Shown: one piece after another, positions 1 through 33,062 of the stretch
Layout of the letters: every line of letters starts with the position of its first letter
Position numbering within the stretch: position 1 is the stretch's first letter
From: Oscillatoriales cyanobacterium PMM_0008
Lineage (GTDB): Bacteria; Cyanobacteriota; Cyanobacteriia; Cyanobacteriales; Aerosakkonemataceae
Length of the DNA stretch: 33,062 nucleotides
Direction of reading: 5' to 3'
NCBI GenBank assembly: GCA_949128025.1
Contig: CASBRD010000353.1
Span: 1-33,062 of the forward strand
Position numbers and translations under genes: made by a program
The notes under the pieces: generated by a model
What the model was told of the DNA's origin: nothing
Seen by the model: only the letters and a program-made list of their open reading frames with translations
Databases searched by the model: none

Positions 1-25
1 CTCTCCTCCTCCCCCTTTCCCACTC

Positions 26-502
26 TTAAGCGGCAAGCAAAGTGTCTCTGAGGGGTGTCCAGCGGAAGGCCCGATCGCCTCCCATTTCCACCACCAACTT
101 AACTCGCGGCTCCAGACTGGGCAAATTCGCCAAATATTCAACCTCTTGACGGGAAAGAATCTGGCCTTCTATTATCCACAGCACCAGTCCCTTTGACTTG
201 GGCGGCAGCTGTTCGAGCTGATAGTTCACGATCGGCGGTATATAATACACATCGCCGACTGCTGCACCGCTGCCGAGGCTTTTCTTCCCTAAGTGGGGAG
301 GACGCACCCCATGAACTCCAGTCAAGTACATCGCCACATCACCCAGCCCCCGTGCAGTTATGTTCAGGGTCGTATACCCCGCTGCCCGTATCCGCCGTTG
401 GTAGCGACCTTCAAATCCTCCCTCAAGGGGTGCGTAGACCCCCAGTGCGCCTGTCTTTTCCAGGGCTCGAATTAGATCCTTCCCAGTTGCGATCAATCCC
501 AT
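26..502 (-). CDS. ndhN: NAD(P)H-quinone oxidoreductase subunit N (NdhN)
   Basis: NdhN is a peripheral subunit specific to the cyanobacterial/chloroplast NDH-1 complex, which moves electrons from ferredoxin to plastoquinone in respiration and cyclic electron flow at the thylakoid. The 158-residue protein carries the family's signature blocks LGVYAPLEGGFEGRYQRR (about residues 20-37), GVHGVRPPHLGKK and PPKSKGLVLWIIEG, and ends in MGGDRAFRWTPL, so it is full length. It is soluble in composition, with no membrane segment. It is transcribed away from the ribosomal cluster, whose first gene starts 725 bp further on. Identification rests on recalled family motifs and is firm. Confidence 0.96.
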   Translation of the reverse strand: MGLIATGKDLIRALEKTGALGVYAPLEGGFEGRYQRRIRAAGYTTLNITARGLGDVAMYLTGVHGVRPPHLGKKSLGSGAAVGDVYYIPPIVNYQLEQLPPKSKGLVLWIIEGQILSRQEVEYLANLPSLEPRVKLVVEMGGDRAFRWTPLRDTLLAA

Positions 503-649
503 AAACTTGCGTTTTACCCGCCAAATGGCTTTAAAAAACGTTACATCTACTGCTATTGTAGTCCTGGGGGTTGTAATTTCTGAAGAATTTGCCTGTCTTG
601 GTAATCCTCTAAGTCTGCGATCGTTACCAAAAAAAAATCTCCTAAAGAC

Positions 650-678
650 TAGACAAGGTAAAAAAAATAGTTTATATT
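650..678 (+). promoter_or_regulatory. Predicted sigma70-type promoter of the ribosomal protein cluster
   Basis: TAGACA at 650-655 and TATATT at 673-678 are separated by exactly 17 bp; each hexamer matches 5 of 6 consensus positions. Transcription would start near 685, giving a leader of about 540 nt before rplC. No other equally good pair was seen in the spacer. Prediction only. Confidence 0.5.
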
Positions 679-997
679 ATTGGATCGTGGCTAAAGTTTC
701 AGTTTGCTTCGTTTTCTATGAAGGGCGGAAAGCAAACTTGGATACCACCAGTCAAAGGCGAACTGGTTCCCCCTGGCAGAAAAAACGGATTTCTGCATCA
801 AAAAGTAGGGGAAATTGGTCTCAAGCAAAGGTGGCGAAGGTAGATTGACATCTGAAGCCACATTTACATCGGGCCAAAAAAGGATACTAAGTGGCTTGCT
901 GCTTAAGTCCCAGTGCCCAGAAGTAATGCCAAGGCTAACGTTTATTGGCCTTTGAAGAAAAAGCTTGAATTAGCTTGCCGACGCAGCAGAAGACTTC

Positions 998-1171
998 CTC
1001 CAAGCTGATAACTTGGAGTGGGGTTAACTGACTGGCCTGCATCTAAAGCGAGATGGCAGTTAAAACTGCCAATATGAAGTGGATTAAAGGCAACGAAAGC
1101 GTGATGAGTTATGAAAGCTGAGTTATGAGTTGAAAAACTTAACTCAAAATTCAAAACTCAAAAGTTTTGAA
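998..1171 (+). promoter_or_regulatory. Three hairpins in the rplC leader
   Basis: Perfect stems are CTCCAAG/CTTGGAG (998-1004 with 1012-1018), TGGCAGTT/AACTGCCA (1054-1061 with 1064-1071) and TTCAAAACT/AGTTTTGAA (1150-1158 with 1163-1171). None is followed by a T-run, so they do not look like intrinsic terminators. Ribosomal operons are commonly autoregulated through structured leaders (L4 in the E. coli S10 operon); whether these hairpins do this is inference. Confidence 0.4.
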
Positions 1172-1227
1172 GGAGCTATTTGAATCCGAATTGATTGTAG
1201 TGCGTAAAAAAGGAGAAACCAGGTACT

Positions 1228-1863
1228 GTGGCTGTCGGTATCCTCGGCACTAAAGTAGGCATGACCCAAATTTTTGACGAAACAGGGAGAGCTATCCCTG
1301 TAACGGTCATTCAAGCCGGTCCATGCCCCATTACGCAGATTAAGACGCAACAGACCGATGGCTATACTGCCATCCAAGTTGGATTTGGCGAAAAAACTCA
1401 GAAAGGGATTAACAAGCCCGAACTGGGTCACCTAGCCAAGTCTGGTTCCCCCCCGTTGCGTCATCTGCATGAATATCGTTTAGAAAATACGGGTGATTAC
1501 GAACTGGGTCAGCCGATCAAAGCAGATATTTTTACCCCAGGCCAAATTGTGGATGTTATGGGGACAAGTATCGGTAAAGGCTTTGCCGGTTATCAGAAAC
1601 GTCACAACTTTAAGCGCGGCCCGATGGCGCACGGCTCTAAAAATCACCGTGCGCCGGGTTCGACTGGTGCTGGAACTACGCCGGGAAGAGTATATCCCGG
1701 TAAGCGGATGGCAGGTCGTTTGGGAGGCAAGCAAATTACGATTCGCAAGCTCGCGATCGTGCGTGTAGATGCAGAACGCAATTTGTTGCTGATTAAAGGA
1801 GCCGTTCCTGGTAAAGTAGGTGCCTTGCTCAGTATCACACCGACAAACAAGGTAGGGAAATAG
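1228..1863 (+). CDS. rplC: 50S ribosomal protein L3
   Basis: L3 nucleates assembly of the 50S subunit and reaches toward the peptidyl transferase centre. The 211-residue product begins [20 protein letters not shown], typical of bacterial L3, and has the central block [21 protein letters not shown] and [17 protein letters not shown] near residues 130-170. The start is GTG, chosen because AGGAGA (1211-1216) lies 11 nt upstream and homology begins here. First gene of the cluster. Its TAG stop is the first unit of a GTCATTA repeat array that fills the spacer to rplD. Confidence 0.97.
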
Positions 1864-1980
1864 TCATTAGTCATTAGTCATTAGTGACCCAATGACTGAT
1901 TTGAGATTTCAGATTGAAAATTTCAGATTGAAAATTTTCAATTAAAAAGTAAAGTTTGGAAATCTAAAATCTAAAATCTT
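1863..1980. repeat. Heptamer repeats in the rplC-rplD spacer
   Basis: Three perfect tandem GTCATTA units (1863-1883) begin on the last base of the rplC stop codon. They are followed by CAGATTGAAAATTT-type units and then AAATCTAAAATCTAAAATC (1960-1978), the complementary arm of the AGATTT units, so the RNA could fold back on itself. Confidence 0.8.
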
Positions 1981-2030
1981 CCTTTTCCTAATGACCAATG
2001 ACTTTTGACAAAGAACAGAGGACTAAGAAT

Positions 2031-2663
2031 ATGGTTAACTGTGTGGTGCGAAACTGGGAAGGTCAAGAGGTTGGGCAAGCGTCTTTGGAGTTGAAGGTTG
2101 CCAAAGAAGAAAACGCATCTCACATTGTCCACCGGGCGCTTGTACGCCAAATGACCAATGCAAGGCAAGGAACTGTCAGCACCAAGACTAGATCGGAAGT
2201 CCGTGGGGGAGGTCGCAAACCCTGGCGGCAAAAAGGAACTGGTCGTGCGCGTGCTGGTTCGATTCGATCGCCTTTATGGAGAGGCGGCGGTGTCATCTTC
2301 GGGCCAAAGCCAAGAGACTTTGAAGTTAAGATGAACCGCAAGGAAAAGCGACTGGCCCTGAGAACAGCTTTGATTAGCCGATCGGAAGATTTGGTTGTGG
2401 TTGAGGAATTTGCCGAAAAGCTACCCAGACCTAAAACTAAGGAATTAATGGGAGCGATCGGGCGTTGGGGCGTTCCAGACGCAGCGAAGATTTTGTTGAT
2501 TTTGTCAGAACCAGCGGAAATGGTTTACCTATCAGCTCGCAACATTGCCAAATTGAAGTTGATTCGGGCTGACCAATTGAATGTATACGATCTGCTCTGG
2601 GCGGACAAAATAGTAACTACATCATCAGCTCTGGCCAAGATTCAGGAGGTGTACGGTGGCTGA
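2031..2663 (+). CDS. rplD: 50S ribosomal protein L4
   Basis: L4 binds 23S rRNA domain I and lines the exit tunnel with its extended loop; in E. coli it also represses the S10 operon. The 210-residue protein has the loop block [19 protein letters not shown] followed by [17 protein letters not shown], and ends in [16 protein letters not shown] as in other cyanobacteria. An in-frame ATG at 1998 would add 11 residues encoded by repeat-derived DNA ([10 protein letters not shown]), so the ATG at 2031 ([14 protein letters not shown]) is preferred. The 3' end overlaps rplW by 8 bp. Confidence 0.96.
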
Positions 2664-2970
2664 GTATAATTTGCGGACACTGGCGGATTTGATCCGTCGC
2701 CCGCTCCTAACGGAAAAGGCCACGATGCTGATGGAGCAGGAAAAATACAGTTTTGACGTGGTTATCAAGGCAACAAAACCACAAATTAAGGCTGCGATCG
2801 AACAATTGTTCGATGTCAAAGTCACGGCTGTCAACACAATGACACCACCGCGTAAAAAGCGTCGGGTCGGCAGATTTCTTGGGTATAAATCTCAATACAA
2901 GAAAGCTGTTGTCACATTGGCATCTGGCGACGGGGAAAAAATTCGGCAGATCCTGTTCCCTGAAGTGTAG
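2656..2970 (+). CDS. rplW: 50S ribosomal protein L23
   Basis: L23 sits at the tunnel exit and is the docking site for SRP and trigger factor. The 104-residue product contains [19 protein letters not shown] and the conserved [20 protein letters not shown]. Start GTG at 2656 is supported by a strong AGGAGGT (2644-2650) embedded in the end of rplD; the 8-bp overlap indicates translational coupling with rplD. Confidence 0.96.
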
Positions 2971-2972
2971 CG

Positions 2973-3042
2973 ATTTTAGATTATTAGATTCAATTCTTCA
3001 ATCCAAAATCCTAGAATCCAAAATCCTCTCATCCAAAATTCT
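2973..3042. repeat. Heptamer-type repeats in the rplW-rplB spacer
   Basis: Units of GATTTTAGATTATTAGATT (left) and repeated ATCCAAAATCCT/AATCCAAAATC (right) fill the 73-bp spacer, ending just before the rplB start codon. This is the ATCCAAAATC variant, with 10-14 nt spacing rather than strict 7-mers. Confidence 0.65.
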
Positions 3043-3043
3043 T

Positions 3044-3907
3044 ATGGGTACCCGTTCTTATCGGCCATACACTCCTAGTACGCGCCAGTGTACCATTTCC
3101 GACTTTGCTGAAATCACTCAGGGTGAGCCAGAGCGATCGCTGACTATATCAATACATCGCAAAAAAGGACGCAACAATCGCGGCGTGATTACCAGCCGCC
3201 GTCGGGGTGGCGGACACAAGCGTCTTTACCGAATCATTGACTTTCGTCGCGACAAGCACAACATCCCAGCTAAAGTAGTTGCCATTGAATACGACCCGAA
3301 CCGCAATGCTCGGATCGCTTTGGTTAACTATCGGGATGGCGAAAAGCGATATATTCTGCATCCCAATGGCTTGATGGTTGGGACTACGATCGTTTCCGGC
3401 CCAGATTCTCCGATCGAAATTGGCAACGCCTTACCTTTAGGCAATATCCCCTTGGGTAGTAGCGTCCACAATGTAGAACTCTATCCAGGTCGAGGCGCAC
3501 AAATTGTTCGCGCTGCGGGTGCCACCGCTCAAGTGGTAGCCAAGGAAGGCAACTACGTCTCCCTCAAACTGCCATCTGGAGAAGTCCGCATGATACTGAG
3601 GGAGTGCTACGCCACCATCGGACAAGTGGGCAACTTGGATGCCAGAAATTTGAGTACTGGTAAAGCAGGTAGAAATCGCTGGAAAGGTCGTCGGCCTAAA
3701 GTTAGAGGCAGCGTCATGAACCCTGTGGATCACCCGCATGGTGGTGGCGAAGGCAGAGCCCCTATTGGTAGAAGCGGGCCAGTAACACCTTGGGGTAAAC
3801 CAACTTTGGGTGCCAAAACGCGCAAGCCGAATAAACCGAGTAATTCCTTAATCGTTCGTCGTCGCCGCAAATCCTCTAAGCGTGGCCGTGGCGGTCGGGA
3901 ATCATAG
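3044..3907 (+). CDS. rplB: 50S ribosomal protein L2
   Basis: L2 is a primary 23S rRNA binder needed for subunit association and peptidyl transferase activity. The 287-residue protein starts [14 protein letters not shown] and carries the signature [17 protein letters not shown] around residues 225-241 with its essential histidine. The open frame extends upstream to 2879 through repeat DNA and into rplW, but homology starts at the ATG at 3044. There is no clear Shine-Dalgarno; the repeat array abuts the start. Confidence 0.97.
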
Positions 3908-3908
3908 A

Positions 3909-4043
3909 ATTTTAGATTTCAGATTTTGGATTTTAGATTGGGGCTAGCTGAAGCGCAAATATTTGGGCAAATAAAGAGTTAACCAATAATCCAAAATCCA
4001 AAATCGAAATAATCCAAAATCCTCTCATGCAAAATCCAAAATT
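3909..4043. repeat. Heptamer-type repeats in the rplB-rpsS spacer
   Basis: Left arm TTTTAGATTTCAGATTTTGG (3910-3929) and a further TTTTAGATT unit (3930-3938) are opposed by AATCCAAAATCCAAAATC and related units (3988-4043). The arms are complementary (GATTTTGGATT against AATCCAAAATC) and could pair across about 50 nt of unique DNA. Confidence 0.75.
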
Positions 4044-4048
4044 AAACT

Positions 4049-4327
4049 ATGGGTCGCTCATTAAAGAAAGGTCCTTTTGTTGCAGATCATCTGCTCAGCA
4101 AGGTTGAAAAGTTGAATGGCAGGGGCGAAAAGCAAGTCATCAAAACTTGGTCGCGGGCTTCAACAATTTTGCCTCTAATGGTGGGCCACACCATCGCCGT
4201 ACACAATGGCCGTCAGCACGTGCCCATTTTCATCTCAGATCAGATGGTCGGACACAAATTGGGTGAATTTGCCCCGACTCGCACCTTTAGAGGACACGCG
4301 AAGAGTGATAAAAAGGTTAAGCGATAA
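4049..4327 (+). CDS. rpsS: 30S ribosomal protein S19
   Basis: S19 forms a complex with S13 in the 30S head near the A-site tRNA. The 92-residue protein is standard length and shows [15 protein letters not shown] at the start, then [21 protein letters not shown] and [18 protein letters not shown] start with no strong Shine-Dalgarno. Followed by a 106-bp spacer before rplV that lacks the AAATCT arrays. Confidence 0.97.
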
Positions 4328-4433
4328 TCGCTTGGCGATAGGGGCTAGAGGGAACAGGGGGGATGGCGATAATTACAAGCGCAACTGACTTGTTGCCCAA
4401 TGCCTACTACTGATGACAAGGATGAAGAAATCT

Positions 4434-4790
4434 ATGGCAATTGATACTGCTGAAGTTAAGGCGATCGCACGTTACATTCGGATGTCTCCCTACAAGGTGC
4501 GCCGCGTCCTCGATCAAATTCGGGGTCGCTCCTATCGGGAAGCGCTAATCGTGCTGGAGTTTATGCCCTATGCAGCTTGCGAACCTATTCTCAAAGTGCT
4601 GCGCTCCGCCGTCGCCAATGCAGAACATAACGTTGGTTTAGACCCAAAAAAACTGGTAGTCAGCCAAGCCTACGCCGACCAAGGCTCAACATTAAAGCGT
4701 TTCCGGCCCAGGGCTCAGGGTCGAGCCTATCAGATTCGTAAGCCAACTTGTCACATCACCGTGGCCGTTGCCGAAGTGGCAGAGGAATAG
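4434..4790 (+). CDS. rplV: 50S ribosomal protein L22
   Basis: L22 lines the exit tunnel beside L4 and is a site of macrolide resistance changes in other bacteria. The 118-residue product has [19 protein letters not shown] and [20 protein letters not shown]. An in-frame ATG at 4413 would add TRMKKS; I prefer 4434 ([13 protein letters not shown]) because homology starts there and AAGGA (4418-4422) is suitably placed upstream. Confidence 0.94.
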
Positions 4791-4807
4791 TTAGGAATAA
4801 GGATTCC

Positions 4808-4873
4808 AAATTTTAGATTTCAGATTTCAAATTTTAAATAAAATCTAAAATCTAAAATCTAAAATCTAAAATT
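4808..4873. repeat. Opposed heptamer arrays in the rplV-rpsC spacer
   Basis: Four perfect tandem AAATCTA units (4841-4868) plus a partial fifth face the arm TTTTAGATTTCAGATTT (4811-4827) across a short AT-rich centre. The two arms are complementary, making this the clearest foldback of its kind in the cluster. It ends 17 bp before the rpsC start. Confidence 0.85.
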
Positions 4874-4890
4874 GTTTTGAGGAAGCATTT

Positions 4891-5622
4891 GTGGGACAAA
4901 AGATTAATCCAGTTGGTTTTCGGCTAGGCGTTATCCAAGAACACCGCTCTCGTTGGTATGCGGATTCCGATCGCTACCCGGCCCTACTGCAAGAAGACTA
5001 CAAAATTCGTAACTACGTCGAAAAAAACCTCTCTAACGCCGGAATTTCCGACGTGCGAATTGAGCGCAAAGCCGATCAAATCGATTTAGAAATTCGCACA
5101 GCTAGACCGGGTGTTGTTGTCGGACGGGGCGGCACCGGCATTGAAACTTTGCGAATTGGCCTCCAGCAAGAGCTGGGTGGCAGCAATCGCCAAATCCGCA
5201 TCAACGTCGTCGAAGTGGCGCGAGTAGACGCCGATGCAGGATTGATCGGCGAATACATCGCTCAACAACTCGAACGTCGGGTTTCCTTCCGTCGGGTTGT
5301 CCGCCAAGCAATTCAACGTGCCCAGCGTGCTGGCGTCGAAGGTATTAAAGTCCAAGTAAGCGGTCGGCTCAACGGTGCAGAAATTGCTCGGACTGAGTGG
5401 ACGCGGGAAGGTAGAGTACCACTCCATACCTTACGGGCAGATATTGATTATGCCTACCGTACTGCCAAAACTATCTACGGCATTCTGGGAGTAAAAGTCT
5501 GGATTTTTAAAGGCGAAATCATTCCGGGACAGGAGGAAGCGCCTAGCACTAACGCCCCCGGTACTCCCCGCCGTCGCCAACCCAAACGCCGTCAGTTTGA
5601 AGACCGTTCAAATGAAGCTTAA
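4891..5622 (+). CDS. rpsC: 30S ribosomal protein S3
   Basis: S3 lies at the mRNA entry channel and has helicase-related function with S4 and S5. The 243-residue protein starts [19 protein letters not shown]; its type II KH domain has the GxxG loop in [15 protein letters not shown] (about residues 74-88). The C-terminal tail [20 protein letters not shown] is basic, as in cyanobacteria. GTG start at 4891, preceded by GAGGAAG (4880-4886). Confidence 0.97.
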
Positions 5623-5630
5623 CTGGGGAA

Positions 5631-5742
5631 TTTCAGATTTCAGATTTAAAATTTCAGATTTAAAGTTGTTAATTCAAAAAAATTTGAAATCTAAAATCTA
5701 AAATCTTCCCTTTCCCAATGACCCATGACCAATGACTTTTGA
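5631..5742. repeat. Heptamer repeats in the rpsC-rplP spacer
   Basis: CAGATTT/TTTCAGA units (5631-5662) are opposed by AAATCTAAAATCTAAAATC (5688-5706), and followed by CAATGACC-type units (5716-5737, AATGACCCATGACCAATGAC) that lead into the rplP start region. Confidence 0.8.
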
Positions 5743-5748
5743 CAAGCC

Positions 5749-6168
5749 ATGTTAAGTCCTAGAAGAACTAAATTCCGCAAACAACAGCGCGGGCGCATGG
5801 AAGGCTTAGCCACCAGGGGTAGCGAACTCAACTTTGGTGAATTTGGCCTTCAGGCGCTAGAACCAGCCTGGATCACATCTCGTCAAATAGAAGCCGGACG
5901 GCGCGCCATGACTCGCTATATCCGCCGGGGTGGCAAAATCTGGATTCGGATTTTCCCCGACAAACCCGTCACAATGCGCCCTGCGGAAACCCGGATGGGT
6001 TCCGGTAAAGGCTCGCCAGAGTTTTGGGTTGCGGTGGTAAAACCAGGACGAGTGATGTTTGAAATCACAGGCGTTACCGAAGCCATAGCCCGTGAAGCTA
6101 TGCGTTTGGCTTCCCATAAGTTGCCAATCAAAACAAGGTTCGTCATGCGTTCTGAGGAGAATGTATAA
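5749..6168 (+). CDS. rplP: 50S ribosomal protein L16
   Basis: L16 organises the A-site tRNA region of the 50S subunit. The 139-residue protein begins [18 protein letters not shown] and contains [19 protein letters not shown] and [20 protein letters not shown], all diagnostic. ATG at 5749. Only 3 nt separate it from rpmC, so the two are probably translated together. Confidence 0.97.
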
Positions 6169-6171
6169 ACT

Positions 6172-6408
6172 ATGCCTCTTCCCAAGATTGAAGAAGCCAG
6201 AAAATTGAGCGATGAAGAACTGTCAGACCAAATTATTGCTCTCAAGCGACAACTGTTTCAGTTGCGCCTGCAAAAAGTGACTCGTCAGTTGGAAAAGACG
6301 CATCAGTTCAAGCACTCGAAGCACCGGCTAGCCCAGTTGCTAACGGTGGAAGGCGAGCGACAAATCGCTCTTAGAAAATCCACGACTACCGAGTCAGTTG
6401 CAGAATAG
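6172..6408 (+). CDS. rpmC: 50S ribosomal protein L29
   Basis: L29 is a small two-helix protein beside L23 at the tunnel exit. The 78 residues include [18 protein letters not shown] and [20 protein letters not shown], matching the family; the C-terminal ten residues are a non-conserved tail. GAGGAGA (6154-6160), inside the end of rplP, supplies the ribosome-binding site. Confidence 0.94.
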
Positions 6409-6420
6409 GAGGAAGTGGCA

Positions 6421-6669
6421 ATGGCAGTCAAAGAAAGAGTTGGCTTAGTTGTCAGCGACAAAATGGATAAAACTGTGGTGGTAGCGATCGAAAACCGCTC
6501 TCCCCACCCCAAGTACGGGAAAATCGTGGTGCGGACAAAAAGGTATAAGGCTCACGATGAAGAAAACAAGTGTCGTGAAGGCGATCGCGTCCGCATTAGC
6601 GAAACACGACCCTTAAGCCGCACCAAACGCTGGGTAGTCGCGGAAATCATCAGATCGAGTCAGGGCTAA
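6421..6669 (+). CDS. rpsQ: 30S ribosomal protein S17
   Basis: S17 is an OB-fold 16S rRNA binder needed early in 30S assembly. The 82-residue protein contains [18 protein letters not shown] and [20 protein letters not shown] at 6415 is also in frame, but the strong AGGAGG (6407-6412), overlapping the rpmC stop, is 8 nt from the ATG at 6421 and only 2 nt from the GTG, so the ATG is chosen. Confidence 0.95.
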
Positions 6670-6673
6670 TCGG

Positions 6674-6779
6674 AAATTTCAGATTTAAGATTGCAGATTT
6701 CAGATTTATTAAATTTTGAATTTAAAATCTAAAATCTTCCCTTTTTCCAATTTCCCAACTACCAACTACCAACTAACAA
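6674..6779. repeat. Heptamer repeats in the rpsQ-rplN spacer
   Basis: TTTCAGATTT-type units (6677-6708) are opposed by TTTAAAATCTAAAATC (6721-6736), followed by three perfect tandem CCAACTA units (6755-6775) that stop 8 bp before the rplN start. Two different heptamer families share one spacer. Confidence 0.82.
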
Positions 6780-6783
6780 AGCC

Positions 6784-7152
6784 GTGATTCAACCCCAGAC
6801 TTATCTCAATGTTGCTGACAATAGCGGTGCCCGGAAATTAATGTGTATCCGGGTTTTAGGTGCCGGTAACCGCCGCTATGGCAGCGTAGGCGACGTCATT
6901 ATCGCCGTCGTCAAAGATGCCATCCCCAATATGGCCGTCAAAAAATCTGATGTGGTGCGGGCTGTGATTGTCCGGACTCGTAAAGGTATGCGTCGCGATA
7001 GCGGTATGAGCATTCGTTTTGACGATAATGCCGCCGTGATCGTTAACGCAGATGGGAACCCCAGAGGAACCCGCGTTTTTGGCCCTGTAGCGCGGGAACT
7101 GCGGGACAAAAACTATACCAAAATAGTGTCCCTAGCTCCAGAGGTACTCTAA
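6784..7152 (+). CDS. rplN: 50S ribosomal protein L14
   Basis: L14 forms part of the inter-subunit bridge with 16S rRNA and interacts with L19. The 122-residue protein has [17 protein letters not shown] near the N-terminus and [16 protein letters not shown]; the length is the bacterial standard. GTG start at 6784 ([14 protein letters not shown]). The stop shares one base with the rplX start (TAATG), indicating coupling. Confidence 0.97.
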
Positions 7153-7538
7153 TGGCTAATAATCGTAGAACAGGTCAAGCATCGCCCAAAAAAAGCCCGG
7201 AAAATCGCTCTGGGAATGGCAAGATGCACGTCAAAAAAGGTGACACCGTTCAGATTATTTCTGGCAAAGATAAAGGCAAAGTTGGTGAAATCCTCAAGGC
7301 TTTTCCTAAGCTCAGTAGAGTAATCGTCAAAGGGGTCAACATCAAAACCAAGCACGTTAAACCCCAGCAGGAAGGCGAATCTGGCCGGATTACCACCTTG
7401 GAAGGGCCGATTCACATTTCCAACGTGATGCTTTATTCTATGAAGCAAAATGTTGCCAGTCGCGTCTGCTACACCTTTACCGAAGACGGTCGTAAAGTGC
7501 GGATGCTGAAAAAGACTGGTGAAATAATTGACAAATAA
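7152..7538 (+). CDS. rplX: 50S ribosomal protein L24
   Basis: L24 is an assembly initiator for the 50S subunit. A KOW motif lies in [20 protein letters not shown] (about residues 26-45), followed by [16 protein letters not shown], and the C-terminus [13 protein letters not shown] is typical of cyanobacteria. The first 24 residues are a basic, poorly conserved extension; an ATG at 7224 (MHVKKGD) could be an alternative start, but the 1-bp overlap with rplN favours 7152. Confidence 0.95.
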
Positions 7539-7539
7539 T

Positions 7540-7614
7540 TTCATATTTCAGATTTGAGATTGGAAATTTGCAATTAAATCGGCAATTCTTCAATTCTTCA
7601 ATCTGCAATCAATT
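7540..7614. repeat. Degenerate repeat tract in the rplX-rplE spacer
   Basis: ATTTCAGATTTGAGATTGG on the left and ATTCTTCAATTCTTCAATCTG on the right resemble the repeat arms of other spacers but are more degraded, with only two near-perfect tandem ATTCTTCA units. Confidence 0.55.
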
Positions 7615-7616
7615 GG

Positions 7617-7638
7617 TTCCCTGACCAAGACCAGGGAA
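7617..7638 (+). promoter_or_regulatory. Hairpin just upstream of rplE
   Basis: A perfect 7-bp stem TTCCCTG/CAGGGAA with an 8-nt loop ends 16 nt before the rplE start codon. In E. coli the S8 translational operator lies at this gene junction (L24-L5). I cannot see the S8 internal-loop motif here, so a regulatory role is only suggested by position. Confidence 0.35.
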
Positions 7639-7654
7639 AGTAAAAGGAAAACCA

Positions 7655-8200
7655 ATGGCACAACGACTGAAAACCCAGTATCAAGAAAGCATTGTTCCCA
7701 AACTAAAGGAACAGTTCAATTACGAAAATATCCATCAGGTGCCGAAACTGGTGAAAATTACCCTCAACCGGGGCTTGGGCGATGCGGCTTCAAACGCTAA
7801 AGCGCTGGAATCTTCCTTGAATGAGATTGGCACGATCGCGGGTCAAAAACCCGTGGTTACCAGAGCTAAAAAAGCGATCGCCAGTTTCAAAATTCGCCAA
7901 GGTATGCCAGTCGGCATGATGGTTACCCTGCGGGGCGACCGGATGTACGCCTTTTTAGACAGATTTGTCAACCTAGCACTGCCCCGCATTCGGGACTTTC
8001 GGGGTATTAGTCCTAAAAGCTTTGACGGTCGCGGTAATTACAGTCTGGGTATAAGAGAGCAGCTGATTTTTCCAGAGATCGAATACGATAGAATCGATCA
8101 AATTCGTGGTATGGACATTTCCATCATCACGACTGCTAACACAGATGAAGAAGGCCGCGCCTTACTTAAAGCTTTTGGGATGCCTTTCCGCGATCAATAA
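7655..8200 (+). CDS. rplE: 50S ribosomal protein L5
   Basis: L5 binds 5S rRNA and contacts the P-site tRNA. The 181-residue product has [19 protein letters not shown] and [20 protein letters not shown], both diagnostic; ends [20 protein letters not shown] followed by KAFGMPFR. In E. coli rpsN would follow; here rpsH comes next, the normal cyanobacterial arrangement. ATG at 7655, with AAGGAAAA just upstream. Confidence 0.97.
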
Positions 8201-8210
8201 GGAGGAGACG

Positions 8211-8612
8211 ATGGCGTCGAACGACACAATTTCAGATATGTTGACGCGCATCCGCAATGCAAATTTAGCGCGGCATCAAAAAACAGCAATTCCATCCACA
8301 AGAATGACTCGCAGCATTGCAAAAGTCCTCAAGGAAGAAGGCTTTATCGGTGAGTTTGAAGAAGATGGAGAAGGAATCAACAGAAAATTGATGGTTTCCT
8401 TGAAATACAAAGGAAAAAATCGCCAGCCCATCATCACTGCGTTGAAACGAGTAAGCAAGCCGGGATTGCGCGTTTACTCGAATCGCAAAGAATTACCGCG
8501 AGTTCTCGGCGGTATTGGCATCGCCATAATTTCCACTTCAAGCGGCATTATGACCGACCGGGAAGCGCGACGCCAAGGATTGGGTGGGGAAGTACTTTGC
8601 TACGTTTGGTAG
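8211..8612 (+). CDS. rpsH: 30S ribosomal protein S8
   Basis: S8 binds helix 21 of 16S rRNA and represses the spc operon in E. coli. The 133-residue protein starts [20 protein letters not shown] and has the C-terminal signature [20 protein letters not shown]. The open frame extends upstream into rplE, but GGAGGAG (8201-8207) directly before the ATG at 8211 fixes the start, 10 nt after rplE. Confidence 0.97.
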
Positions 8613-8633
8613 TCGGTAAGAGGTAATGGATTG

Positions 8634-8754
8634 GTCATTAGTCATTAGTCATTAGTCATTGGTCATTACTCAGTTTCCAATTACCAATCACCAATCACCA
8701 ATCACCAATCACCAATCACCAATTACCTTTTTCCCAATTACTAATTACCAATAA
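8634..8754. repeat. GTCATTA and ACCAATC tandem heptamers, rpsH-rplF spacer
   Basis: Five GTCATTA units (8634-8668, one with a G for the last A) are followed by five perfect ACCAATC units (8683-8717), a diverged sixth and further ATTACCAAT-like copies to 8754. The spacer is almost entirely repeat, leaving only AAAGGAGATTT as the rplF ribosome-binding site. Confidence 0.9.
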
Positions 8755-8763
8755 AGGAGATTT

Positions 8764-9303
8764 ATGTCTCGCATCGGTAAGCGCCCGATTAGCATTCCTA
8801 ATAAAGTATCGGTGACAATTGACAATCGGGCTGTCGCCGTTAAAGGGCCTAAAGGAGAACTTTCTAGAGTTCTGCCAGACGGGATAATCGTAGAACAGGA
8901 CGGCGAAACGTTGAAGGTTTTGCGGCGGGATGAATCCCGCACTATCCGCCAACTTCACGGTTTATCTCGAACCCTAGTAGCCAACATGGTTGACGGAGTT
9001 TCTCAAGGTTTTCAGAAACGATTGGAAATTCAAGGTGTTGGTTACAGGGCAAAAATGGATGGTCGCAATCTAATTTTGATCGTGGGTTACAGCCATGAAG
9101 TCAAAATTGAGCCGCCACCAGGCATTCAGATGGCTGTTGAGGGCAACGTCAATGTCACGGTGAGTGGCATTGATAAAGAAGTTGTGGGAAACACAGCGGC
9201 TAAAATTCGCGCTGTCCGTCCACCAGAAGTTTATAAGGGTAAAGGCATTCGTTATGCCGGTGAAGTAGTCAGACGTAAAGCTGGTAAGGCAGGGAAGAAA
9301 TGA
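8764..9303 (+). CDS. rplF: 50S ribosomal protein L6
   Basis: L6 stands near the factor-binding centre at the base of the L7/L12 stalk. The 179-residue protein begins [16 protein letters not shown], contains [19 protein letters not shown] and ends with the family signature [21 protein letters not shown] (8754-8759) precedes the ATG. Its TGA overlaps the rplR ATG by 4 bp (ATGA). Confidence 0.97.
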
Positions 9304-9662
9304 AGCTGAGTCGCGCAGAATCGAAGCAGCGTCGGCATCAACGCATCCGTCGCACAGTTTTTGGTACATCAGAACGTCCTCGGTTGGCTGTGTTTCGATC
9401 GCACGAGCATATTTATGCCCAAGTGATTGATGACACCAAGCACCATACCCTTGTGGCTGCCTCGACCGTGGAACCAACCGTGAAAGTAGATTTAAAATCA
9501 GGCTGCACTTGCGATGCTTCAACGCAGGTAGGTAAATTGATTGCCCAGCGTGCGATCGAATCAGGCATTCAACAAGTCGTCTTTGACCGAGGTGGCAATC
9601 TTTACCACGGTCGGATCAAAGCCCTCGCCGAAGCAGCACGCGAAGCCGGTTTAGAATTCTAA
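9300..9662 (+). CDS. rplR: 50S ribosomal protein L18
   Basis: L18 binds 5S rRNA together with L5. The 120-residue product has [40 protein letters not shown] and [20 protein letters not shown], the last being the C-terminal signature. ATG overlaps the rplF stop by 4 bp; it is translationally coupled. Confidence 0.97.
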
Positions 9663-9671
9663 TTGTCATTA

Positions 9672-9788
9672 GAAAAGGGAAGATTTTAGATTTTAGATTT
9701 CTAATTTGTTTTAAATTGAAAAGTCTCAATCTGACAATCAATAAATTTCAGATTTAAAATTTCAGATTTTAAATCTGAAATCTGAAAT
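9672..9788. repeat. Opposed AAATCT-type arrays in the rplR-rpsE spacer
   Basis: GATTTTAGATTTTAGATTTC (9682-9701) is opposed by TTTCAGATTTAAAATTTCAG and AAATCTGAAATCTGAAATTC (9747-9790). The right part is itself self-complementary (TTTCAGATTT facing AAATCTGAAA). Confidence 0.83.
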
Positions 9789-9839
9789 TCACCCTGACTG
9801 ATGACAAAAGACAAAGAACAAAAGACAAAGGACAAAAAT

Positions 9840-10376
9840 ATGGCGGAACAACAACAGCAACGTCGTAAAAAAAGCAGCCGCACTAAAGAAAAAGAAACCA
9901 CCTGGCAAGAACGAGTAATTCAAATCCGCCGCGTTAGCAAAGTAGTTAAAGGTGGTAAAAAGCTGAGCTTCCGCGCGATCGTCGTCGTCGGTAACGAACG
10001 CGGATCTGTAGGCGTCGGCGTTGGCAAAGCCAGCGATGTAATTGGTGCAGTCAAAAAGGGAGTAGCTGACGGTAAAAAACACCTGGTCGAAATTCCCCTC
10101 ACCAAGTCAAACTCCATTCCCCACCCAGCTAAAGGCGACGGTGGTGGCGCAAAGATCATGATGCGACCTGCTGCGCCCGGAACCGGAGTAATTGCAGGTG
10201 GTGCTGTACGCACTGTATTGGAATTAGCGGGTGTCCGTAATGTTTTAGCCAAACAGCTCGGTTCCAACAACCCGCTCAACAACGCTAGAGCAACCATCAA
10301 CGCCTTGGAAACTCTGCGGACATTCACGGAGGTTGCACGCGATCGCGGTATTCCGCTCGAAAATCTCTTCGCATAG
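9840..10376 (+). CDS. rpsE: 30S ribosomal protein S5
   Basis: S5 contributes to decoding fidelity and the mRNA entry helicase. The 178-residue protein has a lysine/glutamine-rich N-terminus, then the double-stranded-RNA-binding-like domain with [20 protein letters not shown] and the C-terminal domain with [19 protein letters not shown]. The frame is open from 9801, but those residues ([12 protein letters not shown]) come from repeat-like DNA, so the ATG at 9840 preceded by AAAGGA is used. Its stop TAG begins a TCATTAG repeat pair. Confidence 0.95.
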
Positions 10377-10505
10377 TCATTAGTCATTAACAAGGAATCA
10401 AGTGACTAAATGACTAATTTCAGATTTCAGATTTCAGATTTCTAATTCTCGAAATCAATTCAAAAAAAATTTGAAATCTGCAATTCTTCAATTTAAAATT
10501 TCCCA
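10376..10505. repeat. Heptamer arrays in the rpsE-rplO spacer
   Basis: Two GTCATTA units (10376-10389) start on the last base of the rpsE stop codon. Three tandem TTTCAGA units (10418-10438) follow, opposed by AAATTTGAAATCTGCAATTC (10467-10486), then CAATGACTAATGACTAAGGA (10504-10523) up to the rplO ribosome-binding region. Confidence 0.83.
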
Positions 10506-10531
10506 ATGACTAATGACTAAGGACAAAAAAC

Positions 10532-11023
10532 ATGAGATTAAATGATGCTGCACCTAAAAAAGGCTCTAAACATCGCCGCCGCCGCGTAGGACGCGGTATT
10601 TCCGCCGGACAGGGGGCCAGTGCAGGCTTGGGAATGCGCGGTCAAAAATCCCGTTCCGGTAGTGGCACCAGACCGGGTTTTGAGGGAGGACAACAACCAC
10701 TCTACAGACGCATTCCCAAGTTAAAGCACTTCACTGTCATCAATCGTCGGGAATACACTACGATCAATGTCAGTAAGCTGACATCGCTGCCTACAAATAC
10801 TGAGGTAACCCTGGCCTCGCTAATCGCAGATGGCATTGTCACAAGTAACAATGGGCCGCTGAAAATTTTGGGAGATGGAGAACTGAACGTGGCGCTGCAA
10901 GTAAAAGCAGCAGCATTCACAGCAGGAGCCCGCAGCAAAATAGAAGCGGCGGGTGGCAGTTGTGAAGTCATAGAAGCCGCCAGGGGGGTTAGTAAGCGAG
11001 CAGCCAATGCCACTAAAGCGTAG
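10532..11023 (+). CDS. rplO: 50S ribosomal protein L15
   Basis: L15 is a late 50S assembly protein. The N-terminal glycine/arginine-rich half has [19 protein letters not shown] and [19 protein letters not shown], which identify it; the C-terminal half is alanine-rich. 163 residues, somewhat longer than the E. coli protein because of a tail ending RAANATKA. rpmD (L30), which precedes rplO in E. coli, is absent as in other cyanobacteria. 12 nt before secY. Confidence 0.96.
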
Positions 11024-11035
11024 AGGTAACCCTTC

Positions 11036-12340
11036 ATGATTAGTCGAGACAAAGCCCCAACGGCTCAAGAAACTTTTGCCCAAATGGCACAAGCAGCAGG
11101 ACTCCGGGGTCGGCTGCTTGTTACCATTGGTTTGCTTATTTTGGTACGCCTGGGCGTTTTCTTGCCAATACCGGGAATTAACGTGCAGGCGTTTAAAGCG
11201 CAAGTTCAAAACAGTCCATTAATTGGCTTGTTAGATCTTTTCTCTGGCGGCGGTATCGTAGCTTTAGGGATTTTTGCGCTGGGAATATTGCCCTACATCA
11301 ATGCCTCCATTATTCTGCAACTGCTGACATCAGCCCTTCCCAGCTTGGAAAATTTGCAGAAAAATGAGGGCGAAGCTGGCCGACGCAAGATTTCTCAGAT
11401 TACCCGCTACGTGGCTTTGGGGTGGGCGGTAATTCAAAGTATCGGTATTTCTATTTGGGTCGCTTCTGTTCCAGGCGCTGTTGCCAATCCGGATTTTTTA
11501 TTCTACGCCAACACGGTGATAGCTCTGACAGCTGGTTCTATGTTTGTGATGTGGGTGTCGGAGCTGATCACTGAGCGCGGTGTTGGTAATGGTGCTTCTC
11601 TTTTGATTTTCCTGAATATTGTTGCAGTTGTACCCAAATCTTTCGGGGCTACGATCGCACTTGCTCAGACTGGCGGCAGGGAAATTGTGGGTAAGGTGAT
11701 TATTCTGCTAGTTGTTTTCCTGATCATGATTGTCGGTATTGTTTTTGTTCAGGAAGGAACTCGCAAAATACCAATTATTTCAGCGCGTCGCCAAGTGGGA
11801 CGAAAGCTCTATCTGGAAAAAAGCAGTTACTTACCTTTGCGGTTAAATCAGGGCGGCGTGATGCCGATTATTTTTGCTTCTGCTGTCCTGTTTCTACCAG
11901 CTTCTCTGGGTAGTGCGATCCAAAATGAGACTCTGAATAAAATAGCCAACACCTATCTCAATCCCGGTCACCCTGTTTATGTGGTTGTTTACCTGGTTTT
12001 AATTCTCTTTTTTAGCTATTTCTATGCTTCTCTGATCGTGAATCCCGTAGATTTAGCGCAGAATTTGAAGAAAATGGGATCTAGTATTCCGGGCATTCGC
12101 CCCGGTCGCACCACCAGCGAGTACGTGGAACGGGTGTTAAACAGACTGACTTTCTTGGGAGCCGTCTTTCTTGGCTTGGTGGCAATTGTACCAACAGCAG
12201 TCGAAAGTGCTACTGTCGGAACCTTTAGGGGACTGGGAGCAACTTCTCTTTTGATTCTAGTGGGTGTGGCGATCGATACATCCAAGCAAATTCAAACTTA
12301 CGTTATCTCCCAGCGATACGAAGGAATGGTGAAACAGTAG
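11036..12340 (+). CDS. secY: Sec translocon channel subunit SecY
   Basis: SecY is the ten-helix channel that, with SecE and SecG, passes proteins through or into the cytoplasmic and thylakoid membranes. The 434-residue product has the first helix/plug region RLGVFLPIPGINVQAF, helix 2 GIFALGILPYINASII, the cytosolic loop LENLQKNEGEAGRRKI, and ends VISQRYEGMVKQ. Ten hydrophobic stretches are visible. ATG at 11036; the stop shares a base with the adk GTG start (TAGTG). Confidence 0.97.
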   Translation: MISRDKAPTAQETFAQMAQAAGLRGRLLVTIGLLILVRLGVFLPIPGINVQAFKAQVQNSPLIGLLDLFSGGGIVALGIFALGILPYINASIILQLLTSALPSLENLQKNEGEAGRRKISQITRYVALGWAVIQSIGISIWVASVPGAVANPDFLFYANTVIALTAGSMFVMWVSELITERGVGNGASLLIFLNIVAVVPKSFGATIALAQTGGREIVGKVIILLVVFLIMIVGIVFVQEGTRKIPIISARRQVGRKLYLEKSSYLPLRLNQGGVMPIIFASAVLFLPASLGSAIQNETLNKIANTYLNPGHPVYVVVYLVLILFFSYFYASLIVNPVDLAQNLKKMGSSIPGIRPGRTTSEYVERVLNRLTFLGAVFLGLVAIVPTAVESATVGTFRGLGATSLLILVGVAIDTSKQIQTYVISQRYEGMVKQ

Positions 12341-12894
12341 TGACGCGATTGATTTTTCTGGGAGCCCCCGGTGCGGGGAAGGGAACTCAAGCCAAGACAC
12401 TGGCCGATTTATGTGAAATTCCCCATATTTCTACGGGTGACATTTTAAGAAATGAGGTAACGCAAGGCACGACCCTGGGGATTAAAGCTAAGTCTTACCA
12501 AGAGGGGGGTGAGTTAGTTCCAGATCACTTGATTCTGGACATGATGCGGGAGCGGTTAAGTCAACCCGATACTAAGGATGGTTGGATTCTAGATGGCTTT
12601 CCGCGTAATGTCACTCAAGCGGGTTTCTTGGACGATCTGCTTAAGGAACTCGAACAAAAGTGCGATCGCGTGGTCAACCTGGATGTGCCGGATGAAGAAT
12701 TGGTGAGCCGTCTGCTCGGTCGGGGCCGACCGGATGATACGGAAGAGGTGATTCGCCGCCGTCTAGAAGTTTATCGCGAACAAACGGCTCCTTTGATTGA
12801 TTATTATCGCGATCGCCACCAACTCGTTTCTATTGCGGGCTCTAGGTCGATGGGAGAAGTTACAGCAGCGATCCAAAAAGCGATCGATCTATAA
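12340..12894 (+). CDS. adk: Adenylate kinase
   Basis: Catalyses ATP + AMP to 2 ADP. The P-loop GAPGAGKGT occupies residues 8-16, the AMP-binding STGDILRNEV follows at about 32-41, and WILDGFPRNVTQA and LLGRGRPDDTEEVIRRR mark the core and the short LID. At 184 residues it is the short-LID form without a zinc-finger insert, usual in cyanobacteria. GTG start overlaps the secY stop by 1 bp. The map gene found next to adk in many bacteria is not here. Confidence 0.97.
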   Translation: MTRLIFLGAPGAGKGTQAKTLADLCEIPHISTGDILRNEVTQGTTLGIKAKSYQEGGELVPDHLILDMMRERLSQPDTKDGWILDGFPRNVTQAGFLDDLLKELEQKCDRVVNLDVPDEELVSRLLGRGRPDDTEEVIRRRLEVYREQTAPLIDYYRDRHQLVSIAGSRSMGEVTAAIQKAIDL

Positions 12895-12915
12895 CTGCTG
12901 CAACATCTGGGCGTT

Positions 12916-12941
12916 GAGTGGGTGACTAACTCCACCCATTC
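12916..12941 (+). terminator. Hairpin after adk, possible terminator or processing site
   Basis: A 9-bp stem (GAGTGGGTG with CACCCATTC, one G-T pair) with an 8-nt loop starts 22 nt after the adk stop. The next T-run is weak and about 25 nt away, so it is not a canonical intrinsic terminator. Confidence 0.35.
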
Positions 12942-12989
12942 AGCCAACCCTCTAGATCGAAAAAATTTTATAAACGCGATCGCATTTTA

Positions 12990-13038
12990 CAGCCACATAT
13001 CTTGCAATTATTTGATAAGATATGTTAAAAGGTGGCTG
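12990..13038 (+). promoter_or_regulatory. Long hairpin in the infA leader
   Basis: CAGCCAC (12990-12996) pairs with GTGGCTG (13032-13038) and CATATCTT (12996-13003) with AAGATATG (13017-13024), separated by a one-sided bulge. The foldback lies 90-140 nt before infA. Function unknown; it could affect infA expression or mark an mRNA 3' end. Confidence 0.4.
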
Positions 13039-13125
13039 AAGTTTGGCTCAGATGCCTAAAATAGTCGGCGGCAGATTGATTCGATCTGCCCTGTTCAGTA
13101 AATAGAAGCGTTGAGGAAAAATCAA

Positions 13126-13404
13126 CTGTCTAAGCAAGATTTAATCGAAATGGAAGGCACGGTAACCGAGTCCCTTCCTAATGCTATGTTCCGCGTCGAT
13201 TTGGATAACGGATTTAATGTATTGGCCCACATTTCCGGCAAAATTCGCCGTAATAACATCAAGATATTACCGGGCGATCGCGTCAAAGTAGAGCTGACCC
13301 CCTACGATTTGACCAAAGGCCGCATTACTTACCGTGGTACTTATTCCCCCAAATCAAGAAGTTCGGCACCAAGGAAAAAGCAAATTGTCACAGGCTCTAA
13401 TTGA
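13126..13404 (+). CDS. infA: Translation initiation factor IF-1, probable CTG start and extended C-terminus
   Basis: IF-1 occupies the 30S A site during initiation. The S1-type OB fold is complete: [20 protein letters not shown], then [20 protein letters not shown], and [20 protein letters not shown]. In other cyanobacteria the protein begins at SKQD; here that codon position is CTG at 13126, with GAGGA (13113-13117) 8 nt upstream. A TTG at 13111 is in frame and would add five residues, but has no ribosome-binding site. The usual end (ITYRLRKK) is replaced by a 22-residue tail, [19 protein letters not shown] and three more, which runs into a second decayed infA copy. Confidence 0.9.
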
Positions 13405-13601
13405 GATGGAGGGCCCTGTGACAGAGGCCCTGCCCACAGCCGTGTTCCTAGTTGACCTGGATAACGGGGTCGAGTTTTTGGCGCAGATGTCTGGCAAGAT
13501 TCGACGAAATTAGCTCAAAATCTGGCCAGACGATCGCGTCAAAGTGAAGCTTACTTTTGACGACCTTAACAAAAGGCAAAAATAACCGCTCGTCGGGGTA
13601 A
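13385..13601 (+). pseudogene. infA: Decayed second copy of infA
   Basis: A frame starting at TTG 13385 reads [19 protein letters not shown] then [22 protein letters not shown] and hits TAG at 13511; past it the same frame continues LKIWPDDRVKVKLTFDDL, after which one extra A in AACAAAAGG shifts the frame. About 28 of 38 residues before the stop match the intact infA. The upstream segment AAGGAAAAAGCAAATTG (13371-13387) also aligns with the ribosome-binding segment of infA, so the copy includes the leader. It overlaps the last 20 bp of infA. Nonsense codon plus frameshift make a full-length product unlikely. Confidence 0.88.
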
Positions 13602-13667
13602 AAAGTAGGTAAGCTCGACGAGATTTAGGCCCTAAAAATCCATCTTTCGTTAGAGCAGCATAATTAA

Positions 13668-13696
13668 CTGACAAATAAAATTAAAAATGATATAAT
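13668..13696 (+). promoter_or_regulatory. Strong predicted sigma70-type promoter before rpmJ
   Basis: CTGACA (13668-13673, 5 of 6 matches) and a perfect TATAAT (13691-13696) are spaced by exactly 17 bp. Start of transcription would be near 13703, about 23 nt before rpmJ. It would drive rpmJ-rpsM-rpsK-rpoA and beyond independently of upstream promoters. Confidence 0.65.
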
Positions 13697-13725
13697 ATAT
13701 AGTTTGTAGTCGAGCCGAAAAAGGC

Positions 13726-13839
13726 ATGAAAGTTCGAGCATCAGTTCGGAAAATTTGCGAAAAATGTCGCGTCATCCGTAGACGAGGCAGAGTTATGGTG
13801 ATCTGCTCTAACCCCAAGCACAAACAACGTCAGGGTTAG
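13726..13839 (+). CDS. rpmJ: 50S ribosomal protein L36
   Basis: A 37-residue protein beginning [20 protein letters not shown]. It is the zinc-ribbon (C+) form, with ligands C11, C14, C27 and H32 all present. L36 bridges 23S rRNA domains late in 50S assembly. ATG at 13726 is preceded by AAAAAGG; the gene follows a good promoter and precedes rpsM by 84 nt. Confidence 0.97.
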
Positions 13840-13923
13840 TCGATCGGCAGCATCCAGAGTTCCTCAAATATTTACACAATTGCAATTTTTAGCACCAAGT
13901 AAAGAATTAGGGAGAGATAAAGC

Positions 13924-14307
13924 GTGGCAAGGATTGCCGGGGTAGACCTTCCGCGCGATAAGCGCGTCGAAATCGGTCTGACTTACATTTACGGAATCGG
14001 GTTATCGCGGTCTAAGGAAATTTTAGCCTCGACCGAGATTAATCCAGACATTCGTGTCAGAGATCTCAGCGATGCACAAGTAGCAGCCCTGCGCGGGGCA
14101 GTCGAAAGCGACTATCAAGTAGAGGGCGATCTCAGACGCTTAGAAGCGATGAACATCAAGCGCCTGATTGACATCGGTAGCTACCGAGGTCGCCGTCATC
14201 GCATGGGACTTCCCGTGCGCGGTCAGAGAACGCGCACCAATGCTCGAACCCGTCGCGGTAGACGTCAAACCGTGGCAGGGAAGAAAAAGGCACCCGCTAA
14301 GAAGTAA
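13924..14307 (+). CDS. rpsM: 30S ribosomal protein S13
   Basis: S13 sits in the 30S head and contacts the P-site tRNA and L5. The 127-residue protein starts [20 protein letters not shown], has the helix-hairpin-helix [12 protein letters not shown], and the C-terminal [18 protein letters not shown] with a lysine-rich tail. GTG start at 13924, with GGGAGA (13911-13916) upstream. Confidence 0.97.
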
Positions 14308-14390
14308 GTATTTGATTGAGCCACAAGTAAACTTACTAGGCCCAAAATACAACCAGCAAGCAAGTAGAAACCCAAGCTTTATAGACCGAT

Positions 14391-14786
14391 ATGGCGCGAC
14401 AAACAACCAGAAAACCCGGTGCGAAAAAGCAAAAGCGAAACGTACCCAATGGGGTAGCTTTCATTCAGTCAACATTCAACAACACTATTGTTACCATTGG
14501 CGATCAAAATGGAGATGTAATCTCTTGGGCATCAGCGGGTTCCAGTGGCTTTAAAGGTGCAAAAAAAGGAACCCCCTTTGCAGCGCAGACAGCAGCTGAA
14601 GCAGCAGCTCGCCGAGCGACCGATCAGGGAATGCGGCAGATCGAAGTGATGGTTAGCGGTCCTGGAGCTGGCCGCGAAACTGCCATTAGAGCGCTTCAGG
14701 GTTCAGGGTTGGAAATTACGTTGATTCGGGATATTACTCCGATTCCCCATAATGGCTGCCGCCCACCAAAACGTCGCCGCGTCTAG
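14391..14786 (+). CDS. rpsK: 30S ribosomal protein S11
   Basis: S11 forms the platform near the mRNA exit and Shine-Dalgarno helix. The 131-residue protein contains [40 protein letters not shown] and ends [13 protein letters not shown], all standard. ATG at 14391; no strong Shine-Dalgarno. A terminator-like hairpin begins at the last base of the stop codon. Confidence 0.97.
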
Positions 14787-14811
14787 ACACAACAAAAGTT
14801 TTTGTTGCGTC
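14786..14811 (+). terminator. Terminator/attenuator-like hairpin after rpsK
   Basis: GACACAACAAAA and TTTTGTTGCGTC pair over 12 positions with one A-C mismatch, followed by TTTAAT. The stem is AT-rich and the T-run short, so partial termination or mRNA processing between rpsK and rpoA is more likely than full termination. Confidence 0.45.
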
Positions 14812-14992
14812 TTTAATCAAAAAGGTCAGGCTGGTGGATGCGGTTAATCCGGTGTCCTTCGGGTGTCGGCGTCGCCATCCCGATCTTGCAGTGGCGATGG
14901 AAATAGCCATCTGGTCATACAACTTGTGAAATAAAATTGGGAGGCTGCAACAGAAGCCTTCCACCGGATCGAGGAAGAAGGGGGATCGTTAC

Positions 14993-15949
14993 GTGGCGCA
15001 GTTTCAAATTGAATGTGTCGAGTCTAACATTGAGAAAAATCGGGGTCAATACAGCAAATTTGTCCTAGAGCCGCTAGATCGGGGTCAAGGAACAACAGTA
15101 GGCAACGCTTTGAGGCGGGTACTGCTGTCTAACCTGCCGGGGACAGCCGTTACCGCAGTCCGCATTGCAGGCGTAAATCACGAATTTGCAACTATTCCGG
15201 GCGTGCGGGAGGATGTGCTGGAGATCCTGCTCAACATGAAGGAAATAGTCTTCAAAAGCCATGACCCCCAACCGCAGATAGGCCGATTAGTAGCCACCGG
15301 ACCCGGTACAGTAACGGCGTCACAATTTGATTTGCCTTCTCAGACTCAGATGGAAGTAGTCGATCCAAGTCAGTATGTGGCTACCTTAGCACCAGGAGCC
15401 AAACTGGAAATGGAGTTCCGCCTGGAAACCGGGAAGGGGTATCGAGCAGTAGATCGCGGTCACGATGAAGCAGCGGCTTTAGACTTTCTCCAGATTGACG
15501 CGGTTTTCATGCCGGTTCGGAAAGTCAACTACAGCGTTGAAGAAGTTCGCGCTGATGGCTCTGTGGAAAAAGACAGACTGCTGATGGAAGTCTGGACTAA
15601 TGGCAGTATCTCACCCCAAGAAGCTCTCTCGCAAGCTGCGGGTATCCTGGTGGAACTGTTCAACCCGCTGACAAACATGAATCTGCAACCGATAGATGCA
15701 GACAAATCGGATAATGAAGACCCGACCAGTCAAATTCCGATCGAGGAATTGCAACTCTCGGTGCGGGCTTATAACTGTCTGAAGCGGGCTCAGATTAACT
15801 CGGTGGCCGACTTGCTGGATTACACGCAAGAAGACTTACTGGAAATCAAAAACTTTGGTCAGAAGTCTGCGGAAGAGGTGATAGAAGCCCTACAGCGACG
15901 GTTAGGAATCACATTGCCGCCGGAAAAAGCTGCCAAATCAAACGGATAG
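14993..15949 (+). CDS. rpoA: DNA-directed RNA polymerase subunit alpha
   Basis: The alpha dimer scaffolds RNA polymerase assembly and contacts activators. In 318 residues the N-terminal domain shows TTVGNALRRVLLSNLPG and IPGVREDVLEILLNMKEI; the C-terminal domain (about residues 245-310) has IEELQLSVRAYNCLKRAQI and LLEIKNFGQKSAEEVIEAL, joined by an acidic linker (ADKSDNEDPTSQ). GTG start at 14993, homologous to the cyanobacterial start AQFQIECVES. It lies 206 nt after rpsK, with no heptamer repeats in that gap. Confidence 0.97.
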   Translation: MAQFQIECVESNIEKNRGQYSKFVLEPLDRGQGTTVGNALRRVLLSNLPGTAVTAVRIAGVNHEFATIPGVREDVLEILLNMKEIVFKSHDPQPQIGRLVATGPGTVTASQFDLPSQTQMEVVDPSQYVATLAPGAKLEMEFRLETGKGYRAVDRGHDEAAALDFLQIDAVFMPVRKVNYSVEEVRADGSVEKDRLLMEVWTNGSISPQEALSQAAGILVELFNPLTNMNLQPIDADKSDNEDPTSQIPIEELQLSVRAYNCLKRAQINSVADLLDYTQEDLLEIKNFGQKSAEEVIEALQRRLGITLPPEKAAKSNG

Positions 15950-15960
15950 ATTCCATGAGG

Positions 15961-16038
15961 GATTTTAGATTTTAGATTTTAGATTTCAAATTTCAAAACT
16001 TTACTTTTAAATCTGAAATCTGAAATTTTAAATCTGAA
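15961..16038. repeat. Opposed AAATCT-type arrays in the rpoA-rplQ spacer
   Basis: Three tandem TTTTAGA units (15963-15983) face AAATCTGAAATCTGAAATTT (16008-16027) and a further AAATCTGAATT. The heptamer family resumes here after about 3.1 kb without it. Confidence 0.83.
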
Positions 16039-16084
16039 TTTCCTTGTTAAGGGTTCCTTTTAATTTAGAGACAACAGAAGTGTT

Positions 16085-16435
16085 ATGCGTCACGGATGTC
16101 GTATTCATCAACTAGGTAAGCCAGCCGACCAGCGTCGGGCTCTGTTAAGAGCGCTGACAACCCAACTGCTGCGTCATGGCCGGATACAAACAACAAAAGC
16201 AAGGGCGAAAGCTGTTCGGTCTGAAGCAGACAAAATAATTACCTTAGCGAAGGATGGTACTCTAGCAGCTCGTCGCCAAGCGATCGGCTATCTTTACGAT
16301 AAACAGCTGGTTCACGCGCTATTTGAGCAGGTTGGCGATCGCTATGGCAATCGTCAGGGCGGATATACTCGCATCCTTCGCACCATGCGACGCCGGGGCG
16401 ATAATGCTGAGATGGCAATTATCGAGCTGGTCTGA
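16085..16435 (+). CDS. rplQ: 50S ribosomal protein L17
   Basis: L17 lies on the solvent side near the tunnel exit. The 116-residue protein starts [20 protein letters not shown] and contains [19 protein letters not shown] and [19 protein letters not shown], diagnostic of the family. ATG at 16085 with ACAGAAG upstream. Confidence 0.97.
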
Positions 16436-16440
16436 AGAAA

Positions 16441-16594
16441 GTGCTGAGTGCTGAGTGCTGAGTGCTGAGTTAGGCAATAGGCAATAGGCAGTATTCCCTA
16501 ATCTTTATTCGCTTTTAACTCAAAACTCATTCCTCAAAACTCAGAGATTGGCACTCTTATGACTCAGCACTCAGCACTCACCACTCAGCACTCC
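16441..16594. repeat. Inverted heptamer arrays flanking the truA start
   Basis: Four perfect GTGCTGA units (16441-16468) and three TAGGCAA/G units (16471-16491) are followed, after unique DNA with ACTCAAAACTCATTCCTCAA-like copies, by CTCAGCA units (16563-16590, one diverged). CTCAGCA is the reverse complement of TGCTGAG, so the outer arrays can pair. The right array lies inside the first 12 codons of truA. Confidence 0.88.
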
Positions 16595-17392
16595 AGAAGA
16601 GTTGCCTTGGTGATTCAATACCTGGGTACTCATTTTCATGGATGGCAACGGCAGCCTCGACACCGGACGGTGCAGGAAGAGATTGAAAAGGTGCTTTCAG
16701 AGATAATGAATCGATCGGTAACCCTTTATGGTGCTGGCCGAACCGATTCAGGTGTCCACGCCGCCGCCCAAGTGGCTCATTTTGAGGCCACTGGTTATAT
16801 TCCGCCCGAAAAGTGGGCGACTGTTCTCAACGCTCGACTGCCCAAGGATATATTGATTCTGGCTTCAGCTGAGGTAAATCCTCCCTGGCACGCCCGCTTT
16901 TCAGCCAGCTACAGGCGCTATCGTTATACACTTTATACCGATCGCCAACCCAACTTGTTCGTGCGGCCTTTTGCTTGGCATTATTATTATGAGCCCCTAG
17001 ATGAATCGCTGATGCAAGCCACTCTTAACCCCCTGATTGGCAAGCACGATTTGGCTGCCTTTCACCGCGCCAGATCGAGTCGTTCTCATTCCTGGGTGGA
17101 AGTGCAAGCGGCAGAATGCTATCGTTATGGGCCATTCGTTCACATCGAACTTCAGGCTAATGGGTTTTTGTATGGAATGGTAAGGCTGGTGGTGGGGTTG
17201 CTCGTTCAGGTCGGACGAGGAGAGCGATCGCAGGATAACTTTACCAATCTCTGGGTCAACAGGCTTCGATCGGAAGTAAGGTACGCCGCACCATCTCACG
17301 GATTGTGCCTATTGCGCGTGGGTTATCCAGAATTCCCATTTCCCAGAGAAGTCTGGTTTGACAGACAACCTAAATTTGTCATCAGTCATTAG
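16559..17392 (+). CDS. truA: tRNA pseudouridine(38-40) synthase TruA
   Basis: TruA converts uridines 38-40 of the tRNA anticodon arm to pseudouridine. The catalytic aspartate is D63 in YGAGRTDSGVHAAAQ; the N-terminal IQYLGTHFHGWQRQ and the later DLAAFHRARSS and GFLYGMVRLVVG are also typical. The first 13 residues, TQHSALTTQHSRR, are encoded by CTCAGCA heptamers and are not family sequence, and the last residues FVISH come from a GTCATCA/GTCATTA array that supplies the stop. The ATG at 16559 is the only ATG available before the conserved core; a GTG within the core (VALV) would cut into it. Confidence 0.95.
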   Translation: MTQHSALTTQHSRRVALVIQYLGTHFHGWQRQPRHRTVQEEIEKVLSEIMNRSVTLYGAGRTDSGVHAAAQVAHFEATGYIPPEKWATVLNARLPKDILILASAEVNPPWHARFSASYRRYRYTLYTDRQPNLFVRPFAWHYYYEPLDESLMQATLNPLIGKHDLAAFHRARSSRSHSWVEVQAAECYRYGPFVHIELQANGFLYGMVRLVVGLLVQVGRGERSQDNFTNLWVNRLRSEVRYAAPSHGLCLLRVGYPEFPFPREVWFDRQPKFVISH

Positions 17393-17467
17393 TCATTAGT
17401 CATTAGTGATTGAACAACTAACAACTGACAACTGACAACTGACAACTGACAACTGACAACTGACAAC
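17378..17467. repeat. GTCATTA and TGACAAC tandem heptamers, truA-rplM spacer
   Basis: GTCATCA plus three GTCATTA units (17378-17405) contain the truA stop codon. Six perfect TGACAAC units follow (17426-17467), ending 10 bp before the rplM start codon. Confidence 0.92.
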
Positions 17468-17477
17468 TGATAAAACT

Positions 17478-17933
17478 ATGAACACAACCTATCTACCTTC
17501 TCCAGATACCCTAGAGCGCAAGTGGTACGTAGTAGATGCCACTGACCAACGCTTGGGGCGACTCGCCAGCGAAATCGCAATGGTTCTCAGAGGCAAAAAC
17601 AAGCCCTACTATACGCCGCACCTGGATACAGGTGACTTCGTGATTGTCGTTAATGCCGAAAAAGTGAAAGTTACTGGCAAAAAACGTACCCAAAAAGAAT
17701 ACTTTCGTACTTCTGGTAGACCGGGTGGGATGAAAACGGAAACTTTTGCCCAACTCCAAGTGCGTATACCAGAACGGATTATCGAACACGCGGTGAAAGG
17801 GATGCTGCCCAAGAATACTTTAGGCCGAAGCCTGTTTACTAAACTAAAGGTATACCGGGGGGCTGACCATCCTCATCAAGCTCAAGAACCCCAAGAATTG
17901 AAAATTAACACTATTCCAGGAGAAAAAGATTAA
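17478..17933 (+). CDS. rplM: 50S ribosomal protein L13
   Basis: L13 is an early 50S assembly protein. The 151-residue product has [39 protein letters not shown] and the signature [21 protein letters not shown] at 17478, without a Shine-Dalgarno since tandem repeats occupy the upstream DNA. Its stop overlaps the rpsI start by one base (TAATG). Confidence 0.97.
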
Positions 17934-18346
17934 TGCAAGCAACCGAAGTTAGCGATCGCGTCATGTACTTGGGAACTGGTCGTCGCAAATCAGCCGTAGC
18001 AAGAGTGCGCCTAGTTCCCGGCGAAGGCAAAATATCGATCAATAAAAAGGAGGGCAACCTGTACCTCCAATTCAACCCAGCTTTCCTCTCAGCAGTCAAA
18101 GCTCCCTTAGAAACCCTGGGACTGGAAAATGAATATGATATCCTCGTCAACGCCCACGGCGGTGGAGTGGCAGGTCAGGCAGATGCTATTCGTTTGGGAG
18201 TAGCTAGAGCCCTGTGCCAATTAGACCCGGATAACCGCAAACCCCTAAAAATCGAAGGCTACCTCACCCGCGACCCCAGGGCAAAAGAACGCAAGAAATA
18301 CGGCTTGCACAAAGCCCGGAAGGCACCTCAGTACTCTAAGCGCTAG
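17933..18346 (+). CDS. rpsI: 30S ribosomal protein S9
   Basis: The C-terminal tail of S9 contacts P-site tRNA in the 30S head. 137 residues; [19 protein letters not shown] near the N-terminus, [19 protein letters not shown] in the middle, and the C-terminal [17 protein letters not shown] with the terminal SKR that touches tRNA. AGGAGAA (17918-17924) lies within the end of rplM; coupled by TAATG. Confidence 0.97.
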
Positions 18347-18369
18347 AATGTTTCTAATGGGTTGGGAAA

Positions 18370-18431
18370 TTTTAGATTTTAGATTTTAGATTTATTTTAA
18401 ATTTTAAATCTGAGATTTTAAATCTGAAATT
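18370..18431. repeat. Opposed AAATCT-type arrays in the rpsI-rpmE spacer
   Basis: TTTTAGA tandem units (18370-18390) face AAATCTGAGATTTTAAATC (18407-18425) and TGAAATTTCC, repeating the fold-back pattern seen between other genes. Confidence 0.83.
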
Positions 18432-18470
18432 TCCTTGCCAACCACCAAAAATCTCAAGGAGAAAACCAAT

Positions 18471-18725
18471 ATGCCCAAACCTGATATTCATCCAAAGTGG
18501 TATCCCGAAGCCAAAGTCTACTGCAACGGCCAAGTAGTCCTGACCGTTGGTTCTACAAAACCAGAACTTCACGTGGATGTATGGTCTGGTAACCATCCCT
18601 TTTTCACGGGTACTCAAAAAATCATCGATACCGAAGGCCGGGTTGAGCGCTTCATGCGTAAGTACGGTATGTTGGAAGGCGACGCAGCAGCTACACCTGC
18701 TCCGGGCACCAAAAAGAAAAGGTAG
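18471..18725 (+). CDS. rpmE: 50S ribosomal protein L31, zinc-free form
   Basis: L31 bridges the 50S central protuberance and the 30S head. 84 residues; PDIHPKWYPEAKVYCNGQVV and DVWSGNHPFFTGTQKIIDTE are family blocks. The zinc-binding C-x-x-C before HPF is absent (VWSGNHPF) and only C18 remains, so this is the C-minus form. The frame is open from 18435, but AAGGAG (18456-18461) sets the start at the ATG at 18471. Lysine-rich tail. Confidence 0.95.
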   Translation: MPKPDIHPKWYPEAKVYCNGQVVLTVGSTKPELHVDVWSGNHPFFTGTQKIIDTEGRVERFMRKYGMLEGDAAATPAPGTKKKR

Positions 18726-18801
18726 CAGGATTGTCATCTGTCCGTAGTCCGTTGCTCGTAGTTTTTTCCTACTGACAACCGACCCCCTAAGCTTTCATAA
18801 C

Positions 18802-18829
18802 TGACAACTGACAACTGGCAACTGACAAT
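18802..18829. repeat. TGACAAC heptamers running into the prfA start
   Basis: TGACAAC, TGACAAC, TGGCAAC and TGACAAT follow in tandem; the prfA ATG (18828-18830) is formed at the end of the last, diverged unit. The same heptamer occurs six times before rplM. Confidence 0.88.
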
Positions 18830-19922
18830 GGCTGAAACATACCTGCTAAACAAACTAAAATCTGTTGAACAAACCTTCAACGAACTGAACCGACGACTTG
18901 CCGATCCAGATATCGCCAGCGACCCGACTGAGTATCAAAAAGTGGCTAAGGCACGCTCCTCCTTAGAAGAAGTTGTTAACACTTATGAGAATTGGAGAAA
19001 TACTCAGTCAGAGTGGGTTGGAGCCAAACAAGTTCACAAAGAAACCAATGGCGATCCTGAATTGCACGAAATGGCAGCCCTGGAGGTTCAGGAACTGGAG
19101 TCGAAGCTAGAGCAACTGGAAACTCGCTTAAAAATATTGCTTTTACCGCGCGATCCAAATGATGACAAGAACATCATGCTGGAAATTCGGGCGGGAACTG
19201 GCGGGAATGAGGCAAGTATTTGGGTGGGCGATCTTTTGCGGCTGTACTCGCGCTATGCCGACGGTCAACACTGGAAGGTGAAGTTGGTGAGCGAGTCGCT
19301 GGGGGAGATGGGCGGCTTTAAGGAAGTTGTTCTGGAAATTCAGGGCGACCAAGTTTACAGCAAGCTGAAATTTGAAGCTGGGGTTCACCGAGTGCAACGA
19401 GTGCCTGTGACTGAAGCTGGGGGTCGGGTTCACACTTCGACGGCTACCGTGGCAGTGATGCCGGAGGTGGATGAGGTGGAAGTGCATATCGACCCGAAGG
19501 ATATTGAAATGAAAACGGCACGTTCCGGTGGTGCTGGCGGACAAAACGTCAACAAGGTGGAAACAGCCGCTGATTTGATTCACAAACCTACGGGGATTCG
19601 GATTTTCTGCACGGAAGAACGGAGTCAGTTGCAGAACAAAGAGCGGGCGATGCAAATCCTGCGCGCTAAGCTTTATGAAATTAAGCTGCGCGAACAACAG
19701 GAAGCGGTAACATCAATGCGTCGATCGCAAGTTGGTACCGGGGAGCGTTCTGAAAAGATTCGCACCTATAACTACAAGGATAACCGGGTTACCGATCACC
19801 GTTTGGGGCAGAATTACACTCTCACCCCCATTTTAGAAGGGGATTTGGAGTCGGTGGTTCAAAATTGTATTTCCCAAGATCAGCAGGAACGTTTGGTGGA
19901 ATTGGCGGCTTCGGTGTCATAG
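18828..19922 (+). CDS. prfA: Peptide chain release factor 1
   Basis: RF1 releases the peptide at UAA and UAG codons. The 364-residue protein has the catalytic GGQ at residues 237-239 in [17 protein letters not shown] and the stop-codon-reading tripeptide P-V-T at 193-195 ([14 protein letters not shown]), the RF1-type P-x-T motif. [20 protein letters not shown] and [19 protein letters not shown] are further signatures. ATG at 18828 lies in a heptamer array with no Shine-Dalgarno. Last gene of the translation cluster. Confidence 0.97.
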
Positions 19923-20050
19923 AGGAAATTTGGAAAAAAAGCTAATGCGTTCTAGGGATAGAGATTCGCGATCGTACTTTGAAGAAAAAGGCGATCGCTT
20001 TGTCATTTATTTGACAGCTAAGTTAGCAAAAACTTCTCTTCCCATTACCC

Positions 20051-20056
20051 TATAAT
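20051..20056 (+). promoter_or_regulatory. Possible -10 box upstream of the amidotransferase gene
   Basis: A perfect TATAAT lies about 200 bp before the amidotransferase gene. A perfect TTGACA is present at 20011-20016 but 34 bp away, too far for a standard promoter. If used, the RNA would include the palindromic element downstream. Confidence 0.25.
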
Positions 20057-20075
20057 TATTTGCAATTACCGATTC

Positions 20076-20192
20076 ATACCAAATCCGCAATGATTACCCC
20101 CTTGATGTCGCTCGGCTGTAGAGACGTTTCATGAAACGTCTCTACAATGTTTAGGACAAAAATTAAAGGGGTAACAAACCCGGATTTGGTAT
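20076..20192. mobile_element. MITE-like element with 12-bp inverted ends and a central palindrome
   Basis: ATACCAAATCCG (20076-20087) and CGGATTTGGTAT (20181-20192) are perfect inverted ends of a 117-bp unit. Inside them ATTACCCCCTT and AAAGGGGTAAC continue the symmetry imperfectly, and a perfect 28-bp palindrome (20118-20145, GTAGAGACG...CGTCTCTAC) occupies the centre. No coding capacity. Palindromes of the GTAGAGACGT type are, from memory, widely dispersed in cyanobacterial genomes. Confidence 0.75.
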
Positions 20193-20252
20193 CACAAGCA
20201 ATTGTCGGCGGTACTTATTCATAAGCGATTACTGTAAATAAATTTAACATCT

Positions 20253-21023
20253 ATGTGCCAGCTACTAGGAATGAACTGCAATGTCCCCACGGATATTTGC
20301 TTTTCTTTTGAGGGATTTTCGGCGCGGGGGGGGAAAACCGACGAACATCGAGATGGTTGGGGTATTGCTTTTTTTGAAGGTTTGGGATGTCGAATTTTTT
20401 TAGATCCCAAACCTTCGGTGATTTCTCCCATCGCCGACTTAGTAAAATGCTATCCCATCCACTCCACTCATGTAATTGCCCATATTCGCAAAGCAACCCA
20501 GGGGAAAATAGCGCTGGAAAACTGCCACCCTTTCTGTCGGGAACTTTGGGGGAGATACTGGGTATTTGCCCACAATGGTAATTTAGTAGATTTTGATTTT
20601 AAAAGCGCCGGGTTTTATAAACCTGTGGGTAATACGGATAGTGAAAGAGCTTTTTGCTCGATCCTGGAAACTTTGAGACAGCGATTTCCTGATGGTAAAC
20701 CACCTTTAGAACAACTGTATTTGGTGCTGAAGGAAATTACAGAAAGTTTGGCAGAGAAAGGAGTATTTAATTACTTACTTTCCGATGGGGAACATTTTTT
20801 TACTTACTGCTCAACAAAATTAAGTTATATTGTACGGCAAGCACCTTTTGCTGCTGCTCATTTGGTTGATGAGGATGTAACTGTAGACTTTCAGGAGTTG
20901 ACTACTCCTAGCGATCGCGTTGCTGTAATTGCGACTATCCCACTTACTGATAACGAAGTCTGGACGCAAATTAAACCAGGAGAATTGTTAGTGTTTCAGG
21001 ATGGGTTGCCGCTCAAATTTTAA
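20253..21023 (+). CDS. Class II glutamine amidotransferase (YafJ/GATase-type)
   Basis: An Ntn-hydrolase glutaminase domain: Cys2 directly after the initiator methionine (MCQLLGMNCNVPT) is the expected nucleophile after Met removal. HRDGWGIAFFE, HVIAHIRKATQG, FAHNGNLVDF and GNTDSERAFCSIL are the conserved glutamine-binding and catalytic blocks. The 256 residues are the glutaminase domain alone, without a synthetase partner domain, as in the YafJ family, whose physiological substrate is not established. The 3' end overlaps the convergent minus-strand gene by 36 bp. Confidence 0.92.
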   Translation: MCQLLGMNCNVPTDICFSFEGFSARGGKTDEHRDGWGIAFFEGLGCRIFLDPKPSVISPIADLVKCYPIHSTHVIAHIRKATQGKIALENCHPFCRELWGRYWVFAHNGNLVDFDFKSAGFYKPVGNTDSERAFCSILETLRQRFPDGKPPLEQLYLVLKEITESLAEKGVFNYLLSDGEHFFTYCSTKLSYIVRQAPFAAAHLVDEDVTVDFQELTTPSDRVAVIATIPLTDNEVWTQIKPGELLVFQDGLPLKF

Positions 21024-21431
21024 TGTGTTAAGCTGATGCCAGCGGTGTTTTAAGGCATCCCAAATCGCATTTGCCATTGCCATCGGATAGGAAAATTTTA
21101 CTAGGTCATACTCGATGATGTCGCCCAAGTTTTCCCATTCTGATATATTGTGGAAATCGGCAATTAGCTTTTCCACTGCCTGCTGCCAACTGGCAAAAAT
21201 TCGATAGGTGAAAAAGGAACAGCATCCAAATCCGGCTTGATTCTGGTAAGATACGCAAACCTGATGCTTGAGGCAGGTTACCTTTTTTATCTCTTTGACG
21301 GGTATGCCGAATGCTTTTAGTGCTTTAGCAGCCTCTTGTTTGGATATGTTCCACGTTTCGGGGTGTATTTTGCCAGCCACAGTGAGGCTTTGGCCTTTCG
21401 GGCGGGGTTTGCGTGTTTTGCGTGTTTTCAT
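20988..21431 (-). CDS. Hypothetical protein, 147 residues
   Basis: I do not recognise this protein. The N-terminus is strongly basic (MKTRKTRKPRPKGQ), followed by IHPETWNISKQEAAKALKAF, a possible short DNA- or RNA-binding helix region, and a cysteine-containing centre (VTCLKHQVCVSYQNQ, GFGCCSFF). The composition of the C-terminal part (WENLGDIIEYDLVKFSYPMA) looks like a real folded protein. It converges on the amidotransferase gene and overlaps its last 36 bp, including its stop. No signal peptide or membrane span. Confidence 0.6.
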   Translation of the reverse strand: MKTRKTRKPRPKGQSLTVAGKIHPETWNISKQEAAKALKAFGIPVKEIKKVTCLKHQVCVSYQNQAGFGCCSFFTYRIFASWQQAVEKLIADFHNISEWENLGDIIEYDLVKFSYPMAMANAIWDALKHRWHQLNTLKFERQPILKH

Positions 21432-21657
21432 GGTATGCTGTTTTGAGCAAATGCTCTAATATTAAGTGACCGTGCAACCCGATCGATTCCATCTGTTTTC
21501 GGTTAACTTGCCAGTATTGTTCTTAATTACATTTATATATGCAATTATACATTAAATGTCTTGTTAGCGCAACTGTAAAGTTAAATTGTCAATGTATAAA
21601 TAATAATGATGTAAGAATTGACCCGTTGACTTGTAGATGCGGTGGAGTAGTCCTCCA

Positions 21658-22008
21658 GTGGTGAACATCGAAGGTAAAGAGAAACTTATTGAAATCATCA
21701 AAACGGCTCGTGGCTCAATGAGTCAGCGAGCGTTTGGCAAGGTCTTGGGAGTTTCTGCTACGGCTGTTCAGTTGTGGGAAAAGGGTGATAGCATTCCCGA
21801 TACCGAAAATTTGGCTAAGATTGCAGCGAGATCGGGCTACACACTAGAAGATCTCCTCAGATGTTTGGAGGGCAAACCACTGTCAGATCCCTCAGATTTG
21901 AACCAGATTCTGACAAAAATCCAGCTCATGCCTCTGAGTCAGGTATCAATGATTGTTCGGGCAGGTGTGGATAGACTGACTACTGCGGTTGATTCTTTAG
22001 AGAGATAA
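21658..22008 (+). CDS. XRE-family helix-turn-helix regulator
   Basis: 116 residues from the GTG at 21658. An XRE/Cro-type DNA-binding domain spans about residues 8-70: MSQRAFGKVLGVSATAVQLW is helix-turn-helix 2-3 and EKGDSIPDTENLAKIAARSG the following helices. The C-terminal 45 residues (LNQILTKIQLMPLSQVSMIV) are helical, perhaps for dimerisation. An ATG at 21637 is also in frame, but GGTGGAG (21641-21647) is placed for the GTG. Divergent from the 147-residue gene. Targets unknown. Confidence 0.88.
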   Translation: MVNIEGKEKLIEIIKTARGSMSQRAFGKVLGVSATAVQLWEKGDSIPDTENLAKIAARSGYTLEDLLRCLEGKPLSDPSDLNQILTKIQLMPLSQVSMIVRAGVDRLTTAVDSLER

Positions 22009-22050
22009 AGCCAAGCGAGTTTTTGCGATCGCACTCCAGCTACTAAATTC

Positions 22051-22332
22051 TCAATGGGGCGATCGCGCTTGTCTCACCATTGCAATCAGAGTGTGGTGAG
22101 CATCTTCGGAATCTTTGAGAACGCGGTCAAACTGAATTCGGACTGGGAGGGCAGTCCCATTGACTTGTGCGGATAAATTCATGCCCTCAGTATCTATAGA
22201 AAGCATTTCTGCTGCCGTTGCATCAGTTAAACTGCCGAAAGTTTGGGCGTACAGAAGTACTGCGTCGCCATGATCTTCGTTCATGTGGGCGCAGATGCTC
22301 GAGCTGATTTCAGGGGATAGGCAGTCAGACAT
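22051..22332 (-). CDS. DUF2470 domain protein
   Basis: 93 residues, starting at MSDCLSPEIS. The block ICAHMNEDHGDAVLLYAQ (13-30) and the end FDRVLKDSEDAHHTLIAMVR match the DUF2470 domain, which in larger proteins forms the C-terminal part of haem-utilisation (HugZ-like) proteins; a free-standing small form is common in cyanobacteria. The frame is open to 22425, but homology supports the inner ATG. It lies 156 bp downstream of nirD on the same strand and could be co-transcribed; its role is unknown. Confidence 0.85.
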   Translation of the reverse strand: MSDCLSPEISSSICAHMNEDHGDAVLLYAQTFGSLTDATAAEMLSIDTEGMNLSAQVNGTALPVRIQFDRVLKDSEDAHHTLIAMVRQARSPH

Positions 22333-22488
22333 AGATTTGGGATGTAACAGAGTACCTAAAGAATTGTAAACCGAAAGATAAAATTGCCAACCGCCCTTTA
22401 GATCGGCAGTTGGCAAATAACACATTGGGTGTGTGGATGAACACTTATGGCGGCAATCCCAACAACCGCCAGCCTTCTAGAAGGAACT

Positions 22489-22857
22489 TTACAAAACTTC
22501 GCCAATGGCTACCTGTACCCGATCGCTAACGACTCTAACTTGGTATGTAGGTATTTTCACGTTTTCATCATCGAAACTCTGTCCGGTAAGCAGATTGAAG
22601 TTTTGCTTGTAAATGGGGGATGCAACTTTGGGGATGCCGTTGCGATCGCCTACAATTCCTCTAGATAAAACAAACGCTTTGCTAAACGGGTCGTAGTTAC
22701 CGATCGCATAAAGATCTGAGCCGTATCCAACTCGGAAAACCGCTACCTGTTGACCTGCAACCAAGGCACAAACTCCGGTATTGGGTGCGATCGCTGCCAG
22801 AGGACAGATATTTACCCATGTTGTAATTGTATCGCGAACTGGTAATGCTTGAACCAT
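22489..22857 (-). CDS. nirD: Nitrite reductase (NADH) small subunit NirD
   Basis: NirD is the small partner of NirB, with a Rieske-like fold that has lost the [2Fe-2S] ligands. The 122 residues contain WVNICPLAAIAPNTGVCALV, QVAVFRVGYGSDLYAIGNYD, VLSRGIVGDRNGIPKVASP and IYKQNFNLLTGQ; the Rieske C-x-H boxes are absent as expected. It is the third gene of nirB - transaldolase-like - nirD, 13 bp after the transaldolase-like gene. Confidence 0.94.
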   Translation of the reverse strand: MVQALPVRDTITTWVNICPLAAIAPNTGVCALVAGQQVAVFRVGYGSDLYAIGNYDPFSKAFVLSRGIVGDRNGIPKVASPIYKQNFNLLTGQSFDDENVKIPTYQVRVVSDRVQVAIGEVL

Positions 22858-22870
22858 TTTCTTTTCCTTC

Positions 22871-23521
22871 CTATTGATTGACTGGTTCTAAAATTCCTCG
22901 CCCGTTTTTGGCGAATTCCTCAACTGTTTGCAGCGACAGTTCATTAGTCGCCATAGCCTGCAACATACTCAAGGGAAGCGTGAGATGATCGGCCCCCGCT
23001 TGCAGGGATGCGGCGGCTTCTTCCGGCGATTTGATACTGGCGGCTAGAATTTCGGTAGTACTGCCTGCGAGAACGCTTGCCATTTGTCGCACCAGTGCCA
23101 CTCCATCGCCTAATAGCTTGGTGGCGCGGTTCACGTATGCGATCGCGTATTTTGCACCCGCCTCTCTTGCCACAGCAGCTTGTGCAGCGCTATAAATTGC
23201 CGTTACCGAACAGGTAATTTCCGGCGAGAGACAGCTAACAGCTTGAAAGCCAACAATCGTTGCCGGAATTTTCAGTACAGTTTGATGACCGATAATCTCA
23301 AAAGCCTTTCTGCCTTCCTTCACCATTTCGTCCAATTCAGACGAAATTAGCTGGTAGAATACCGGGCCATTGGTCAATTCAGCTAATTTTTCGAGAGTCG
23401 TCTCCACTGGTAAATCGGTTTTGGATAAAAGAGTTGGGTTAGTGGTAATCCCCTTTACCCAGCCCAACTCTTTTGCAGTTTGGGCTTCAGCGATAATTGC
23501 CGAATCGAGATAAATCGCCAT
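22871..23521 (-). CDS. Transaldolase-like / fructose-6-phosphate aldolase family protein
   Basis: 216 residues forming a small TIM-barrel of the TalC/FSA group. WVKGITTNPTLLSK (21-34) is the family signature, and the Schiff-base lysine is K84 in VLKIPAT. The family transfers or cleaves dihydroxyacetone units of sugar phosphates; transaldolase and aldolase activity cannot be told apart here. The start is ATG at 23521, with AGGAGA 5 nt upstream; an adjacent TTG at 23524 is in frame. It sits between nirB and nirD with 34- and 13-bp gaps, an unexpected place for a carbon-metabolism enzyme. Confidence 0.9.
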   Translation of the reverse strand: MAIYLDSAIIAEAQTAKELGWVKGITTNPTLLSKTDLPVETTLEKLAELTNGPVFYQLISSELDEMVKEGRKAFEIIGHQTVLKIPATIVGFQAVSCLSPEITCSVTAIYSAAQAAVAREAGAKYAIAYVNRATKLLGDGVALVRQMASVLAGSTTEILAASIKSPEEAAASLQAGADHLTLPLSMLQAMATNELSLQTVEEFAKNGRGILEPVNQ

Positions 23522-23555
23522 CAACTTCTCCTAATTTGGTAGTAGATATATCAGA

Positions 23556-26099
23556 CTATTTTGCACTACCAATTAGAACTTTTTCCTCTTCAGTCGCAGG
23601 ACGTTTTTGACCGCGTTCTTCTACATATACAAGACTAGGATCGGACTCATCTGAATTCACGAAGTGACGGAAGCGCTGTACTTTTTCCGGATCTTCAATT
23701 GTAACTTTCCATTCACATTGATAGGTCTTGACAAGGTGTTCCATTTGCGCTTCTAATTCTGCACCAATGCCCAGAGAATCTTCAACAATCACCTCTTTCA
23801 GGTATTCGATTCCACCTTCTAGCTTGTTGAACCAAGTTGCAGTGCGTTCCAATCTGTCAGCCGTGCGAATGTAGAAAACCAAGAACCTATCCACATATTT
23901 TATCAAGGTTTCTTTGTCAATATCTGATGCTAGTAGGATCGCGTGTTGCGGCTTCATCCCACCATTACCGCAGACATACAAATTCCAACCTTTTTCAGTA
24001 GCAATGATCCCAAAATCTTTGCTTTGCGCTTCGGCACATTCGCGAGTGCAACCAGAGACAGCAGACTTGAGTTTGTGGGGAGATCTCAAACCGCGATAAC
24101 GCAGTTCTACTTCTATTGCTAAACTCGTAGAATCTTGGACGCCAAAGCGACACCAAGTGCTACCTACGCAAGACTTTACTGTTCGCAAAGCTTTACCGTA
24201 AGCGTGTCCTGATTCAAATCCTGCATCTACTAATTTCTGCCAAATTAATGGCAATTGATCCACTCTAGCACCAAACAAATCGATGCGCTGTCCGCCGGTA
24301 ATTTTGGTGTAAAGACCAAATTCTTGAGCAACTTCTCCCAAAACAATTAGTTTTTCTGGCGTTATTTCTCCACCAGGAACCCTTGGAACTACCGAGTATG
24401 TGCCATCCCGTTGAATATTGGCTAGGTAGTAATCATTTGTATCCTGCAAACTGACATGGGTAGGTGCTAAAACATGATCGTTCCAAGTAGAAGCAAGCAT
24501 GGAGGCGACGGCGGGTTTACAAATTTCGCAACCCAAACCTTTGCCGTGTTGCTGGATTAAATCGTCAAAAGTCTTGATTTGGTGGAATCGCAACAAATGA
24601 TAAAGTTCTTGACGGGAATAAGGGAAGTGTTCGCAGAGATGATTTTTCACCACTAACCCGGCTTTCTTCATCTCAGACTTGAGAATATCCGTCACCAGCG
24701 GTACGCATCCACCGCAACCAGTACCGGCTTTAGTACATTTTTTGACACTCCCAATATCGGTGAGATTGTTTTCGCGGATAGCTGTACAAATATCTCCTTT
24801 GCTGACATTATTACAAGAACAAATTTGGGCGCTATCCGGCAAACTGTTTACTCCCATCGCGGCGACTGCTGGTTTGCCTTCGCGGGGTGGCATTAGCAAA
24901 TCTTCTGGATGAGGTGGCAGGGTAATGTTATTTTGGACAAATTGCAGCAGAGTGCCGTAAGCGGAAGCATCGCCGATGAGAATTCCGCCTAAAAGAAGGG
25001 TGCCATCTTTGTTTAGGACAAGTTTTTTGTAAATGCCTTGAACTGAATCTGTAATGGCAATTTCTTTAGCACCGGGTGTTGTGGCAAAGGCATCTCCGAA
25101 ACTGGCTACGTCCACTCCCAATAATTTGAGTTTGGTGGACATATCCGCGCCAGTAAAGCTGCTCGTCGTGATATTGTTGAAAATGTCTGCTACGACTCCT
25201 GCCATTGTGTAGCCCGGAGCGACTAAGCCGTAGATGCGATTCTGGTAAAGGGCGCATTCTCCTATAGCATAGATATCTGGATCTGATGTTTGACAATTAT
25301 CGTTGATGATGATACCGCCACGTTCTCCTACTGTTATGCCAGATTTTCTGGCTAGTTCATCACGGGGACGAATTCCGGCAGAAAAGACAATCATGTCTGT
25401 TTCTAATTCAGTGCCGTCAGCAAATAGCATTTTGGCGACTTTGCCATTTTCTCTGACTATTTCTGTGGTGGATTTATTGATATGGACTGAAACGCCAAGT
25501 TCTTCTATTTTGTCCCGAAGTACGTTACCACCGGCTTCATCAATTTGCACTGGCATGAGGCGTGGTGCAAATTCAACCACATGGGTTTTTAAGCCCATAT
25601 TTTGGATGGCGTTAGCTGCTTCTAAACCTAATAAACCGCCACCAATTACGACGCCAACCTTACAGTTTTTGGCGTAGGCAGACATCGCTTCAAGATCTTC
25701 AATTGTCCGATAAACGAATGTTCCTGTAGCGTCATTTCCCTTTATCGGCGGCACAAATGGATAGGAACCAGTCGCCAGAACAATCTTGTCGTAGGGAACC
25801 GTTAAACCATTCGCAGATGTAACTGTTTTTTCTGCGTGGTTGATGGCAACTGCTTTATCACCGATATGAATCTGAATACCGTTTTCTTGATATAATCCAG
25901 GTTCGACTAGAGATAAGTCTGCGGCAGTTTTGCCAGAAAAGAAGCCGCTGAGGTTAACGCGATCGTAAGCAACGCGAGGTTCTTCGCAAAAGGTAATCAA
26001 GTTCCAATTCTGCGTCGCATTTTTTGCGATCGCTAATTCTAGGAACTTGTGCCCTACCATGCCGTTGCCGATAACAATGAGATTCTTTTTGGCTGTCAT
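23556..26099 (-). CDS. nirB: Nitrite reductase (NADH) large subunit NirB
   Basis: NirB reduces nitrite to ammonium in the cytoplasm with NADH. 847 residues: FAD/NAD-binding region (VIGNGMVGHKFLE near the start, VVIGGGLLGLEAANAI at 150-165, DIYAIGECALY at 275-285); BFD-like [2Fe-2S] domain with C427, C429, C462 and C465 (ICSCNNV, GTGCGGC), then a second GLGCEICKPA stretch; ferredoxin-like half domain; and the sirohaem/[4Fe-4S] ligands C644, C650, C684 and C688 (SCVGSTWC, SGCTREC). All cofactor ligands are intact. Most cyanobacteria use ferredoxin-dependent NirA instead. NtcA boxes lie upstream. Confidence 0.95.
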   Translation of the reverse strand: MTAKKNLIVIGNGMVGHKFLELAIAKNATQNWNLITFCEEPRVAYDRVNLSGFFSGKTAADLSLVEPGLYQENGIQIHIGDKAVAINHAEKTVTSANGLTVPYDKIVLATGSYPFVPPIKGNDATGTFVYRTIEDLEAMSAYAKNCKVGVVIGGGLLGLEAANAIQNMGLKTHVVEFAPRLMPVQIDEAGGNVLRDKIEELGVSVHINKSTTEIVRENGKVAKMLFADGTELETDMIVFSAGIRPRDELARKSGITVGERGGIIINDNCQTSDPDIYAIGECALYQNRIYGLVAPGYTMAGVVADIFNNITTSSFTGADMSTKLKLLGVDVASFGDAFATTPGAKEIAITDSVQGIYKKLVLNKDGTLLLGGILIGDASAYGTLLQFVQNNITLPPHPEDLLMPPREGKPAVAAMGVNSLPDSAQICSCNNVSKGDICTAIRENNLTDIGSVKKCTKAGTGCGGCVPLVTDILKSEMKKAGLVVKNHLCEHFPYSRQELYHLLRFHQIKTFDDLIQQHGKGLGCEICKPAVASMLASTWNDHVLAPTHVSLQDTNDYYLANIQRDGTYSVVPRVPGGEITPEKLIVLGEVAQEFGLYTKITGGQRIDLFGARVDQLPLIWQKLVDAGFESGHAYGKALRTVKSCVGSTWCRFGVQDSTSLAIEVELRYRGLRSPHKLKSAVSGCTRECAEAQSKDFGIIATEKGWNLYVCGNGGMKPQHAILLASDIDKETLIKYVDRFLVFYIRTADRLERTATWFNKLEGGIEYLKEVIVEDSLGIGAELEAQMEHLVKTYQCEWKVTIEDPEKVQRFRHFVNSDESDPSLVYVEERGQKRPATEEEKVLIGSAK

Positions 26100-26138
26100 G
26101 AATTTCTAAAACGCCTATGTTTTAGTTCTCCTTACAGT

Positions 26139-26178
26139 GTTATATAAGGTCACTAAGCATTTTTGTAAATTTAGATAC
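26139..26178 (-). promoter_or_regulatory. NtcA-type activated promoter of nirB
   Basis: On the minus strand, GTATCTAAATTTAC (26165-26178) fits the NtcA consensus GTA-N8-TAC exactly. Twenty bases downstream is TATAAC (26139-26144), 5 of 6 matches to a -10 box, close to the 20-24-nt spacing of class II NtcA promoters. The nirB ATG is 40 bp further on, preceded by AAGGAGA (26128-26134). Supports induction when ammonium is scarce. Confidence 0.7.
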
Positions 26179-26374
26179 AAAAAGGCGAATGATATGCAAT
26201 GTGTGAATGATCCCAATTTTGTTTTTGCATTGGGTATGAAAGTAGAGTGGTTTGAGATCTTGAGTCTTGTGTAGAGAACTTAGTAGATATAGAATAAATT
26301 CGCTTTGTCTGTATCTTAAACTACAAATTAGCCATTTGTTAAAGAGATGGCGATCGCTCACTATATACAAAAAT

Positions 26375-26388
26375 GTAAATTGTGATAC
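26375..26388. promoter_or_regulatory. Second NtcA-type box, distal
   Basis: GTAAATTGTGATAC is another exact GTA-N8-TAC. It shares the longer core TGTAAATT..GATACAAAA with the proximal box in direct orientation, 210 bp apart. No -10 box at the expected distance was seen on either strand, so it may be an auxiliary site or belong to an unseen promoter. Apart from these boxes the 332-bp gap between nirB and the PIN gene holds no gene I can support. Confidence 0.5.
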
Positions 26389-26431
26389 AAAATAATAATT
26401 TTGGCATCAACGCAAATGTTCTAATTCTGAG

Positions 26432-26860
26432 TCATTGCACCAAGTTTACCCACGACAGAGTAGCCTGCACCGCATTGAACAGCCGTCTGTCCGCCGTCCA
26501 AAATTCGCATTCCAATCGTTGAGCTAAAGCGAGATAATGAGCGTCGTAGGTTGCTGGTAGCCTTAGTTGTGCAGCTAGATTCAAGGCTTCTCGATGCAAT
26601 TCGGCATCACCATAGAGGGTTATATTCAGATTTAAAACAGCATCCATAAGTCTAACTGCTTGTTCTGGCAGTATTTGCCGAGCAACCGCAGATCGATGGA
26701 AAGCGTTGCTAACTTCGTAGTAAATTAACGTGGGTGCAACTGGCTTGTAACCTGACGCTTGCCACTCAAGCCACAAATTATCAAAGGGAGATTCTGGCGT
26801 ACTGCTAGTCAGCATACGCACGACAAAATTCGCATCTATGCAAACTATGCCTGATGTCAT
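26432..26860 (-). CDS. PIN-domain toxin (VapC-like)
   Basis: 142 residues with the PIN ribonuclease acidic set intact: D9 (CIDANFVVR), E49 (IYYEVSNAFHR), D106 (TYDAHYLALA) and D124 (FWTADRRLF). VapC-type toxins cleave RNA, often initiator tRNA or rRNA, and are held inactive by a cognate antitoxin. The gene follows the 89-residue antitoxin gene with a 1-bp gap, the normal antitoxin-first order. Confidence 0.88.
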   Translation of the reverse strand: MTSGIVCIDANFVVRMLTSSTPESPFDNLWLEWQASGYKPVAPTLIYYEVSNAFHRSAVARQILPEQAVRLMDAVLNLNITLYGDAELHREALNLAAQLRLPATYDAHYLALAQRLECEFWTADRRLFNAVQATLSWVNLVQ

Positions 26861-26861
26861 T

Positions 26862-27131
26862 TCAGGATTCCTCTGGGTAGAATTGTGGGAAGCAACTACG
26901 CATTAGTTCTTCTGAGCGTTCTTCTCGCATTTGCCATATAATTTCTTCTGGGGATGGATCTAGAGGTTTCCCACCACGATAAGCGTTGATCTCGTCTCGG
27001 ACTTCGATTACTCGTTGAAACGCTTCTCGCCAGTTTTTCTGACGTTCCAGTTTTGATTCGAGTAGTGCGCGGTCTTCTTCGGATAAGGACTGAATAACTT
27101 GCATGAGAGAGTCTACAAGCTTTGTATTCAT
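26862..27131 (-). CDS. Antitoxin paired with PIN-domain toxin
   Basis: 89 residues, mostly helical: LVDSLMQVIQSLSEEDRALL then ESKLERQKNWREAFQRVIEV and a C-terminal part (EEIIWQMREERSEELMRSCF) likely to wrap the toxin. No obvious MazE/AbrB or ribbon-helix-helix fold is visible, but proteins of this look commonly precede PIN genes in cyanobacteria. Identified by its position 1 bp before the PIN gene and by size. Confidence 0.75.
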   Translation of the reverse strand: MNTKLVDSLMQVIQSLSEEDRALLESKLERQKNWREAFQRVIEVRDEINAYRGGKPLDPSPEEIIWQMREERSEELMRSCFPQFYPEES

Positions 27132-27331
27132 TGCTTTAGATTATGACCAATTCTTTAAAGATTATATTACTATTCTGTGGCAGCTAAAGGTTAATTTTAA
27201 TTTACAAATGCGCTCTAGCATTTCCCCTCCCCCTTTTTAAAGCAGTGGGGGAATCTCTTCCCCACGACATCCCCGACTCTTAACGCCACACTTGGGAGTA
27301 AGCTGTTTTAGGGCATACTTAGCGATCGAAT

Positions 27332-28567
27332 ATGGCAACGATTAACGATAACTACCTTAAACTCAAAGCGGGTTACCTGTTTCCCGAAATTGCACGACGG
27401 GTGAATGCCTTCGCACAGGCAAATCCCGACGCGAAGATTATTCGCCTGGGTATTGGCGATGTCACCGAACCCTTGCCAGAAGCTTGTCGCACGGCGATGA
27501 TTAAAGCGGTGGAAGAAATGGGCGATCGCAACACCTTCAAAGGCTATGGCCCAGAACAAGGCTATGCTTGGTTGCGCGAGAAAATTGCCGCAAGTGACTT
27601 CCAGGCGCGGGGGTGCGAGGTTGACCCCTCGGAAATCTTCATCTCCGACGGTTCCAAATGCGATACGGGCAACATTCTCGACATCTTTGGCGACGATAAC
27701 ATCATTGCAGTCACCGACCCGGTTTATCCGGTGTATGTGGACACCAACGTGATGGCGGGACATACTGGCGCTGCTAACGATAAGGGCGAATTTGAGGGTT
27801 TTGTCTATCTTCCCATCACCGCAGAGAACAATTTCACCGCCGAAATTCCCTCTCAGAAAGTCGATTTGATTTATCTGTGCTTCCCCAATAATCCCACAGG
27901 CGCAACTGCTACCAAAGAACACCTAAAAGCGTGGGTAGACTACGCTAAAGCTAACGACTCAATTATTTTCTTCGATGCAGCTTACGAAGCGTTCATCACC
28001 AATCCAGAACTTCCCCATTCTATCTACGAGATTGAAGGGGCAAGAGATTGTGCGATCGAATTCCGTTCCTTCTCCAAAAATGCAGGCTTTACCGGAACTC
28101 GCTGTGCTTTGACAGTTGTACCGAAGACACTCACCGCCAAAGCAGCAGATGGTTCGGATGTGGAATTATGGAAGTTGTGGAACCGCCGCCAATCTACCAA
28201 GTTTAATGGAGTTTCCTACATTGTGCAGCGTGGAGCCGAGGCGATTTACTGTGCGGAAGGACGATCGCAAATCGAGGCGTTAGTCAACTTCTATATGGAA
28301 AACGCCAAGATAATTCGCGAACAATTAACAGCAGCTGGATTAGCTGTATATGGTGGTGTCGATGCGCCTTATGTTTGGGTAAAAACCCCCAATGGTTTGT
28401 CGAGTTGGGAGTTCTTTGATAAATTGCTGCAAGTTGTTAATGTTGTGGGAACACCCGGTTCTGGATTTGGTGCAGCAGGTGAAGGCTACTTCCGCATTTC
28501 CGCATTCAACAGTCGGTCAAATGTAGAGGAGGCGATGCGCCGGATTACGGAGAAGTTTAAGGCGTAG
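27332..28567 (+). CDS. dapL: LL-diaminopimelate aminotransferase
   Basis: Converts tetrahydrodipicolinate to LL-diaminopimelate in a single step of lysine and peptidoglycan precursor synthesis, the route used by cyanobacteria and plants. 411 residues: [66 protein letters not shown], and the PLP lysine K249 in [18 protein letters not shown] at 27332, 200 bp after the divergent antitoxin gene. Stands alone. Confidence 0.96.
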
Positions 28568-28607
28568 GGGAGGGAAAAAGCGATCGCACCTTCACCTCAC
28601 CCCACAG

Positions 28608-28635
28608 CCCGCCTGGGATTCAAATCCCAGGCGGG
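28608..28635. repeat. Palindromic repeat after dapL
   Basis: CCCGCCTGGGATT and AATCCCAGGCGGG form a 13-bp perfect stem with a 2-base loop, 40 bp after the dapL stop. No T-run follows. Palindromes of this GGGATT..AATCCC type recur in cyanobacterial genomes (recalled), and it may double as a transcript end between the two convergent genes. Confidence 0.6.
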
Positions 28636-28701
28636 ATAGAAGCGCAGTGCAAAATCTCTCTCCAACTTATTTTTGGGAGTGCGATCGCTATCTCAATAAA
28701 T

Positions 28702-29280
28702 TTAAAATATTGAAATAAGTGCCGTGAGTTCTTCCTCTGATAAGGACTCTGCTCTAGCGGTGAGTAGCTCAACTGAGATCGTAGCCAACTGGCGAAAAAT
28801 TTTTGGAGAAGATCCCACCACACCATGAGCCGCGCATTCAAACCGAAGCACTCCCGAACCTAAAGTTTCTGCGACTCTCAAAGCACCATCAAGCACGCTT
28901 GGAGCATACTCAGAAGTTAGACCCGCGTATATTTTATCGACTTTAGCCGCAAGTGACCATTCTACCTGTTTTGCAGTATCCCCACAGAAGGCTACTTGTA
29001 CCAAAAGTTGCTCTAAATTATCGGGTGTAAATTTAGCCCCTAGCAATCCATAAAGAGCGCGTACTCCTTTGGGCGCAAAGATCTCAACTGCTGCATATTT
29101 TATTTCCGCAATAGTTGATGCTTTAGCGTCTTGTTGGCGTTCTAAAACTTCTACTCCCGGATAGCTTAAATCCGGCAATTCTCCCAGCCAAATACGCGCT
29201 TTGCGGTGATGACTCAGGTTAAGGGTTATCGTTTTACCGATCGAGCCCCCAGGCGTTACGCCAGTTATTGTTAAACTCAT
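28702..29280 (-). CDS. Hypothetical protein, possible partner of upstream gene
   Basis: 192 residues from the ATG at 29280 (MSLTITGVTPGGSIGKTITL); an ATG at 29292 is in frame. I do not recognise it. It is soluble, of mixed helix/strand character, with VEWSLAAKVDKIYAGLTSEY and SVLDGALRVAETLGSGVLRF, and an acidic C-terminus (ESLSEEELTALISIF). It overlaps the upstream 120-residue gene by 47 bp, so the two form a tight unit. If the upstream gene is a toxin domain, this would be in the position of an immunity protein; this is inference. Confidence 0.6.
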   Translation of the reverse strand: MSLTITGVTPGGSIGKTITLNLSHHRKARIWLGELPDLSYPGVEVLERQQDAKASTIAEIKYAAVEIFAPKGVRALYGLLGAKFTPDNLEQLLVQVAFCGDTAKQVEWSLAAKVDKIYAGLTSEYAPSVLDGALRVAETLGSGVLRFECAAHGVVGSSPKIFRQLATISVELLTARAESLSEEELTALISIF

Positions 29281-29596
29281 CGGGGAAAGCATCTATTACT
29301 TCAGGATGATAAACACTGTAGGGCGAAACGCCATATTCTGCCAAGGCTCTATTGTGCGCTTCTTCGTATGAAAGTCCACTTTTCATTAGCTCGGATTCTT
29401 TAAGTTCGTGTAAATAAAAACTTGCGTCTGCACCGGAAATATTTCTTCCTTCCGCAAGTGTATTTCTAAGTCTGGCAAGCATTGCTTCGTTTGGCCAATA
29501 TTCTCCGAATTGAGCGATATGCTGTTCGATTATATTCAGCTTTCCAGCTTCCACAGAGAATTCTTTCTCTGCTAGAGTGCCAAAGAGATTTTCCAC
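29234..29596 (-). CDS. Hypothetical protein resembling a C-terminal domain of polymorphic toxins
   Basis: 120 residues, MENLFGTLAEKEFSVEAGKL onward. The segment ISGADASFYLHELKESELMK, followed by SYEEAHNRALAEYGVSPYS and VYHPEVIDAFPDEFN, resembles (from memory) a domain found at the C-termini of RHS/haemagglutinin-type secreted proteins. Here it stands alone, without a signal peptide or secretion domain. Its 3' end overlaps the next minus-strand gene. Function not established. Confidence 0.6.
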   Translation of the reverse strand: MENLFGTLAEKEFSVEAGKLNIIEQHIAQFGEYWPNEAMLARLRNTLAEGRNISGADASFYLHELKESELMKSGLSYEEAHNRALAEYGVSPYSVYHPEVIDAFPDEFNNNWRNAWGLDR

Positions 29597-29691
29597 ACTT
29601 AGTTAAGCATTTTACTATCCTTGTCAATCTTACTTGCATTGTAGCCCGATCGCACCTTCGCCCCATGCCAAAATGCGATCGCACCTCTTAG

Positions 29692-29711
29692 CCCCCCTTT
29701 TTTAAGGGGGG
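29692..29711. repeat. GC-armed palindrome CCCCCC-T6AA-GGGGGG
   Basis: CCCCCCTTTTTTAAGGGGGG sits in the 240-bp gap between divergent genes and could form a hairpin. A related CCCCCTTTTTAAAGCAGTGGGGG is at 27229-27251. Such C/G-armed repeats are often dispersed in cyanobacteria (recalled). Confidence 0.5.
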
Positions 29712-29836
29712 TTGGGGGTATCTCTTCCAAACGCCACACCCCAACGCCGATGCGCGATCGGACCTTCACCCCCAAATCATCCCCATAAAGATGAGCTATC
29801 TTAGAAATTAATCAGCTTTTTTTGGAAGCTAGTTAA

Positions 29837-29932
29837 ATGAGTGTTACTAAATTGGTTTTGGCTTTAACAGCCATCGGTACTGTGGCAGCTATCGTTTCCG
29901 CTGTCTATCCTATCCTCAGCGGTCAATTGTAA
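29837..29932 (+). CDS. 31-residue single-span membrane peptide
   Basis: MSVTKLVLALTAIGTVAAIV followed by SAVYPILSGQL. About 20 hydrophobic residues from L6 make one membrane helix, with a single lysine in front. It resembles in size the small thylakoid subunits, but matches none I know. The stop is 1 bp before the antitoxin start, so both are probably on one transcript. No strong Shine-Dalgarno (TTGGAAG at 29822-29828). Could be a real small protein or a toxin-like peptide; unproven. Confidence 0.5.
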   Translation: MSVTKLVLALTAIGTVAAIVSAVYPILSGQL

Positions 29933-29933
29933 G

Positions 29934-30152
29934 ATGAAAAGTCCAGGTTGTTACAACGATACCGAACAAGTGCTGATTGAGAAAATCCGCAGTCTATCGC
30001 CTGAAAAGGTAATGGAAGTATTGGATTTTGTGGATTTTCTCTGTCAGCGAGATGAGGAAAGTAGCTTAGTCAAATCAGCAAGTAAACTTTCGGAAAACGC
30101 TTTTCAAAAGGTCTGGGATAACTCGGAAGATGCTGAGTATGACCAGTTATAA
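29934..30152 (+). CDS. Antitoxin of a MazF-type pair
   Basis: 72 residues. SPEKVMEVLDFVDFLCQR (about residues 23-40) is like the DUF2281/VapB-type helical segment found in cyanobacterial antitoxins; the C-terminus is acidic (KVWDNSEDAEYDQL), as expected for a toxin-blocking tail. The gene overlaps the MazF-type gene by 14 bp, in antitoxin-first order. Confidence 0.82.
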   Translation: MKSPGCYNDTEQVLIEKIRSLSPEKVMEVLDFVDFLCQRDEESSLVKSASKLSENAFQKVWDNSEDAEYDQL

Positions 30153-30480
30153 ATTCGGTGATGTTATCCTAGTTCCTTTTCCTTTTACCGACCAAACTAC
30201 CAACAAGAAACGTCCGGGGGTAGTGATTAGTTCTGATGCCTACCATAGCCAGTATGCTGATATTATAGTTATGGCTATTACCAGTCATAGTCGATCGACC
30301 TCTGTGGTAGGCGAGGTAATTATAACAGATTGGCAAGAAGCAGGTCTTCTCAAACCTTCTGTTATCAAACCTGTTGTTACTACTTTGGAGAGAAAATTGG
30401 TAATTAGAAAGTTGGGAGAACTTAAGGAGGACGATCGACAAGCACTTCAGAACGCTTTACCAGAAATATTTGGCGGATGA
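30139..30480 (+). CDS. MazF/PemK-type mRNA interferase toxin
   Basis: 113 residues. FGDVILVPFPFTDQTTNKKR followed by PGVVIS is the beta-barrel signature of the family with its catalytic arginine; IIVMAITSHSR and the end LVIRKLGELKEDDRQALQNA also fit. MazF toxins cleave mRNA at short sequences. An ATG at 30130 is in frame, but the ATG at 30139 (MTSYKFGDV) fits the family and lies behind GGAAG. Overlaps the antitoxin gene by 14 bp. Confidence 0.92.
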   Translation: MTSYKFGDVILVPFPFTDQTTNKKRPGVVISSDAYHSQYADIIVMAITSHSRSTSVVGEVIITDWQEAGLLKPSVIKPVVTTLERKLVIRKLGELKEDDRQALQNALPEIFGG

Positions 30481-30517
30481 AGATTGCCAAATATTTCTGG
30501 GGATAAGTGATTTGGTA

Positions 30518-30766
30518 TTATTTCGATCGCCCTAGTTTAGTTAGTAAGTTTTGGCGGTTATCGATCGCGGCTTGGAAGTTAGGATCGAATTTAATCGCTT
30601 TGTCGTAGCATTCGATCGCATCATCGTAGCGTTTTAGTTGTTCTAACGCAGCGCCTCGGTTATTCCAAGCATAAGAGTAGTCAGGTTTGAATTGAATGGC
30701 TTTATCGTAAGATGCGATCGCATCTTCGTATTTTTGAGAAACATACAAATCATTTCCTTTATTCAA
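30518..30766 (-). pseudogene. 5'-truncated TPR-repeat gene
   Basis: The readable part has two tetratricopeptide repeats: GNDLYVSQKYEDAIASYDKA and GAALEQLKRYDDAIECYDKA with the usual A-x-P spacing, and a short third. The frame stays open upstream to about 30858 (FGKVANVAQILSEGVSTKTA), but contains no ATG or GTG and runs into a repeat element; the only start is a TTG at 30766, within the sequence. The 5' part of a larger TPR protein seems to have been lost at the repeat. Could still be expressed from the TTG. Confidence 0.7.
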
Positions 30767-30837
30767 CCAATCTTCTGCCGTTTTAGTTGAAACACCCTCA
30801 CTAAGAATTTGAGCAACATTTGCTACTTTGCCAAAAC

Positions 30838-31048
30838 CTGTAGGGGCGAAGCATTCGGGCTACTATCTCTGCATCGCCTCCAAGATTTTCATACCCGAAT
30901 GCTTCGCCCAGCCTCACAGATAACCTGTGTTTGCTTGATTTTGGATTCCCTAACTTCCCCCCACAATCAGGGCGAAGCATTCGGAGAAAAAAATTATTGT
31001 CTATGCCGATATATTTTGGCCCGAATGCTTCGCCCCTACAGATTGTGG
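30838..31048. repeat. Nest of GGCGAAGCATTCGG inverted repeats
   Basis: Four copies in alternating orientation: 30842-30859 (with CTGTAGG in front), 30894-30909, 30969-30984 and 31020-31041. The third and fourth extend to CCACAATC (30961-30968) and GATTGTGG (31041-31048), giving an 88-bp inverted-ended element. No coding capacity. Copies 1-2 and 3-4 look like two insertions of the same family. With 31151-31200 this fills the 563-bp gap between the TPR fragment and the next gene. Confidence 0.8.
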
Positions 31049-31150
31049 TAATAGATCGAAAATTGAATTGTGTTGAGATTTCATTAATCCCTTTGCCAAG
31101 TCAGATTGTAGTAACTCAAGTTGCTAGTTACTTGCTTTCCGGGTATGTAG

Positions 31151-31200
31151 TTGCGCTTTAGCGCTCTTATCCCAGTTGTAATAAGAGCGCTAAAGCGCAA
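31151..31200. repeat. Perfect 20-bp inverted repeat with 10-base loop
   Basis: TTGCGCTTTAGCGCTCTTAT (31151-31170) and its exact reverse complement (31181-31200) flank a 10-base loop. The short inner symmetry AGCGCT is also palindromic. Lies between the repeat nest and the 3' end of the minus-strand lipoprotein gene; could also end transcripts, but no T-run follows. Confidence 0.75.
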
Positions 31201-31329
31201 CAACGTACCTAATACCAGCCTCAACTATATAAATAGCAACTTGCGTTAGTAATATATCGAAAATTGAATTGCGATCGCATTTACATCTGCGTTCATCTGT
31301 CTTCCTCTGCGGTAAAAAATAAACCCAAC

Positions 31330-32649
31330 CTACAAAGGACTAACCCGATAAATCCGGTTATTCGCCTCCTCAGTAAACAGCAAACTCCCATCCGGTAAAA
31401 CCAGCACACCCACAGGACGCCCCCAAGTTGTCGGTGCAGAGGGGTCAAGCAGAAAACCAGTCACAAAATCCTCGTAATATCCCAAAGGACGATGATCATT
31501 GCCAAAAGGAACAAACACAATTTTGTAACCAGTACCGCTATTGCGATTCCAAGAACCGCGAAAAGCCACAAAAGCACCATTGCGATACTTCACTGGAAAC
31601 GTCTTACCGTCGTAAAACTGGAGTCCCAAAGCAGCCGAATGAGCCTGAAAAAGCACATCCGGCGATTTTGTCTGACTTGCCAAATCGGGACGTTCGCTTT
31701 GTCCGTTCCGCACTCGACGCGGATCTAGTTTATTCGGGGTAAGGTAAGCATAAGGCCAGCCGTAGAAATCCCCCTGCTGGATGCGCGTCAGATAATCTGG
31801 CACCAAATCATCGCCAATTCCATCGCGTTCGTTGACTGTAGTGTAAAGTTCTCCCGTTTTGGGATGAAAGTCAAGTCCGATCGGATTACGCAAACCAGAA
31901 GCAAAAGTCTGTCGGTTGGAACCGTCCAAATTCATCACCTGCACCGAAGCGCGGGGTAGCGGTTCTTCATCTACATTAGAACTAGAACCGATCGAAACAT
32001 ACAACTTCTGACCATCTGGCGCAACCACCACATTCCGCGTCCAATGCTGGCGATATCCTCCCGCAGTCAGTTCGGTAATTTTTGCTCCCGTTCCGGAAAG
32101 TTGCTCTTGCCCTTTAGTATAAGCAAAGCGTAAAACTTCTCCTGTATTACCAACGAAGAAGAATCCGTCTGCAAAAGCCATACCAAAGGGAATATTTAAC
32201 CCATTTTGCGATGTCGCGAAAGTTTTTTTGATATCCGCGACACCATCACCGTTTGAGTCCCGCAACAAACTAATGCGGTTTTGCCTAGTTTCCGTCACCA
32301 GCACATCGCCAGTCGGAGTCAAAGCTAACCAGCGCGGTGCATCCAAATTATCCGCAAAAACATTAACCCTAAAACCAGGTGGTACGCGCAACACCGGGTT
32401 ATTCGGAATAGCCACAACTTTGGGAAACTTGGAGGCGCTTTGACTGTGGAACGGTTGTGGTAAGTTGGCAGAGTTGATGCGGATGGGTGCGGGTGAGAAA
32501 GTTTCGGTTCGCACCGCAGAATTGCTAGGATTAGCAGCGCGTTCTCCTGACTGCGCCCTATCTCGTTGATTTGGCGAAGCGCGAGTCAAGTTACACGCAC
32601 TTGCTGTTGTCAGCAATAAAACTAGCATCACCCAGCGGAAAGATTTCAT
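31330..32649 (-). CDS. Sorbosone dehydrogenase-like PQQ-type beta-propeller lipoprotein
   Basis: 439 residues from the ATG at 32649. A signal segment FRWVMLVLLLTTASAC ends in Cys19 with an ASAC lipobox, so the protein is probably a lipoprotein. The propeller has NLDAPRWLALTPTGDVLVTE, a Ca-binding-like DSNGDGVAD, FASGLRNPIGLDFHPKTG and GDDLVPDYLTRIQQGDFYGW, typical of the glucose/sorbosone dehydrogenase family. Substrate not known. An ATG at 32682 adds 11 residues before the signal segment and is less likely. Divergent from the acyltransferase fragment. Confidence 0.88.
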   Translation of the reverse strand: MKSFRWVMLVLLLTTASACNLTRASPNQRDRAQSGERAANPSNSAVRTETFSPAPIRINSANLPQPFHSQSASKFPKVVAIPNNPVLRVPPGFRVNVFADNLDAPRWLALTPTGDVLVTETRQNRISLLRDSNGDGVADIKKTFATSQNGLNIPFGMAFADGFFFVGNTGEVLRFAYTKGQEQLSGTGAKITELTAGGYRQHWTRNVVVAPDGQKLYVSIGSSSNVDEEPLPRASVQVMNLDGSNRQTFASGLRNPIGLDFHPKTGELYTTVNERDGIGDDLVPDYLTRIQQGDFYGWPYAYLTPNKLDPRRVRNGQSERPDLASQTKSPDVLFQAHSAALGLQFYDGKTFPVKYRNGAFVAFRGSWNRNSGTGYKIVFVPFGNDHRPLGYYEDFVTGFLLDPSAPTTWGRPVGVLVLPDGSLLFTEEANNRIYRVSPL

Positions 32650-32702
32650 GCCTAATCGATGATTGGTAATTTCTCTAGACATTAAGCCCTAGTTCCTTCT
32701 CT

Positions 32703-33011
32703 ATGCGTTTAACCTCACTCGATGTCTTTCGAGGCATTACCATTGCAGGTATGATTCTTGTCAACATAGCAGGAGTCGCCGACAAAGTATATCCCTTCCT
32801 AGAACACGCCGACTGGAATGGCTGCACCCTAGCAGATTTAGTCTTTCCCTTCTTCCTCTTTATCGTCGGCGTAGCGATGTCCTTCTCACTTTCTAAGTAC
32901 ACCAAAGCTAATCGCCCCACTATTACGCATCTAAATCGAATACAAGGACGGGCAGGATGCCCATCCCACAAGAGAGCTTCAGAAAAACTGACTGTGAAAT
33001 TAGATGCCTAG
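32703..33011 (+). pseudogene. 5' fragment of a DUF5009/NagX-type acyltransferase gene, interrupted by a repeat
   Basis: MRLTSLDVFRGITIAGMILV, then ADKVYPFLEHADWNGCTLAD and FPFFLFIVGVAMSFSLSKYT, are the start of the heparan-alpha-glucosaminide N-acetyltransferase-like membrane family (about 370 residues when intact, with the first two helices here). From about codon 73 the frame runs through a small inverted-repeat element (HLNRIQGRAGCPSHKRAS) and stops at 33009. The remainder, if any, would lie beyond the window. Confidence 0.82.
32927..33007. mobile_element. MITE-like element in the acyltransferase gene
   Basis: GCATCTAA (32927-32934) and TTAGATGC (33000-33007) are inverted ends of an 81-bp unit; inside lies a GGGCA/TGCCC hairpin (32950-32962) in the ACAAGGACGGGCAGGATGCC context. 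No coding capacity. The host frame loses homology at its left end. Exact ends and target duplication cannot be fixed from one copy. Confidence 0.55.
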
Positions 33012-33062
33012 CAGCTTATCAAATCCGTATGCGTCGGAATTGTTCGTTTTTCCCCTCTGCCC

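Follow-up and report, generated by a model that had tools for sequence, protein, structure and literature searches.

An intact IF-1 gene followed by the decayed remains of a second infA in the soil cyanobacterium Argonema

Initiation factor 1 (IF-1), encoded by infA, is a highly conserved and essential translation factor. Pseudogenes of infA are found in chloroplasts, where the gene decays once another copy supplies IF-1, the replacing gene being located in the nucleus. In the locus described here the replacing gene would, in contrast, be a tandem neighbour. IF-1 is single-copy in nearly all cyanobacteria that we searched, in samples of one order and of the class. No description of a tandem infA or of such a relic in cyanobacteria was found among the best-matching titles and abstracts of the open-licence literature, and the term 'infA' does not occur in the main text of the paper describing the genus Argonema. 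Elsewhere among cyanobacteria, the closest arrangements are two intact tandem infA copies in the genomes G072 and G149 and in G284. These resemble the Argonema locus in having an altered copy upstream and a canonical copy downstream, in lying between adk and rpmJ and in lacking Tyr44 in the upstream copy; they differ in that both copies are intact and are separated by gaps of 381-400 bp (G072 and G149) and 208 bp (G284). The window analysed in this study is a stretch of 33,062 nucleotides, and the infA pair lies on contig C353 of G000, a soil cyanobacterium of the genus Argonema with a genome of 5.83 Mb in 469 contigs. Besides the pair itself, the analysis reveals that the decayed copy is the canonical one and the survivor is derived, that the lesions differ between genera and that intact pairs exist in other cyanobacteria.

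The Argonema infA is located between adk and rpmJ, as in relatives, and the features of the locus are collected in Table 1. A profile search of the whole G000 genome with PF01176 scored 97.8 bits at 13144-13335, in the intact gene, and 51.8 bits (E 3.6e-13) at 13400-13570, in the relic, where the match contains one TAG; no third match was obtained at E 0.001 or better, and the copy at 13126-13404 is the sole intact IF-1 gene found in G000. Local alignment of the intact body with the relic at the nucleotide level gave 130 identities, 56 mismatches and 1 gap, with a score of 71; when the relic was shuffled 1000 times in 2-base blocks, no score exceeded 19. The profile matches, the comparison with shuffled sequence and the relatives confirm the original prediction of an intact IF-1 gene overlapped by a decayed copy. 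The overlap is 20 bp, as proposed, the relic TTG being at 13385 and the intact stop codon ending at 13404, and the in-frame TAG had been placed correctly. The number of identical residues before this stop, first given as 28 of 38, is 31 of 42 aligned residues on a recount by eye. The one-base insertion predicted near 13571 is present (near 13571-13574) and common to the genus, but it is not the only one: a second insertion, in the A-run 13578-13582, is found in this genome alone. One codon present close to the start of canonical infA is also missing from the relic, which ends at 13608; the ancestral ending can still be read there as GTAAAAAGTAG (GTAAAAAGTAT in G006). The open part of the relic, of 42 residues, scores 41.8 bits with TIGR00008, under the cut-off of 61.15. 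With its homology to infA, lesions that block a full-length protein and neutral change, the relic is a probable infA pseudogene.

Table 1. Features of the infA pair and its surroundings in the window.
Feature	Position	Strand	Basis
Conserved element TTGATAAGATATGTTAA (first base 114 bp upstream of the infA start), probable infA promoter region	13012..13028	+	
AGGAA, likely ribosome-binding site of infA	13114..13118	+	GTTGAGGAAA precedes infA in the carriers as well as in G003, G004 and G005
Intact infA (IF-1), 92 codons and TGA, putative CTG start	13126..13404	+	Profile matches, alignment, AlphaFold2 OB fold
Codon 44, AAC (Asn), where a nearly invariant Tyr (TAC/TAT) is expected	13255..13257	+	
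22-residue C-terminal tail and stop codon, replacing the ancestral LRKK end; predicted disordered	13336..13404	+	
AAGGAAAAAGCAAATTGTC, identical in the four carriers; putative ribosome-binding site with TTG start formerly used by copy 2	13371..13389	+	
Decayed second infA, canonical type, with native 3' end	13385..13608	+	PF01176 match, alignments
In-frame TAG at relic codon 44; the G006 relic and canonical infA of aligned relatives read TAC	13511..13513	+	
Two single-base insertions relative to canonical infA	13571..13582	+	Alignments
Sigma-70-like promoter (CTGACA-17-TATAAT) before rpmJ, downstream of the relic	13668..13696	+	
rpmJ (ribosomal protein L36), next gene	13726..13839	+	

Among ten genomes of the family Aerosakkonemataceae that were searched, four carry the pair, four have one normal infA and two have no match. 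The carriers are three Argonema genomes (G000, G001 and G002) and a sister genus (G006). G001 and G002 have the same TAG and nearly the same tail as G000, and G006 has the same pair with different lesions. The junction pattern of the pair is also present in NZ_JAIQZN010000020.1 of Argonema antarcticum A004/B2, which adds no fifth carrier. In G003, G004, G005 and G008 a single normal infA ends in LRKK and the tail is absent, so that the predicted loss of the usual short end, with a tail running into the duplicate, holds for all four carriers and for none of the four relatives with a readable infA. The distance from the infA start to the rpmJ start is 599-602 nt in the carriers versus 340-343 nt in these relatives. 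G007 and G009 gave no infA match; when they were searched with DNA of the G003 locus, the matches were confined to the outer parts of that locus, which lay at contig ends, and to short stretches at other places, so that these two genomes count neither for nor against the pair. The unit is bordered by native sequence on either side: the relatives match it in the leader preceding copy 1 and in GTAAAAAGTAG with the sequence downstream of copy 2. Since the pair is present in the four carriers and four other members of the family have one normal infA and approximately 257 bp less before rpmJ, the pair most likely arose when a short unit was duplicated in tandem within the transcription unit of infA.

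The intact copy scores 124.8 bits with TIGR00008 (infA; cut-off 61.15) over positions 1-68 of the 69 of the profile, and 12 solved IF-1 sequences match it by sequence. AlphaFold2 predicts an OB fold of five strands and a short helix (residues 7-70); the best model has a mean pLDDT of 73.6 (others 65.6 to 36.5), with residues 73-92 of the tail under 50, and confidence in it is modest because the alignment comprised only 6 sequences. Compared with bacterial IF-1, the Argonema copy is alike in the whole of the predicted OB fold, in a score above the cut-off, in K39, R41, R66 and R70 and in its adk-rpmJ position; it differs in Asn44, in the 22-residue tail after R70, in the putative CTG start and in the relic behind it. 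Among the basic residues contacting the 30S subunit (K39, R41, R46, R64, R66 and the C-terminal R70, a list taken from PMC10913371), K39, R41, R66 and R70 are kept, and positions 46 and 64 are Lys, as in canonical cyanobacterial infA. The aromatic residue at position 44 is absent, the criterion here being the conservation seen in this study and not a formal family rule. In a model of Clostridioides difficile IF1 on the 30S subunit, R41 and R46 touch A1492/A1493, and Arg70 is reported to be critical in Escherichia coli although its equivalent makes no direct 30S contact in Thermus thermophilus (PMC10913371). No mention of Tyr44 or of R41/R46 was found in PMC13345285. Position 44 sits between R41 and R46 and near the ribosome-contact residues, where Asn44 may exert an effect. 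The variant presumably acts at the A site of the 30S subunit as IF-1 ordinarily does; the simplest view would be that it works as a normal IF-1 and that the tail is tolerated because its first residue comes after Arg70.

The start and end of infA are easily miscalled, as this locus shows. The CTG at 13126, and not the TTG at 13111, is most likely to be the start of the intact gene: TTGAGG is also present in G003, G004 and G008, where it lies in another frame and its TGA reads as an in-frame stop, which makes this TTG an unlikely start. In the loci compared, 66 distinct copies with a recognised start motif begin with TTG (61 copies, including the G006 relic), CTG (four copies, the intact infA of the carriers) or ATG (one copy). 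The predominance of TTG represents a conserved weak start on an initiation-factor gene and might mean self-regulation. Further upstream, TTGATAAGATATGTTAA is the only match in the window with one mismatch or fewer (chance mean 0.01). It has an exact match in 46 of 132 loci, with two matches in each of the G072 and G149 loci, and is probably an infA promoter or operator that is doubled where infA is doubled. The sigma-70-like site before rpmJ was found once where shuffles average 1.6, which is weak alone, and a similar sequence is present at the same place in relatives. As the relic sits between the infA stop and this promoter-like site, its stop codons should spare rpmJ.

Codon 44 separates the intact copy from nearly all other infA genes of the order. 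In pattern searches that both assume the usual neighbouring residues, the Asn44 codon pattern was found in seven of 388 genomes (the four carriers, G072, G149 and G036) and the Tyr44 pattern in 372 of 388, the matches for Tyr44 being unchecked singly and a few genomes having two. The 16 genomes without the Tyr44 pattern comprise the four carriers, nine genomes without any infA match, G036, G040 and G062; of the last two, the one read, G040, has Tyr44 and a difference nearby. G036, from another family of the order, has a single-copy infA (L077) with Asn44 and a normal short end in a genome that is only 75% complete.

Copy 1 is full length to Arg70, after which 22 codons (23 in G006) run into copy 2; in this window it stops 20 bp inside copy 2, in another frame. 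In a set of 30 distinct IF-1 proteins taken from the loci, long tails after Arg70 are confined to the carriers and to second copies; the reading pattern used missed some copies, for example the upstream copy of G284 (no tail) and G622 (tail). Likeness between the tail DNA and the native leader is confined to the region around AGGAAAAA, and the first ~30 bases of the tail have no recognisable counterpart in the leader. The likeness of the G006 tail to the G000 leader was reached by 10 of 2000 shuffles, and that of seven other pairs by 57 to 751 of 2000. Between G000 and G006 the tail has five silent and eight replacement codons of 23 (stop included, extra G006 codon dropped) and appears to be without a clear selection signal. 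Judged from these sequence features, the survivor is the derived form in all four carriers, with Asn44, a CTG start and a tail of 22-23 residues, and the relic is the canonical copy, its Tyr44 codon now being TAG. Argonema and G006 cells appear to rely on the altered infA copy only.

The best explanation, to which we assign a probability of approximately 0.83, is a tandem duplication followed by survival of the derived upstream copy and separate decay of the canonical downstream copy. Before the separation of Argonema and G006, a unit of ~257 bp holding infA would have been duplicated in tandem within its own transcription unit. The upstream copy would have lost its normal end and read on into the start of copy 2, thereby acquiring a basic and probably disordered tail, and the overlap of its stop codon with the start of copy 2 may have coupled the two copies. 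Both copies would have made IF-1 for a time, and the upstream copy would have gained Asn44 and the CTG start. The downstream canonical copy would then have been inactivated separately in two lineages, its remains now drifting neutrally between the stop codon of infA and the putative promoter of rpmJ. This is probably an ordinary duplicate-and-decay history with an unusual outcome, in that the variant replaced the original.

The distribution of second copies in other cyanobacteria bears on where the variant came from. In the order sample of 388 genomes, 14 gave two IF-1 matches: the four carriers and ten others. Intact tandem pairs, for which the original prediction had proposed to look in related cyanobacteria, are present in three of these ten (G072, G149 and G284). 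G033, G058 and G275 have a second copy elsewhere in the genome, in G351 infA is split over two contig ends, and the second match of G127, G170 and G173 falls short of the cut-off and lies inside long reading frames. In the class sample, 11 of 291 genomes, some of the same order and G000 among them, have two or more matches. No tandem infA pair was found in the other ten, which include dispersed extra copies in G535, G558 (two) and G622 and one frame-broken infA in G601, the rest being weak and below the cut-off. Both searches would miss relics too decayed for the profile.

In G072 (L062) and G149 (L061) the upstream copy has Asn44 and a 23-residue tail, like that of Argonema, and is followed by canonical infA. 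The two variants differ from each other by ten silent codons and one replacement codon of 70, and their tails by four and two of 24; these counts point to purifying selection on the upstream variant. A separate promoter-like element precedes each copy and begins 86-90 bp upstream of its start. The upstream copy of G284 (L063) differs in having no tail: it has a normal end, no residue at position 44 (RRN-VKIRPGD) and several other changes. In G072, G149 and G284 alike, and unlike in the carriers, a promoter-like element lies in the inter-copy gap before the canonical copy. Tyr44 is thus missing from the upstream copy in all three tandem lineages, by Asn in the carriers and in G072/G149 and by deletion in G284, and is present, or formerly so (TAC in the G006 relic), in the downstream copies. 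The dispersed copies of G033, G058, G275 and G535 and one of those of G558 have Tyr44, and G622 has His by alignment. Loss of Tyr44 accompanies the tandem arrangement in three of three cases, which are few, and single-copy G036 has Asn44 too. Most of the second IF-1 copies read carry long tails. The six dispersed copies read, L054 (G033), L053 (G058), L055 (G275), L121 (G535), L122 (G558) and L123 (G622), have ends after YR that are longer than in canonical infA; L131 is a further dispersed copy, also of G558.

The survivor could alternatively be regarded as an old or transferred IF-1 paralogue of the same kind as the G072/G149 upstream copy, placed beside the canonical gene. The rarity of the Asn44 pattern and its occurrence in G072/G149, with a 23-residue tail and next to canonical infA, would fit this origin. 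It is nevertheless improbable, since the Argonema and G006 bodies are identical to that of G005 except at residue 44 (Asn) and, in G006 only, at one other residue, whereas the G072 and G149 variants differ from their own neighbours by 11 and 10 replaced codons of 70. The tails of the two groups align poorly, and the promoter-like element stands before both copies in G072/G149 but before copy 1 only in the carriers. The lineages are also far apart in the tree, in which the other genomes have one infA match each. A common origin of the Argonema and G072/G149 variants is unlikely by promoter layout, body sequence and tree, and the duplications in the carriers, in G072/G149 and in G284 are probably separate events.

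In a tree of 26 reading frames of the ribosomal cluster from 18 genomes (5146 columns), G006 groups with the three Argonema genomes (support 100), and G005 comes next (support only 61). Branch lengths per codon position were estimated on a topology fixed by the analyst (relics together, intact copies together, relatives outside). For positions 1/2/3 they are 0.008/0.016/0.252 on the relic stem before the genus split, 0.236/0.092/0.202 on the G006 relic branch and 0.254/0.107/0.501 on the Argonema relic stem, values that are noisy (~74 codons, four carriers, topology-dependent) and in which position 1 of the relic is higher than position 2. The relics of G000 and G006 differ at 25/13/32 of 73 positions 1/2/3 (chi-square p 0.003), and the intact bodies of the same genomes by 27 silent codons and one replacement codon of 70. 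Within Argonema, the relics differ at 2/2/3 (G000-G001), 7/7/7 (G000-G002) and 7/7/5 (G001-G002) of 74; the relic now drifts evenly across codon positions. The lesions also differ: the G002 match holds three TAGs, codon 44 of the G006 relic is still TAC and its frame is broken by a 5-base insertion and a TAA, and no lesion common to the Argonema and G006 relics was seen in the alignments. In a free maximum-likelihood tree of the short copies the two relics did not fall together, and supports in that region were 36 to 55. A tree that places independent duplications in Argonema and G006 has a poorer fit by the AU test (p 0.028), and the KH (0.059) and SH (0.064) tests do not reject it. Tests of a duplication younger versus older than the G005 split do not separate the two (AU p 0.49 to 0.65).

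From the branch lengths, the relic-relic counts and the intact-body counts it would follow that both copies were once genes, that the canonical one was lost twice and that the remainder is drifting. They suggest that protein-level selection acted on the relic before the genera diverged and that this copy was then lost separately in each. The prediction of an old duplication with a once-functional second IF-1 is supported by the alignments, the relic counts and the branch lengths. The third-position excess between the intact copy and the relic was dropped as proof of past function, since the intact copy alone can create such an excess. This objection, and the roughly neutral G006 relic branch (0.24/0.09/0.20), would suit a second copy that was broken from the outset and never made protein, its likeness to infA being residual; the almost exclusively third-position change on the relic stem before the split (on the fixed topology), the uneven changes between the G000 and G006 relics and the lack of any lesion seen in both genera argue against it, and we consider it unlikely. 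Even less probable is a relic still in use, whether it encodes a 42-residue peptide or acts within the infA message as an RNA element. All four carrier genomes retain its ribosome-binding site and TTG unaltered, but the same bases encode RKKQIV of the tail; changes within Argonema are about equal at all codon positions, the relics of G002 and G006 carry further or other breaks, and a peptide of this length would miss the second half of the OB fold. That the stop and frameshifts are sequencing or assembly errors in an intact second gene is scarcely credible, because although the second insertion is confined to this genome, the TAG and the first insertion are common to three assemblies, and error is ruled out for the TAG and the tail by their presence in G001 and G002 and by the differently damaged pair in G006.

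With duplication, survival of the derived copy and loss of the canonical one as the preferred history, a wider and quite tentative proposal is that tandem duplication of infA repeatedly yields an upstream IF-1 of a second kind, with Tyr44 lost beside the decoding-centre contacts and often a basic tail, which might usefully alter start selection or ribosome binding and which, in the Argonema lineage, would have displaced the canonical factor, lost twice. What is new here is that a derived copy appears to have replaced canonical infA and that cyanobacteria with both copies intact exist. The replacement lineage and the coexistence lineages together provide natural intermediates of how a near-invariant factor can change, and the same lineages pose the question of the roles of position 44 and of the C-terminal tail at the ribosomal A site.
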